Program-made: the position numbers and the translations under genes
Shown here: in pieces, positions 1-57,274 of the stretch
How the letters are laid out: each line of letters opens with the position of its first letter
Numbering within the stretch: the first letter of the stretch is position 1
Notes under the pieces: generated by a model
What the model was told of the DNA's origin: nothing
The model's input: only the letters and a program-made list of their open reading frames with translations
Databases searched by the model: none
NCBI GenBank assembly: GCA_030653175.1
Contig: JAURZV010000032.1
Span: 1 to 57,274, forward strand
DNA from: Methylobacter sp.
GTDB lineage: Bacteria; Pseudomonadota; Gammaproteobacteria; Methylococcales; Methylomonadaceae
Reading direction: 5' to 3'
DNA length: 57,274 nucleotides

Positions 1-40
1 CACAGCAATAAACATAAATGATAAAGTCTTCTAGTGGCAT
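1..40 (-). CDS. Transposase, N-terminal edge (partial)
   Basis: Only the first 13 residues lie in the window: an ATG read on the minus strand opens MPLEDFIIYVYCC and runs off the left edge. A strong ribosome-binding site (GGGAGGT) sits just upstream of this ATG. The peptide resembles the start of small DDE transposases that begin with a similar hydrophobic FII-V-C run, such as the IS982-like group; that assignment is from memory of the family and is tentative. Whether the gene is complete cannot be seen. Confidence 0.4.
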   Translation of the reverse strand, partial: MPLEDFIIYVYCC

Positions 41-385
41 GGCACACCTCCCGCTATCGTATGTTTTATGATAATTTAACTTTACGACAGAAAAGGTCGT
101 CATGCCATTCTTTCTGCATTTAGAAAGTTGAGCATCGCGTAAAAATATATAATTTATTTGTAAGCAGCCAGCGCTACCAGCTAACCCTGAATTCAGGAGG
201 CACCAGAATACAAACATTGTCAATTTTTGATATTAAATCCGAGGGCGCAGCTCTTGAAGATGAATACCGATACCGGTACTGTCTGAGGTTTCTTGTTGAT
301 TAGGTTACGACTTAACTTGATGAGATTGTTGAAGGGTCGGCCAGCCGGATGCCCTTACAAAACTTCAAAAACCACAGATACCTTT
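41..385. other. Intergenic, no gene seen
   Basis: This 345-base, AT-rich gap lies between the partial transposase and the DUF2721 gene. It probably holds the outer end of the insertion sequence and downstream sequence of the DUF2721 gene. I see no convincing ORF, terminator hairpin or repeat in it. Confidence 0.5.
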
Positions 386-814
386 TTATTTCACTCTTTC
401 AATATGAATCATAGTTGCCCGTAAAGAGGCCAGCACATCGATAAACAGACAAACCATTGAGCTGAAGATAAACAACACGCTGAACACGACAAATAGAATC
501 AAAATTTCAGTGCTGATTTGATCGGTAAAGCGCAAAGTTATTGAACCCAGCATAAACACGCCGCTGCTTATCGCACTACATAAAAGCAGGCCGAAACTCC
601 ACTTGAGCACTTGACAGCGGTACACCATGGTATTGAGTTCCTTTTCCAGTTTTTCGCCTTTTTGACCGGTTTTCAGCTCATCGTAGATGTCTCTCACCCG
701 GCCTATCGCATGGGTATAACGGGCGTTTAATGTCAGTACAAAAATACCGATACTGGAAAATAAAACCAGAGAGCTGGTTATCAGTTCAACAATGCCATCC
801 AGTTTGGACAACAC
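386..814 (-). CDS. DUF2721 family membrane protein
   Basis: A 142-residue protein with an N-terminal membrane segment (about residues 10-30), a basic/acidic helical stretch containing RVRDIYDELK, and two more membrane segments (about 70-95 and 100-130). This layout fits the DUF2721 family of small inner-membrane proteins, whose function is unknown. It starts with GTG immediately after the TAA of the upstream nnrS-like gene, so the two are almost certainly co-transcribed and translationally coupled. No catalytic residues can be identified. Confidence 0.7.
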   Translation of the reverse strand: MLSKLDGIVELITSSLVLFSSIGIFVLTLNARYTHAIGRVRDIYDELKTGQKGEKLEKELNTMVYRCQVLKWSFGLLLCSAISSGVFMLGSITLRFTDQISTEILILFVVFSVLFIFSSMVCLFIDVLASLRATMIHIERVK

Positions 815-1990
815 TTAACCGTCCTGGCCGTCAATTCTTGCGCTGGTTAATATGGGCGCGTAAACAAAGACGAATAAGGAGAACGCCGCCAGCCAGGAAA
901 GTGTCGATACATAGATTAAATTTTCGTACCAGTGCGGCATCGCTATCGGCAATAAAACCCGAAACAATGCGGCGACATTAATCAGCACAAACGCTATAGC
1001 TATCGCATTGGAAGCCTTCATCGCACGGCCGGTGTGGCCTAACGATACCCTCGCCATCATGCCCAAGGTTAATACGCCGATACCGCCGAGCGTAAAAGCA
1101 TGCAGCGCCAACGACGGCAGCACTACAGAATAGGCCGATAGCGCGGTCAACATAAAGCCCAGAATTACCCAGCCGTAACCGGCATAAAGCACCCATAACA
1201 ACGGCACATACCAGATCCGTTGCACATACCAGCCGGCTAGTCTGGCGATGTTCACGGCAACGGCAACAATCGCCGCCAAGGCTAGCAAGGTTCCTGAAAT
1301 GCCGAATAATTGCAGGGCAAAGACGATTACGGCTGATGCTACAGACAAGCTATCCAGCAACGGGTTCCTGATGATCAGCGTTCCGGATATCCCCCGTTCG
1401 GTAAAGAAAGGGAAAACGCGCCCGGCGATGATCAGTATTAAGATGATAATTGTCGCAACGACCAGCTGGATCCCTATTGTTGCAATGTTTTCTTGCAATC
1501 CCAGCATTTCAGCATGGATCAAGCCGTTACCCAGAGCCAATAGCACTAACAGCCCGATAAAAAATAGATTTCTATACTGCTTTGCCTGAATGATCGGTTT
1601 GCTGACTTGATAAGCCAGGGCGGGCAAAAATGAAAAATCCACCAGTGCAATCAAGGCGTCAGGCAACGCGCCTGCATAAAACGGCAGGATGCGCCCATAA
1701 AGCCATAACAGGCACAAGCCGGCCAATTGGTCGCCGGTTAAGGTCGGTTTGCCGGTCCAGTTTTTAACCGCCGTCAATAAAAAACCTGCTATGACGGCTA
1801 CGGCATAACCCAACAGCATTTCGTGCGCATGCCAGTAGTTATCGGGATAATAATGTTCCGACGTTAACGTGCCGTTGAATATGGCATTCCAAAAGACAAT
1901 CAGAATCAGCGCCGCGAGGCCCGCCAAGGCAAAAAAGGCTCTAAATCCAAGTGCAAAAAGAGGGTAATCAAAAATAGGTTGTGATTTCAT
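815..1990 (-). CDS. nnrS: NnrS family haem/copper membrane protein
   Basis: A 391-residue polytopic membrane protein with about 12 hydrophobic segments. The N-terminus (PLFALGFRAFFALAG) and the HAHEMLLGYA motif near residue 55 are typical of NnrS. NnrS proteins are inner-membrane haem- and copper-binding proteins linked to nitric oxide metabolism and tolerance. Histidines in WHAHEM and in the later HAFTLGGIG and LGHTGR segments are likely metal or haem ligands. No denitrification genes are next to it; it is paired only with the DUF2721 gene downstream. The family assignment is strong, the role here is inferred. Confidence 0.9.
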   Translation of the reverse strand: MKSQPIFDYPLFALGFRAFFALAGLAALILIVFWNAIFNGTLTSEHYYPDNYWHAHEMLLGYAVAVIAGFLLTAVKNWTGKPTLTGDQLAGLCLLWLYGRILPFYAGALPDALIALVDFSFLPALAYQVSKPIIQAKQYRNLFFIGLLVLLALGNGLIHAEMLGLQENIATIGIQLVVATIIILILIIAGRVFPFFTERGISGTLIIRNPLLDSLSVASAVIVFALQLFGISGTLLALAAIVAVAVNIARLAGWYVQRIWYVPLLWVLYAGYGWVILGFMLTALSAYSVVLPSLALHAFTLGGIGVLTLGMMARVSLGHTGRAMKASNAIAIAFVLINVAALFRVLLPIAMPHWYENLIYVSTLSWLAAFSLFVFVYAPILTSARIDGQDG

Positions 1991-2048
1991 TGCGATGTTT
2001 CCAGCCAGTTCAGCTCAGCTCAGCGTTCGAGAATTCCGGTAATTATAC

Positions 2049-2699
2049 TCATTTCTCTCTTAAAAGAGCCCTTTGTGTTTCCAGGATGATTTTTTTTATT
2101 TTACTCAATACTTGCTGTTGCTGCTCTGGAGGCAGTTTGGCAAATTCCTGTTCAAATTCGGCCAAGCTATAGGCGGATTCATTTACTGCGTTATCCGATA
2201 CGCTAAGGCCGCAATCGGTAACGACGTGTTTAATGGGTTCGGCGGCATTTTCTAACGGTATTGCGGCGGACAGGACCTTGCGTATCATGGTATGAACGCG
2301 GATAAAAATGGACTGTCCGGTCAATATGTCATCAACGATGCGTTTGGCATAGTCTTCCGTATAGCCTTTTCGCTTGGAGTCTTTAAAGGTTTTCATTTGA
2401 ATCGTAACGGGAGAATTTTTGTCGATCTGATATTCAAAATCAAAGGCGCTACCCTGAGAGGCGACTAAACTATCGGCATCAATGACCACTTGCAAGGTAT
2501 TGTCCTTACAAACGATTTCCAGTCTGAGGTTGTCGTAAAGACCGCGGATCGGCAAAGGTGACCGGGCAAAGCTATAGGTTCGATTGCTTAATTGATCGTT
2601 TTTCTGGTGATAGCTCCAGGTATTGGCAGCGAATACGTTAAAGGGACAAAAAAACAGCAGCGCCAAAATGAGTGCTTTGGCGGTTTTGTTGTATGGCAT
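2049..2699 (-). CDS. Exported hypothetical protein
   Basis: The chosen start (MPYNKTAKALILALLFF) gives a clear Sec signal peptide ending near NVFAA. A longer in-frame start at 2786 is possible and has an AGGGG upstream, but it would put about 29 polar residues before the signal. The mature part of about 190 residues is predicted soluble, with two cysteines (near VCKDN and TDCGLSV) that could form a disulphide. It ends in a basic, Gln-rich helical tail (PPEQQQQVLSKIKK). I do not recognise a family. It probably acts in the periplasm. Its neighbours (nnrS, rubredoxin) do not reveal a role. Confidence 0.6.
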   Translation of the reverse strand: MPYNKTAKALILALLFFCPFNVFAANTWSYHQKNDQLSNRTYSFARSPLPIRGLYDNLRLEIVCKDNTLQVVIDADSLVASQGSAFDFEYQIDKNSPVTIQMKTFKDSKRKGYTEDYAKRIVDDILTGQSIFIRVHTMIRKVLSAAIPLENAAEPIKHVVTDCGLSVSDNAVNESAYSLAEFEQEFAKLPPEQQQQVLSKIKKIILETQRALLREK

Positions 2700-2816
2700 G
2701 TAGTGGTGGGGTAAAGCTATCTCTCCTTGCTCACGTCTCTTGCCTGGATCTATGTAGGCAATGTAAAAAGCACGGCTATGTTTCATTTTTGATGCCCCTA
2801 GTCCAAAAGTGCTCGA

Positions 2817-2987
2817 TTATTCCATCAACTTAAAAAAACTTTTCGGCGCGCCGCATATCGGACAATCCCAGCTGTCGGGAATATCCGCCCAGCGGGTTCC
2901 CGGTGCAATACCGCTATCAGGGTCGCCTTTGGCTTCATCATAAATATGCTCACATTCCAAACAATGATACTTTTTAAAATCCGACAT
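2817..2987 (-). CDS. Rubredoxin
   Basis: A 56-residue ORF. It carries the two rubredoxin CxxC motifs: CLEC at residues 9-12 and CPIC at 42-45, followed by GAPK. It also has the conserved YDEAKGDPD, GIAPGT and WDCP segments. These four cysteines bind one iron, making a small one-electron carrier in the cytoplasm. The start has a good ribosome-binding site (AAGAAGG, 6 bases upstream). Length and motifs match the family exactly. The electron partner cannot be deduced from the neighbours. Confidence 0.95.
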   Translation of the reverse strand: MSDFKKYHCLECEHIYDEAKGDPDSGIAPGTRWADIPDSWDCPICGAPKSFFKLME

Positions 2988-3048
2988 GTTCTGCCTTCTT
3001 AATATAATTGAAAGGGTAGTCTACGCGTGTTGAAAACCGGTTGCACGG

Positions 3049-3993
3049 TTAACCTTTGCCGCGAGTACGGGTTCTGGTGCTGGTATTGGTAGGGGATTTG
3101 TCTTTTGAAATTTCCAGCGTCTCAAAGCGTTTTTCAATAAATTGAATGATTAGATCCGCAATATCCTTGCCGCTGGCAGCTTCGATACCTTGCAATCCGG
3201 GCGATGAGTTAACCTCCATAATGACCGGGCCGTGATTAGAGCGCAGCATATCGACCCCGCACACGTTCAGTCCCATGATTTTTGCGGCTCGCACCGCGGT
3301 AGAACGTTCTTCAGGCGTTAAACGCACTAAAGTTGCAGAACCGCCGCGGTGTAAATTCGAACGAAACTCACCTGCCGTTGCTTGGCGTTTCATTGCGGCA
3401 ACGACTTTGCCGTCTACTACAAAGCAGCGAATGTCACTGCCACCGGCTTCCTTGATAAATTCTTGAACCATGATGTTGGCTTTTAGTCCCATAAAAGCCT
3501 GAATAACACTCTCTGCGGCATTGTGGGTTTCTGCCAGAACCACACCGATGCCTTGCGTGCCTTCCAACAATTTAATCACCAGCGGAGCGCCGCCAACCTG
3601 AGCGATTAAATCTTCAATGTCGTCAGGATTATTGGCAAAACCGGTTACCGGCAGGCCGATCCCTTTTCTGGCAAGTAATTGGGTCGACCTTAATTTGTCG
3701 CGCGACCGTGATATGGCCACAGACTCGTTCAAAGGAAAAACATTCATCATCTCAAATTGTCTCAATACCGCAGTCCCGTAGAAAGTGACTGAAGCGCCAA
3801 TTCTGGGAATAACGGCATCAAATCCCGTTAAGTCTTCACCCCGATAATGGATAGAAGGATTATGCGAGGTAATATTCATATAGCAACGCAATACATCCAA
3901 AACCCGTACCTTATGGCCCCGTGCTTCTGCGGCTTTAACCAATCGAGAGGTCGAATACAGTTTGGGGTTACGGGACAAAATAGCTATTTTCAT
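3049..3993 (-). CDS. rimK: RimK-like ATP-grasp glutamate ligase
   Basis: A 314-residue ATP-grasp enzyme. The N-terminal RimK pre-domain starts [18 protein letters not shown]. The ATP-grasp core has the [15 protein letters not shown] glycine loop near residue 140, [20 protein letters not shown], and the metal-binding end motif [14 protein letters not shown] near 260. RimK adds glutamates to the C-terminus of ribosomal protein S6, and homologues act on other carboxylates. The C-terminal tail ([16 protein letters not shown]) is low-complexity and not part of the catalytic fold. It stands alone on the minus strand, about 240 bases from lpd. Confidence 0.9.
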
Positions 3994-4231
3994 AAAGACT
4001 TAAGTTCTCGATTTATACTTTAAGGTAAAGATATATTTTGACACGAAATAAGGCAGGATGCTTTAGAAATGGGACACTAGAAAGAACGTGTACGGTTTCA
4101 TGATTGAGTTAACGTAGCCTAATCCGATATATCAAGTGCAAGTTTGTGCGAGTAAACAAAGTTAAAATCATGTTTGGATAAGAGGTCGAATACCCTGAAA
4201 TAACCAAGGCAACCGATGCCGGCTCTAGTTG

Positions 4232-5659
4232 TTATTTCTTGTTTTTAAGCAAAAGCGCTGCTCCATGCAGGGCTTTTGCAAGGGTAGGGTGGGCGTGTAT
4301 GGTTCTGGCCAGGTCTTCGCTGCTGGCGGAAAACTCCATAGCCAGCACGGCTTCGGCAATCATTTCGGAGGCTTGTGTGCCGATGATATGAATGCCGAGC
4401 AGGGCATCGGTTTCTGCGTGTGCGATGATTTTAACCATGCCCTCAGTTTGACCAATGGCTTGAGCGCGAGCTGTGGCTTTTAACGGAAAGGTGCCGATTT
4501 TGATGGGTTCGCCCATGGCCCTTAAGGCTTGTTCGGTTTGACCTACCCAGGCAATCTCAGGGTCGGTGAAAACAACGCTGGGCAGGAGATCGTAGTTGAC
4601 GGGGTTGTGGAGGCCGGCGATTTGTTCGGCAACGAATAACCCTTCTTCTATGCCTTTATGGGCAATCATGGGGCCGAGCAAGGTCAGGTCGCCTATCGCA
4701 TAAACGCCGGGCTGGGTGGTGCGGCAGTTTTCATCGACATGGACATAACCGTTTTCGTCGAGCAATAAATTGGCTTCCGCGGCGGCCAGATTTTCGGTAT
4801 TGGGTTTTCGACCGGACGCAACAATCAATTTATCGACACGCAGGGCATGGGTGCCCTCACTATCCTGGTATTCTACGGTGACTTTTTTACTGCCTTTTTT
4901 GGCTGAAATAACCCGCGCGCCCAAGCGCAGTTCCAGTCCCTGTTCGCTATAGATACGATAGGCCTCTCGCGCAATTTGCTGGTCGGCCATGCTTAAAAAT
5001 GATTCCTGCGCTTCCAGCAGAATGGTTTCAGCGCCGAGTCTGTTCCAAATGCCTGCTAATTCGAGGCCGATAACGCCAGCACCGATAATGGCTAAGCGCT
5101 TGGGTACTGAGTTGAGGTTTAAGGCCATCGTCGAATCGATAATAAACTCATTATCGATCGGCGCACAGGATAAATCGATTGGAGAGGAGCCGGTGGCCAG
5201 AATAATGTGCTTGGCTTCGAGCATCGATACAGCCGAGCGATCGGCTGGCGTGACTTCTACAAAATGCTCATTGAGCAGCTTGGCCTCCGCTTGAATACAG
5301 TCGATTTTGTAATGGGCGAACGAGTCGGCAATTTGTCGACTGAGTGCTTTAACAATATCGTTTTTGCGCTTCATCATCAGCGCAATATCCACAGAAACTG
5401 CCTCTGCCTGAATGCCGTGTTCTTTTAAATTGTAATTGATCGATTGATAAATTTTCGCCGATTCCAGCAAGGCGATAGATGCAACACAACCGGCATTAAG
5501 ATAAGTGCCGCCCAGGCTGCTTTGACCTTGTTCATTGCGCCAGTTATCTATACAGGCGGTTTTTAAGCCGAGCTGTGCGCATCGGATGGCGCTGGAATAA
5601 CCCGCAGGCCCAGCTCCGATCACGATTACGTCAAACGAAGTTGTTTGTTTTTTTGTCAT
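4232..5659 (-). CDS. lpd: Dihydrolipoyl dehydrogenase homologue lacking active-site Cys and Glu
   Basis: A 475-residue FAD/NAD flavoprotein with all usual domains: FAD motif GAGPAGYSSA (residues 15-24), NAD motif GAGVIGLELAG near 190, second FAD motif YAIGDL near 315, and a C-terminal dimer domain. E3 normally reoxidises lipoyl groups with a CLNVGCIPSK disulphide. Here the sequence is YLNAGCVASI: the first Cys is Tyr53 (TAT at 5501-5503) and the usual Lys is Ile62. At the C-terminus the His-Glu pair reads HPTLAK, with Lys462 in place of Glu. The fold is intact but the dithiol chemistry should fail. It follows sucA-sucB after a 400-base repeat-filled gap. It may be a decaying or repurposed E3. 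Confidence 0.85.
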   Translation of the reverse strand: MTKKQTTSFDVIVIGAGPAGYSSAIRCAQLGLKTACIDNWRNEQGQSSLGGTYLNAGCVASIALLESAKIYQSINYNLKEHGIQAEAVSVDIALMMKRKNDIVKALSRQIADSFAHYKIDCIQAEAKLLNEHFVEVTPADRSAVSMLEAKHIILATGSSPIDLSCAPIDNEFIIDSTMALNLNSVPKRLAIIGAGVIGLELAGIWNRLGAETILLEAQESFLSMADQQIAREAYRIYSEQGLELRLGARVISAKKGSKKVTVEYQDSEGTHALRVDKLIVASGRKPNTENLAAAEANLLLDENGYVHVDENCRTTQPGVYAIGDLTLLGPMIAHKGIEEGLFVAEQIAGLHNPVNYDLLPSVVFTDPEIAWVGQTEQALRAMGEPIKIGTFPLKATARAQAIGQTEGMVKIIAHAETDALLGIHIIGTQASEMIAEAVLAMEFSASSEDLARTIHAHPTLAKALHGAALLLKNKK

Positions 5660-6056
5660 AATTATATGCTACCTCGTTCCCAAGCGGCGTGCCTTGTGCT
5701 TGGAATGGTTACGCTGGTTCCCAGGCTCCAGCCTCATCGTTATACACATATTCCGTTGGCACCAAATCAGCTTGGATGCCAACGCAAAGGCTTTTTAAGG
5801 CTACTGCTGGAGTGCAGGCTTCGCCTGCAAGCGCAAGCAAAGCCTGCACTCCAGTTTGTCTCGTTCCCACGCAACGCGCTCATGTTATACACATGTCTGC
5901 GAGACACCGTTATTCCGGCAGGGGTGCCGGAATAACGGTGTCTAATTGACACTTGTGTATAAAGACGAGAGCTCCAGCTTGGGAACTAGCACAATCAGTG
6001 TTTATCCATCTAATCCGTGTCATCTGTGTGCTATTTTCTTAAATGCTGAGTAGTCG
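5660..6056. repeat. Intergenic palindromic repeat cluster between sucB and lpd
   Basis: This gap has no gene but is packed with inverted repeats. One perfect 15-base pair lies at 5807-5821 and 5840-5854 (arms CTGGAGTGCAGGCTT). A perfect 17-base pair lies at 5902-5918 and 5927-5943 (arms AGACACCGTTATTCCGG). Pieces of the CTCGTTCCCACGC family, seen again at 16388-16527, occur near 5666 and 5863. A GCTCCAGCTTGGGAACT piece near 5971 is also found near 50165. The hairpins probably reduce or end transcription from sucAB into lpd. Confidence 0.75.
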
Positions 6057-7316
6057 CTATATATTAAGCAACAGGTGAGCGGGCGCTTCCAGGCATTCTT
6101 TGATGGTGACTAAAAATTGTACGGCCTCGCGACCGTCAACCAATCGATGATCGTACGATAAAGCCAGATACATGATCGGCCTGATAACAATCTGTCCGTT
6201 TTCAACCACCGGCCTTTCCTTGATGGCATGCATGCCCAAGATAGCGCATTGCGGCGGATTGAGTATCGGCGTGGACAGCATGGAACCGAAAATGCCGCCG
6301 TTGGTAATGGTGAAGGTGCCGCCTTTTAAGTCATCGTAGGTCAGAGTGCCGGCCCTGGTCTTTGCGCCGAAATCGACGATACTTTGTTCGATGCCGGCAA
6401 AATCGAGTTGATCCGCATCGCGCAATACCGGCACAATCAGGCCGCGCTCGGTGCTGACCGCAATGCCTATGTCATAGTAGCCGTGATAGATAATGTCGTT
6501 ATCGTCTATGGAGGCGTTGATGGCCGGAAAGCGCTTTAAAGCCTCGATAGAAGCCTTAACAAAGAAAGACATAAAGCCCAGTTTGACATGGTGCTTTTTT
6601 TCAAAGCGTTCTTTGTACTGGTTGCGAAGATCAATCACGTTTTGCATGTTGACCTCATTAAATGTAGTCAACATGGCCGCATTTTGCTGTGCCTGCAACA
6701 GGCGTTCGGCAACTTTGGCTCTTAGCCTAGTCATGGGAACGCGCTGTTCCGGCCGCAGGTTTGAAATCCCCCTGCCTTCGGCTTCCCTTTTTATCAAAGG
6801 AGGACTTTCTGCCTCCCCCTTTGATAAAGGGGGATTGAGGGGGATTTCTTTGACCGCCGGGGCTATCAGCTGAGCTTCCTGCAGGGTTTTTTTATGGAGA
6901 TAATCCAACACATCGGTTTTAGTAAGACGCCCATCCTTGCCAGAGCCTTTGATAGCGAAAGGATCCAGCGCATTCTCGGCAATTAACCGGCGTACCGACG
7001 GGCTTAGCGGGATATCCGACTCTTCCCCGTCCTCAGGTTCAGGGCTGGTCGCCGCTGTTCTTGGGCCTTCTTCTGCGGCTTGAGGTTCAAGCAAAGCCAG
7101 TATCTCGCCGCCAACAACAATGGAACCGTCTTCCTTGAGGATTTTGCCAAGGATGCCGGATTCCGGTGCAGGGACTTCAAGCACAACTTTGTCCGTTTCA
7201 AGATCAACGAGGTTTTCGTTTTTAATAACAGTGTCGCCGGGTTGCTTATGCCAAGTGATCAGCGTTGCATCGGAGACGGATTCGGGTAGGTTGGGAACTA
7301 TGACTTCAATGCTCAT
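6057..7316 (-). CDS. sucB: 2-oxoglutarate dehydrogenase E2 (dihydrolipoyl succinyltransferase)
   Basis: A 419-residue E2 core of the 2-oxoglutarate dehydrogenase complex; it moves the succinyl group from the lipoyl arm to CoA. The lipoyl domain (1-75) has ETDKVVLEV with lipoyl Lys43. The subunit-binding domain lies near 104-140 ([11 protein letters not shown]...[12 protein letters not shown]). The catalytic domain (about 195-419) ends with the active-site motif [12 protein letters not shown]. The linker at about residues 157-185 is encoded by an inserted palindromic repeat (see 6763-6848). It starts 2 bases after sucA ends, so the two are one transcript. The catalytic residues are intact, unlike those in the downstream lpd. 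Confidence 0.95.
6763..6848. repeat. Palindromic repeat inserted in frame in the sucB linker
   Basis: The outer arms GAAATCCCCCT (6763-6773) and AGGGGGATTTC (6838-6848) are perfect inverted repeats. A second, nested pair (TTATCAAAGG / CCTTTGATAA type) lies inside. This is the widespread AATCCCCC...TTTGATAAAGGGGG style of bacterial intergenic repeat. Read on the minus strand it encodes a peptide with NPPLSKGE that is unlike E2 linkers, and the reading frame is kept through it. Confidence 0.85.
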
Positions 7317-7317
7317 G

Positions 7318-10146
7318 TTATTTTCCTGAAAGTTTGCCGTAAAGAGCCGATTGAACGACTGCTTTTTGTTGTTCTATATGGACGCGGAAATTGCCGACAG
7401 CAGGCGCTGCCGATGCCTCTCGACCGGCATAAGTCATACTGATTTTGGAGCCGAGATTATCGCTAAAGTGATGTCTGGACTGATACCAGGCGCCTTGATT
7501 TTGCGGTTCTTCCTGACACCAGATGAACTCTTTAAGATGCGGGTATTTGCCGACTTCCGCTTTAAATAACTCATCGGGAAAAGGGTAGAGCTGTTCTATG
7601 CGGGCAATAGCGACGTGCTTAAGGTCGTCCTGACGCCGTGTTTCCAGCAGGTCGTAATAGACTTTGCCCGCGCACATGACCAGGCGAGTCACTTTTTTGG
7701 GATTGATGTCGTCCTGCTCGCCGATGACGGGCAGGAATTGACCGTCCGTTAAATCTTCCAGTGTGGAAACCGCAAGCTTATGACGCAGCAAACTCTTGGG
7801 ACTCATGACTATCAACGGTTTTCGATAGGGGCGCAGCATCTGACGACGCAGCAAGTGAAATATTTGCGCAGGCGTAGTCGGACTGCAAACCTGGATATTA
7901 TGTTCGGCACACAGTTGCAGATAGCGTTCCAGCCGGGCTGAGGAGTGTTCCGGCCCCTGGCCTTCAAAGCCGTGCGGAAGCAGCATCACCAGATTGCACA
8001 TGCGCCCCCATTTGGTTTCGCCGGAACTGATAAACTGGTCGATAACCACTTGCGCGCCATTGGCAAAATCGCCGAATTGCGCTTCCCAAATAACCAGGGT
8101 ATTCGGCATCGTCGTACTGTAGCCGTATTCGAAACCTAACACGCCCGCCTCGGACAGCAGGGAATCGAAAATCTGCGCAATGCCCTGATCTTTGTCCAGA
8201 TGTTTAATCGGCGTATAGGTTTTATTATGTAGTTGATTATGCAAAACAGCATGGCGATGCACAAAGGTGCCGCGACCGACATCCTGCCCGGTCAAACGAA
8301 CATTATACTTTTCCATTAACAGCGTCGCGTAAGCCATGTTTTCGGCAAACCCCCAGTCCAGCGGCATCGCTCCCGCCGCCATTTTACGGCGGTTGTCCAT
8401 GACTTTGGCGACTCTGGGGTGCATTTCAAAACCGGTCGGCAGTCGTTGCATTCTGTCGCTGCAAAAGCGCAGACGATCCATAGAAACCGAGGTGTCGCAG
8501 GGTGACTTCCAGTCGGTGCCCAGGAATTTGTTCCATTGATTGGTGTACGGATAGGGACCGTCGGCCAGGATAGGTCTGGAAACAACTTCACCGGCTTCCA
8601 GCAGTTTTTGGTAATTTTGTTCCAACTCTGTCGCTTGTTCAACAGTGATAAGCCCGGTTTTGATGAGTTTTTCGGCGTAAAGTTTCCGCGTAGTCTTAAG
8701 TTTGCGGATTTTTTTATACATCAAGGGTTGGGTGGTCGAAGGCTCATCGGCTTCATTATGTCCAAGCCTGCGATAGCAAATAAGGTCGATGACCACATCT
8801 TTATTAAAAGTCATCCGGTAGTCCATTGCCAGTTTGGTTACAAATATAACTGCGTCCGGATCATCGCCATTGACATGGAAAACCGGCGCCTGGATCATGC
8901 TGGCCACATCGGTGCAATAAAGCGTGGAGCGCGCATCCAGCGGGTTGCTGGTGGTAAAGCCGATTTGATTGTTGATGACGATATGGACGGTTCCGCCGGT
9001 ATAAAAAGCGCGGGTTTGCGACATGTTCAAGGTTTCCATGACGATGCCTTGTCCGGAAAAGGCCGCATCGCCGTGGATTAAAATGGGGATTACCGTATTT
9101 TTGCCGTTTATTCCCGCTCGGTCCTGACGGGCTTTAACCGAACCTTCGACAACCGGGTTGATGATCTCCAAATGTGATGGGTTGAATGCCAGCGTTATAT
9201 GAACAGGGCCTCCAGGCGTACTGATGTCGGACGAAAAGCCCATGTGATATTTCACATCGCCGGTACCGACACCCGGCGAAAGCGGCGATGTACCGGCAAA
9301 CTCATTAAACAGGCTGGCAGGACTTTTGCCCAGAATGTTGACCAGCACATTTAACCGGCCTCGGTGAGCCATGCCGATCACAATCTCATTAACGCCTTTT
9401 GCGCCAAATCCTTGGGTTAATTCATCCAGAATTGGAATCAGCGATTCGCCGCCTTCCAAAGAAAAACGTTTTTGACCGACAAACCGATTATGCAAATGAC
9501 TTTCTATGCCTTCCGCGGCAGTCAATAGCTTAAGCGTCCAGAGTTTTTTTTCAGGTTCCAGCTCCAGGTTGGCTTTAGAGCTTTCCAAACGGTTTATTAT
9601 CCAGCGCCTGATATGGGTATCGACTATGTGCATGTATTCAGAGCCGATGCTGCCGCAGTAAATCTCTTGCAGATTGGCAATAATGTCGCGTAAGGGCAGC
9701 CGGTCGCCACCATAAAGCGCACCGGTGTCGAACAAGGTATCCATATCAGGCTCGGAGAGACCGTAATAAGCGGGATCCATATCGGGAGGAGGAGGCGAGG
9801 TTTTGCCCAATGGGTTATTGGCGGCAATCTGATGGCCGCGAACCCGGTAATGATTAATAAGCCTGGCAACAGCCGATTGCTTTTTGACGCTTTCTTCGGT
9901 AAAGCCTTGTAATTTCGCCAATCTGCCTTGAGATTTAAGCGCAAGCTGCGCAAAGCGTTCTACGACAGGGCTATGAGGTGTCTCAAAATCAGCGCCGTCG
10001 TGAATTTCGTTGAATTTTTTTTGCCAGCTGGGTTCAACCGAGTCAGGGTCTTCGAGAAACCGTTCGTATAAGTTCTCAACAAAGCCGGCGTTGCTACCAT
10101 AGAGAGAAGAAGAATCTTGAAAAAGTTTAAGCAGCTTACTCATCAT
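7318..10146 (-). CDS. sucA: 2-oxoglutarate dehydrogenase E1
   Basis: A 942-residue thiamine-diphosphate-dependent E1 subunit that decarboxylates 2-oxoglutarate and succinylates the lipoyl group of SucB. Visible landmarks are an N-terminal [20 protein letters not shown] segment, [13 protein letters not shown], the active-site [11 protein letters not shown], the ThDP/Mg motif [10 protein letters not shown], and [12 protein letters not shown]. The pyrimidine-domain residues [13 protein letters not shown] lie near residue 690. The length matches complete E1 (about 930-950). Two ATGs in tandem (MMSK) are possible starts. The promoter should lie in the 155-base gap shared with the divergent DUF2914 gene. 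Confidence 0.97.
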
Positions 10147-10301
10147 GAATGTCCAATTTATTCTGTAAGGATTTTGTCTTTGTCTGAACTCTTAAGTAGT
10201 ATGTTACCAAGGTTTAACGCATTCGCTGACTAAAATATGCGATGCTGAGCCAAGAAAGACAACCAATTATTTTCATCTAAAAGTATGGTCGATATGATTT
10301 T

Positions 10302-11063
10302 ATGACAGACAAAAGAAATATTGTAATTAAAGTTAAATATCCGGTATCTGGAAAAGTGACAGAGAATTTTGAACCCAAAATGATAACAGAATGGAATGTT
10401 AAAAGGATATTGCTCGCCGCCGGCGCGCTGGTTTTTATTTTAGCGGCGTTGTTTTATGTTATTAATAATGATCAGCAAAAAAACGATTCAGATAATGCCG
10501 CGGTGATAATTAATACTATAGAAAAAAAAGTAACACCGCAGGTTGAAATCAAGGAAGTCGAGATAAACAAACCGGATAGTTCCAAACAGGTAGTTGCGAA
10601 AACTAACCCGCCAATTAAGCCGACAAAAGAATCCAATAAGAAAAATAAACCTACTTCCGACATTACGGTTAAGAAAGCCGTAAAAAAACAACCCACTGAA
10701 AAAGTTATTAAAGATCTCGGGTATTCAAAGGTTAATCATAATGTAACAAGAGCAGTGTTAACTTACGATATTAATAATAAAGAGCCTGTAGGTGAAATAG
10801 CCCGAGCTGTGAACGTTAGCAGGAAAAAGCCGGTCTGGGTCTATTATTTTACTGAATTAAAATCAATGAATGGCAGCAAGGTTTATCACGAGTGGTTGAA
10901 AAATGATGTGCTTGTTTCCAAACAGGAGTTGATTATATCGGGTGATACATGGCGCACATCAAGCCGCAAGTTATTGGCTGATTCTGCAAAAGGTAACTGG
11001 ACTGTAAGACTGGTTGATGAGCACGGCCAATTATTAAATGAAAAGTTTTTTAAGGTTGAATAA
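10302..11063 (+). CDS. DUF2914 domain protein, single-pass membrane
   Basis: A 253-residue protein. A cytoplasmic N-terminus of about 35 residues is followed by one membrane helix (ILLAAGALVFILAALFYVI, residues 37-55). A long Lys/Thr/Pro-rich linker spans about 60-150. The C-terminal domain of about 100 residues begins NVTRAVLTYDINNKEP and contains PVWVYYFTELKSM, VYHEWLKND and RTSSRKLL. That C-terminal pattern is DUF2914, an uncharacterised domain. The topology suggests a membrane-anchored periplasmic domain. It is divergent from sucA and AT-richer than its neighbours. Confidence 0.8.
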   Translation: MTDKRNIVIKVKYPVSGKVTENFEPKMITEWNVKRILLAAGALVFILAALFYVINNDQQKNDSDNAAVIINTIEKKVTPQVEIKEVEINKPDSSKQVVAKTNPPIKPTKESNKKNKPTSDITVKKAVKKQPTEKVIKDLGYSKVNHNVTRAVLTYDINNKEPVGEIARAVNVSRKKPVWVYYFTELKSMNGSKVYHEWLKNDVLVSKQELIISGDTWRTSSRKLLADSAKGNWTVRLVDEHGQLLNEKFFKVE

Positions 11064-11146
11064 CTTTATACGTTATATATCTAATATATTTATAATTAGA
11101 TTAATGATATAGTCAATATAACTTTTTCTAATTTTAAGGACTTATA

Positions 11147-11461
11147 ATGACCGAATATCAAAATCTTTCTGAACGTGAATTGCAATCTGTTATTGAGAAT
11201 GCAGAAAAAGCATTAAAAAATAAACAGTCTAATAAACGCAAAGAAGTTATAGCGCAGATTAAAGAATTGGCAGCATCTATTGATGTCATTGTGGAAATTC
11301 ATGAGCCTGAGAAGAAGTCTGTTCGCAAGGGCGCAAAGGTTGCCGTTAAATATCGTCATCCTGATGATCATAACAAAACATGGACAGGTCGCGGAGTGGC
11401 GCCAAAATGGATGCAGGAATTGCTGAGCGCCGGACATGATCGCTCTGAGTTTGAAGTATAG
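11147..11461 (+). CDS. H-NS family nucleoid protein
   Basis: A 104-residue protein with an N-terminal coiled-coil oligomerisation region (residues 1-50). The C-terminal H-NS DNA-binding motif is present: KYRHPDDHNKTWTGRGVAPK, followed by WMQELL. H-NS proteins bind AT-rich, often foreign, DNA and silence it. The typical core is W-[ST]-GRG-x-x-P-x-W, and it is present here. The gene lies at the edge of a decayed, IS-containing stretch, which fits a horizontally acquired or xenogeneic-silencing copy, but its genomic copy number cannot be judged. Confidence 0.9.
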   Translation: MTEYQNLSERELQSVIENAEKALKNKQSNKRKEVIAQIKELAASIDVIVEIHEPEKKSVRKGAKVAVKYRHPDDHNKTWTGRGVAPKWMQELLSAGHDRSEFEV

Positions 11462-11471
11462 AGCTTACGAT

Positions 11472-11660
11472 CTATCCAACCATACGCACGATGAATCGCT
11501 GAGCTCCGGTTCGATCCCCATATAGAATCATAAACTGATTCAGGGCGGGCTTTCATGGATCGGATTGACCATTTTTGGGCAGCCTGCTTAATTGCCAAAT
11601 GTACGACTTTCATGACCGATTGATTAGCAGGAAACAGTTTACGACGTTCGGTGGCTTTGC
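11472..11660 (-). pseudogene. IS256-family transposase C-terminal remnant
   Basis: On the minus strand this reads TERRKLFPANQSVMKVV, then HLAIKQAAQKWSIR. After a one-base frame change it continues KPALNQFMILYGDRTG and ends at a TAG (11472-11474). These match the end of IS256-type (Mutator) transposases, where a KVxYLA...KKW segment precedes a ALNQFxIxYGDR segment. Only the last 60 or so residues remain and the frame is broken, so it is inactive. It lies directly downstream of the H-NS-like gene and may have brought in the decayed mgtC region. Confidence 0.7.
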
Positions 11661-11739
11661 TTCCAAACGGCCAGCCCTTAGCTCCACGTTAAATTGCTGA
11701 AATAAACTGAGTCCTTATCGAACAATAAAGGGTTAACAA

Positions 11740-12278
11740 TGGATGACTTTCTAAAAGAACTGATCGTCGGACTGCCGGACACGCCGCAGATGGTTCGTGG
11801 AGCCTCCGACTGATAGCTGCTGCGCTGTTGGGCGCTGTAATAGGAATCCAGCGTGAGCGCTTGGGCAAACCGGCGGGGTTACGAACGCATATGCTGGTCG
11901 CTCTAGGCTCGGCCCTCTTCGTGGTTGCTTCCTTAGAATTCGGGATGTCTTCGAGCGATTTGTCGCGCGTGATTCAAGGGCTTGCTACCGGCATCGGCTT
12001 TATCGAGGGCGGCGCCATTTTCAAGTTGAATGAGGAACGTGAGATTACAGGATTAACGACAGCGGCAGGCATCTGGCTGACCGCAGCTGTCGGCGTGGCT
12101 GTGGGGGATGGGGCGCTGGGGAACGGCGGCGTTGAGCGTCGTATTGACATGGATCATTCTCGCAGTCATTGGCCAAATTGAATATCAGAGCGAGAAAAGA
12201 CAAAAGCCAAAGACACGAGTAATGGAGTCTGAAGTCCAATGGTATCGGATAAGCACAGCGGTTATAAGCGTCGTATAG
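11740..12278 (+). pseudogene. mgtC: MgtC/SapB family protein, broken by two frameshifts
   Basis: Three reading frames together give one MgtC-like membrane protein. It begins MDDFLKELIVGLPDTPQMVR. Near 11800 the frame shifts to LRLIAAALLGAVIGIQRERL, then KPAGLRTHMLVALGSALF, and GLATGIGFIEGGAIFK. Near 12110 it shifts again to ALSVVLTWIILAVIGQIE and ends at TAG 12276-12278. The RTHMLVALG and GIGFIEGGAI segments are MgtC hallmarks. MgtC homologues affect magnesium homeostasis and virulence in other bacteria. Two independent indels mean no full product is made, unless the sequence has errors. Confidence 0.8.
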
Positions 12279-12418
12279 CGCCAAACAAATCCCTGAACTT
12301 ATGACCTGATTAGCAAGATGCTTCAGCCGAACACATAGATATGCTGACGAAGGAAACGCATCGTTCTCGATGGATAAGGCTTGATATGGGTGCGCTTCAC
12401 TGCGTTCAACACATCTAC

Positions 12419-12462
12419 GAGCTGTTGTAGGGGCGACCGGCCGGTCGCCCCTACAACAGCTC
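12419..12462. repeat. Perfect 44-base palindrome
   Basis: The arms 12419-12440 and 12441-12462 (GAGCTGTTGTAGGGGCGACC and onward) are exact reverse complements with no loop. The TGTAGGGGCGACC core is a common type of bacterial REP-like repeat. A related TGTAGG...CCTACA element lies inside feoB at 20853-20900. As RNA it would form a very stable hairpin, but it lacks a following T-run. Confidence 0.85.
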
Positions 12463-12633
12463 GGGAATATCAAATCCAACTGATTTTTTTAGGATAACGG
12501 CTCCAGTTCCCGCAGTGGTTTTCGATCTTGCCGCAAGGTATGCTTGACGATCAGCAACCTGCCTGTCATGCCCCCCAATCAGCGCTAAGGCTTCCGTCGT
12601 CGAGCGGCCAGAGCGCCGCTTATCATATAGTTA

Positions 12634-12732
12634 TAGGTAACCGAGGTTATAAAGATTCATTTGCTCTTTTTAATCAAACTCTCTTCGAGAGGAAAGAAGG
12701 CCGGAATGTTGTTTAATCAGCTTGGTTACCTA
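12634..12732. repeat. 98-base repeated element, copy 1
   Basis: Bounded by near-perfect inverted ends: TAGGTAACCGAG on the left and CTTGGTTACCTA on the right (11 of 12 pair). The interior (AAAGATTCATTTGCTCTTTT and onward, with a small CTCTTCGAGAG hairpin) is shared with copy 2, 187 bases downstream, with few mismatches. Size and ends suggest a miniature mobile element. Confidence 0.75.
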
Positions 12733-12820
12733 ATAAGTTAAGCCGAAAATAGTTATGGTTGAATGTCGTGGGCGCGAATTTATTCGCGTTTTTTAGCACT
12801 TGTTGCGCGCCCACAATATA

Positions 12821-12918
12821 TAAGTAACCGGGGTTATAAAGATTCATTTGCTCTTTTCAATCAAATTCTCTTCGAGAGGAAAGAGGGCCGGAATGTTGTT
12901 TAATTAGCCAAGTACCTA
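12821..12918. repeat. 98-base repeated element, copy 2
   Basis: A direct repeat of the element at 12634-12732. The core at 12824-12907 matches 12637-12720 with a handful of substitutions. Its ends (TAAGTAACCGGGG and CCAAGTACCTA) are more diverged than those of copy 1, suggesting it is older or was copied imperfectly. No ORF is present. Confidence 0.75.
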
Positions 12919-13559
12919 CCACGCCCATGTTGAGAAAATGCGCCCAGAGATTTTGTCGGGGCTCATCGCGCACCGATTGCTTATAGTCTTCCATCAATCA
13001 ACGCTTGCTGACGTTTTTGACGATCATTCTTGCATCCCGGATGCGGTTTCTTTCCATACCGGTGACGCCTTTGGGACAGAGCGGAGTTTCTTACATCGTG
13101 ATGAGCTTAAGGTTCAGTGCGATACCGTACAGACAGCAACGAACTGCCGGACATATTCTCTATTCAACCTTTTATACGCCACATATTTTCGAGTGCTCAC
13201 GGCATGGGCAATAGCTCTCTGCCGCATATCAATAGATCTAATTGATGAGAAGAAAACAAGTAAATGACTTACGGGCTGGAAGGAGCGGTGCTGGTTGCCA
13301 GTTATAACCGAGAGCTAAAGCGGGTTCTATCTATCTGAATTTACATAGCGAGGATAAATAAATGACCTTAATCCGAATAATTTTCACCTCATCGCTACCG
13401 TCATCCTTGCCGCTTGTACTCCATCTGCCAGCCGCAAGACTGGGAAAAGACTTCGAAAACCCAAGTGCTCGAGGCTGAAAAAGTCGCTATGTTACCGAAA
13501 AGTCAAAAGCCCCCCTTTATCCTGTCAATATGACGGGATGCGGCCAGGAGAAACTGCAA

Positions 13560-14222
13560 ATGCAAGCTAATCTATTAAAATCACTTGCCGTTATGGAATT
13601 GGCGGCCTTGGCCGTACTGGCATTGTTGGCGCTTTGCTATGTCGGGATTGCAGGTGCTTTTTCGCGGCATATGATTGTACATATCGCTCTGATGACCGTC
13701 GCAGCACCCGTTTTAGCAAGTTTGTTTCTAAAGCTGCGTTATTCATCCGCCAAACCCGCTAGTGTTTCAACACTGTTCGCGGCTATCACCCTGCAAGCTG
13801 CTTTGTTGTTTGCATGGCATTCGCCGCCAGGTATCGGTCTGGCGATGGAAGGGCATGCCGGTGCCTTGCTGATGCAGGCAACCCTGCTTTTCTCCGCCTT
13901 ATGGTTTTGGCTCACAATATTCAATCAGACCGGCGAATATTTATGGCGGGCGGTCATTGCTCTGTTGTTGACCGGTAAGCTGTTTTGTTTAATTGCCGTA
14001 TTACTGATATTTGCGCCGCGTGTGCTTTACGGCATGACGGCCGCCAATATGCCTATGGCTATTGAGCTCGCCGACCAGCAGTTGGCCGGACTGCTGATGG
14101 TTACTGTTTGCCCCATTACTTATGTGCTCGCCGCGATTGTGCTGATTTCCCGTTGGTTCCAGACGCTGTGCGATTCGCAAAGTGATGTTGCACCGGAAAA
14201 CAGCTCATGGCAGAGCCGGTAA
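13560..14222 (+). CDS. ctaG: Cytochrome c oxidase assembly protein, CtaG (caa3) type
   Basis: About 220 residues with six or so membrane helices. It has the family's HMIVHIALMTVAAPVLA segment near the start, FAWHSPP in the middle, and DQQLAGLLMVTVCPITYVLA near the end. These His-containing helices characterise the caa3_CtaG family, which helps build the copper centres of caa3-type oxidases. I chose the ATG at 13560 because CAGGAG lies 9 bases upstream; an in-frame ATG at 13530 adds ten unconvincing residues. It overlaps the next gene by 16 bases and heads the oxidase operon. Confidence 0.85.
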   Translation: MQANLLKSLAVMELAALAVLALLALCYVGIAGAFSRHMIVHIALMTVAAPVLASLFLKLRYSSAKPASVSTLFAAITLQAALLFAWHSPPGIGLAMEGHAGALLMQATLLFSALWFWLTIFNQTGEYLWRAVIALLLTGKLFCLIAVLLIFAPRVLYGMTAANMPMAIELADQQLAGLLMVTVCPITYVLAAIVLISRWFQTLCDSQSDVAPENSSWQSR

Positions 14223-15358
14223 GAAGCCGTTTGCGTAAACTTCTGCCTTGGGCTTTCGGGCTTTTTGTCGCGGGGATTGTGCTTGTTCTGGCCGTCGCAT
14301 ATTCCGGCATTTACAGCGTGGCGGCGAGCGCAGGGCACCCGGATTGGCTAGATTGGTTTTTTGCACTGGGCAAGCGGCGATCGGTCACGGTCAACAGTCT
14401 GGCTATTGACGCACCGGTGCTTGATCTTGCCGAGTTGGTGCCGCTTGGGGCTGCACACTTTCAAGGAGGATGCGCCACCTGTCACAGGACGCCGGGGCAA
14501 TCGTTGAATCCCGTTTATGATCAGATGCTGCCTCCTCCTCCCGACCTGCGGATTCATGCGCCTATGTGGACGCGCGAACAACTGTTTTGGATTGTGCGCC
14601 ATGGTATTCAATTCACCGGCATGCCGGCTTGGAGCGGTCAGGGTCGCGATGACGAAGTTTGGGCGGTGGTTGCTTTTTTGGAAGTGCTGCCGTTAATGGA
14701 GGCAGGGGATTATCGGCAGTATGCGAGAGGTCATAGCGAAGCTCAAAACTATTCCGTTAGAAAGATTGTCAGTGAGGGTAAGCCCAAAGTTAACCTCACC
14801 GCATGTAACCGCTGCCATGATACGGACAATGCGCCGCCGCTGAGCCCCTATGTGCCCCGCATTGGCGGCCAGGATAAAGCTTATTTAAAAAGGGCATTAC
14901 ACGAATATCACAGCGATCTGCGACAAAGCGGCTTTATGGAACCTATTGCCGTCGAACTTGATGATGAACATATTAATCTCTTGGCGGACTATTACGCATC
15001 CCTTACGGCTCCCTTTAGCAAACCCATCCGGAATCCATCTACGCCAAGGCTCGAGCCGGGTCGCCAACTGGCTGAACAGGGCGACCGATCGCGCAAGATT
15101 CCGGCTTGCCTGTCGTGCCACGGCGCTAATAAACGTCCGGATTATCCTCGTCTGGACGGTCAATCTGAACAGTACCTCAGGCAGCAATTGCAGCTTTTGC
15201 AGCGCGGCGGCCGCGCAAAAACGCCGCACGGCGCGATTATGACCACCATTGCAAAACGTTTGACCGAGCAACAGGCAGAAGCCGCTGCGGCATTCTTTGC
15301 GAGTCAACCATCGGCGGAACAAGCTGAGCACAAAGCAGGGGAGGGCTTGCGACAATGA
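14207..15358 (+). CDS. Membrane-anchored three-haem cytochrome c
   Basis: 383 residues. An N-terminal membrane anchor (LLPWAFGLFVAGIVLVLAVA, residues 12-31) is followed by three cytochrome c domains with CxxCH motifs: CATCH near residue 90, CNRCH near 203, and CLSCH near 303. The Met ligand of the first domain is probably in FTGMPAWSG. It should carry electrons on the periplasmic side, and its place between ctaG and coxB points to it feeding the oxidase. Three haems in the domain order seen here resemble fused two-domain plus one-domain cytochromes. It overlaps coxB by four bases (ATGA). Confidence 0.9.
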   Translation: MAEPVRSRLRKLLPWAFGLFVAGIVLVLAVAYSGIYSVAASAGHPDWLDWFFALGKRRSVTVNSLAIDAPVLDLAELVPLGAAHFQGGCATCHRTPGQSLNPVYDQMLPPPPDLRIHAPMWTREQLFWIVRHGIQFTGMPAWSGQGRDDEVWAVVAFLEVLPLMEAGDYRQYARGHSEAQNYSVRKIVSEGKPKVNLTACNRCHDTDNAPPLSPYVPRIGGQDKAYLKRALHEYHSDLRQSGFMEPIAVELDDEHINLLADYYASLTAPFSKPIRNPSTPRLEPGRQLAEQGDRSRKIPACLSCHGANKRPDYPRLDGQSEQYLRQQLQLLQRGGRAKTPHGAIMTTIAKRLTEQQAEAAAAFFASQPSAEQAEHKAGEGLRQ

Positions 15359-16338
15359 GCCATGCCATCAAGAAGATGTTTTGCGCTGTGGCTTTGCTGG
15401 TTATAGCGGGCTGTGATGGCGGGCAATCGGCATTTTCCGGCCTGGGGCCGGTTTCATCGCGAATTACACTGCTGATCTGGATCATGTTTATTGGAGCCGC
15501 TTTGATAACAGCTTTAATATGCGTATTGACGTTGATTTCAATAGCCGGTCCTGCCAATTGGCGTCACAAACTTACCGGTAAAAAAAGCATTGTTCTGGGG
15601 GGGATTGTTTTTCCGATAGTCACCTTAACCGCACTGCTGATTTACGGTTTTTTGGTTTTGAAAGCCGGGGGAACGTTGGTGCAGGCCGAAAATCCGGTGC
15701 ATATTTCGGTGGTAGGCGAGCAATGGTGGTGGCGGGTTATCTATCGGCACGACGATGGTCATACGACGGAAAGCGCCAATGAACTGAGGATTCCTGCAGG
15801 CCGTCCTATTGAAATCGAGTTATCGACGGCGGATGTGATCCACAGCTTCTGGATACCCGCGTATGCGGGCAAGGTCGACATGATTCCGGGGCGGATCAAT
15901 ACCCTGCATTTTATGGCAGATAAGCCCGGCATCGTGCGTGGACAATGCGCGGAATATTGCGGCGGCGCCCATGCGCTGATGTCATTTTATACTGTGGCGA
16001 TGATGCCTTCCGACTATGAAGCCTGGCTCGCCAAGGAGCGGGCGAATACGAAACCAGCGCTTGAGAACCAAGGCGAACAGCTGTTTTTATCCAGCGGATG
16101 CGGCGGCTGTCATACGGTTCGCGGCACTCAGGCGGACGGAAAGATAGGGCCGGATTTGACTCATGTCGGCAGCAGGCTGTCGCTCGGCGCCGGTATTCTG
16201 CCCAACACTACGGAAAGCTTTGCCAAGTGGATTAGTCAGCACCAAACAGTTAAACCGGAAAATTTGATGCCTCCTTTCGACATTTTTTCTGAAAGCGAGC
16301 TTCAGTCCTTATCGGTTTACCTAAACAGCCTGGAGTAA
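15355..16338 (+). CDS. coxB: Cytochrome c oxidase subunit II with C-terminal cytochrome c domain
   Basis: 327 residues. The N-terminus looks like a lipoprotein signal (AVALLVIAGCDGG), followed by two membrane helices. The copper domain has EQWWWRVIY and the CuA motif (CAEYCGGAHALM, about residues 200-211) with the upstream His in DVIHSFWIPA. After residue 235 a fused cytochrome c domain carries CGGCH (near 250) and a Met in NLMPPFD. Subunit II with its own haem is the hallmark of caa3-type oxidases. It accepts electrons and passes them to subunit I. Confidence 0.95.
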   Translation: MSHAIKKMFCAVALLVIAGCDGGQSAFSGLGPVSSRITLLIWIMFIGAALITALICVLTLISIAGPANWRHKLTGKKSIVLGGIVFPIVTLTALLIYGFLVLKAGGTLVQAENPVHISVVGEQWWWRVIYRHDDGHTTESANELRIPAGRPIEIELSTADVIHSFWIPAYAGKVDMIPGRINTLHFMADKPGIVRGQCAEYCGGAHALMSFYTVAMMPSDYEAWLAKERANTKPALENQGEQLFLSSGCGGCHTVRGTQADGKIGPDLTHVGSRLSLGAGILPNTTESFAKWISQHQTVKPENLMPPFDIFSESELQSLSVYLNSLE

Positions 16339-16343
16339 TCGCG

Positions 16344-16608
16344 ATGCTTAATATTGATGAATATAGTCCGGCTGTTAACTTGTTTGCCTCGTTCCCACGC
16401 GCTGCGTGGGAACGCAGTCAAGGCGCGCTGCGCCGTGAGTTGCGGTCAACGCGCCGAAATGCAGAGTATATCAACGTAGGACGCAGCGCGTCCCATATCA
16501 CATTCCCACGCAGCGCGTGGGAACGAGAGCGGGAGCAAGATACCTATGCCTCAAGAGAGAAAAGGCCGGTACTTGTGTAGATACCTATGATTCCATAAGG
16601 GGGAGTTA
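16344..16608. repeat. 140-base inverted-repeat element within the cox operon
   Basis: Between coxB and coxAC, 25-base perfect inverted ends lie at 16388-16412 and 16503-16527 (arm starts CTCGTTCCCACGCGCTGCGT). Each end is itself a hairpin (GTTCCCACGC/GCGTGGGAAC). The middle carries CAAGGCGCGCTGCGCC and GACGCAGCGCGTCC. No protein is supported, although an ORF spans it by chance. It is a REP-pair or MITE-like insertion that could form strong mRNA structure and tune expression of the two flanking subunits. Confidence 0.85.
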
Positions 16609-19149
16609 GTGACAAAAACAACCGAAGAAAAGGCAACGCTACCCAACACCTTACCAAGACCGGAAGGTGAAGAGGAAGAATTGCTGCGCATTTGGGCAGC
16701 ACCGACCGGGTGGAGGTGGTTCACAGCTGTCAATAACACAACAGTGGGGTTGCTTTATCTTGGCGCCGCCTTTGCTTTTTTTGTTCTCGCCGGCCTGCTC
16801 GCTTTAGTCATGCGCACACAACTTGCCGTACCGGAGAATGATCTGGTCAGTCAGGATTTATACAACCAGCTGTTTACCATGCACGGCACCACTATGATGT
16901 TTCTGTTCGCAGTACCGGCCATGGAGGCGCTGGGCGTGCTGTTGCTGCCGCAAATGCTGGCTGCCAGAGATTTGCCGTTTCCGCGACTGAGTGCGTTTGC
17001 GGTCTGGGCCTACATAATCGGCGGCGCGGTGTTTTTCAGCACCATCTTTTATGACCTGGCTCCGAAAGGGGGCTGGTTTATGTATCCTCCTTTGACTTTG
17101 ACGGAATATTCTCCAGGCGATAACGCCGATTTCTGGCTTCTGGGTATAGGTTTTATTGAAATCTCGGCAATCGCCGGGGCAATTGAGATTATTGTCGGCA
17201 TTTTGCGTAACCGGCCGCCCGGGATGTCGCTGGATAAGCTGCCTATTTTCGGCTGGGCCATGCTGGTGTTCGCCGGCATGATTGTGGTGGCGTTCCCGGC
17301 GGTGATTCTCGCAACGATGTATCTGGAGATCGAACGGTCTTTCGGCTGGCCGTTTTTTACTGCCGCCGGCGGTGGCGATCCGCTGTTATGGCAACATTTA
17401 TTCTGGTTTTTCGGTCATCCGGAAGTGTACATTATTTTCCTGCCGGCGGCCGGGCTGGTCTCGATGATTGTGCCAACCATGGCACGTACACCGCTGGTAG
17501 GTTACAAGCTGATTGTCGTTGCTCTGATTGCCACCGGCTTTTTCAGTTTCGGCTTGTGGGTGCATCATATGTTCACTACAGGTATTCCCTCCCTCAGTCT
17601 GGCCTTTTTTTCTGCGACGAGCATGGCCGTAGCCGTGCCGTCCGGTATCCAGGTTTTTTCATGGATCGCTACCATCGCCTCGGCCAAAGGCCGGTTTCAG
17701 TTGAACACTCCCTCGTTTTTCGTGCTGGGCATGCTGTTTATTTTTACGGTCGGCGGACTGACCGGCGTAATGGTCGCCATGGTGCCGTTCGACTGGCAGG
17801 CACACGATACGTACTTTATCGTTGCCCATCTGCATTATGTATTGGTCGGCGGCATGGTTTTTCCGCTGTTTGCCACTTTTTATTATTGGGCGCCCATGGT
17901 CAGTACGCGAATGCTGTCCGAGCGGCTCGGAAAATGGTCTTTCTGGCTGATATTTATCGGCTTTAATGTTGCTTTCTTTCACATGCATATTACCGGGTTG
18001 ATCGGCATGCCGCGCCGTGTATGGACGTATTCAGAGGCGTCGGGATGGGGGCCTTATAATTTTGTATCAACGGTGGGGGCTTATATCATCGGCGCCGGGG
18101 TGCTGGTTTTTATCATCGACGTGATGCGCAATTTTCGGGTCGGGGAGGGTTGTGTGAGCAACCCCTGGCAAGCAGGAACCCTTGAATGGCTGCCTACGGA
18201 TGTGTATTCCACCCGCTCCATTCCTCATGTGACCAGTCGCGAGCCTCTGTGGGAGCAACCCAACCTGGCTGAGCAGGTCGAAGCGGGCGAGCATTATTTG
18301 CCCAATGCCCCTACCGGCGGACGAGAGACCATTGTCACATCCGCCATTGAAGCCAAGCCGCAATATGTGATCCAAATGCTGGGTCCAAGCTGGACGCATT
18401 TCATCGCCGCCGTCTTTACCGCCGCCTGCTTTCTATTATTAACTATCAAGGTGGTTATACCGGCGCTTGTTTGCGCTGTGCTTGCTATTGTCAGCTTCCT
18501 GGTCTGGGCGTGGGAACTCGATAAAGGTCCCGACAAGGGCCCGGTGGATATCGGCGCAGGGTTTAAGCTTCCGGTTTATGTCACCGGCCCGGTGGGCCAC
18601 GGGTGGTGGGCAATGGTTATTCTGATGCTCGTTGCAGGCTCGCTTTATTTCGCTTATTTGTTTTCTTATCTTTATATTTGGACAGTATCGCCCGGAGTTT
18701 GGCCCTCCGATGCAAAGAGCCTGCCCAGTTTACAGTGGCCTGCCCTGAGTGCATTGTTGTTTATTGCCGGCGCTGCATTTTTTGCTGTGGCAAAGAGAAC
18801 GCTCCCGGAACCGGGTAAAAAGCATTTATTGACCCCGCTGCTGGTGCTGCTTGGCGCACTGTCGAGTGTGCTTGCAGTGTACCTGGAGATATGGTGCCAC
18901 TGGCAGACAGGTCTTAGTCCTGCAAAATCAAGCTATGGAGCATTAGTGTATATGGCCGGCGTTTTAAACGGCCAGCTGGTTTTTGCCGTGCTGATTATGT
19001 CGCTGTTTGTTATCGCACGGCATTTTACCGGCAAGCTCGACCGGGTGCGTTTTGCCAGTCTGGAAAACACCAATTTGCTGGCTTATTACACCGTGGCTCA
19101 AGCGCTTACCGGTCTTTTGATAATTCACGGCTTCCCGAGAATGATTTAA
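16609..19149 (+). CDS. coxAC: Cytochrome c oxidase subunit I-III fusion
   Basis: 846 residues: subunit I (about 1-570) fused to subunit III (about 600-846). Subunit I shows the haem ligand in MHGTTMMFLFAVP, the CuB and crosslinked Tyr motif HPEVYI, HHMFTTG, and the haem-a/a3 pair in the HDTYFIVAHLHYVLVGG stretch. The subunit III part has WWAMVILMLVAGSLYFAYLF and five or so helices. It pumps protons while reducing oxygen in the inner membrane. The start is GTG, chosen because GGGGGAG lies just upstream. I-III fusions are known in caa3-type oxidases. Confidence 0.95.
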   Translation: MTKTTEEKATLPNTLPRPEGEEEELLRIWAAPTGWRWFTAVNNTTVGLLYLGAAFAFFVLAGLLALVMRTQLAVPENDLVSQDLYNQLFTMHGTTMMFLFAVPAMEALGVLLLPQMLAARDLPFPRLSAFAVWAYIIGGAVFFSTIFYDLAPKGGWFMYPPLTLTEYSPGDNADFWLLGIGFIEISAIAGAIEIIVGILRNRPPGMSLDKLPIFGWAMLVFAGMIVVAFPAVILATMYLEIERSFGWPFFTAAGGGDPLLWQHLFWFFGHPEVYIIFLPAAGLVSMIVPTMARTPLVGYKLIVVALIATGFFSFGLWVHHMFTTGIPSLSLAFFSATSMAVAVPSGIQVFSWIATIASAKGRFQLNTPSFFVLGMLFIFTVGGLTGVMVAMVPFDWQAHDTYFIVAHLHYVLVGGMVFPLFATFYYWAPMVSTRMLSERLGKWSFWLIFIGFNVAFFHMHITGLIGMPRRVWTYSEASGWGPYNFVSTVGAYIIGAGVLVFIIDVMRNFRVGEGCVSNPWQAGTLEWLPTDVYSTRSIPHVTSREPLWEQPNLAEQVEAGEHYLPNAPTGGRETIVTSAIEAKPQYVIQMLGPSWTHFIAAVFTAACFLLLTIKVVIPALVCAVLAIVSFLVWAWELDKGPDKGPVDIGAGFKLPVYVTGPVGHGWWAMVILMLVAGSLYFAYLFSYLYIWTVSPGVWPSDAKSLPSLQWPALSALLFIAGAAFFAVAKRTLPEPGKKHLLTPLLVLLGALSSVLAVYLEIWCHWQTGLSPAKSSYGALVYMAGVLNGQLVFAVLIMSLFVIARHFTGKLDRVRFASLENTNLLAYYTVAQALTGLLIIHGFPRMI

Positions 19150-19151
19150 TT

Positions 19152-19532
19152 ATGACGACATCAAAACAACAATTTCCTGAAAAATTTATCGGCATAGCGC
19201 TGCTCTCTCTAGCCGGTCCTTTTATTTGGGTATTGCATTTTGCCGTTGTGTACGGGGTTCAACATATTGCCTGCGTCACGCTCGGAAACCGCGCCGACTT
19301 TTGGGTAGAGACCTCTGTTATTGTTATAACCGTTGCGGCGCTGCTGGCGTTACTGTTGTTAATCCTCAAGCCCGATATTTTGCAGTATCTGGATAGAAAT
19401 CAGGTCAGACAAGAAACCACAAAAGTATTTTTCTCGGGAATTATGCGTTTGTTGGCGTTATTATCTTTTTTTGGTGTTTTATGGGCGGGGATCGCTTTAT
19501 TTTTTCTGCCGGCATGCGGTTCAGTCGTATGA
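19152..19532 (+). CDS. Small membrane protein of the oxidase operon
   Basis: 126 residues with three membrane helices (about 13-35, 53-72, 95-120). It begins two bases after coxAC ends, so it belongs to the same transcript. The pattern GPFIWVLHFAVVYGVQHIAC, with His and Cys within the first helix region, recurs in unnamed proteins at the end of caa3 oxidase operons. A role as an accessory or assembly protein is inference only. I know no characterised homologue. Confidence 0.7.
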   Translation: MTTSKQQFPEKFIGIALLSLAGPFIWVLHFAVVYGVQHIACVTLGNRADFWVETSVIVITVAALLALLLLILKPDILQYLDRNQVRQETTKVFFSGIMRLLALLSFFGVLWAGIALFFLPACGSVV

Positions 19533-19951
19533 AGCACAGGAAGAGTTTTTACCTGGATTTTATCTGAAGTCTTGGGTGCGCATGCCTGATACCCTGCAAA
19601 TTTTCTTGCCAACATGGTTTTTTCGTAGATCAAGCAATAGTGAAATAGAGCTTATTTCCCATTTTCGGTTTTTTGCCCATCCCGCGTTAAAATTTTTTAA
19701 GCCGCCGTGTTACACGGCGTATTCATGAAGAATTTAATTTCCATTAGTGCAATATTCCTCTCCCCGGCGCCTTTAAGTTTAAAAACAAGGTGCAATTGCC
19801 TTACGCACCCTCTTTTTTCCCGCCTATAAAAACACCCATTTAAAAATACGGAAATCACGTATTATTATGATATAGTTATCTTAATGAGAATGATTGTTGA
19901 TAACTTTTGGAGCGGTTGATTTTTAATGCACTTTATTTCAATGGTTAATTT
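19533..19951. other. Intergenic before feoA
   Basis: About 420 bases with no supported gene. A short hairpin CGCCGTG-TTA-CACGGCG lies near 19702-19718 and may end the cox transcript, although no clean T-run follows. The 3' part is AT-rich and contains the candidate Fur box. Just before feoA a nine-codon frame (19926-19955, MHFISMVNL) ends in a TGA that overlaps the feoA ATG. Confidence 0.55.
19882..19904. promoter_or_regulatory. Candidate Fur box upstream of feoABC
   Basis: The sequence TAATGAGAATGATTGTTGAT, starting about 70 bases before feoA, resembles the Fur consensus (GATAATGATAATCATTATC), especially its AATGAGAATGATT half. Ferrous iron transport operons are typical Fur targets in gammaproteobacteria. 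The match is partial, so this is a prediction. Confidence 0.55.
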
Positions 19952-20185
19952 ATGACGATAAGCTTAAAAAACTTGGCTGTGGGCGATTTAGGAAAAATAG
20001 TCGGCTTTGAACAGTCGGGTAAGGCTTATCGCAAACGCTTGCTGGCTATGGGCTTGACGCCTGGAACCGAGTTTAGCGTCACCCGTTTTGCACCGATGGG
20101 AGACCCGGTTGAAATTAAACTGCGTGGATTTTCACTAACCCTGCGTAAGGATGAAGCGGCAATATTGTTGATAGAGAAACTCTGA
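19952..20185 (+). CDS. feoA: Ferrous iron transport protein A
   Basis: 77 residues forming an SH3-like domain: MTISLKNLAVGDLGKIVGF, RLLAMGLTPGTEFSV and RGFSLTLRKDEAAILLIEKL match FeoA throughout. FeoA is a small cytoplasmic partner thought to regulate FeoB. Its stop overlaps the feoB start (TGATGA region), giving tight coupling. The ribosome-binding site is weak, but a mini-ORF ending on the feoA ATG could supply ribosomes. Confidence 0.95.
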   Translation: MTISLKNLAVGDLGKIVGFEQSGKAYRKRLLAMGLTPGTEFSVTRFAPMGDPVEIKLRGFSLTLRKDEAAILLIEKL

Positions 20186-22557
20186 TGAAAACTGATTTTA
20201 CGGTTGGCGTTGTCGGTAATCCAAATTGTGGCAAGACTACATTATTTAATGCGCTGACCGGCGCCAGACAGCATGTCGGTAATTGGCCCGGCGTTACGGT
20301 CGAGAAAAAAACCGGTGAATACAGCTTCGATCATAAACTGATCGAATTAGTCGATCTACCCGGTACTTATTCTTTAGAAGCCGCCGACGATCAGGTTTCT
20401 TTAGATGAAAAAGTCGCCCGTGATTATGTCGCCTCCAGGCAGGCCGATTTAATTATTAACATTGTCGATGCTTCCAATTTGGAACGAAATTTGTACTTGA
20501 CCTCGCAACTGATCGAGATGCGGGTGCCGATGATTTTAGTGCTCAATATGATGGATGCCGTCAAGCAACGCGGCATTAAAATTGATGTTGATTTTCTTGA
20601 GCGGTTTTTAGGCTGTCCGGTTATCCCGATTACCGCCTCAGTCAAGGGCGGTCTCGGCGCATTAAAGGCCGCAATTAACAGTGCCGCTATCGCCAAGCCG
20701 ATACCTTCAGTAAAAATCAGCTATATCCCCGCGCTGGAGCAAGCCATTAATGACATTTCACCGTTATTGCTTGAGACCGCACAACAACATCATTGCGACC
20801 TGCGCTGGCTGGCCGTTCGCTTGCTTGAAGACGATACGCTGGCCAAACAATTTGTAGGAGAGACTTCAGTCGCCCAAGGGCGAATTAATTCGCCCCTACA
20901 GACAGCTGCCCAATTACAGCGCCGGGTAGAAGCGGAAACGGATGATGAAATAGACATTCTTGCGGCAGATGCCCGCTATGGATTCGTCAACGAATTAACC
21001 AATGGCGCCGTCTGCAAACTAACCGAAGTGGGTCGCCATACGACCGATAAAATCGACAACATCGTCTTGAATCGCTTTTTGGGCATTCCGATTTTCCTGT
21101 TAGTCATGTACGCGATGTTTATGTTTACCATCAATATCGGTAGCGCCTTCGTCGATTTTTTCGATCAATCCGTGGGCGCTTTATTGATCGACGGCCTAAG
21201 TTTGGTGCTTACTGACCTGAATTGGCCGCAATGGCTGATTGTATTAATCACTAATGGCGTAGGCGGCGGCATTCAGGTCGTCGCCACCTTTATCCCCATT
21301 GTCGGCTTTCTGTTTATGTTCCTGTCGGCGCTGGAAGACTCCGGATACATGTCCAGGGCGGCTTTCGTGATGGACAGATTCATGCGTATGATCGGTTTGC
21401 CCGGGAAATCCTTCGTGCCGATGATCGTCGGTTTCGGCTGCAATGTCCCGGCGATTATGGCAACGCGTACGCTGGAAAGCCAGCGCGACAGGATATTAAC
21501 CAACCTGATGAACCCGTTTATGTCCTGCGGCGCAAGATTGCCGGTTTACGCCTTATTTGCCGCCGCATTTTTTCCGGTCGGCGGCCAGAATCTGGTGTTC
21601 GGCTTGTATTTGTTGGGCATTGCCGTCGCGGTACTGACCGGCTTGATCATGCGCCATACCCTGTTTAAAGGCGAATCGGCCCCCTTTATTATGGAATTGC
21701 CCGCCTACCACATGCCGACAGTGCGCGGCGTTTTTATCAGAACCTGGGATAGGCTCAAGTCGTTTTTGTTCAATGCAGGTAAAGTTATCGTACCGATGGT
21801 GTTAGTGCTGAACTTTCTTAATGCACTGGGTACAGACGGCTCATTCGGCCGGGAAAACAGCAACAAATCGGTGTTAAGCGAGATCGGGCGCAGCCTGACA
21901 CCGGCGTTTAAACCCATGGGCATAGAAAAAGACAACTGGCCTGCAACGGTAGGTATTTTTACCGGCATTCTAGCCAAAGAAGCGGTGGTCGGCACACTGG
22001 ACGCCTTATACAGCCAGCTGGCAACGACAGACTCAAGCGTCGATAAAGCGCCGTTCAATCTTGAACAGGCTTTAATTGACGCCTGTTTAACCGTACCTAA
22101 AAACCTGCAAGACGTTGCAGACAATTTGTTAGACCCATTGGGCCTGAATGTCGGCACTGTCGATGATATGGACGCAGCAGCCAGCGAGCAGGAAGTCAAT
22201 GCCGGTACCTTTGCCTCCATGCAGCAAAGTTTTGACGGCAAAGCCGGAGCTTTCGCCTATTTGTTATTTATTTTGCTGTATGCGCCATGCGTCGCGGCAA
22301 CCGCTGCAATCTACCGGGAAACCAACATGAACTGGACATTGTTTGTGGTGTTCTGGACGACCGGCATTGCCTACATGACCGCAACTGTTTTTTATCAGGC
22401 AATGACCTATAACCGCCATCCCGACTATTCTTTGGTTTGGATAACCGGATTAATCTTTGCGTTTTTGGCCGTATTGTTCGGACTGTGGTTACTCGGCAAA
22501 AATGCCGATGCAACAGCCGTAAAACAAAACAGGGAGTCTTTAAGTGATCCTGTCTGA
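20185..22557 (+). CDS. feoB: Ferrous iron transporter B
   Basis: 790 residues. The N-terminal GTPase domain has G1 GNPNCGKT, G2-type VGNWPGVTVEKK, G3 DLPG and G4 NMMD. After a helical GDI domain come about 8-9 membrane helices with two Gate motifs (LEDSGYMSRAAFVMDRFM, GFGCNVPAIMATR and later GILAKEAVVGT). FeoB imports Fe2+ across the inner membrane. The residues at about 224-239 come from a palindromic repeat inserted in frame (20853-20900). The transporter otherwise looks complete and functional. Confidence 0.97.
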   Translation: MKTDFTVGVVGNPNCGKTTLFNALTGARQHVGNWPGVTVEKKTGEYSFDHKLIELVDLPGTYSLEAADDQVSLDEKVARDYVASRQADLIINIVDASNLERNLYLTSQLIEMRVPMILVLNMMDAVKQRGIKIDVDFLERFLGCPVIPITASVKGGLGALKAAINSAAIAKPIPSVKISYIPALEQAINDISPLLLETAQQHHCDLRWLAVRLLEDDTLAKQFVGETSVAQGRINSPLQTAAQLQRRVEAETDDEIDILAADARYGFVNELTNGAVCKLTEVGRHTTDKIDNIVLNRFLGIPIFLLVMYAMFMFTINIGSAFVDFFDQSVGALLIDGLSLVLTDLNWPQWLIVLITNGVGGGIQVVATFIPIVGFLFMFLSALEDSGYMSRAAFVMDRFMRMIGLPGKSFVPMIVGFGCNVPAIMATRTLESQRDRILTNLMNPFMSCGARLPVYALFAAAFFPVGGQNLVFGLYLLGIAVAVLTGLIMRHTLFKGESAPFIMELPAYHMPTVRGVFIRTWDRLKSFLFNAGKVIVPMVLVLNFLNALGTDGSFGRENSNKSVLSEIGRSLTPAFKPMGIEKDNWPATVGIFTGILAKEAVVGTLDALYSQLATTDSSVDKAPFNLEQALIDACLTVPKNLQDVADNLLDPLGLNVGTVDDMDAAASEQEVNAGTFASMQQSFDGKAGAFAYLLFILLYAPCVAATAAIYRETNMNWTLFVVFWTTGIAYMTATVFYQAMTYNRHPDYSLVWITGLIFAFLAVLFGLWLLGKNADATAVKQNRESLSDPV
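20853..20900. repeat. 48-base palindromic repeat in frame inside feoB
   Basis: The ends TGTAGG and CCTACA are inverted, and the core GGGCGAATTAATTCGCCC is a perfect palindrome. On the minus strand it reads TGTAGGGGCGAATTAATTCG, the familiar intergenic repeat type. The element is 48 bases, exactly 16 codons, so it adds 16 residues without shifting frame. It sits in the variable stretch between the G domain and the first membrane helix. Confidence 0.85.
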
Positions 22558-22768
22558 TTTGAGAGCCTATTTAAGACAACAGCACCGGGTTGCCCTGGCT
22601 GATTTAATCATTCACTTCGGCATGGATGCCGATGCCCTGCGGGGTATGCTGGACAAATGGATCAGCAAAGGTAAGGTGCGTAAACTGCCTTTGAGTGCTT
22701 CTTGCGGTACAAGCTGCTGTCAGTGTGATGCTGCTTTAACAGAGATTTATGAATGGATTGATGAGTAA
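22544..22768 (+). CDS. feoC: FeoC-like winged-helix protein
   Basis: 74 residues with an N-terminal winged helix (LSDLRAYLRQQHRVALADLI, then HFGMDADALRGMLDKWISKG). A cysteine cluster follows, CGTSCCQC, with four Cys near residues 53-59. FeoC is a small cytoplasmic protein that in some bacteria binds an Fe-S cluster and modulates FeoB. The start is a GTG lying inside the 3' end of feoB (14-base overlap), so it is translationally coupled. Position, length and Cys cluster all agree. Confidence 0.88.
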   Translation: MILSDLRAYLRQQHRVALADLIIHFGMDADALRGMLDKWISKGKVRKLPLSASCGTSCCQCDAALTEIYEWIDE

Positions 22769-22893
22769 ATTCTGCCAAAACCATATGGAATACTATATAT
22801 TCGCTTAACGGTTATCAAAGCGCCGTGCTACACCCGAAATAAGCGGTGCGTAGAAAGATCAAACCAACCCATTGCAACCGAGAGGAATCCGTC

Positions 22894-23079
22894 ATGCACG
22901 AGCAAACACTCAAACAGGAAGCCCTGGAGTCTCTCCAACGTCTGCCCGACAACGCCGACATTGATGAGATCATGTACCAACTCTACGTCATAGACAAACT
23001 GCGCAAGAGTCGCGAGGCCATCAAACAAAACGAAGTGATCAACCACGAAGACCTGAAGCGCGAAATTGAACAGTGGTGA
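22894..23079 (+). CDS. Antitoxin of a ParE/RelE-type pair
   Basis: A 61-residue acidic helical protein starting MHEQTLKQEALESLQRLPDN. The ATG at 22894 is preferred because AGAGGA lies 9-10 bases upstream; an upstream in-frame start adds 16 basic residues. The middle (IDEIMYQLYVIDKLRKSREA) matches short antitoxins that sit before ParE toxins. Its stop overlaps the toxin start, the usual coupling for type II toxin-antitoxin modules. It should bind and neutralise the toxin and repress the operon. Confidence 0.8.
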   Translation: MHEQTLKQEALESLQRLPDNADIDEIMYQLYVIDKLRKSREAIKQNEVINHEDLKREIEQW

Positions 23080-23369
23080 TTATCTGGTCAAAACCCGCAT
23101 CTGAAGACCTGCGCCTGATTCATCAGTACATTGCCCATGACTCCAAACACTATGCCACCCGCGTGATTCAGGACATTACCAACAAGGTAGGAATCCTGAT
23201 GAGCCTGCCGCGGCTTGGAAAAGTGGTGTCCGAAATCGGCGAACAGAGCGTGCGGGAAATTGCCATGTACTCTTACCGTATCATGTATGAATTGATCGGC
23301 GACACCATTTACATTCACGGCATCTTCCATAAGAGAAGGCATTTCAAGCCGGAAGATTTGCAACGATAA
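23073..23369 (+). CDS. RelE/ParE family toxin
   Basis: 98 residues with the ParE-like pattern: IIWSKPASEDLRLIHQYIA at the start, then SLPRLGKVVSEIG, VREIAMYSYRIMYEL and the C-terminal IYIHGIFHKRRHF. ParE members inhibit gyrase and RelE members cleave mRNA. The long helical hairpin and the YRIMYE strand favour ParE, but the target is not certain. It starts at GTG 23073 or 23076, overlapping the antitoxin. The gene pair appears intact. Confidence 0.88.
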   Translation: MVIIWSKPASEDLRLIHQYIAHDSKHYATRVIQDITNKVGILMSLPRLGKVVSEIGEQSVREIAMYSYRIMYELIGDTIYIHGIFHKRRHFKPEDLQR

Positions 23370-23526
23370 GGCACCATCCAAGTCGGTAGCCGGATCAAGA
23401 GCCGGCAAGAGCAAGTGTTTGTGGTACAGCACTCATCGTATTTAAAGGATTCGTTAACAGCCAATTCATCTACAATGTTCCATTCACTCTAATTTAATTT
23501 AAAATCATCGAACACGGAAATAACTC

Positions 23527-23676
23527 ATGCGTATTCTCTGTATTCTTGCCCTTGCGATTCTCTCAATTCTTGAGATCAGTCCCATTCCCATCACCCCGAT
23601 ATTGTTAATTTACGTCGTGTTGTTTCGTCCGGTATGGTTTTATGAGTTGGTCCTCAAGCTATATGACAAAAATTAA
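23527..23676 (+). CDS. Small hydrophobic membrane protein
   Basis: A 49-residue ORF starting MRILCILALAILSILEISPI and ending YELVLKLYDKN. The first 34 residues are almost wholly hydrophobic, with one Pro-rich break (ISPIPITP), so one or two membrane passes are likely. The ribosome-binding site is weak. It sits alone in a 520-base gap between the toxin gene and the histidine kinase. Its amino-acid composition looks protein-like, but I know no family. Confidence 0.5.
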   Translation: MRILCILALAILSILEISPIPITPILLIYVVLFRPVWFYELVLKLYDKN

Positions 23677-23892
23677 AATCAGCGGCAATGTAAAAAACAA
23701 CCCATTTTTTGAATTGAATACCGTCAAGAGAGGGGCGTGTTAGCAACTCTTTGTTCCAAAGCCGATTTTGCACGATATGGACTTAGCTGATCGATCCGGA
23801 AGATGGTAGGATTAGAGCATAAAATCTCCGCCCGGCAGAATTTGGAAATAGTAAACTTTCCAACATCTTGAAGTTACCTATATGAATTTTAA

Positions 23893-25344
23893 ATGAAACC
23901 GATTTTTTACCGTCCTGCCCAGCTGCGCGGCTTGGCTTTTCTGGGTTTATTGTTGCTGGCTCTCGCCATACTCGGCGGCATGATCTGGCGAAATGTACAT
24001 CATTTTGAAACGGTTTTTTCTTATGTTAACTATTCGCATCGCATCCAGAATGTATCGGTAGGCCTACAGCAATCGCTGATTGAATATCTGACCGAAACAG
24101 TGCACGATACTCATCCCGAGGCGCTAACCAAGACGCTGAATGACATGGATGTTTTAATGACCGATAAACGCTATTTGTCACCGGAAACCAGAACGAGCCT
24201 GGAAACGGTCAGAAATATGTTGGCCGATTTATCCGCACTAAAAAAAGAAGAAAAACACAATCGATTGTTAACGGCTCTTAAATTGATGAGCGAAACGCTG
24301 GATAACGAGGCATTGCAGCGTGAAGAATCGCTGGAGGATATCAGCCGGAATACCCAAACCGAATTGTATATGGCTCTGGCTATATTCACGGCGATATTGT
24401 TTGTAGCGGCATTATTTTTACGCTTCAGAATTCTGCATCCGCTTAATGATTTGAGGGAACTGCTGCAACGGTTGACCGAAGAGAATTTCACCCCGATCAC
24501 CACTGATCATCTTGATCCGCTGCTATTGCCGGTGTTCAACAGCTATAACGAGATGGTCAAACACCTTGCGGAACTCGAAGATGCCAACCGCTTACATGCC
24601 CAATCGTTGCAACATGAAGTCAGGTTAGCCACGCAAGCCTTACTGGAACAGCAATACAGTTTGGCGAAAACCGACCGGCTGGCGGCAATAGGTGAAGTGG
24701 CAGCGGAATTAGCGCATGAGATACGTAACCCGCTCGCCGGAATTCAAATGGCATTTAACAATTTACGCCGTGAAATTGATGATATAGACCAGCTGGAAAG
24801 GCTGGATTTGATTAATGCCGAACTGAAACGGATGGCGAGATTGCTTAACGACATGCTCGATCAAAGTCGTCATTCGCCGGAAGTGGCTACCGCTTTTGAT
24901 GTGAGGACGTTGATTCGGGACTTGGTGGCGCTGACCCGTTACCAGATTGCCGAATCCATACGTCTGGAAATAGAGGCTCCCTGTGCGTTGCCGGTGCATC
25001 TGCCTGAGAGCGGGGTACGGCAAGCTTTGTTGAATCTGATACTGAATGCGGCCGATGCGCTTGAAGGCAATCCCGGTACTATCCGTATCAAGGCTCGAAC
25101 TGACAAACAGGGATTACGCATCGACGTGCAGGATAACGGCATCGGCTTTTCCCAGGATATGCTGGAGCATGGCATCCTCCCATTTCGCACCAGCCGCCAA
25201 CGCGGCACCGGCCTGGGACTGGCTATGGTGCAGCGCTTTGTAAAAGACGTGGGTGGCACGATCAGCCTCACCAATCAACCGACTCATGGTGCATGTGTAT
25301 CCATATTGCTGCCCAACGACTGCATTGTTAGAGATAAATTATGA
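23893..25344 (+). CDS. Sensor histidine kinase (NtrB-like)
   Basis: 483 residues. Two membrane helices (about 14-32 and 155-177) bracket a helical periplasmic sensor region. A HAMP-like segment and coiled coil follow. The kinase core has the H box LAHEIRNPLAG with phosphoacceptor His275, the N box LLNLILNAADAL, G1 DNGIGF and G2 RGTGLGLAM. It autophosphorylates and passes phosphate to the sigma-54 regulator encoded next; the two genes overlap by four bases. The signal is unknown: the periplasmic part has no recognised ligand motif. Confidence 0.93.
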   Translation: MKPIFYRPAQLRGLAFLGLLLLALAILGGMIWRNVHHFETVFSYVNYSHRIQNVSVGLQQSLIEYLTETVHDTHPEALTKTLNDMDVLMTDKRYLSPETRTSLETVRNMLADLSALKKEEKHNRLLTALKLMSETLDNEALQREESLEDISRNTQTELYMALAIFTAILFVAALFLRFRILHPLNDLRELLQRLTEENFTPITTDHLDPLLLPVFNSYNEMVKHLAELEDANRLHAQSLQHEVRLATQALLEQQYSLAKTDRLAAIGEVAAELAHEIRNPLAGIQMAFNNLRREIDDIDQLERLDLINAELKRMARLLNDMLDQSRHSPEVATAFDVRTLIRDLVALTRYQIAESIRLEIEAPCALPVHLPESGVRQALLNLILNAADALEGNPGTIRIKARTDKQGLRIDVQDNGIGFSQDMLEHGILPFRTSRQRGTGLGLAMVQRFVKDVGGTISLTNQPTHGACVSILLPNDCIVRDKL

Positions 25345-26771
25345 TAGAAACGTTGCTCATCATTGAAGATGAAAAGTTGCTGGGCTCGGAGTTGTCCCGT
25401 CATTATCGACAGTCCGGTTGGGAAGTGGCGCTGGCTACCAATCTGAGTGAGGCCAGGGAATTATTGCTGAAGAAGAAAGTAGAGCCGTTACTGATTCTTT
25501 CCGATATGAATTTGCCGGATGGCAATGCACTGGATTTCATGGAAAAGATCAAGAAAGATATTAGTTATACCGACGACTCCAAGGATGGAGGAGGTAAAGC
25601 AATGCCTGTAGCCTATGCCGAATGGCTGTTTTTAACCGGCTACGGCAATGTGCCGGATTCGGTCAGGGCATTACGGTTGGGCGCTTATGATTTCCTGGAA
25701 AAACCCTGCGATCTTGAACGCCTTGATCTGCTGGTCGCCAGCGCCGCACGTAGCGCATCCATTCAGCGGCGGGTTGCCGATCAAACCAAGCACCGGCACC
25801 GGCGTTATTCGCCGGATGCTTATGTCGGCCATAGTCAGCAAGCGCAGGGCATACGACAGTTATTGGCAAAATTGACGCAAGTGCCGTTCAGCGCCCTGAT
25901 TATCGGCGGCGAGAGCGGCACCGGCAAAGGCTTGGCGGCGCGCATATTGCATTATGGCGGTTCCCGCGCCCAGCAGCCGATGATTGAAGTGAACTGCGCG
26001 GCATTGCCGCGGGAATTGCTGGAATCGGAATTATTCGGTCATGAACCCGGCGCATTTACCGGCGCGGCAGGACGACATCGCGGCCTGCTCGAACAGGCCG
26101 ATGGCGGCACCTTGTTCATGGACGAAATCGGTGAAATGCCGCTGGATTTGCAGGCAAAATTGCTTAAAGTGATTGAAGACCACAAAGTCCGGCGATTGGG
26201 TGGAGAAAAAGAAACTCAGGTCGATGTGCAGATAGTTGCCGCCAGTAACCGCGATCTGGAAAAAATGGCGCAGGACGGCAGCTTTCGTGCCGATTTATAT
26301 CATCGCTTAAGCGTGTTCAAGTTGATTTTGCCGCCGCTACGCGAGGCGGTAGAAGACCTGGACGAGCTGGTGCCGTTATTCGTTGCCGAATACAACGCTA
26401 AAGCAGGGCGACAGGTTAAAGACATCCCCGATGCGGTGTGGAACAAGCTGAAAGCTCATTATTGGCCGGGCAATGTCAGGGAATTGCGTAACGTCATTGA
26501 ACGCTGCGTATTATTCTCCGACGGGCCGACATTCCCCGGACAATGGCTGCAATTGCCGGGACAGCCTTCCGTAGAGGCGTTACAAACCGACCTAGGCATT
26601 TGGTTGCCCTTGGATGGCAGCATGGCGCTGGACGATATGGATTGCTTTATTATCAAGACCGCTCTGGAACGGGCGGATAACAATCTGACCGCAGCAGCCA
26701 GGGCGCTGGGGGCTACCCGCGAAACGCTACGCTATCGGGTGCGGAAATATAACCTGAAAATAGCCGACTGA
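25341..26771 (+). CDS. Sigma-54-dependent response regulator (NtrC family)
   Basis: 476 residues. The receiver domain (1-130) has acidic ED at 9-10 and phosphoacceptor Asp55 in [11 protein letters not shown]. The AAA+ domain has Walker [14 protein letters not shown], the sigma-54 contact loop GAFTGA and Walker [16 protein letters not shown]-terminal Fis-type helix-turn-helix ([20 protein letters not shown]) binds DNA. It activates sigma-54 promoters when phosphorylated by its partner kinase. The targets are not evident. The receiver has a somewhat long insertion after the Asp (about residues 70-85, [16 protein letters not shown]). Confidence 0.95.
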
Positions 26772-26788
26772 TTTTGATGATGGATTGT

Positions 26789-27139
26789 TTACCAACGCAA
26801 CTTATACAGCAAAAATACCGCCAACCCCGCACCGCTGGTATCGGCAATCCAATCGGTAAGGTCAGAAAAGCGACCATCGACAAAAGACTGATGCCATTCG
26901 TCGGATATGCCGTATAAACTGCAAAAGGTAATGCTGAGCAAAGCAAGTATAATAGATCCATTGAGCAGGTATCTAAAACTGCGCCATGCCAATACACCCA
27001 TTATAAAATAGGCTCCGGCATGGAGAATTTTATCCTGCTGGGAAAACAAACTCGGAACCGGCAGGGTAGGTTGGTCGGAAAGCCAGTAAATGAACAGGCA
27101 ATAGAGAAACAGCGACGTGAAATCTAAAATCTTGACCAT
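26789..27139 (-). CDS. VanZ family membrane protein
   Basis: 116 residues with four hydrophobic segments. It has the VanZ-like pattern: LSDQPTLPVP near the start, QDKILHAGAYFIMGVLAWRS, then YGISDEWHQSFVDGRFSDLTDW and a final helix. The acidic and His residues in the KxxHxxxY and SDExHQ motifs are conserved in the family. VanZ proteins contribute to low-level teicoplanin resistance in some Gram-positives; the role in Gram-negatives is unknown. It is convergent with the regulator gene and divergent from the DUF455 gene. Confidence 0.88.
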   Translation of the reverse strand: MVKILDFTSLFLYCLFIYWLSDQPTLPVPSLFSQQDKILHAGAYFIMGVLAWRSFRYLLNGSIILALLSITFCSLYGISDEWHQSFVDGRFSDLTDWIADTSGAGLAVFLLYKLRW

Positions 27140-27158
27140 AGCTTTACAATAATGAGTA

Positions 27159-27953
27159 ATGAAAAATTTATTTGAATTTGCCGAGACGTTTTTTTGTCAG
27201 GCCAATGTCGATGAAAAGTTGGCGCTAACGCATCAGGCTTGGCAAACTTGCATTACCGGGGGATTAACGTTTAGCTCGGACCGGCCTGTATTGCCGATAG
27301 AGCGGGTAACGTTTCCCGAGAGGCCGGAGTTATTGGCTCCCCGCCTGATGCCCCGGCGAAAATTGACCACGCCTGGCGGTGTAGCAGCTTTTTTTCATGC
27401 TATTGCCCATGTTGAATTCGTCGCCATTTATCTGGCCTGGGATATTTTGTATCGTTTTCGCGGCATGCCCGAGCAATTTTATCAGGATTGGCTGCGTGTT
27501 GCCGATGAAGAAGCTCAGCATTTTGCATTAATCAGGACGCATTTACTGGCTATGCAGGTTGATTACGGCGATTTACCCGTGCACAGCGGCTTATGGGACC
27601 ATGCCAAAGATACTGCCGATGATTTGCCGGGCAGATTGGCGATGGTTCCCCGCTGTATGGAAGCGCGGGGATTGGATGTAACGCCTGCGCTTATTGAAAA
27701 ATTCAGGGTACTGGGCGATGATGCAAGCGTGGCAATTTTAACGCGCATTTTGACCGACGAAGTAGGGCATGTAGAGCTGGGGTCTTACTGGTTTAAGTTT
27801 GTTTGTCAACAACGCGGCTTTGAAGCCGAAGCCAAATACCGGGAATTAATCGATCAATACTATGCGGGCGGTAAGCCTAAAGGACCGTTTAACAGGGAAT
27901 TGCGCAAAATTGCCGGTTTTTCGGATGCTGAGATAGATTGGCTGGAATGTTAA
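27159..27953 (+). CDS. DUF455 family ferritin-like protein
   Basis: 264 residues, all-helical. The C-terminal two thirds contain metal-binding ferritin-like motifs: HAIAHVEFVAIYLAWD, then DEEAQHFALIRTHL, and DEVGHVELGSYWF. These ExxH sets are typical of DUF455, a ferritin-like di-iron family distantly related to the tRNA hydroxylase MiaE. A di-iron oxidase or hydroxylase role is plausible but unproven. It precedes the Mla-like operon by about 40 bases, so it may share its transcript. Confidence 0.88.
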   Translation: MKNLFEFAETFFCQANVDEKLALTHQAWQTCITGGLTFSSDRPVLPIERVTFPERPELLAPRLMPRRKLTTPGGVAAFFHAIAHVEFVAIYLAWDILYRFRGMPEQFYQDWLRVADEEAQHFALIRTHLLAMQVDYGDLPVHSGLWDHAKDTADDLPGRLAMVPRCMEARGLDVTPALIEKFRVLGDDASVAILTRILTDEVGHVELGSYWFKFVCQQRGFEAEAKYRELIDQYYAGGKPKGPFNRELRKIAGFSDAEIDWLEC

Positions 27954-27993
27954 TGACGTCAGCCTCCAAGGTGAAAACAATGCAATTATCCCA

Positions 27994-29133
27994 ATGACTG
28001 ACACCTCAACCAATCAGGATATACCGCCTGCACTGGAAGCCGTTGAACAGAACGACGGGAAGCTTTGCGTCAAACTGACAGGCAGCTGGAATCTTCGCCG
28101 CCTGGTAACAGCAACCGAACTGAACCGGAAAATCAGCTCGTACGCAGCTAATAAAAACATTCAGTGGGATTTAAGTTCGATTGAGGTGCTCGACAGCGCC
28201 AGCGCTTTGGTTCTCTGGAAAGCCTGGGGGAAAACGATACCGGTTGCGTTGCAGATGAAGCCTGAACATCAGCGTTTATTCGAGCGCTGGCAAACCCAGG
28301 AAATTCCTGAGTCCGAACCGGTCAGTTCCAATTCAAGCCTGATTATTAAATACGGCTATCAACTGTTCGCCAGTTTTTGGGGACAATTGCTGCAACTGGT
28401 GACTTTATTGGGCCAGCTGGTTTTGGATATAGGCTATCTGTTGCTGCATCCGGGCGATATTCCCTGGTCGGAAATTTCCATTACGATTTATGAATCAGGA
28501 GTTCGGGCTTTAGGCATCACGGCGCTGGTAGGCTTTTTGATCGGCATCGTGCTCAGTTATTTGTCGGCGTTGCAATTGAAAATTTTCGGGGCGGAGATTT
28601 ACATCATCGATATTCTGGGCTTGAGCGTCATACGCGAGTTAGGACCTTTGTTGGCGGCTATTCTGGTTGCGGGTCGCTCAGGTTCGGCAATGACGGCGCA
28701 AATCGGCATCATGCGGGTGACGGAGGAACTCGATGCACTCTCTGCGATGGGAATATCCCATTCCTTGCGCCTGATTCTGCCCAAGGTGATGGCGTTGACC
28801 GTCGTCTTGCCTCTGATAGGCGTATGGACCAGCTCGCTGGCGCTGATAGGGGGGATGGTTTCGGCGCAAAATACGCTGGACATCAGTTACCAGCAATTTT
28901 TCCTTAAACTGCCTGATGTGGTGCCGTTGACTAACGTTTTTATCGGTTTGGGGAAAAGCGCGGTTTTCGGCTTGATGATTGCGCTGATTGCCTGTCACTT
29001 TGGTTTTAGGATTAAGCCGAATACCGAAAGTCTGGGCAATGAAACCACTAACTCCGTGGTGGCGGCCATTACCGTGGTGATTATGGTCGATGCGGTATTC
29101 GCCATTCTGTTTATGAATGTGGGGATGCCATGA
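27994..29133 (+). CDS. mlaE: MlaE-like ABC permease with N-terminal STAS domain
   Basis: 379 residues. The first 110 residues form a STAS-like domain (VKLTGSWNLRRLVTATELN, DLSSIEVLDSASALVLW). Then come five or six membrane helices with the MlaE/YrbE signature: GIVLSYLSALQLKIFGAEIY, IRELGPLLAAILVAGRSGSA and the EELDALSAMGI loop. MlaE is the permease of lipid transporters moving phospholipids between membranes. In E. coli the STAS protein MlaB is separate; here it is fused. It overlaps mlaF by four bases. Confidence 0.93.
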   Translation: MTDTSTNQDIPPALEAVEQNDGKLCVKLTGSWNLRRLVTATELNRKISSYAANKNIQWDLSSIEVLDSASALVLWKAWGKTIPVALQMKPEHQRLFERWQTQEIPESEPVSSNSSLIIKYGYQLFASFWGQLLQLVTLLGQLVLDIGYLLLHPGDIPWSEISITIYESGVRALGITALVGFLIGIVLSYLSALQLKIFGAEIYIIDILGLSVIRELGPLLAAILVAGRSGSAMTAQIGIMRVTEELDALSAMGISHSLRLILPKVMALTVVLPLIGVWTSSLALIGGMVSAQNTLDISYQQFFLKLPDVVPLTNVFIGLGKSAVFGLMIALIACHFGFRIKPNTESLGNETTNSVVAAITVVIMVDAVFAILFMNVGMP

Positions 29134-29981
29134 GCGATCCCTACGCAATACGACTGGAGCATGTTTGGACTAGCTTTGGCGATCCCAAAAAGGGTACCGA
29201 CAAGATTGTTCATAAGGATATTAATCTTTGTTTGGAACGTGGCGAGATTTTGGGGTTGGTAGGCGCATCAGGTTGCGGCAAGACGACTTTGCTGCGCGAA
29301 ATCATTGGTCTGCAAACGCCCAGCCAGGGCGAGATTTTCGTGATGGGACAGTCTTTGAAAAATGTTAATTCTGATCACGACCAGCGGCTGCGTAACAATT
29401 GCGGCGTGCTGTTTCAAAAAGGCGCGTTATTTAGCGTTTTAAATGTTTTTGATAATATTGCCTTTCCACTGCGGGAGCTGGGTTTCCATGATGAAGAATT
29501 GATTGCGCGCATCGTGTTTATGAAACTGACAACGGTCGGATTAGCTACCAGTGATGCCTGGTTAAAGCCGGCTGCTTTGTCGGGCGGCATGATCAAGCGG
29601 GTAGCGCTCGCCCGTACCTTGGTTCTGGAACCGGGGCTGTTATTGCTTGACGAGCCGACCTCAGGTCTTGATCCAATTTCCAGCGAGGATTTTGTCACCC
29701 TGTTATCCGAACTGCATAAGGATCTTCATTTTACGGTAGTCATGGTGACCCATGATTTGGACGTATTGAGAGATTTATGTACCAAGGTTGCAGTGCTGGC
29801 GGATAACAAAATGGTTGCTTTTGGAACGCTGGCTGCTGTTTTAGACTGCAAGCATCCTTTTGTTGCTGATTTTTTTCACAATAGACGCGCTGAACGGGTA
29901 TTTCAGTATATCGCCAGGGATGGTGTGTATGCCGCAAGCCCGCCGGGAGCGGGCGCGGTTCAGGAGACTACTCATGGGTAG
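29130..29981 (+). CDS. mlaF: MlaF-like ABC ATPase
   Basis: 283 residues of ABC ATPase. Walker A is GASGCGKTTLLRE (near residue 48), the Q-loop lies in FQKGALFSVLNV, the signature is LSGGMIKRVALAR, and Walker B is LLLDEPTSGLDP followed by the switch His in MVTHDLDV. It powers lipid transport with the MlaE-like permease. The C-terminal 25 residues (YAASPPGAGAVQETTHG) are an unstructured tail. Its stop overlaps the mlaD start. Confidence 0.95.
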   Translation: MSDPYAIRLEHVWTSFGDPKKGTDKIVHKDINLCLERGEILGLVGASGCGKTTLLREIIGLQTPSQGEIFVMGQSLKNVNSDHDQRLRNNCGVLFQKGALFSVLNVFDNIAFPLRELGFHDEELIARIVFMKLTTVGLATSDAWLKPAALSGGMIKRVALARTLVLEPGLLLLDEPTSGLDPISSEDFVTLLSELHKDLHFTVVMVTHDLDVLRDLCTKVAVLADNKMVAFGTLAAVLDCKHPFVADFFHNRRAERVFQYIARDGVYAASPPGAGAVQETTHG

Positions 29982-30888
29982 AGAAAACCATGCACTGATT
30001 ACCGGGCTGTTTTTGATTGCTTTGGTGACGGCATCGACGGCGATTGTTTTCTGGATCGGCACCATGAATAAAGAGCGCAATCTCTACGTTATCTCAACCA
30101 GGAAATCGGTGTCGGGCCTTAATCCTGAATCTACGGTTTTTTACCGGGGCATAGCGGTGGGGAAAGTGCTTAAAATTCAATTCGATCCTTTAGATTCCGG
30201 CACCATTCTTGTTCCGGTTGAGATCGATAAGAACATCGTGCTGAGTAAAGGGGTTTACGCAACCTTGCGCTTAAAAGGCGTAACCGGCTTAACCCAGATT
30301 CAGCTGGAAGATTCCGGTACTATCTCCGAAGAATTGTTGCCGGGGGATAATCCCATGTCTCGTATTCCTCTGGTGCCATCAATAACTGACAAACTGATGG
30401 ATACAGGAGAAGAACTTTTGCATAAAGCCGATCATTTAATGCAACGGCTTAGTTCGTTATTAAATGATGAAAATGAAAAGAATATCGGCGGCATTTTAAG
30501 CAACCTGAAAACATTAACCGACAAACTTTCCGAGTTGCAAAAAAGCGTTGATAAGGCGCTCGCCGGTATCCCTGCGTTGACTACGGACGCCCGAAAAACC
30601 CTGACAAATATTGATGCGCTGACTAACGAGTTACAGAGCTTAACCAGGGAAGTGCAAAATCTCAGCTTGAAAGCGGGTGGACTTGTCGATAGCGGAAAAA
30701 ACACCGGCGATGTTTTGGCGAAGACGACGTTACCGAAAGTTAACAAGCTGCTGACTGAGTTACAGTCGACAACGCAACAGGTAAAAAGAGTCGCCACGAT
30801 GCTGGAAAACAATCCGCAGGAATTGCTACTGGGGCCAACTCAACAAGATGTAGGACCGGGTGAGCCCGGCTATAAGGAACAGCAATGA
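29974..30888 (+). CDS. mlaD: MlaD-like MCE domain protein
   Basis: 304 residues. I start it at ATG 29974, with AGGAG upstream, rather than at a far-upstream in-frame ATG inside mlaF. One N-terminal membrane helix (ALITGLFLIALVTASTAIVF) is followed by the MCE domain (ISTRKSVSGLNPESTVFYRG, GKVLKIQFDP, LKGVTGLTQIQLED). A long C-terminal helical region (residues 150-270) follows. MCE proteins form hexameric rings that ferry lipids across the periplasm. The helical tail could form a tunnel or needle, as in longer MCE proteins. Confidence 0.93.
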   Translation: MGRENHALITGLFLIALVTASTAIVFWIGTMNKERNLYVISTRKSVSGLNPESTVFYRGIAVGKVLKIQFDPLDSGTILVPVEIDKNIVLSKGVYATLRLKGVTGLTQIQLEDSGTISEELLPGDNPMSRIPLVPSITDKLMDTGEELLHKADHLMQRLSSLLNDENEKNIGGILSNLKTLTDKLSELQKSVDKALAGIPALTTDARKTLTNIDALTNELQSLTREVQNLSLKAGGLVDSGKNTGDVLAKTTLPKVNKLLTELQSTTQQVKRVATMLENNPQELLLGPTQQDVGPGEPGYKEQQ

Positions 30889-31433
30889 GATACTTATTAA
30901 TCGGCTGGTTAGTTTTTTTAAACGCAGGTTGCAGCGTTACTGCCAAACAGCCGCCGGTGTTGCATGATTTTGGCGTATCTGCGCCAACAGTGACTCATCA
31001 GGGCAAAGCATCGGTTAGCGTCAATGCGCCGACCTGGCTTTGGGATAACCGTATCCGCTATCGATTGCTTTATTCCTCACCCTCTCAAGTCAGGTTCTAC
31101 GGTTTGGATCGCTGGATTGCCTCACCGCCCGAGATGTTTGAGCAGTTGTTGAATTTCAGCGGCAAGGCTCGAGATTACGCATTGATAATCCGGCTGCAGG
31201 ATTTTGAACAGCAATTTGATGCGCCTGACCGAGCTCGTGTGGTGTTGCGTTTCTCTGTAGAAGCTTATTCTGATAATAATAAACAGAAGATCGGTACGCA
31301 GGAATTTTATCTACAACAGCCCACTAAAACGCCGGATGCGGCTGGCGCAATAATTGGTTTTATTGATTTAGCGCACAAGGCTACTGAAAGAATCCAGGAT
31401 TGGGTCGCGGGATTATCGGATCACCAAGAGTAG
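30885..31433 (+). CDS. ABC-type transport auxiliary lipoprotein (PqiC-like)
   Basis: 182 residues with a lipoprotein signal (YLLIGWLVFLNAGCS, lipobox Cys16). The mature domain has the pattern of the ABC_trans_aux/PqiC family: VSVNAPTWLWDNRIRYRLLY, YGLDRWIASPPEMFEQLL and a final helix (GAIIGFIDLAHKATERIQDW). Such lipoproteins sit at the outer membrane and pair with MCE transporters. The operon lacks MlaC and MlaA, so this gene may supply the outer-membrane end. It overlaps mlaD by four bases. Confidence 0.85.
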   Translation: MRYLLIGWLVFLNAGCSVTAKQPPVLHDFGVSAPTVTHQGKASVSVNAPTWLWDNRIRYRLLYSSPSQVRFYGLDRWIASPPEMFEQLLNFSGKARDYALIIRLQDFEQQFDAPDRARVVLRFSVEAYSDNNKQKIGTQEFYLQQPTKTPDAAGAIIGFIDLAHKATERIQDWVAGLSDHQE

Positions 31434-31740
31434 GCGCTTTACAACTTGTATGGACAGATATTTGCTCCTCGGTAACTGCTCCTGCGTTGCTCCACTACAG
31501 GCCATCCATGCGTTATGCAATATCTGCATTGCCTACACGGATGTAAGTAAGGGGCGTGAGCAGGAGCGGAAGCTTTCACCGCATCCATGTGGATCATGCA
31601 GGAGGTAGCAATGCAGGAGCGGCGTAGCGGTGTGCCAAGGCGAAGCTTCCGTTTTCGTCCCTTACCTACATCCATATAGTAGTATAGGCAAAAAAAACCT
31701 CCCAGTGCCAAAGGCAAAGGGAGGAAAGGTGTACAGACAC
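31434..31740. repeat. Dispersed repeat with minus-strand terminator-like hairpin
   Basis: Imperfect inverted repeats (ACGGATGTAAGTAAGGGGCG near 31538, and CGTCCCTTACCTACATCCAT near 31656) enclose GC-rich hairpin-forming sequence. At 31691-31724 a hairpin CCTCCC/GGGAGG is followed on the minus strand by a run of Ts, like a Rho-independent terminator. The minus-strand ORF here (31439-31717) has a repeat-like, implausible composition and is rejected as a gene. Confidence 0.6.
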
Positions 31741-32352
31741 TGGATAGTTCTGAACTTTCACACTACGAGGAGGTATATGAAACTATTGGAGATAAGCTAT
31801 TAAGCTTTGATCTCATGGCATAATGCTAAAAAATAGCAAGACTTGCAAAAACGGTCGAAATAAAATACGTAAGAAATAAGCGCCTATATTCCTGAGGATA
31901 TCTCTATAAATCAGTCGTGGTAGTTTATTTTCCAATGCCTAAAGATTATACGTATGTAACCGTATGCTCACAATACGACTGTAAATTAATAGATTGTTTC
32001 TACTTTGTTGATAGTTACTGAGGAACGTATCTGAACCTAAAAAAATAAGCGCTTGCAGGATCAAAAGTTCAATTTCCTCGCTCAATAAGTCTTATTACCT
32101 ATTGAATGAACCCGTTATTGAGTTGAACGCCTTACATTATCAAAGCTTTAGGTATTGTGTAACATTAGGTAATTCTACTAATTGTATAAATAATTAGCCT
32201 CACCTATCCTGTAATTGCTTTAAACACACAACTGAATTTTTAGGTTGAACTGGTTTGGCATGGAATTGACAAGAGGTTTGGGCTTCCATGCTTTTGTCGT
32301 TTGGTTTCTTTTTTAGAAAGATTATCACCTACACTTTAATGAGGAAAAAATC
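31741..32352. other. Long AT-rich leader region before the SmbP-like gene
   Basis: About 600 bases without a substantial ORF. A very strong ribosome-binding site (GAGGAGGT) precedes an eight-codon frame at 31777-31803. The rest is AT-rich with no clear hairpins or repeats. It probably holds the smbP promoter, but I cannot place -35 and -10 boxes with confidence. Confidence 0.5.
31777..31803 (+). CDS. Possible leader peptide MKLLEISY
   Basis: An ATG 4 bases after a near-perfect Shine-Dalgarno (GAGGAGGTAT) opens eight codons and stops at TAA. Such a strong site for so short a frame suggests a regulatory leader or the remains of a lost gene. No downstream gene within 500 bases explains it. Confidence 0.25.
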   Translation: MKLLEISY

Positions 32353-32700
32353 ATGAAAAAATCAATATTTGCATTTGCAGGTTTATTGTTATTACTAGGT
32401 ACATTTCTAAGCACTGCGGTTTTCGCCGAAGAACATGCAATGGCGGCGCTGGAACACGCCAATGCGGCGGTGGCTGAGGGTAAAGCCGGTAAATCTGAAG
32501 CTTTGGTCGAGCACGCAAAGTTAGCAATGGAGCATGCGCTGGCTGGCGCCATAGTAGCCAAGAGCATACCGAAAGGTCATTTAGAAGCTGCCGCTAAGGA
32601 ACTGCAAGAAGCCATCGATCACGGTAATTTGGATCATGCTGACGTGGCCACCAAACATGCTGAAGCCGCTGTAGAGCACATTAAAGCAGGCAACAAATAG
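32353..32700 (+). CDS. smbP: SmbP-like small metal-binding periplasmic protein
   Basis: 115 residues. A Sec signal (KKSIFAFAGLLLLLGTFLST, cut near VFAE) leads to a mature helical protein of about 90 residues. It is rich in regularly spaced His in EHAxxA-type repeats (EEHAMAALEHANAAV, VEHAKLAMEHALAG, LDHADVATKHAEAAVEHIKA). This matches SmbP, a copper-binding periplasmic protein first described from Nitrosomonas. It probably binds Cu or other metals. A strong terminator follows 20 bases after the stop, so it is a single-gene unit. Confidence 0.85.
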   Translation: MKKSIFAFAGLLLLLGTFLSTAVFAEEHAMAALEHANAAVAEGKAGKSEALVEHAKLAMEHALAGAIVAKSIPKGHLEAAAKELQEAIDHGNLDHADVATKHAEAAVEHIKAGNK

Positions 32701-32714
32701 TTTCAATGTTTTAA

Positions 32715-32746
32715 CGAAAAGGGCGGAGTAATCCGCCCTTTTTTTG
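32715..32746 (+). terminator. Rho-independent terminator after smbP
   Basis: The stem GGGCGGA / TCCGCCC (32721-32738) with a four-base loop is followed by eight Ts. An A-run precedes it, so it could also work in reverse. Its design is nearly the same as that of the terminator after recJ. Confidence 0.92.
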
Positions 32747-32946
32747 TTCAGTATTTTGCCGTTTCTTAAATAGTCACATTGCTGGAAATACAGCCAATTA
32801 ATCCGCAACTTATTTTTATAGTTAAGCTTCCTCATAAAACGCTTTAATATCCGATAGTTGTTACGCTTAAAGACTGTAAGGCTGTCTAAAAACCGGATTA
32901 AACGGTATAATTGTCAGCAACATTCATCCCGTTAATTGAGCATACA

Positions 32947-34203
32947 GTGGATATTAAAGAATACATGAAAACGCTTGGTCAGCAGGCCAGGAAAGCGGGG
33001 CGGGAAATTAGCCGTACCGAGTCGGGCAAAAAAAACCTGGCTCTGCTGAAAATCGCCGAAGCCATTGAAACCAGTCATGAGTTGTTGATTGCGGAAAACC
33101 GAAAGGATTTGGATGCCGGAAGGAAAAATGACCTGGATGCAGCCTTGCTGGACAGGCTGGAATTAAAGTCATCCGGCATTCAGGCAATGGTTGAAGGTTT
33201 AAAACAGGTAGCCGCGTTACCCGATCCGGTCGGTGAAATCAGCGAATTAAGCTACCGGCCCAGCGGCATACAGGTCGGTCAAATGCGCGTGCCTTTGGGC
33301 GTAATCGGCATTATTTACGAATCCCGCCCCAATGTAACCGTCGATGCGGCGGCCTTATGTCTTAAATCCGGTAACGCCTGCATTTTAAGAGGCGGCTCGG
33401 AAGCCATCCATTCCAATCAGGCGATTGCAGCGTGTATTTCTCAAGGGTTGGAAGCCGCAGGTTTGCCGGTGGAAGCCGTGCAAATCGTGGCGACGGCGGA
33501 CCGCGCGGCTGTAGGCGAATTAATCACGATGGATCAATACGTCGATGTGATCGTACCGCGCGGCGGCAAAGGCTTGATCGAGCGTATTTCCAAAGACGCA
33601 ACGATTCCTGTGATCAAGCATCTGGACGGCATTTGCCATGTTTATATCGATGACAAGGCCGATATAGACAAGGCGATCAGGATTGCCGTCAACGCCAAAA
33701 CCCATCGCTACGGCGTTTGCAATGCGATGGAAACCTTGCTGGTTGCCGAAAGTATTGCCGCAAAAGTATTGCCGTTGCTGGCTGAAAAATACAGCGAAAA
33801 AGGCGTTGAATTACGCGGCTGCCTTAAAACCTGTTCCCTGATTCCAAACTGCATCAGAGCGACAGAGGAAGATTGGAACACCGAATATCTGGCGCCGATT
33901 TTATCGATCAGGATAGTTGACGGCATCGATCAAGCGATGGAGCACATCAATCAACACAGCTCAGGGCATACCGAAGCCATAGTGACCGAAGATTACACTC
34001 TAGCCCGCCGCTTTTTGCGGGAAGTCGATTCCAGCTCGGTGATGGTGAATGCCTCGACCCGCTTTGCCGACGGCTTTGAATACGGGCTGGGCGCTGAAAT
34101 CGGCATCAGCACCGACAAGCTGCATGCCCGTGGTCCGGTGGGTTTAAAGGGGCTGACCTCGTTGAAATACATCGTTCTGGGTGACGGCCATATCCGGCAA
34201 TAA
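32947..34203 (+). CDS. proA: Gamma-glutamyl phosphate reductase
   Basis: 418 residues from the GTG at 32947 (a TTG at 32911 would add 12 residues that align poorly with the family). It reduces glutamyl-5-phosphate to the semialdehyde in proline synthesis. Landmarks: [20 protein letters not shown], the NAD(P) segment [27 protein letters not shown] and the catalytic Cys in [14 protein letters not shown]. It ends directly at the nadD start, so proA-nadD-rsfS form one operon. Confidence 0.95.
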
Positions 34204-34836
34204 ATGATCGGTATCTTCGGCGGCACTTTCGACCCGGTTCACTATGGGCATTTACGTTCGGCGCTTGAAGTTAAGGACATCTTCGGACTGGATGAAGTCC
34301 GGTTGATCCCTTGCGCTAATCCACCGCATCGCGAACAGCCCGCCGTAACAGCAGAGATGCGCTTGCAGATGTTGGAGCTGGCGATAAAAAACCAGCCGGG
34401 GTTAAAGATCGATACCAGGGAGCTGGACAGATACGATTTGCGTCAAGCGCCGTCGTATATGGTCGACACATTGGAGTCTTTAAGGCAGGAGTTTCCAACC
34501 GAACCTTTATTGTTGTTTATCGGCACTGACGCGTTCAAACATTTAACCGGCTGGCATCAATGGCGGCGGTTATTCGACTATGCGCATATTGTGGTGATGA
34601 CCCGGCCGGGCTTTGAAACACAGCAACTCGATGACTTTTTTAAAGCCAGATTGGCTGGAGTAAAGGAATTGGCGCAAGCTATTGCAGGAAAATTATGTTT
34701 CCAGCAAGTCACCCAACTGGATATTTCGGCAACGGCTATCAGGGACATGATTGCAGATAAACAAAATCCGGGTTTTTTATTACCCGATGCTGTCATAGAA
34801 TACATCAAGCAACACAAGCTTTACGAGACACATTGA
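34204..34836 (+). CDS. nadD: Nicotinate-nucleotide adenylyltransferase
   Basis: 210 residues. The nucleotidyltransferase motif GIFGGTFDPVHYGHLR (with the HxGH set) begins at residue 3, and the C-terminal ISATAIRDMI motif is present. PCANPPHRE and IGTDAFKHLTGWHQW are also conserved. It joins nicotinate mononucleotide and ATP to make deamido-NAD. The ATG follows the proA stop with no gap. Length fits the family. Confidence 0.96.
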   Translation: MIGIFGGTFDPVHYGHLRSALEVKDIFGLDEVRLIPCANPPHREQPAVTAEMRLQMLELAIKNQPGLKIDTRELDRYDLRQAPSYMVDTLESLRQEFPTEPLLLFIGTDAFKHLTGWHQWRRLFDYAHIVVMTRPGFETQQLDDFFKARLAGVKELAQAIAGKLCFQQVTQLDISATAIRDMIADKQNPGFLLPDAVIEYIKQHKLYETH

Positions 34837-34862
34837 TCTCATTATTTACACTAGGAATTTGA

Positions 34863-35216
34863 ATGCAAGCAGAACAAATATTGAAAATTGTCCAGGATGT
34901 TTTGGATGAACGCAAAGGGCAAAACATAACGACGCTCGATGTTCGGGGCAAAACCAGTTTCACTGATTATATGGTGGTAGTCACCGGTACTTCGGATCGT
35001 CACCTGAAATCTTTATGTGAGTACGTATCGGAAAAGCTAAAAGAAAACGGCGTTAAACCTTTAGGCATGGAAGGTGATTTGGGTTCGGACTGGGTGTTGC
35101 TGGATTTGGGCGATGTGATTGTTCATGCGATGAACGCTCAGGCGCGTGGGTTTTATCAGCTTGAGAAACTGTGGTCGGTTGATCGTCCGAAAGAAAGCGA
35201 GCAGGAAGCGGGTTAA
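34863..35216 (+). CDS. rsfS: Ribosomal silencing factor RsfS
   Basis: 117 residues with the RsfS/YbeB pattern: DVRGKTSFTDYMVVVTGTSD, RHLKSLCEYVSEKLK, and EGDLGSDWVLLDLGDVIVHAM. RsfS binds ribosomal protein L14 (uL14) and blocks subunit joining under starvation. It follows nadD by 26 bases, as in many gammaproteobacteria. The usual next gene, rlmH, is absent; a repeat-filled gap follows instead. Confidence 0.96.
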   Translation: MQAEQILKIVQDVLDERKGQNITTLDVRGKTSFTDYMVVVTGTSDRHLKSLCEYVSEKLKENGVKPLGMEGDLGSDWVLLDLGDVIVHAMNAQARGFYQLEKLWSVDRPKESEQEAG

Positions 35217-35441
35217 TAGCTGTAGGGCGGTTTCGCGTAGCAAACCGCCAATCACACACAATATCAAAGATAATCAGACAAAAATCGCCGCTTGGAAAAG
35301 CCCGAATAGGGGGCGGATTCAAGGCTCCGTTCGTGGCGGATTGCCTAAGGGCGAATCCGCCTTACAGCGTTTTTTGGGCTTCTGAGCATGTCGAAGAGCA
35401 GGTTTTGCAAGTACCTCCGTTCAAATAGTGTTAAATAGCTT
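35217..35441. repeat. Palindromic repeats after rsfS
   Basis: TGTAGGGCGGTTTCGCG near 35220 pairs loosely with GAATCCGCCTTACAGCG near 35355. A tighter hairpin GGCGGATT...AATCCGCC lies at about 35335-35362. A CTGAGCATGTCGAAGAGC piece near 35381 belongs to another common repeat. No gene is present. The hairpins may end the proA-nadD-rsfS transcript. Confidence 0.65.
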
Positions 35442-36814
<1,373 letters not shown>

Positions 36815-36832
36815 GATATTGTCTCCAAAAAG

Positions 36833-38665
36833 TTAGTTGTTATAGTGGATTGAAACAAAGAAATTCCGGTCTGCGGTATTGTAGGTATTGATTGTTTGAT
36901 ACTGTTTGTCCAGCAGGTTGTTCAGCTTTGCGCTCAACGTCCAGTTTTTACTTAAATGATAAGCCGAGCGCAAATCAACGGTGACGTAACCGGCAACCTT
37001 GGTTTTGTTCAGCGTATCGTCAAAACGGTCGGCTTGAGCCAGCACATTAGCGCCCAGATCAAACTGTCCGAATGAGCGTGATAAATCATAGGATAAGGTT
37101 TTTTCCGCACGGCGCGGCAGTCGCAAATTCGACTCCCGGTTTTTAGGGCTTAACAGGTTCATGTTCAACTTGCTGTTCCAGCCCATCAACTGTGTGCCGA
37201 TTTCAGCTTCGATACCGTCAATTTGCGCTTTGCCGACGTTTTCCGCGCTGGATTGAAAGGTTATCGGGTTTGTGACCGCCACAATCAAATTGTCGATATT
37301 GGTATGGTAAGCGCGAAGTTCCCATTGCAGCCAATCATGGTCACCGGCCAGTCCCGCTTCGAAAGAGGTTGATTGTTCGGCTTTCAGCGAGGGATTACCG
37401 AATCCCGGAAAATAAAGCTGGTTAAATGTCGGCGCTTTAAACGCATTGCCAAAACCGGCAAACGGGCTGATGCCGTAGTCCCCGTTATAACGCCAGCCGA
37501 AATTGCCGGTCGCCTGATCGCCGAAGGCCTCGTTTTTATCTCCGCGTACCGACGCGTTGATAAAGTGGTCATCCAGAATGCGGCTGTGTAATTCGGTGAA
37601 AATGCCTGCATCATAGCGAGAGCGCTCAGCGAATGTTTTTGAGCTGTCCACTTCATCCAGGCGGTAGTCGGAGCCGATAACCAACTGGTGATCGTCAGAC
37701 AAGGCAAGCTCATTCAACCAACTGGCGTTCCAGCGGGTACTGTTAAACTTGCTGGAGAAAGAACCATCAGGCGCAAAATTATCGCTATCATCGCGGCTTT
37801 GCCCCAAGCGCAGTATTGAGCGCCAGTTTTCAACAATGCTCACACTGGCTGTAGTGCCTACAACCTGGTTGACAAATTCCGTTTTATTTTGGAAGTTACC
37901 GTCAAACTCGGTTTTCCCCTCAGCCCGCATAAAAGATGCCTCAACTTCTGCATTGTTGTCAAAACGGTGACCTAATCGGGCATTCAGTGCCGTGTTCAGG
38001 TAACCGTCCTTGTCAGGCTGATTAACGCCGAACGGCCCCGTGGTTGGCTGCCGGGCATTAAAACCCTGAGAACCGAACTGCGACGAACCCAAGGTATACC
38101 AGCTGTTTTTCCATTTACCGCTGACCGTACCGGAAGCGCGGTAAGTATCATAGGTACCGCCGCCGGCATCCAGGGTGACGCTGGGCTTATCCTCCCGCCC
38201 GCCTTTGCGGGTAAAAATCTGGATAACCCCGCCTATCGCTTCAGAGCCGTAAAGGCTTGATTGAGGGCCGCGAATAATTTCCACCCGCTCAACCTGATCG
38301 ATAGGAATAAATTCAAAAGGTGTCGTACCCATGGTAACAGAGCCGACTTTAATGCCGTCAATCAACACCAGTACGTGATCGGCATTAGTGCCGCGCATGA
38401 ACACACTGGTGGTTTTTCCGTAGCCGCCATTTTGGGTGATGTCGATGCCGGTCGTGCCGCTTAACAGTTCCGGTAAAGTTTTAGCTTGCAGGCGTTCAAT
38501 ATCCTTTCGGGTATAGACTGTAGCCGCAGCCGCCAGCTGATTTTTAGCCGTCTCTGTTCGGGTTGCCGTAACAACCAGATCGGGAAGATTTTTCGGAGTT
38601 TCCTGCGCATGTAAATGGGTATTAAAACCCGTGAGTAATAATGAGCCGAAGATGAATTTTTGCAT
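36833..38665 (-). CDS. btuB: TonB-dependent cobalamin receptor
   Basis: 610 residues from ATG 38665, which has GGAGGA five bases upstream; a longer frame to 38710 adds a non-conserved stretch. A signal peptide (MQKFIFGSLLLTGFNTHLHA) and a TonB box-like LVVTATRTE come first. The plug domain follows (RKDIERLQAKTLPELLSGTT, VFMRGTNADHVLVLIDGIKV, ERVEIIRGPQSSLYGSEAIGG). The rest is a 22-strand-type barrel ending in Asn (VSIHYNN). It imports vitamin B12 across the outer membrane with TonB energy. The upstream cobalamin riboswitch supports the substrate. Confidence 0.95.
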   Translation of the reverse strand: MQKFIFGSLLLTGFNTHLHAQETPKNLPDLVVTATRTETAKNQLAAAATVYTRKDIERLQAKTLPELLSGTTGIDITQNGGYGKTTSVFMRGTNADHVLVLIDGIKVGSVTMGTTPFEFIPIDQVERVEIIRGPQSSLYGSEAIGGVIQIFTRKGGREDKPSVTLDAGGGTYDTYRASGTVSGKWKNSWYTLGSSQFGSQGFNARQPTTGPFGVNQPDKDGYLNTALNARLGHRFDNNAEVEASFMRAEGKTEFDGNFQNKTEFVNQVVGTTASVSIVENWRSILRLGQSRDDSDNFAPDGSFSSKFNSTRWNASWLNELALSDDHQLVIGSDYRLDEVDSSKTFAERSRYDAGIFTELHSRILDDHFINASVRGDKNEAFGDQATGNFGWRYNGDYGISPFAGFGNAFKAPTFNQLYFPGFGNPSLKAEQSTSFEAGLAGDHDWLQWELRAYHTNIDNLIVAVTNPITFQSSAENVGKAQIDGIEAEIGTQLMGWNSKLNMNLLSPKNRESNLRLPRRAEKTLSYDLSRSFGQFDLGANVLAQADRFDDTLNKTKVAGYVTVDLRSAYHLSKNWTLSAKLNNLLDKQYQTINTYNTADRNFFVSIHYNN

Positions 38666-38790
38666 GTGTGTCCTCCGCGCCGCCCGCGCATGGAAAGTTG
38701 TTTTACACAACAGAGGACAAAAGAAAACGAGAGATGACGCGGAGCTGCATTGTCATTTTCGCTGACAGCCCTCCGCTGTACCGAATTAAA

Positions 38791-38990
38791 CTTTCGGGCC
38801 GGTCTCCGGGCTTATAAGTGGCGTTAACCTGAATCATCACCTTCCCATGCGTGAACACAGTGGCATCTCGATGAAACTTTTACTTATATACCGTTGCGGG
38901 GGCAGCGTCGGATTTGGCGTAAACCTTACCGACTTCCCGTTTAACCATTGGGTTTGAAAAACCCTCCGGAACCTGAAAGCAAGGCGTAAT
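38791..38990 (-). ncRNA. Cobalamin riboswitch
   Basis: On the minus strand the leader of btuB contains the cobalamin riboswitch landmarks. The B12-box region reads AAGCCCGGAGACCGGCCCG (near 38795-38815). Upstream of it are GCCACTGTGTTCACGC with GGGAAGG, and a CCCGCAACGGTATAT segment. AdoCbl binding would lower expression of btuB and the genes after it. The 5' limit is approximate. Confidence 0.92.
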
Positions 38991-39281
38991 TATAGGGGGT
39001 TATATTGATAAAGCAAATGTTACGGCTGCCAACTGGGCTGTGGTAATGCAATTAACTTGGACTTACCGCGCACATACTTCGACAAGGCTCTCTTGAGCGT
39101 AGCCGAAGCGCGGTAGGATGGGTAACATCTTTTCGTTGCCCATCATTTTGACGCCCAATAATGTTGTCGGCAGGGAAAAACCGAAATCCATGCCATATGG
39201 GAGTAGAGCCTTGTCATATTTTTTGTATTTCAGTACGTCATAGCGTACGATAAAGTCTCAGTCTAACCCAGGAGCATTAAA
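38991..39281. other. Intergenic with a dispersed repeat
   Basis: About 290 bases between the riboswitch and yefM. A TTCGACAAGGCTCTCTTGAG to GTAGCCGAA hairpin repeat lies at about 39078-39107; a relative is found at about 45804-45838. The yefM promoter should lie in the last 80 bases. Confidence 0.6.
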
Positions 39282-39524
39282 ATGCAGACCCTAAGCGCAA
39301 GTGAGGCACGGGCGAATCTTTACCGACTTATTGATGATGCCGCAACATCCCATGAACCTGTCGTTATTACAGGCAAACGTAACAATGCAATTCTTATTGC
39401 AGAAGAAGATTGGTCTGCAATCCAGGAAACCTTATATTTGTTATCTGTTCCAGGTATGCGCGAATCCATACATGACGGCATGAAAACAGCCGTTAGCGAA
39501 TGCGAAAAGGAGCTTGATTGGTGA
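39282..39524 (+). CDS. yefM: YefM/Phd family antitoxin
   Basis: 80 residues: MQTLSASEARANLYRLIDDA and HEPVVITGKRNNAILIAEED form the Phd/YefM DNA-binding domain. The helical C-terminal tail (MRESIHDGMKTAVSECEKEL) binds the toxin. It has AGGAG upstream. It neutralises YoeB and represses the shared promoter. A broken copy of its 3' end lies 1 kb downstream. Confidence 0.95.
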   Translation: MQTLSASEARANLYRLIDDAATSHEPVVITGKRNNAILIAEEDWSAIQETLYLLSVPGMRESIHDGMKTAVSECEKELDW

Positions 39525-39784
39525 GTTGGCTGTTAGTCTACACAGCACAAGCCAAGAAAGATGCAAAAAAACTGGCTAATGCTGGCTTAAAAGAAAAGAC
39601 TCTTGCTTTACTTAATATCATCGGAACTAATCCCTATCAAAATCCGCCTCCGTACGAAAAGCTTGTTGGTGATTTTTCGGGCGCTTATTCGAGGCGAATC
39701 AACATTCAGCATCGATTAGTCTATGAGGTTATGAACGATCAAGGTACGATCAAAGTACTGCGAATGTGGACGCATTATGAATAA
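39521..39784 (+). CDS. yoeB: YoeB mRNA-cleaving toxin
   Basis: 87 residues from the GTG at 39521, whose first bases overlap the yefM stop (GTGA); AAGGAG lies upstream. It has the YoeB pattern: LVYTAQAKKDAKKLANAGLK, NPYQNPPPYEKLVGDFSGAY, SRRINIQHRLVYEV and the C-terminal KVLRMWTHYE. YoeB is a ribosome-dependent endoribonuclease; the terminal His-Tyr and the Arg in SRRI are catalytic. All appear intact. Confidence 0.95.
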   Translation: MSWLLVYTAQAKKDAKKLANAGLKEKTLALLNIIGTNPYQNPPPYEKLVGDFSGAYSRRINIQHRLVYEVMNDQGTIKVLRMWTHYE

Positions 39785-39798
39785 ATCACATCAGTCCT

Positions 39799-39918
39799 GT
39801 AGGCCGGAATAAGTCGGTTTGAGCGACAGCGAGAACTGGCGTTTCCGGCAAACACCACCCGGATTCGCCGGAAACGCCACCTCGCGCTACGCGCTTGGAT
39901 GGTCTTATTCCGGCCTAC
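39799..39918. repeat. 120-base inverted-repeat element
   Basis: Perfect 15-base ends GTAGGCCGGAATAAG (39799) and CTTATTCCGGCCTAC (39904-39918) enclose a second hairpin (GGCGTTTCCGGC...GCCGGAAACGCC). Related ends are found at 45745-45862. It is a MITE or REP-pair type element with no ORF. Confidence 0.85.
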
Positions 39919-40033
39919 GCCTGACCGTAGCGGGGTTGGGGCAACATCTTTTCGTCGGCCAATATTTTAGTTGACTGCATTACCCCGGCAGTCGGCTAAC
40001 AAACTCAACGGGGCAAACTGGAAGGAAAAGATC

Positions 40034-40393
40034 ATGAATTGGTATCTGGAAGTTTTGAAAAAATATGCAGAGTTCAACGGGAGAGCCAGTCGACAAGAGT
40101 ATTGGTTCTTTATGTTGTTTAATATTCTTATCAGCGCCTTTTTTGCGACTGTTGATTTTTTTAGCGGAACTTTTAATGTTGAATCCGGCGTCGGCCTGTT
40201 AAGCGGTATTTACTCATTGGCTGTGCTGATTCCCGGCATAGCGGTAACAGTTCGAAGGCTTCATGACACTGATCGTAGCGGTTGGTGGTTGTTGATTCCG
40301 CTGATTCCGGTTATCGGCGGTATAGTGCTTTTTATCTTTATGGTTCAAGACAGCACGTCCGGCGACAATCAATATGGTCCAAACCCAAAATAG
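40034..40393 (+). CDS. DUF805 family membrane protein
   Basis: 119 residues from ATG 40034 (GGAAGGA upstream). It begins MNWYLEVLKKYAEFNGRASR, then QEYWFFMLFN, and three membrane helices. The VRRLHDTDRSGWW motif and the end DNQYGPNPK are the DUF805 signatures. DUF805 proteins are small inner-membrane proteins of unknown function, often linked to stress. It appears to be a single-gene unit between repeats. Confidence 0.92.
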   Translation: MNWYLEVLKKYAEFNGRASRQEYWFFMLFNILISAFFATVDFFSGTFNVESGVGLLSGIYSLAVLIPGIAVTVRRLHDTDRSGWWLLIPLIPVIGGIVLFIFMVQDSTSGDNQYGPNPK

Positions 40394-40483
40394 GGCGGCA
40401 ATGCGCAAGGCATAGCAGTCGAATAGGGCGCGCCTTCTCCGCACTTTTCCGGCGCGCGCGGCACGCCCTACGATAGGCATTGC

Positions 40484-40540
40484 CATCCATGACGGCAAGA
40501 ATACCGCTGTTAGCGAATGCAAAAAGAAGTTTGATTGGAC
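40484..40540 (+). pseudogene. 3' relic of a second yefM gene
   Basis: The sequence encodes IHDGKNTAVSECKKKFDW, closely matching the end of YefM (IHDGMKTAVSECEKELDW) encoded at 39469-39521. Nothing of the 5' part of yefM or of yoeB follows; the gspE-like gene ends a few bases later. It is probably the remains of a duplicated yefM-yoeB unit. Confidence 0.8.
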
Positions 40541-40544
40541 AACA

Positions 40545-42359
40545 TCAATCCTCAATATTTTCAGGAGTGACTCTTAACATTTCGTCAACACTGGTTATCC
40601 CCGAGGCTACTTTTTCGGCAGCACTCAGGCGTAAGGGTCTCATGCCTTCAAGCATGGCTTGTTTTTGCAGTACGGCACTGTCGCAACCGCTTACCATTAG
40701 TTTTTTTAGCGCCGATGAGTTACTGAATATTTCATAAATGCCGATTCTACCCGAATATCCGGTGTATCTGCATTCTTTACACCCTACTGCTTCGTATATA
40801 TAGGCGGGAGTTGCCGCCTTATAAGGCGTGATTAATCGAGACCACTGTTCATCGTCTATGCCGACCTGCTTTTTACAGTTTGTGCATAAAACGCGCACCA
40901 GACGTTGCGCCATCACACCCAATAAAGTGAGTTGAATCAAGTAAGCGGGTACTCCAATATCCAGTAAACGAACCACTGCCGAAGGCGCATTATTGGTATG
41001 TAAGGTCGAAAACACCAAATGCCCGGTAAGAGAAGCCTGAATGGCCATTTCCGCTGTCTCCAGATCGCGAATTTCGCCGACCATAATAATATCGGGGTCC
41101 TGGCGCATTAAGGCACGAATGCCGCTGGCAAAAGTAAGCCCTATATTGGCTTTAACTTGCAGCTGGTTAAAGCTGGGTTCGATCTGTTCAATCGGATCTT
41201 CCACGGTACACAGGTTTACTTGGGGGGTAGCCAGATGTTTCAGGGTTGAGTACAGCGTGGTGGTTTTTCCTGAGCCTGTAGGCCCTGTGACCAGAATAAT
41301 GCCGTGCGAGTGTTGATTCAATCTATTCCAGATTGCCTTTTCATGATTGTTAAAACCCAGTTGTTTATAATCGCGTGTCAGCACCTCGGGATCAAAGACA
41401 CGCATGACCATTTTTTCACCGAAAGCGCTGGGCATGGTGGAAAGTCGCAACTCAATTTCTTTTTTTCCTGAGATATGGGTTTTAATGCGACCGTCTTGCG
41501 GCAATCTTTTTTCAGCAATGTTCATCCTGCCGAGAATTTTTAACCGACTCATCACCGGATTCATAACGGCTGCGGGTAACTGATAGACATCATGCAAAAT
41601 GCCGTCGATTCTAAAGCGCACATTGCCTTGATTACGGCGAGGTTCGATATGAATATCGCTGGCACGCTGATCAAACGCATATTGCATTAACCAGTTTACC
41701 AAATTAACAATGTGCTGATTTTCCGCATCAAGATTACTAATCTGACCCAGTTCAACCAATTGTTCAAAATTATAAAGGGTGCTGGTTGACTGATTGGCGG
41801 AGTTATCTGTCGCCCCTTTTAAAGATTTTGCAAACGCGTAAAACTCACTCAAATAGCGTTTAATTTCATCCGGATTAGCCAACACACGGATTATTTGGCC
41901 CGGTTGAATTTTTTTAAGGTCCGCCTCCCAAGCGCGAATATAAGGTTCCGCGGTAGCAATGACGGCTTCATCTTTGCTCACTTTAATCGGCAGAATATTG
42001 TAATTTGCAGCATAAGCGTGACTGTAAATTAAGGTCACGGAAGGGATGTCAATTTTTAGCGGATCAATGTAGTAGGGCAGATTTACTTTTTTTGCCAACC
42101 ACTGGGTTAAATTCTCAAGCGTTAAAGGTTTTCCAAGCTGGGTTTGGTCGGTTACACCGCATTCGATAAGAATATTGAGCGGGTGTTTGACTTGGCTGGT
42201 AGACGATTTCCCGTATACCCTGCACTTTTCAAAGTCCGCGTCCGAAATCACCCCGTCTTCTTGCAACCAAAGCAATACCTGCTCAAGCGTTAATTTGGCC
42301 TCTTGCGGCTCTTTTGGGTTAGCTAGCGGCGGGTGTTGTTTTAGCAATTGTGTAGACAT
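40545..42359 (-). CDS. GspE/PulE/PilB-type secretion ATPase
   Basis: About 604 residues from ATG 42359; no clear ribosome-binding site is seen there and a longer frame reaches 42446. The N-terminal domain (20-200) resembles the MshE/GspE N-domain. The ATPase core has Walker A GPTGSGKTTTLYS, the Asp box and Walker B-like LMRQDPDIIMVGEIRD, and the His box LVFSTLHTNNA. A four-Cys zinc motif (CTNCKK...CKECRYTG) follows. Such ATPases drive type II secretion or type IV pilus assembly. No pilin, platform or secretin gene is nearby. Confidence 0.92.
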   Translation of the reverse strand: MSTQLLKQHPPLANPKEPQEAKLTLEQVLLWLQEDGVISDADFEKCRVYGKSSTSQVKHPLNILIECGVTDQTQLGKPLTLENLTQWLAKKVNLPYYIDPLKIDIPSVTLIYSHAYAANYNILPIKVSKDEAVIATAEPYIRAWEADLKKIQPGQIIRVLANPDEIKRYLSEFYAFAKSLKGATDNSANQSTSTLYNFEQLVELGQISNLDAENQHIVNLVNWLMQYAFDQRASDIHIEPRRNQGNVRFRIDGILHDVYQLPAAVMNPVMSRLKILGRMNIAEKRLPQDGRIKTHISGKKEIELRLSTMPSAFGEKMVMRVFDPEVLTRDYKQLGFNNHEKAIWNRLNQHSHGIILVTGPTGSGKTTTLYSTLKHLATPQVNLCTVEDPIEQIEPSFNQLQVKANIGLTFASGIRALMRQDPDIIMVGEIRDLETAEMAIQASLTGHLVFSTLHTNNAPSAVVRLLDIGVPAYLIQLTLLGVMAQRLVRVLCTNCKKQVGIDDEQWSRLITPYKAATPAYIYEAVGCKECRYTGYSGRIGIYEIFSNSSALKKLMVSGCDSAVLQKQAMLEGMRPLRLSAAEKVASGITSVDEMLRVTPENIED

Positions 42360-42429
42360 TAAATGACAAATTATGATTTTGCGGATTGCTTGCAGGTAAT
42401 TGTAGTCGTCTGTGGGAATTTGGGGGCGG

Positions 42430-43020
42430 CTATGGTTTGCGATCACCCCGCGCAGAACGCTTCAATACATCCCAAACCGAACGCAGATTGGATTCAGGTT
42501 CAGGCAACAGCAGGGTGATTGCGATTTCTTCAACGGCTGCAAGTATGCACATCACGGCAGCCACTCGAAACGGCCATGCCGGACCGCCCAGAAACAGCAC
42601 ATACAAGGTCAGACCCATAGCTGCGACGGCGATTTTGACTCCCCAGGTGTGATAGCTGGTAAAGCACCCGAACTTGAGCATACCCGCAAGGGCAGGCAGC
42701 AGGCAACTGGCAACAATCAGACCGACATAAAGCAGCTCTCTGCTCACCACATCAGGCCATAGCCACCAGCAACACAATGCGATGGTCAGATAAATGATGA
42801 CATCCGCCCAGCTGTCAAGGGTAGCGCCAAACTGGGTAACTTGTCCGGTCAACCGGGCCGCCATGCCATCGAGCAAGTCGGTAAGAAAGGTAATCGCTAA
42901 CAGCCCCATAAAGGTGTGTGGGTAGCCATGCCATGCTAACCACAGCAATACCGGTGCTGCCACAAAGCGAAATCCTGTCAGCAGATTGGGCAAGGTCAGT
43001 TTGGACTGTGTGTTGTTCAT
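42430..43020 (-). CDS. CDP-alcohol phosphatidyltransferase family protein
   Basis: 196 residues from ATG 43020; its start overlaps the EEP gene's stop (ATGA). It has six or so membrane helices. The full catalytic motif D-x2-DG-x2-AR-x8-G-x3-D-x3-D is seen as LLDGMAAR, then GATLDSWAD. The family moves a phosphoalcohol from a CDP-lipid to an acceptor, as in phosphatidylglycerol phosphate or cardiolipin synthesis. The substrate cannot be read from the sequence. Co-location with a CarS-like gene suggests an unusual CDP-activated lipid. Confidence 0.9.
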   Translation of the reverse strand: MNNTQSKLTLPNLLTGFRFVAAPVLLWLAWHGYPHTFMGLLAITFLTDLLDGMAARLTGQVTQFGATLDSWADVIIYLTIALCCWWLWPDVVSRELLYVGLIVASCLLPALAGMLKFGCFTSYHTWGVKIAVAAMGLTLYVLFLGGPAWPFRVAAVMCILAAVEEIAITLLLPEPESNLRSVWDVLKRSARGDRKP

Positions 43021-43757
43021 AAGGTAAACGAGGCTGTTAATGGCGCATGGTCTGAAAGCGCATGCCACGGTGCGTGGGCCAGACGATCGCACGATACCGG
43101 GATTAAACCGCGATAATAAATGCGGTCCATCGGTAAAAAAGGCAACCAGGACGGAAAGCTTCGCGCATAGCGTCCATGGGTTTCGTGAAAAATCTCCTGC
43201 AAGCCCAGATGGTCATGAAAGAGCCGGTCGGCCTGTCCCAACCAGTCGTTAAAGTCACCGGCGATAATCAGCGGCGCATCATGCGGCACATGACTGTCGA
43301 TGCGCGCAGATAATTTACTAATCTGAAGGCGGCGCTCTTTGCCCATCAATCCGAAATGAATGCACACAATATGCAGATCCTGACTGCTTCCCGGCAATCG
43401 GATAACGCCATGCAACAGGCTGCGACTGGCCCAGGGAAAAGGTGATACGTTAATATTTTCCCAGCGCTCGAACGGATGTTTGCTCAGGATGGCATTGCCG
43501 TGATGACCGGCATTGTAAATCGCATTCTTGCCGTAGGCGTGGAAAGGCCAAATGTTCTCAGCGAGAAACTCAAGCTGGGATAAAACCGGCCAATCGGCGA
43601 TTTTTTGCTGATGGCGCAGGTGCTCACCCTGCATTTCCTGCAAGAACATCAAATCGGCATCGGCGGTTATCAATGCATCCCGAATCTGGTGCAGCACAAA
43701 TCGTCGATTGCCCACATTAAAACCTTTATGGATGTTGTAGGTTAATACTCGTAGCAT
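43017..43757 (-). CDS. Endonuclease/exonuclease/phosphatase family protein
   Basis: 246 residues of the EEP fold. It starts MLRVLTYNIHKGF (metal-binding Asn) and has FLQEMQGE (metal Glu), IHFGL, IIAGDFNDWLG and the final SDHAPL with catalytic His. The family includes phosphodiesterases and sphingomyelinase-like lipases. Similar proteins are encoded next to cardiolipin synthases in many Gram-negatives. It overlaps the CDP-alcohol transferase gene by four bases, so a lipid-related role is likely. Confidence 0.9.
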   Translation of the reverse strand: MLRVLTYNIHKGFNVGNRRFVLHQIRDALITADADLMFLQEMQGEHLRHQQKIADWPVLSQLEFLAENIWPFHAYGKNAIYNAGHHGNAILSKHPFERWENINVSPFPWASRSLLHGVIRLPGSSQDLHIVCIHFGLMGKERRLQISKLSARIDSHVPHDAPLIIAGDFNDWLGQADRLFHDHLGLQEIFHETHGRYARSFPSWLPFLPMDRIYYRGLIPVSCDRLAHAPWHALSDHAPLTASFTL

Positions 43758-43790
43758 ACGTTTTTAGTCTAATAATTGTTATGTTATGGA

Positions 43791-43986
43791 CTGTCCACGA
43801 AAGACACGAAAAACACGAAAATGCTTAACAGTACGATCCGTTCCACTGTTGCTTTTAGGTGGTTCAGTACCCGCGTCTTATGTGCGCCCATTGTTACAGA
43901 AAGTGCTTTATGCATTGCATACTCTATATATTGCACCCACTCCAGATCCGTTTTTTCGTGCCTTTCGTGCTTTTCGTGGATCGCAC
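43791..43986. repeat. Inverted CACGAAA repeat
   Basis: The left arm holds GTCCACGAAAGACACGAAAA (43793) and the right arm TTCGTGCTTTTCGTGGATCG (about 43965-43984). They are imperfect inverted repeats made of GACACGAAAA units. Overlapping ORFs here show repetitive RKTRKTRK and RAFRAFRG translations and are rejected as genes. Confidence 0.7.
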
Positions 43987-44013
43987 TTTCCTATTAAACA
44001 TGAGTAACATCAG

Positions 44014-44517
44014 TTAATAAGGCCGCTTGCGGATATGCAATCGGTAAAGAACCGGCGAAATCAATTCCTCAATCAGAAAAAAAAGCGCCACAATCAGGAT
44101 GATGTCAATCAGGCTCAGTGCCAGCGGCTCTTTTAACAGTAATATCGGTAACAATGATTCAGGCACCGTGTCAAGACCTCGTGCTCGACTGCTTTCAGAG
44201 CGCCCCATTCGGCGTTTGATAAAGCTTGCCAGCAAATCTCCGGCCATTGTCAAAGCCCCGAATAATACACCCGTCAAAGGCTCTATTCCGCTTAAAAATG
44301 CTACCAGGGTTGTAAAGAAAATAGCCGCGCACAAGCCTCGCCAAGTTTTGGTGTCGCCAAACAAGCGCCGGCCGTCGCGTAGTTTTAACTTATTATCCAC
44401 CGGCCATGCCCAGTGCTTGCCCAGTGCTTTGTTGATCAGCACCGGTGCGCCGTTCGCCGCAACAAGCAATGTGATAGCCTGGGTCATGCAATATAAACAC
44501 AACGATAGCGCAGTCAT
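44014..44517 (-). CDS. CarS-like CDP-lipid synthase (DUF46)
   Basis: 167 residues with four to five membrane helices. Conserved CarS/DUF46 segments are GAPVLINKALGKHWAWPVD, GDTKTWRGLCAAIF, and AGDLLASFIKRRMGRSESSR followed by GLDTVPESLLP. In archaea CarS makes CDP-archaeol from CTP and an unsaturated ether lipid; bacterial homologues are uncharacterised. Together with the downstream CDP-alcohol transferase it could form a CDP-lipid pathway. Its name is from the motif match; its lipid is unknown. Confidence 0.85.
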   Translation of the reverse strand: MTALSLCLYCMTQAITLLVAANGAPVLINKALGKHWAWPVDNKLKLRDGRRLFGDTKTWRGLCAAIFFTTLVAFLSGIEPLTGVLFGALTMAGDLLASFIKRRMGRSESSRARGLDTVPESLLPILLLKEPLALSLIDIILIVALFFLIEELISPVLYRLHIRKRPY

Positions 44518-44740
44518 GTTGAAATCCTCGGTTGCTCAGAAAAACTCTGCCTTTAGCTGATCTTATTTGACCACAGTTAATAATCTCTGTCGATTCAGGT
44601 TAGGTGAACTGCCGAGATGCTTGATGATGAACCGGCACGCGCATAAAACAGACTGCTTAAAAATGCTGTAAAATGCTGTAAAATGCCTAAAAGGCAAAAA
44701 TCAATTACTTTTGCCCTTCACTATAATTAAAGAGAAAACC
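44518..44740. other. Intergenic before the Trm112-like gene
   Basis: About 220 bases with divergent promoters expected. A short tandem repeat (AAATGCTGTA, about 2.7 copies) lies near 44659-44688. No gene is seen. Confidence 0.5.
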
Positions 44741-44935
44741 ATGATAGATAAAAAACTGCTTGATATTCTGGCCTGTCCTTTATGCAAGAGTCCGTTGATT
44801 TATGACAAGTCCAAGCAGGAACTTATCTGCAAAGCCGACCGTATCGCTTTTCCTATCCGTGACGATATTCCGGTCATGTTGGAAGATGAAGCCCGCGAAT
44901 TAACCAACGACGAAATCGACGCATTAAACAAATGA
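44741..44935 (+). CDS. Trm112 family protein (YcaR-like)
   Basis: 64 residues from ATG 44741: [20 protein letters not shown], then [20 protein letters not shown] and [13 protein letters not shown]. It has a CPLC motif and a third Cys but no second CxxC pair, as usual for the bacterial YcaR type. In eukaryotes and archaea Trm112 activates methyltransferases; the bacterial role is unclear. It overlaps kdsB by four bases (ATGA), the standard gammaproteobacterial arrangement. Confidence 0.93.
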
Positions 44936-45702
44936 GTGTGCGTTTTAAAGTCGTCATCCCGGCAAGATACGGATCGACAAGACTGCCGGGTAAGCCGTTG
45001 CTGAACATTGCCGGCAAGCCGATGATTGCGCATGTCTGCGAACGCGCGAAGGAAGCCGATGCCGACGAAATCATTGTCGCCACTGACGATGACAGGATTT
45101 TTCAAGCTGTCATGGATTTAGGAATTAAAGCGGTCATGACGCGTGCGGATCATCAAAGCGGCACCGAAAGACTTGCCGAGGTTGCAAGGCTATGCGGCTG
45201 GGTCGGTGATGAAATCATCGTTAACCTGCAAGGCGATGAACCGTTGATTCCTCCGGCCTATATCCGGGATGTCGCTACGGCATTGGCCGGTCAAAAGCAG
45301 GCGGGTATCGCGACATTGGCTGCCCGAATCAACGATCCTGAAGAAATTTTCAATCCCAACGCGGTCAAAGTGGTTTTGAACAAGGCCGGTTACGCGCTTT
45401 ATTTTAGCCGCGCGCCGATTCCTTGGGAAAGGGATGCGTTCACCCGGTCAGGCGGCGCGCCCTCGGGGAAACTGCCTTATCTTAGGCATATCGGCATGTA
45501 TGCGTATACGGTTGATTTTTTAAACCGTTACTGCCTCTGGGATGCGTCAATGCTTGAGTCGGTTGAATCCCTGGAACAGCTCAGAATACTGTGGCACGGC
45601 GAAGCAATCCGGGTGGAAATCGTCGATAAAACACCGGCCGCCGGTGTCGATACCCAAGAAGACCTGATGCGCGTGGAGCAAGTCTTATGCTTGGCCCACT
45701 AA
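44932..45702 (+). CDS. kdsB: CMP-KDO synthetase
   Basis: 256 residues. The nucleotide-binding motif [20 protein letters not shown] begins at residue 4; [17 protein letters not shown] and FSRAPIPW are also conserved. It activates KDO with CTP for lipopolysaccharide core synthesis, in the cytoplasm. Length and motifs are normal. This shows the cell is Gram-negative with LPS. Confidence 0.97.
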
Positions 45703-45957
45703 CCTGCCATAGTACTGTTTCCATCTGACATGGCGTATTACAACGTAGGCCGAAATAAGCCTGTTTGAGTGATAGCTAAAACGCCCGCCCTGCGCTACTG
45801 CCCTTCGACAAGGTTTTCCTGAGCGAAGCCGAAGGGCTCGAGGCAGTTTTATTCCGGCCTACAAGACTGTTTCAGTTTGACATAGCTTATTAATAACAGT
45901 AATTTGGACAACATTTTTTAACTTTCACTTAAACACCGGTTTTTTTAAGAGCTGTCA
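45703..45957. repeat. Inverted-repeat element after kdsB
   Basis: Ends GTAGGCCGAAATAAG (45745) and TTATTCCGGCCTAC (to 45862) resemble those of the element at 39799-39918. Inside is a CCCTTCGACAAGG...CCGAAGGG hairpin, shared in type with 39078-39107. It looks like a composite of two repeat families. No gene is present. Confidence 0.8.
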
Positions 45958-47142
45958 ATGGAACAATTTCATAGAATAAGTCGTTTACCTCCCTACGTTT
46001 TTAACATTGTTAACGATTTAAAAGCCAAGGCTCGCGCGGCTGGAGAAGATATTATCGATTTTGGCATGGGTAATCCCGATCAGGCCACGCCTGATCATAT
46101 CGTCAATAAATTGATTGAGTCGGCCAAACGCCCCGATACGCATCGTTATTCAGTTTCCAAGGGCATACCCCGGTTAAGAAAAGCCATTTGCACCTGGTAT
46201 AAAAATCGCTTCGATGTCGATTTGGACCCGGAAACTGAAGCCATTGTTACCATAGGTTCAAAAGAAGGTTTGGCGCATTTGGCTTTGGCGACTTTAGGGC
46301 CGGGGGATGTCGTGTTGGTGCCTAATCCTGCTTATCCGATACATCCTTATGGCGTAGTGATTGCCGGTGCCGATCTTAGGCATGTGCCTATGGTTCCGGG
46401 CGGCGATTTCTTTGAAGAGCTGCAAAAAGCCATAATCGATTCATGGCCCAAGCCGAAAATGCTTATTCTTAATTTTCCCGGCAATCCGACCAGTCAGTGT
46501 GTGGAACTGGATTTTTTTGAAAAAATTATCGCTATAGCCAAAGAGCATAAAATCTGGGTGGTACAGGATATTGCTTATGCGGACATCGTTTTTGACGGCT
46601 ACAAGGCGCCGTCCATTCTTCAAGTCGAAGGCGCAAAAGACATTGCGGTAGAGTTTTTCTCGCTGTCGAAAAGCTACAACATGCCGGGCTGGCGTGTGGG
46701 ATTCATGTGCGGCAACAAAGAACTGGTTGCTGCGTTGGCGCGCATTAAATCTTATCTGGATTACGGCACGTTTACGCCGATTCAAATTGCCGCGATTGCA
46801 GCCCTTGAAGGTCCGCAGGAATGCGTTGCTGAAATTGCCGAGATGTACCGAAAAAGACGCGACGCACTGTGTGACGGATTAGCGGCAGCAGGATGGCCGG
46901 TTGAAAAACCGAAAGCAACCATGTTTGTCTGGGCGCGTATTCCCGAAGCGTATCAACACATGGGCTCGCTTGAGTTTTCCAAAAAATTGCTGGCAGAGGC
47001 CAAAGTGGCGGTTTCGCCGGGTATTGGTTTCGGCCAGCATGGCGATGATCATGTCAGGTTCGGTCTGATTGAGAATGAACACCGAACCCGCCAAGCGGTT
47101 CGCGGCATACGCAATATGATGAAGAAAGACAAGGTTGTATAA
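45958..47142 (+). CDS. alaC: Alanine transaminase AlaC-type aminotransferase
   Basis: 394-residue fold-type I PLP aminotransferase. It has [15 protein letters not shown], the cofactor-binding [23 protein letters not shown], and the PLP-lysine motif [15 protein letters not shown] (Lys near 241). The length and the start ([15 protein letters not shown]) match AlaC, which makes alanine from pyruvate. Being just before hom and thrC, it may be an aspartate-family transaminase, but the AlaC match is closer. Confidence 0.92.
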
Positions 47143-47251
47143 AATCCTGCGAGTTCGTTAGATTTGGGTTTTAATAGAATACGGATTAAACGGATTTTTA
47201 TCAGCGTTTATTGTAACCTCCGCCAACTTGAAAAAACCATTAGGAGTTAAA

Positions 47252-47494
47252 ATGTCGGACAACATAGAAAATATTGTTTTAGAACATTTACGTCATATTC
47301 GCGGTAGAGTTGATCAAATAGCTGATGATATGTCTGATCTTAAGCATCGTATGTCCAGTCTTGAGTTATCAATAGTTTCAGTTAAACATGAAGTTGCCCA
47401 TGGCGATGAAACTGATGCGAGGCAGCAAGTTACTCTCGATAAAATTATTGATCGTATTCAGCGTATAGAAAAAAGACTGGATCTTATTAATTAA
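47252..47494 (+). CDS. Small coiled-coil protein
   Basis: 80 residues from ATG 47252 (TAGGAG upstream). It is almost wholly helical with heptad-like repeats: VLEHLRHIRGRVDQIADDMS, LKHRMSSLELSIVSVKHEVA and KIIDRIQRIEKRLDLIN. This resembles short coiled-coil proteins often found with plasmid or toxin-linked genes, but I cannot name a family. It stands between alaC and hom and has its own ribosome-binding site. Confidence 0.75.
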   Translation: MSDNIENIVLEHLRHIRGRVDQIADDMSDLKHRMSSLELSIVSVKHEVAHGDETDARQQVTLDKIIDRIQRIEKRLDLIN

Positions 47495-47569
47495 GCGGTG
47501 TGTTTTCATTGTTCTCATCGTTTGCGTTTAAAGCTATGGAACGATAATATTTTTTAACTGGAGTTTGAT

Positions 47570-48880
47570 TTGAAACCGGTAAAAGTGGGTGTATTGGGAT
47601 TAGGTACTGTCGGTGGCGGCACCGTCAATGTGTTGAAGCGAAATGCGGCGGAAATTGCCCGCAGGGCAGGCCGTGAAATCATTATCACTCGGGCTTCCGC
47701 AAAGGATTTAAGCAAGCAGCGTATTTGCGATACGCAAGGCATCGCCTTAACGACCGATCCTTATGAAATCATCAATGATCCCGAAATTGAAATTATTCTG
47801 GAACTGATCGGCGGGGCAGGGCCGGTCAAAGACATGGTGTTAAAAGCCATAGAAAACGGCAAGCATGTCGTAACCGCCAACAAGTCGCTGATTGCTTTGC
47901 ACGGCAACGAGATTTTCGCCAAAGCCAGCGAAAAAGGCGTAATCGTCGCCTTTGAAGCCGCTGTTGCCGGTGGCATTCCCATTATCAAAGCCATCCGTGA
48001 AGGCTTAAGCGGTAACCAGATCGAGTGGTTGGCGGGCATCATCAACGGCACAGGTAATTTCATTCTGACCGAAATGCGCGATAAAGGCCGTGATTTTGCC
48101 GACGTATTAGCCGAAGCGCAAGCCCTGGGCTACGCAGAAGCCGATCCTACTTTTGATGTGGAAGGCATAGACGCCGGTCATAAATTAACCATTTTGGCTT
48201 CCATTGCTTTTGGCATCCCGTTGCAGTTTGATAAGGTTTATACCGAAGGCATTACCCAAATTACCCGTACCGATGTCGAGTACGCGGAGCAGCTGGGCTA
48301 CCGGATTAAGCATCTGGGTATCGCCCGCAAAACGCCGGAAGGCATCGAATTAAGAGTGCATCCGACGCTGATCCCCGAGCGTCGTCTTATTGCCAACGTA
48401 GACGGTGTAATGAATGCTGTTTTGGTTAAAGGCGATGCAGTCGGCCCTACGCTTTATTACGGCGCTGGCGCCGGAGCCGAGCCTACCGCATCCTCGGTAG
48501 TCGCCGATGTCATCGATGTAGTCAGAGCATTAACCAGCGACCCTGAAAACCGCGTACCGCATTTAGCCTTTCAGGCCAATGCCTTGGCCGACATACCGGT
48601 ATTGTCACCGGAACTGTTCAGAACCTCTTATTATTTGCGTCTTAATGCAGAAGATAAACCGGGAGTTTTGGCTGAAGTGACCCGGATTCTGGCCGAGCAT
48701 CAAATAAGCATTGAAGCCATCAGTCAGAAAGTACCGTTGAACAATGAAACTTCGGTACCGATTATCATGCTGACTCAGATCACGCTGGAAAAAGAAATGA
48801 ACGCGGCTATCGCTGAAATTGAAGCGTTAAAAACCGTTACCGGTAAAGTCAACCGCATCCGTCTGGAAACTTTGGGATAA
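47570..48880 (+). CDS. hom: Homoserine dehydrogenase
   Basis: 436 residues. The NAD(P) motif VGVLGLGTVGGGTVNVL opens the protein. The catalytic domain has HVVTANKSLIA, GGIPIIKAIREGLSGN, INGTGNFILTEM and AYAEADPTFDVEGIDAGHK. An ACT domain (about 350-430, YYLRLNAEDKPGVLAEVTRI) allows threonine feedback. It starts with TTG, supported by GGAG six bases upstream. It makes homoserine for threonine and methionine. thrC follows eight bases later. Confidence 0.96.
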   Translation: MKPVKVGVLGLGTVGGGTVNVLKRNAAEIARRAGREIIITRASAKDLSKQRICDTQGIALTTDPYEIINDPEIEIILELIGGAGPVKDMVLKAIENGKHVVTANKSLIALHGNEIFAKASEKGVIVAFEAAVAGGIPIIKAIREGLSGNQIEWLAGIINGTGNFILTEMRDKGRDFADVLAEAQALGYAEADPTFDVEGIDAGHKLTILASIAFGIPLQFDKVYTEGITQITRTDVEYAEQLGYRIKHLGIARKTPEGIELRVHPTLIPERRLIANVDGVMNAVLVKGDAVGPTLYYGAGAGAEPTASSVVADVIDVVRALTSDPENRVPHLAFQANALADIPVLSPELFRTSYYLRLNAEDKPGVLAEVTRILAEHQISIEAISQKVPLNNETSVPIIMLTQITLEKEMNAAIAEIEALKTVTGKVNRIRLETLG

Positions 48881-48888
48881 ATAAAAAC

Positions 48889-49983
48889 ATGTCTACGCAG
48901 AAACACTACACCGGTTTAATTGAACGTTACAGAGATCGTCTGCCCGTCAATGAAACCACTCGTATAATCAGCTTGAACGAAGGCAATACGCCGTTGATTC
49001 AACTGCAAAATATACCCCGATTGATCGGCAAGTCGGTTGATATTTACGTCAAGTTTGAAGGCTTGAACCCGACCGGTTCGTTTAAAGATCGCGGCATGAC
49101 CATGGCGGTTACCAAAGCCGTAGAAGCAGGCAGTCAGGCCATCATTTGCGCCTCAACCGGCAACACCTCGGCCGCTGCCGCAGCGTACGCGGCACGTGCC
49201 GGAATTAAAGCTTTCGTGTTAATTCCCGACGGTAAAATCGCCCTGGGCAAGCTGGCGCAAACCCTGATGTACGGCGCTGAAATCATCCAGATTAACGGTA
49301 ACTTCGATAAAGGCATGGCGCTGGTTAAAGAAGTCGCCGAACATGCGCCGGTTACCATCGTTAACTCCATCAACCCGTTCAGAATCGATGGACAAAAAAC
49401 CGCCGCCTTTGAAATTGTCGACGAGCTTGGTTTTGCTCCCGATTATCACTGTTTGCCCGTCGGCAATGCCGGAAATATCACGGCCTACTGGAAAGGTTAT
49501 AAAGAGTATTCAACCGATTCGGCAACTCACAAAGCAGTTACCGCAAAGCGCCCTATCATGTGCGGTTATCAAGCTGCCGGAGCCGCGCCGTTCGTAGCCG
49601 GGCACATGATCGACGAGCCGGAAACCATTGCCACAGCGATACGCATCGGCCATCCGCAATCCTGGGATTTTGCTTGGGCCGCACAAAAAGAATCCGGCGG
49701 CTGGTTTGACAAGTTTACCGACGAACAAATTTTAGCGGCTCACAAAATGCTGTCCCAGTATGAAGGCATCTTTTGCGAGCCTGCCTCGGCAACGTCTTTA
49801 GCCGGAGCCTTGCATGACATCGGCTCCGGAAAAATACCCGAAGGCAGTAAAATTGTCTGTACCTTAACCGGTAACGGCTTAAAAGATCCTGATACCGCTA
49901 TCTCGCAATGCGCCGCTGCACATCCGGTGACGATTGAAGCCAGTTTGGATGCGGTTAAGAGAGTTATTTTGGATTGTTTGTAA
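48889..49983 (+). CDS. thrC: Threonine synthase
   Basis: 364-residue PLP enzyme. The lysine motif GLNPTGSFKDRGMTMAV is near residue 62, then ICASTGNTSAAAAAYA, the PLP phosphate loop PVGNAGNITAYWKGY and CTLTGNGLKDPD. It converts phosphohomoserine to threonine. It forms an operon with hom. It is the short, bacterial ThrC type. Confidence 0.96.
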   Translation: MSTQKHYTGLIERYRDRLPVNETTRIISLNEGNTPLIQLQNIPRLIGKSVDIYVKFEGLNPTGSFKDRGMTMAVTKAVEAGSQAIICASTGNTSAAAAAYAARAGIKAFVLIPDGKIALGKLAQTLMYGAEIIQINGNFDKGMALVKEVAEHAPVTIVNSINPFRIDGQKTAAFEIVDELGFAPDYHCLPVGNAGNITAYWKGYKEYSTDSATHKAVTAKRPIMCGYQAAGAAPFVAGHMIDEPETIATAIRIGHPQSWDFAWAAQKESGGWFDKFTDEQILAAHKMLSQYEGIFCEPASATSLAGALHDIGSGKIPEGSKIVCTLTGNGLKDPDTAISQCAAAHPVTIEASLDAVKRVILDCL

Positions 49984-50233
49984 TACCTGGAGTTATGCTG
50001 GTTCTTGGTAGCTGGACGAGGCATGTTGCCCCGTCCGAAACGTTTTGCGTTGGTTAAATGTAATCACTTTGCTCAAGTATCGTAGAAACGTTAGGGACGG
50101 GGTTACAAACCCCGTCCCGCTTGTTTTATGCCTGCCCTGAATGTTTGCGCCAGCTCCCAAGTTCCAGCTTGAGAACTGGCGAACAATCAAATAATGTAAA
50201 GCCGATAACAGTCGGCTTTTTTATTGGAAACCC
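49984..50233. repeat. Repeat-containing gap between thrC and recJ
   Basis: A hairpin GGGACGGGGT-TACAA-ACCCCGTCCC lies at 50094-50118. A related GCCCCGTCCG lies near 50029. CAGCTCCCAAGTTCCAGCTT near 50152 matches the repeat near 5971. A small hairpin (AAGCCGATAACAGTCGGCTTTTTT, split around 50200-50222) just before recJ looks like a terminator for the thr operon. Confidence 0.7.
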
Positions 50234-51979
50234 ATGTATTATCAAGGCGTAAAAAAAACCATAGTTACCCGTCCTGTCCCGAAAAAACGCGCTAAATTGG
50301 GCGAAATGCATCCTGTATTGGAACGTATTTTTTTAGCCAGGGGGTTAACTTCGGAAGCGGAACTGGACAGGACACTGGCAAAGCTTCCGTCGCCGTGGCT
50401 GCTATCGGGCATGGAAGAGATGGTGGGTTATTTGATCACTGCAATCAATGAGCAACAAAGGATTTGCATTGTGGCCGACTTCGATGCCGACGGCGCGACC
50501 AGTTGTGCTGTGGCTATCAAAGGCTTGCAATTATTGGGGGCAGGGGAGGTTTCATTTGTCGTGCCAAACCGGTTTGAATACGGTTACGGCTTGACGCCTG
50601 AAATTGTCGACCTGGTTAAGCTACAAACCCCTGATGTGATTATTACCGTTGATAATGGCATATCGAGCATAGATGGGGTGAGGGTAGCCAAAGAGCTGGG
50701 CATAAAAGTCCTGATTACCGATCATCATTTGCCGGGTCATGAATTGCCTGCTGCCGATGCCATCGTAAATCCCAATCTGGTCGATGATAAATTCCCCGGC
50801 GGCGCACTTGCCGGTGTCGGCGTTATTTTCTATGTATTAATGGCTTTAAGGAGCCGGTTAAGAGAAAAAAACTGGTTCGAGCAAAATCAGGTTCAGGAAC
50901 CCAATCTCGCTCAGTTGCTTGATTATGTCGCATTGGGTACGGTCGCCGACGTGGTGGCGCTGGATCAAATCAACCGCGTTCTGGTGCATCAGGGTTTATT
51001 GAGAATACGCACGAAACGCTCGCATCCGGGGATCAATGCGCTTATCGAGGTATCGGGCAGAAGGCCTGAAGCCGTTTTTGCCTCCGATTTGGGCTTTGCG
51101 CTGGGGCCAAGACTTAATGCCGCTGGGCGTATGGATGATATGTCATTGGGGATTCAGTGCCTGTTATCCGAAGATCCGGCGCTGGCAAAAGAAATGGCCT
51201 TGCAGCTTGATGAGCTGAACAATGACCGGAGGGAAATCGAAGGGCAAATGAAAAACGAAGCTATGGCTTTGTTAGGTGAAATGAAAAAGCTTGATGAACA
51301 CCATTTGCCTGCGGGCGTCTGCTTGTTTGACTCAAACTGGCACCAAGGTGTTATCGGCATTTTGGCATCGCGGATTAAAGATCAATTGCACCGTCCCGTT
51401 ATCGCTTTTGCGCCTGCCGGAAAAAATGAGATAAAAGGCTCGGCACGCTCGATCCCCGGCGTTCATATTCGTGATGTGCTGAGCGACATTGCCGCAGCAC
51501 ACCCTAAATTGCTGAGTAAATTCGGCGGTCATGCGATGGCCGCAGGCATGAGTTTAAAAATGCACGACTATCCGCCTTTTGCGTTGGCTTTTGATGAAAT
51601 GGTCAGAAAGCGTTTGGTAACTATCGATCTGGAGCAGAAAATCTATTCCGATGGCGAGTTGACCGAACAGGAGATGACTATTGAGTTTGCCGATTTACTC
51701 CAAAATGCCGGCACTTGGGGGCAGGAATTCCCCGAGCCTGTTTTTGATGGGGTTTTTGATGTTATTCAATCGCGCATAGTCGGACAACGTCATCTTAAAT
51801 TAGTGCTGAGAAAACCGTTCGGCGATTTGTTGATCGATGCGATTGCTTTTTATGTTGATAAGCCGGAAAGCTGGTTGGGTTTGCGACACATTAAGGCGGC
51901 TTACAAACTGGACATCAATGAATTCAGGGGGAATCGCAGTGTGCAGTTTATAGTGCAGTATCTGGAAAAAATTACATAA
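50234..51979 (+). CDS. recJ: Single-strand-specific exonuclease RecJ
   Basis: 581 residues. The DHH phosphoesterase motifs are present: IVADFDADGATSCAVA, ITVDNGIS, and the eponymous LITDHHLPG. The DHHA1 domain has GVIGILASRIKD and KFGGHAMAAGMSL. The C-terminal OB domain follows. RecJ degrades single-stranded DNA 5' to 3' in recombination and mismatch repair. The start, with TATTGGAAACCC upstream, gives the usual length. Confidence 0.96.
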   Translation: MYYQGVKKTIVTRPVPKKRAKLGEMHPVLERIFLARGLTSEAELDRTLAKLPSPWLLSGMEEMVGYLITAINEQQRICIVADFDADGATSCAVAIKGLQLLGAGEVSFVVPNRFEYGYGLTPEIVDLVKLQTPDVIITVDNGISSIDGVRVAKELGIKVLITDHHLPGHELPAADAIVNPNLVDDKFPGGALAGVGVIFYVLMALRSRLREKNWFEQNQVQEPNLAQLLDYVALGTVADVVALDQINRVLVHQGLLRIRTKRSHPGINALIEVSGRRPEAVFASDLGFALGPRLNAAGRMDDMSLGIQCLLSEDPALAKEMALQLDELNNDRREIEGQMKNEAMALLGEMKKLDEHHLPAGVCLFDSNWHQGVIGILASRIKDQLHRPVIAFAPAGKNEIKGSARSIPGVHIRDVLSDIAAAHPKLLSKFGGHAMAAGMSLKMHDYPPFALAFDEMVRKRLVTIDLEQKIYSDGELTEQEMTIEFADLLQNAGTWGQEFPEPVFDGVFDVIQSRIVGQRHLKLVLRKPFGDLLIDAIAFYVDKPESWLGLRHIKAAYKLDINEFRGNRSVQFIVQYLEKIT

Positions 51980-52008
51980 AAAAGGGCGGATAAACCGCCC
52001 TTTTTTGT
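51978..52008. terminator. Bidirectional terminator between recJ and the parvulin gene
   Basis: The stem GGGCGG/CCGCCC with a five-base loop (51984-52000) has A-run and T-run flanks, so it can end transcripts from both recJ and the convergent PPIase gene. Confidence 0.92.
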
Positions 52009-52020
52009 ATAACGTAATAC

Positions 52021-53064
52021 TTATTTTTTTGGTTCGGCAGGCGCGGCGGGTGCCGGTACTGCTGCCTTTTCAACAGTTTTTTCAGTTGTTCTTTCTGTTG
52101 TTTTTTCAACAGTTTTTTCAGCCGGTTTGGCTGGTTCTGCTACTGGAGTGGCAGGTTCAGCTGTTGCCGGTTCTGCTACAACAGGAGCCGCTTCAGCTTT
52201 TGGTTGTTCTTCGGTCAGCGGAACCAAAATTTCTACTTTTGCCTGTTTACGCAATGTTTCTATCATCTCCTGAACTTTTTTACGTTGCAGGAAAGGCGTA
52301 AGTTGCTCTTTAACCGCTTCCAATGGTGGAGGTGTTACCGGACGAGAATCTTCCTTTAAAATCACATGATAGCCAAACTGAGTCTTAACAGGTTCTTTGG
52401 TGTATTTTCCTTTTTCCAAGGCGGCCACCGCTTCAGAGAAAGGAGGAACCATTTGTGCGGCAGAAAACCAGCCTAAATCGCCGCCATTTTGCGATTCTTT
52501 GGCGTCTAATGAATTCTTGTTGGCTAATTTGGCAAAATCTGCACCCTTATCCAATTCAGTAATCAGTTTTTTAGCTTCAGCTTCGGTTTTAACCAGGATA
52601 TGACGTGCTTTAAACTCGGTTCCCTTTTCAGCGGCTACTTTATTATCGTATTCAGCTTTGATTTCCGCGTCGGTTACCGGATTGGCTTTGATGAAGTTTT
52701 GCAGGCCGGCTTGAGTTAATAAGGCCTTTCTAGCGGAGTCAAGCTGCGCGGTGAATTCAGGTGATTTGTCCAGTTGCTTTTGCATTGCATCCTGAACCAG
52801 TAATTCACGCTGAACGAGTTCTTCAACCAGTTTTTCCTTAGGGAAAGTTTGTCCGTGGCTACGCTCGGCGATTTCTTTTTCCAGCGTCTCCAGTGTCGAT
52901 TTGGCGATATATTGACCGTTGACAACAGCAACAGCATCGGCTTTATCAACCGCAGGTGCAGCGGTTGCAGCAGGAGCGCTGCCGGCATTAGTGGCTTTTT
53001 CTTGATTACAGCCGGCAATCAATGCTGTGCCGACAACAAGTAGAGGGATGAATTTTTTTTTCAT
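52021..53064 (-). CDS. Parvulin-type peptidyl-prolyl isomerase lipoprotein
   Basis: 347 residues. A lipoprotein signal (FIPLLVVGTALIAGCNQ, Cys19) is followed by a SurA-like N-domain (VNGQYIAKSTLETLEKEIAE). The PpiC domain (about 150-245) contains ARHILVKTEAEAKKLI, GGDLGWFSAAQMVPPFSEAV and TQFGYHVI. The C-terminal 70 residues are a repetitive Ala/Pro/Glu/Thr/Lys tail. It should help fold exported proteins in the periplasm. The tail, with its (EKTVEKTTERTTEKT) repeats, is unusual and probably spans or binds the cell wall. Confidence 0.92.
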   Translation of the reverse strand: MKKKFIPLLVVGTALIAGCNQEKATNAGSAPAATAAPAVDKADAVAVVNGQYIAKSTLETLEKEIAERSHGQTFPKEKLVEELVQRELLVQDAMQKQLDKSPEFTAQLDSARKALLTQAGLQNFIKANPVTDAEIKAEYDNKVAAEKGTEFKARHILVKTEAEAKKLITELDKGADFAKLANKNSLDAKESQNGGDLGWFSAAQMVPPFSEAVAALEKGKYTKEPVKTQFGYHVILKEDSRPVTPPPLEAVKEQLTPFLQRKKVQEMIETLRKQAKVEILVPLTEEQPKAEAAPVVAEPATAEPATPVAEPAKPAEKTVEKTTERTTEKTVEKAAVPAPAAPAEPKK

Positions 53065-53343
53065 TTATAATCTTCCTTTAGTTTCTTCAGAGGGTGAGAG
53101 AGCATTAATGCCTAAGGCATGAATTTGTTGTTTCATCATGTCGCCCAGCGCATTATAAATAAGCTGGTGTCGCTGAACTAAAGATCTGCCTTCAAAAATT
53201 TCAGCGACAATAGAGACATGATAGTGTCCGCCGCCGCTACGTGCACCGGCATGTCCGGCATGAGCCGCACTGTTATCAATAATTTCTAGAAGCTCCGGTT
53301 TAAAGGCATCGTTTAACAGCTGTTTAATTAGTTCGGATGTCAT
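53065..53343 (-). CDS. bolA: BolA family protein
   Basis: 92 residues: [20 protein letters not shown], the [20 protein letters not shown] core, and [20 protein letters not shown]. The conserved HYHV and RHQ-x-Y residues mark BolA. BolA proteins pair with monothiol glutaredoxins to handle [2Fe-2S] clusters. Its start overlaps the yciI stop. Confidence 0.95.
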
Positions 53344-53642
53344 TGTGGAAAGACCTTTTTAAATGGTTTAACGGTAACCTTGGCATAAACCCCGGCATCG
53401 ATATAGGGATCGACGTCCGCCCATTGTTGGGCATCTGTCAGACTGTCAAATTCGGCAACCACCAGACTGCCGGTAAAACCGGCTGCACCGGGATTGTCAC
53501 TGTCAATTGAGGGATGGGGGCCTGCCAAGACCAGTCGTCCGGCATCCTGTAGTTCTTGCAGTCGCTTAAGATGCGCCGGGCGTGCGGATAGCCTCTTTTC
53601 AAGGCTATCCGCTACATCTTCACTGATAATGGCGTATAACAC
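53340..53642 (-). CDS. yciI: YciI family protein
   Basis: 100 residues: [45 protein letters not shown] and [17 protein letters not shown]. The HL and GP-x-P motifs and the DPY motif are the YciI signatures. These small proteins resemble muconolactone isomerases; the function is not settled. It is in an operon with yciB and bolA, as in many gammaproteobacteria. Confidence 0.95.
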
Positions 53643-53645
53643 GTT

Positions 53646-54182
53646 TTATTCCTCGGTATCGGGGATATATTTATATAAAAAAACCATTTGCAGCAAGATA
53701 AAAATAACCATTAAAACCGGTACGCCAAATGTTTTAAAGGTAACCCAATCATCGGTATTGTAATTGTACATCACATAAAGGTTGATAAAGCCTACACTGA
53801 TAAAAAAGAAGCCCCACATGGCGTTTAATCGTTTCCAGATTAATGCGGGTAAGGTTAAACTGCCGGACAGCATTTTTTCAATGAAAGGTTTTTTACCGAC
53901 AAACTGGCTACACAAAAAGGTAGCGCCAAATAGCCATTCTATGATGGATAATTTCCATTTGATAAATTGCTCATCCTGCAAATAAAGAGTTGCGCCTCCC
54001 ATCACCAGAATCAACCCCAAGGTAATCCATTGCATGGTTTCAACCTTGCGGTATTTAACCCAGGCATAAGCCACCTGGATAATGGTTGCCGCAATGACAA
54101 CGGCGGTAGCGATATAAATATCGTAAAGCTTAAACGCAATAAAAAATAAAAGAATAGGGAAAAATTCGAAAAGCTGTTTCAT
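53646..54182 (-). CDS. yciB: Septation-type inner membrane protein YciB
   Basis: 178 residues with five membrane helices. It starts MKQLFEFFPILLFFIAFKLY, then IQVAYAWVKYRKVETMQWIT, FIKWKLSIIEWLFGATFL and WKRLNAMWGFFFISVGFINL. These match YciB (also called IspZ), an inner-membrane protein linked to cell envelope synthesis and division. It is the first gene of the yciB-yciI-bolA-parvulin cluster. Confidence 0.95.
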   Translation of the reverse strand: MKQLFEFFPILLFFIAFKLYDIYIATAVVIAATIIQVAYAWVKYRKVETMQWITLGLILVMGGATLYLQDEQFIKWKLSIIEWLFGATFLCSQFVGKKPFIEKMLSGSLTLPALIWKRLNAMWGFFFISVGFINLYVMYNYNTDDWVTFKTFGVPVLMVIFILLQMVFLYKYIPDTEE

Positions 54183-54203
54183 AGTAACTGAAGGTAGAGG
54201 TGA

Positions 54204-54536
54204 TCAGGCGTAAGCATCTATTCCTGTTATCAATTGAGCACGTTGATCTTGCTGCGGTGCATTGAATGCCTGGTTATAGGCAGAAAGTGCTCTTAAGGTT
54301 CGTGAGTCGGTTGGTTTAATAATATTGTCATGGCCTGACAAATCAATGGCTAAGCTAACATTATCCAGTGTTTTTTTAATCTCTTCAGGTGAAGAAGGCT
54401 GATTAAATTTTTTATTTTGAGCGTCTTTTGCGATAGATAACTCATTTTCATCTTTATTTTGCGCACTATTATTCCTACCGACTTTCTGGTTAAGGCCTAT
54501 GGGCGAAAAAGTTAATGATGAATTATGAACTCTCAT
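54204..54536 (-). CDS. Conserved-looking hypothetical protein
   Basis: 110 residues, polar and probably soluble. The first half is low-complexity (Asn/Lys/Glu-rich). The C-terminal half, RTLRALSAYNQAFNAPQQDQ followed by RAQLITGIDAYA, resembles the end of small unnamed gammaproteobacterial proteins that finish with a similar GVDxYA. The start is an ATG at 54536. It lies upstream of yciB on the same strand with a 21-base gap, so it may be the first gene of that operon. Function unknown. Confidence 0.6.
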   Translation of the reverse strand: MRVHNSSLTFSPIGLNQKVGRNNSAQNKDENELSIAKDAQNKKFNQPSSPEEIKKTLDNVSLAIDLSGHDNIIKPTDSRTLRALSAYNQAFNAPQQDQRAQLITGIDAYA

Positions 54537-54653
54537 ATTTAAAGCGAGTTGCTACGCAAATTTAACACAGTTCATTGTAAAATCTTTACTGCGGAATGTA
54601 CATGCTTGAATAGTCGTTTCTGCTAGAATATCGATTATTTTTGGAGCAAGTCA

Positions 54654-54953
54654 GTGGATAAAAGCATACAAACAGAATTAGAAGCGGCTGCATTCAGACG
54701 TTTAGTCAGTCACTTACAAAAAAACACCGACGTTCAAAACATCGATTTAATGATATTGGCGGATTTTTGCAGAAACTGCCTGGCTAAATGGTATATGGCG
54801 GAAGCGGTAGAGCAGGGCATAGCAATGGATTACGAGCAGGCTAGAGAAATCGTTTACGGCATGCCTTATAAAGAGTGGAAAGACAAATTCCAAACCGAAG
54901 CTACAGCCGAACAGTTGGCGGCCTTCGACCGTAAACAACAAGCCAAATTGTAA
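54654..54953 (+). CDS. DUF1244 family protein
   Basis: 99 residues: LEAAAFRRLVSHLQKNTDVQ, IDLMILADFCRNCLAKWYMA and ARVEIV-type YEQAREIVYGMPYKEWKDKF. The FCRNCL...WY motif and YGMPY-x-EWK are the DUF1244 signature. Its function is unknown; a metal-binding role is suggested by the paired Cys. The start is GTG with TTGGAGC upstream. Its stop overlaps the start of the broken methyltransferase, so the two were once co-translated. Confidence 0.93.
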   Translation: MDKSIQTELEAAAFRRLVSHLQKNTDVQNIDLMILADFCRNCLAKWYMAEAVEQGIAMDYEQAREIVYGMPYKEWKDKFQTEATAEQLAAFDRKQQAKL

Positions 54954-55646
54954 TGACTGACAAATCACAATACGACGCCATATTTTCCGGCGTGATCGGA
55001 CAGGATTATGAACTGCTCAACTTAATCTGTCCCTTAGCAACCCAAATGAGCCGCCTGGTAGGTGTCGCAGCCGCTGAGCATTCCGCGCAAGCAACCGATA
55101 ATCTGACCGTTGTAGAGCTGGGCGGCGGCACCGGTATTACCACCTTATCGCTTTTAACCGCGTCAGATAAATTCAAGATCCTAAGTATTGATAACGAGCC
55201 GGTCATGCAGAAACAGCCAAAAAGCACCTGCACAAATGGGCGATAGAAGGCAAGCTGGCTTTTTGCGGCGATGATGCCTTGACGGCGTTAACAAACATTG
55301 CAACTGACAGCGTCGATATAGTGGCTTCGGCCTACACCTTGCACAATTTTATCGATACTTATCGCCAAGAAGTCATAAACGAGTATGGCGGGATGTTTAC
55401 AAGCCATTTAGTTCTCGACGAACCGGGGCGGCCTGACTTGTACAGCCAATGGTTTGACTTTTATTTTCCCGGCCAAGATCGGTTTACGGTCTGGAATGCC
55501 GAAATCGTTACTGCACGCAAGCCATCACCAATTTTCGCGTAATCGGTGAAACCGATTGGCAGGCTGCTAATCCAGTACCGCATGAACGACTACCCATTGT
55601 GAGCGAAAAAGAAGCCTTGGCGGCAAATTATGGGAACCAACATTAA
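54953..55646 (+). pseudogene. SAM-dependent methyltransferase, broken by two frameshifts
   Basis: The first frame (54953-55246) holds the SAM-binding motif LTVVELGGGTGITTLSLL and ILSIDNEPVM. Near 55210 the frame shifts to TAKKHLHKWAIEGKLAFCGD, then SVDIVASAYTLHNFIDTYRQ. The segment after YRQEVINE reads GGMFTSHLVLDEPGRPD. Near 55500 it shifts again to CTQAITNFRVIGETDWQA and ends at TAA 55644-55646. The class I methyltransferase fold is clear, but no intact protein can be made. The neighbours on its right are mobile DNA. Confidence 0.85.
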
Positions 55647-55664
55647 ATTATTCAACATAACGCC

Positions 55665-55849
55665 ACTAACTAAGCAGGGCAATCGCGCTTAAATCAGCTT
55701 GACTTTTATAATCATCGCCCAATCAAGTGGTTAGAAATGCCGCTTTATTAAAATTTCGTAACTTTTTCAAAAAAACCACGAAATAGCAATTTTTATCTTA
55801 TTGATTTTAAATGGTTAAAATTTAAGCGCGATTGCCCTGACTAACTAAG
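55665..55849. mobile_element. 165-base MITE with 20-base inverted ends and a 10-base target duplication
   Basis: Perfect 20-base inverted ends lie at 55675-55694 (CAGGGCAATCGCGCTTAAAT) and 55820-55839. They are flanked on both sides by the same ten bases, ACTAACTAAG (55665-55674 and 55840-55849), a target-site duplication. The interior is AT-rich with no ORF. This is a non-autonomous element moved by an IS transposase; ends starting CAGGGC and a 10-base duplication would suit the IS4 or ISAs1 groups, which is inference. Confidence 0.93.
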
Positions 55850-55959
55850 CGACTTTTAAGGTTAGGCATCGCTTGAGTGTGTGATGTCAATGGGATCCCC
55901 CTGCGTCAGAATAGTTGTCGCCTCAAATTTTAAGAAAAAAATAAAATTTGAGATTAGAA
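55850..55959. other. Short intergenic with hairpin
   Basis: A hairpin CTCAAATTTTA/TAAAATTTGAG lies at 55922-55952, just before the inovirus-like gene. No ORF is seen. It may be a phage intergenic signal. Confidence 0.5.
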
Positions 55960-56143
55960 ATGAAAAAATATAAAAGGTATTCAGCAGGCTTCAAAGTTTG
56001 GTTTTTCATTGGTTCCATTCGAGGCATTTCAAATAATCGGTTGTTTGCTGGCTTTACATGCCGCCGGTTACACGTTTTTGGTGACAATGAAAATCATCCA
56101 TCATTTAAGTCTGGGTAACGGCAAAGGGCTGCGTAAAATATGA
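55960..56143 (+). pseudogene. Inovirus-like small membrane protein, one-base frameshift
   Basis: If one A is removed from the A-run just after ATG 55960, a 60-residue protein appears: MKNIKGIQQASKFGFSLVPF, then EAFQIIGCLLALHAAGYTFL and VTMKIIHHLS...LRKI. It has one membrane helix, and its TGA overlaps the Zot start codon. A small membrane protein just before Zot is the normal filamentous phage order. As written, the frame is broken near its start. Confidence 0.6.
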
Positions 56144-57042
56144 CTGATATAATATAACCGAACTTTCCGCCGGTAATTTATTCGTTACAGGCGAACTGGG
56201 CAGCGGTAAGACCATGTACGCCGTTAAATTGATACGGTCGTATTTGTTCGGCTGGCCGTCCCGTTGTAACTAATTTGGACCTGTTTCTTGATGAAATGAT
56301 GCCGCCTGATAGTAAAGTAACCGCAATCAGGATGCCCGATAAACCGACGCGCGCGCATTTCGATCAGCTTGGTGATGCGTACCCAATGAAAGATGACAAG
56401 GGCAAGGATATTTACGACGAAAATCAATTTGGCCTAATCGTTCTCGATGAGTGTTTGACGTGGCTGAATTCGCGCGGTTGGCAAGACAAAGAGAGGGTAG
56501 GTGTGCTTGATTGGTTTCTTCATGCTCGGAAACACGGCTGGAACATAGCATTTATTATGCAGTCGGCTGACTATTGCGATCCACAGTTGAGGGAAACGCT
56601 GCTGACGTATCATATCAGTTGCCGCAAGATGGGCAAGTACAGGATTCCCATAGTCGGCAAGGCGTTCGGTCTAAGATTACCAAAAGGCCCCCTTGCTACA
56701 ACAACCGCCGGTTATGGCTCCAACGCTATAGATCATGACAAAGAACTTTACCGCGGTTCCGACTTGTACACTTCATACAAAACGCGACAGGTATTCACGC
56801 TTGAGCAAGATCTCATAAACGGCGTTTTCGTCGATATGAGGGCACCTTATACGCTGCTCGTCTTGGCATTTAAAGGGCCGTTATCTCCTGCAGCACACTG
56901 TACAACCCAGTCAGGATCTACGACACTTAACAGGAAAACTGATAAACGCCTTCGGCTGGTGGTTCATCCGTCCGGCGGTTTTATTGGTTTTGCTGCCGTT
57001 CTACACCTCACAGGTTTTACAGATTTTTTGTTTTATGGGTGA
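56140..57042 (+). pseudogene. Zot-domain phage assembly ATPase, 5' end frameshifted
   Basis: The main open frame (56275-57042) holds NLDLFLDEMMPPDSKVTAIR, the Walker B GLIVLDECLTWLNSRGW, WFLHARKHGWNIAFIMQSAD and SCRKMGKYRIPIVG. The Walker A (FVTGELGSGKTMYAV) lies upstream near 56190-56235 in another frame, joined by a one-base shift near 56250. A second shift lies just after ATG 56140. Zot/gpI proteins power export of filamentous phage. The C-terminus (TGFTDFLFYG) looks complete, with a hydrophobic segment near GFIGFAAVLHLTGF. It is an inactive relic unless the sequence has errors. Confidence 0.88.
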
Positions 57043-57060
57043 AGGGAAACAACGAATTTT

Positions 57061-57274
57061 GTGATTACTTTTACCGACCAGGCTAATGCAGGTAATGCCT
57101 GTAGAAAACGGGTTTTTGATCGTAAAACCGTTACCACTAACGATCAAGATTTTACTCTGCAAGAACAAGCTTTGCGTGCTGCTGGCTGTGAAGTGATTCG
57201 TGCCGAGAAAGTGACTGGCACTAGCAGGACCGGCCGGACCGAGTTGCAGGTTTTGCTGGATTTCCTGCGCAGTG
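57061..57274 (+). CDS. Serine recombinase-like protein, odd N-terminus (partial)
   Basis: A GTG-started frame runs off the right edge. From residue 24 it reads TVTTNDQDFTLQEQALRAAG, then CEVIRAEKVTGTSRTGRTEL and QVLLDFLRS. This matches the resolvase/invertase domain of serine recombinases just after their start. The first 23 residues (VITFTDQANAGNACRKRVFD) do not match, and the usual YARVST with the catalytic Ser is absent or reads VTT. So the true start may be lost. It might have been part of the phage or a neighbouring element. Confidence 0.6.
   Translation, partial: MITFTDQANAGNACRKRVFDRKTVTTNDQDFTLQEQALRAAGCEVIRAEKVTGTSRTGRTELQVLLDFLRS

Follow-up and report, generated by a model that had tools for sequence, protein, structure and literature searches.

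A dihydrolipoyl dehydrogenase homologue without its redox disulphide encoded behind sucAB in Methylomonadaceae

An E3-like gene with altered catalytic residues

The Saccharomyces cerevisiae protein Irc15p carries Tyr and Ala at the two redox Cys positions of dihydrolipoyl dehydrogenase (E3) and keeps the His-Glu pair; according to PMC6296175, NADH reduces it at 250 per s, and its electrons go to dyes, quinones, and menadione but not to lipoamide. That source also describes Mycobacterium tuberculosis LpdA (Rv3303c), an E3-like protein without one redox Cys and the His-Glu pair that reduces quinones and not disulphides, and the soluble transhydrogenase SthA, which is E3-like and lacks at least one redox Cys (PMC6296175).

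We analysed a 57,274-nucleotide stretch of Methylobacter sp. (contig C16 of a 4.0 Mb genome; hereafter the window), which encodes a further protein of this kind at 4232-5659 on the minus strand. The open reading frame runs for 475 codons with no stop and specifies a full-length E3-like protein that, judged from the frame, profiles, and a structural model, is a dihydrolipoyl dehydrogenase homologue without the CxxxxC disulphide (pseudo-E3). Tyr53 (TAT, 5501-5503) stands at the position of the first, interchange Cys, while the second, flavin-side Cys is present as Cys58 (5486-5488). Ile62 (5474-5476) replaces the Lys of the PSK motif, and the alignment places a one-residue insertion, Thr326 (4682-4684), after the FAD-binding Gly-Asp. 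The catalytic His is retained as His457 (4289-4291), and Lys462 (AAA, 4274-4276) replaces the catalytic Glu; all of these codons lie on the minus strand. The redox motif reads GGT-Y53-LNAG-C58-V-ASI62-ALL, with GGTCLNVGCIPSKALL as its canonical E3 counterpart, and the C-terminus reads H457-PTLA-K462, compared to HPTLSE in canonical E3.

The first-pass annotation had reported Tyr53, Ala-Ser-Ile, and Lys462, and translation with direct codon reading confirmed all three, including TAT rather than TGT at 5501-5503. Tyr53 recurs in other genomes: together with Lys462 it was found in 11 of 11 own-genus genomes from a 201-genome sample of the order, and the pair is common to 22 loci of at least 81% identity (L130-L150 and L179; the L138 alignment stops before residue 462). 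Since the same changes recur across independent genomes, cultured strains included, a sequencing or assembly error was ruled out. Among the matches found, the nearest named relative was a Methylobacter tundripaludum SV96 protein with 93% identity.

The further description of an open frame and intact domains also held, with the FAD, NAD, and dimerisation domains all above their Pfam cut-offs. An AlphaFold model of pseudo-E3 (pLDDT 90, pTM 0.87) superposed on Pseudomonas E3 (5u8v) with a TM score of 0.95 at 50% identity. Against the NCBIfam dihydrolipoyl dehydrogenase model TIGR01350 the protein scored 459 bits, above the curated cut-off of 408.8, and the FAD- and NAD-binding motifs and E3 fold of that type were present, while the CxxxxC disulphide was broken (Y53...C58) and the His-Glu pair incomplete (H457 kept, K462 for Glu). 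Because this score exceeds the cut-off, annotation and metabolic reconstructions may count pseudo-E3 as the E3 of the complex. Four other assignments were rejected: the NAD(P)H-quinone dehydrogenase model NF005883, which we take to cover LpdA (251.7 bits, cut-off 479); the soluble transhydrogenase model NF003585 (307.8 bits, cut-off 465); the single-Cys CoA-disulphide reductase model TIGR03385 (86.2 bits, cut-off 578.8, with Cys58 replaced in 26 of 93 own-family rows); and the mercuric-reductase family, whose cut-off the score did not reach.

In the window, pseudo-E3 follows sucA (E1o; 7318-10146, minus strand) and sucB (E2o, with a lipoyl domain and an E3-binding (PSBD) domain; 6057-7316, minus strand), both named from profiles, and rimK lies downstream. 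Elsewhere in the own family, sucA-sucB-E3-like was the usual order at the loci read, and a divergent hns gene often precedes it. Within the window, sucB and pseudo-E3 are separated by a 397-bp gap (5660-6056) that contains dispersed hairpin repeats and inverted repeats, and its repeat has 76 matches in the source genome, itself included. In locus L120 the sucB and pseudo-E3 matches are just 7 nt apart, so the repeats were probably inserted into the operon of the window strain. The linker of SucB also contains a stretch (ten residues not spelled out here, then ...SPPLIKRE) resembling a repeat element translated in frame.

Other arrangements were seen elsewhere in the order. Two g19 genomes, G178 and G142, have an intact pseudo-E3 located apart from sucAB (L076 and L077), with ORFs that look like transposases close to the gene in L077. 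Two f6 loci (L117:6612-8410 and L118:6995-8479) encode E3-like homologues unlinked to sucA, with Ser replacing the first Cys but the Lys kept; a small ORF with the look of a secreted cupredoxin precedes the L117 gene, their ends overlapping. In L208-L210 (g22), L216 and L217 (f2), and L214 (f4), sucA had no adjoining sucB in the stretch fetched, and sucB was found elsewhere in genomes G146, G168, G180, G009, G016, and G011.

Distribution, replacement pattern, and selection

Genomes of the 201-genome sample were classed by hand from the match listing and motif tables, with "no sucAB-type E3" meaning that no match exceeded 39% identity, a level that other E3 paralogues also reach. Twenty genomes, from the sister families f7 and f8, carry a canonical sucAB-type E3, which also lies behind sucB and has CxxxxC and the Lys in 20 of 20; the His-Glu pair was seen in 19, the L114 sequence being cut. 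Degenerate genes were found in 90 of 127 genomes of the window's own family (f1), one of three in f2, the single f5 genome, and two of ten in f6, and all 94 of these orthologues have lost the first Cys. No sucAB-type E3 was detected in 87 genomes (37 f1, 2 f2, 2 f3, 38 f4, and 8 f6), an absence that is weaker evidence in f4, where several genomes are incomplete drafts. The 37 own-family genomes comprise 28 g4, 6 g22, and 3 g24. A sucA match (E <= 0.001) was nonetheless present in 84 of the 87, the exceptions being G002, G010, and G046. Among the 90 own-family carriers, 88 have an open frame of at least 474 aa, and the gene is frameshifted in G162 (L119) and G161 (L111), where sequencing error is possible. 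Given its absence from 37 of 127 own-family genomes and these two frameshifts, pseudo-E3 appears dispensable in some lineages.

The same degeneration was not seen at the loci read from other gammaproteobacteria. Thirty loci were fetched from 369 genomes of the class, and the 28 outside the own family (one from f7 and 27 from other orders) all keep CxxxxC, Lys, and His-Glu, a sampling that leaves room for rarer degenerate cases among the remaining genomes. In a separate homologue search, 11 of 11 loci outside the methanotroph order were canonical (L183-L190, L192, L195, and L196). We also considered a link with methane monooxygenase: AMO-family matches in f7 and f8, which have the canonical E3, were no better than 9e-111 or missing, and most own-family matches were better than 1e-120. 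This amounts to one phylogenetic split and proves nothing.

Residue frequencies were tabulated from 93 own-family rows, made up of 87 order-sample genomes, the window (the same gene as L006), and five further homologue loci; with two duplicates (L151 = L017 and L160 = L031), the rows represent 90 distinct genes. L119, which is spread over three frames, was left out of the table, and the very divergent own-family sequences L115 and L116 were kept apart. All 90 own-family carriers lack both the first Cys and the PSK Lys, so that residues defining an E3 are gone from every own-family copy sampled. The replacements were narrow, with Tyr, His, or Phe for the Cys in 89 carriers and Met, Ile, Leu, or Val for the Lys in 89. 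Across the rows, position 53 was Y in 48, H in 32, and F in 13, and position 62 was M in 44, I in 30, L in 12, and V in 7. Columns 71 and 364 likewise vary only among aromatics and His, so the restriction at position 53 is not unique. At positions 53 and 62, L115 has V and F, L116 has F and I, and L119, the frameshifted sequence, has Y and M.

The second Cys and the His have been replaced in several branches. Position 58 was C in 67 rows, S in 13, G in 10, and T, D, and N in one each; position 457 was H in 70, R in 17, Y in 4, and N and S in one each; and position 462 was E in 78, K in 12, D in 2, and S in one. With Cys58, His, and Glu retained in 67, 70, and 78 of the 93 rows, some thiol chemistry may be possible outside the lineages with losses. 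Of the two changes singled out by the first-pass annotation, loss of the first Cys proved to be family-wide, whereas Lys462 is confined within the family to the own genus, all 12 rows being the window or its congeners. The Thr326 insertion column is filled in 93 of 93 own-family rows and is a gap in 29 of 29 canonical rows. The FAD glycines, FAD Asp324, NAD glycines, and acidic residue 216 are almost unchanged in the own-family rows. In the other families, the residues at positions 53, 58, 62, 457, and 462 are Y, S, L, F, and K in f5 and F, C, L, S, and R in f2, while in f6 both sequences read S, C, K, Y or F, and D and so retain the Lys.

A maximum likelihood tree (LG+G4, quick search, no bootstrap, trait columns removed) was built without L119, without L111, whose frame shifts near residue 50, and without L114, which is truncated by the contig end; it contains several long branches. 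All 98 degenerate rows formed one clade (SH-aLRT 98), which the canonical f7/f8 clade (94) adjoins. The f6 sequences sit on the longest branch, and L115 and L116 are also on long branches. Because the f6 pair keep the Lys on such a branch, the tree does not fix the order of the losses. The Cys58 column changed 14 times on the tree.

Selection was estimated from pairwise dN/dS (NG86), taking medians over pairs with dS of 0.05-1.5. For pseudo-E3 the values were 0.098 in the own genus (223 pairs), 0.035 in g2 (10 pairs), 0.054 in Methylovulum-like genomes (6 pairs), and 0.073 in g10 and its kin (7 pairs); in the same four groups, sucB gave 0.074-0.087 and sucA 0.022-0.052. In f7, the canonical E3 gave 0.029 (3 pairs), with sucB at 0.054 and sucA at 0.016. 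Since its dN/dS lies above the f7 value, pseudo-E3 is under looser constraint than canonical E3. The values indicate that the gene is maintained as a protein.

We next compared conservation across nine regions, using mean pairwise identity in 58 reduced rows. The interface helix, residues 429-456, was the most conserved (0.87, overall mean 0.63). The CxxxxC region is invariant in the canonical clade and fell to 0.58 in degenerate rows, and regions 65-120 and 121-185 were lower still (0.45 and 0.47). A glutamate of the interface helix presumably contacts the E2 binding domain in Bacillus stearothermophilus E3, and by our count its equivalent is E442. This residue is kept in 91 of 93 own-family rows and offers a lead on E2 contact. 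The retained FAD and NAD motifs and interface helix, together with dN/dS of 0.035-0.098, point to a conserved pseudo-E3. Random decay was ruled out by the dN/dS values and the constrained replacements. These results, along with the single clade, substantiate the earlier view that the gene reflects something other than random decay, and they back its description as a dead or repurposed E3.

Source of E3 activity and 2-oxoglutarate dehydrogenase in type I methanotrophs

The source genome has two canonical E3 genes, so the second lpd that the first-pass annotation had raised as a possibility does exist. One, on C43, has CxxxxC, PSK, and HPMLSE and lies behind ORFs that we named aceE and aceF from their length, order, and look; the other, on C11, has no E1 or E2 adjoining. 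The C43 E3 as a query matched in 200 of 201 genomes, with weak or no matches in four f4 drafts (G101, G103, G107, and G109). All five catalytic residues were present at 46 of 46 pyruvate dehydrogenase-type loci checked, comprising the 30 best matches to the C43 E3 and 16 loci from genomes without any sucAB-type E3; a canonical E3 of this type was thus found in 16 of 16 such genomes. In g4, where the sucAB loci of 9 of 28 genomes were read, sucA and sucB occurred with no E3 match in 10-12 kb in 9 of 9, and the E3-binding domain of SucB is still conserved there. In E. coli and other bacteria it is common for several complexes to draw on a single E3. Because a canonical E3 accompanies aceE-aceF and 84 genomes have sucA without a sucAB-type E3, the activity probably comes from a shared E3, which lends indirect support to the idea that the complex borrows E3 from pyruvate dehydrogenase.

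We take g4 to be probably Methylomonas, g2 probably Methylotuvimicrobium, and f4 Methylococcaceae; M. buryatense 5GB1 would then belong to g2, which carries the gene, and M. capsulatus to f4. According to PMC517821, 2-oxoglutarate dehydrogenase activity is missing from nearly all type I methanotrophs, among them M. capsulatus, although M. capsulatus has the genes. PMC5802761 reports that in M. alcaliphilum 20ZR this activity was not detected and pyruvate dehydrogenase was active. M. buryatense 5GB1 is cited in PMC6456754 for a complete oxidative cycle on methane, with the cycle contributing little malate on methanol. In PMC6373157, other routes at the 2-oxoglutarate node are reported for M. 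buryatense 5GB1, while in Methylomonas DH-1 the dehydrogenase complex is reported as the only route, and a succinate dehydrogenase mutant of DH-1 is said to accumulate succinate (data not shown in that paper).

Since the f4, 20ZR, 5GB1, and DH-1 cases differ, presence of pseudo-E3 and absence of activity do not track simply. The suggestion that this gene is a direct candidate for the missing activity is therefore not supported as a general cause: M. capsulatus also reportedly lacks the activity, yet no orthologue was detected in 38 of 38 sampled genomes of its presumed family f4 (several of them incomplete drafts), and M. buryatense 5GB1 is cited as running the cycle. The gene may still contribute in M. 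alcaliphilum 20ZR, which presumably shares its genus with M. buryatense 5GB1. We sought expression evidence in the Methylobacter papers PMC6222125, PMC6977074, PMC9723741, and PMC12810054, from whose main text the terms oxoglutarate, TCA cycle, and dihydrolipo- are absent. Among the matches listed in the open-access literature, there was no description of an E3 without its Cys in methanotrophs.

Candidate roles and relation to known E3-like proteins

We propose that pseudo-E3 derives from the lpd that stood third in a sucA-sucB-lpd operon. The first redox Cys would have disappeared in an ancestor of f1, f2, f5, and f6, as would the flavin-side Lys in all of these but f6. With these residues lost, electron transfer from dihydrolipoamide to FAD should no longer work, and pseudo-E3 is in all probability dead as an E3. 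The 2-oxoglutarate dehydrogenase complex would instead be supplied from the pool of canonical E3 that also serves pyruvate dehydrogenase. Less certainly, the dimer may still bind FAD, and pseudo-E3 is probably still a flavoprotein that NADH can reduce without a disulphide step. It is possibly docked on the E3-binding domain of SucB, where its part would be accessory or regulatory and not that of the oxidoreductase; we infer docking from conservation, and the same helix (429-456) also serves the dimer. Taken as a whole, we regard as reasonably probable a conserved pseudo-E3 of the sucAB operon that is NADH-reducible and accessory on SucB, with the working E3 shared with pyruvate dehydrogenase.

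The strongest rival, though distinctly less probable, is that the protein has become an NADH:acceptor oxidoreductase, a diaphorase or quinone reductase acting apart from the complex in the manner of Irc15p or LpdA. Irc15p has the same first-Cys-to-Tyr change and, according to PMC6296175, reduces quinones and dyes and not lipoamide. The NADH and FAD motifs of pseudo-E3 are kept, the gene is intact in two genomes away from sucAB, and the two f6 homologues are unlinked to sucA. However, most of the loci read have the gene directly behind sucB, no other region is as conserved as the interface helix, and the quinone-dehydrogenase and transhydrogenase cut-offs were not reached. Rather improbable is a regulatory subunit whose NADH-reducible, disulphide-free flavin dimer would compete with the shared canonical E3 for the E3-binding domain of SucB and throttle the complex according to NADH state. 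If true, the TCA cycle of these methanotrophs would have a pseudoenzyme valve, which could account for the low or undetectable activity of type I carriers.

A working E3 that tolerates the losses by using Cys58 alone or an outside thiol seems very unlikely. Cys58 and His457 are present here and in 67 and 70 of 93 rows, and the NCBIfam score is that of a dihydrolipoyl dehydrogenase, but the dithiol mechanism established for the family requires both Cys, and Cys58 is replaced in 26 of 93 rows, with 14 changes on the tree, while the gene is still under selection, including in g10, where many rows are without it. We give the least weight to a decaying relic on its way out. The gene is absent from 37 of 127 own-family genomes, G162 and G161 carry frameshifts, and L115 and L116 have long branches, but 88 of 90 carriers have an open frame of 474 aa or more, dN/dS is 0.035-0.098, and the replacements are constrained.

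A conserved pseudo-E3 of the sucAB operon in Methylomonadaceae (f1) and some relatives has a testable bearing on methanotroph central metabolism, and the old question of how 2-oxoglutarate dehydrogenase operates in type I methanotrophs, if it does so at all, becomes testable gene by gene.

Among its closest known systems, pseudo-E3 resembles dihydrolipoyl dehydrogenase itself (Pseudomonas LpdG, 5u8u/5u8v, and 1lpf), with a TM score of 0.95, about 50% identity, shared FAD and NAD motifs, and a place behind sucB that matches the canonical f7/f8 genes. It differs in having neither CxxxxC nor the PSK Lys, in its Lys for Glu, and in the one-residue insertion. LpdA, as described in PMC6296175, is likewise E3-like and without one redox Cys, but pseudo-E3 falls below the NF005883 cut-off (251.7 vs 479 bits), and it is separated from SthA by 307.8 bits against the NF003585 cut-off of 465. 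With Irc15p it shares E3 homology, Tyr at the first redox Cys, absence of the disulphide, a retained His, and FAD, with NADH reduction known in Irc15p. The second Cys is Ala in Irc15p and Cys in pseudo-E3, Irc15p keeps the Glu, and Irc15p is a microtubule-associated yeast duplicate of Lpd1p, whereas pseudo-E3 is a family-wide bacterial operon copy. Because pseudo-E3 nests with canonical sucAB-linked bacterial E3 (in a tree without Irc15p), we infer convergence. The aromatic residue that both have at the first Cys suggests one workable means of closing the thiol site beside the flavin. Pseudo-E3 would then be a bacterial, operon-encoded parallel to yeast Irc15p, in which the first Cys was exchanged for an aromatic residue, apparently independently, and the product kept under selection.
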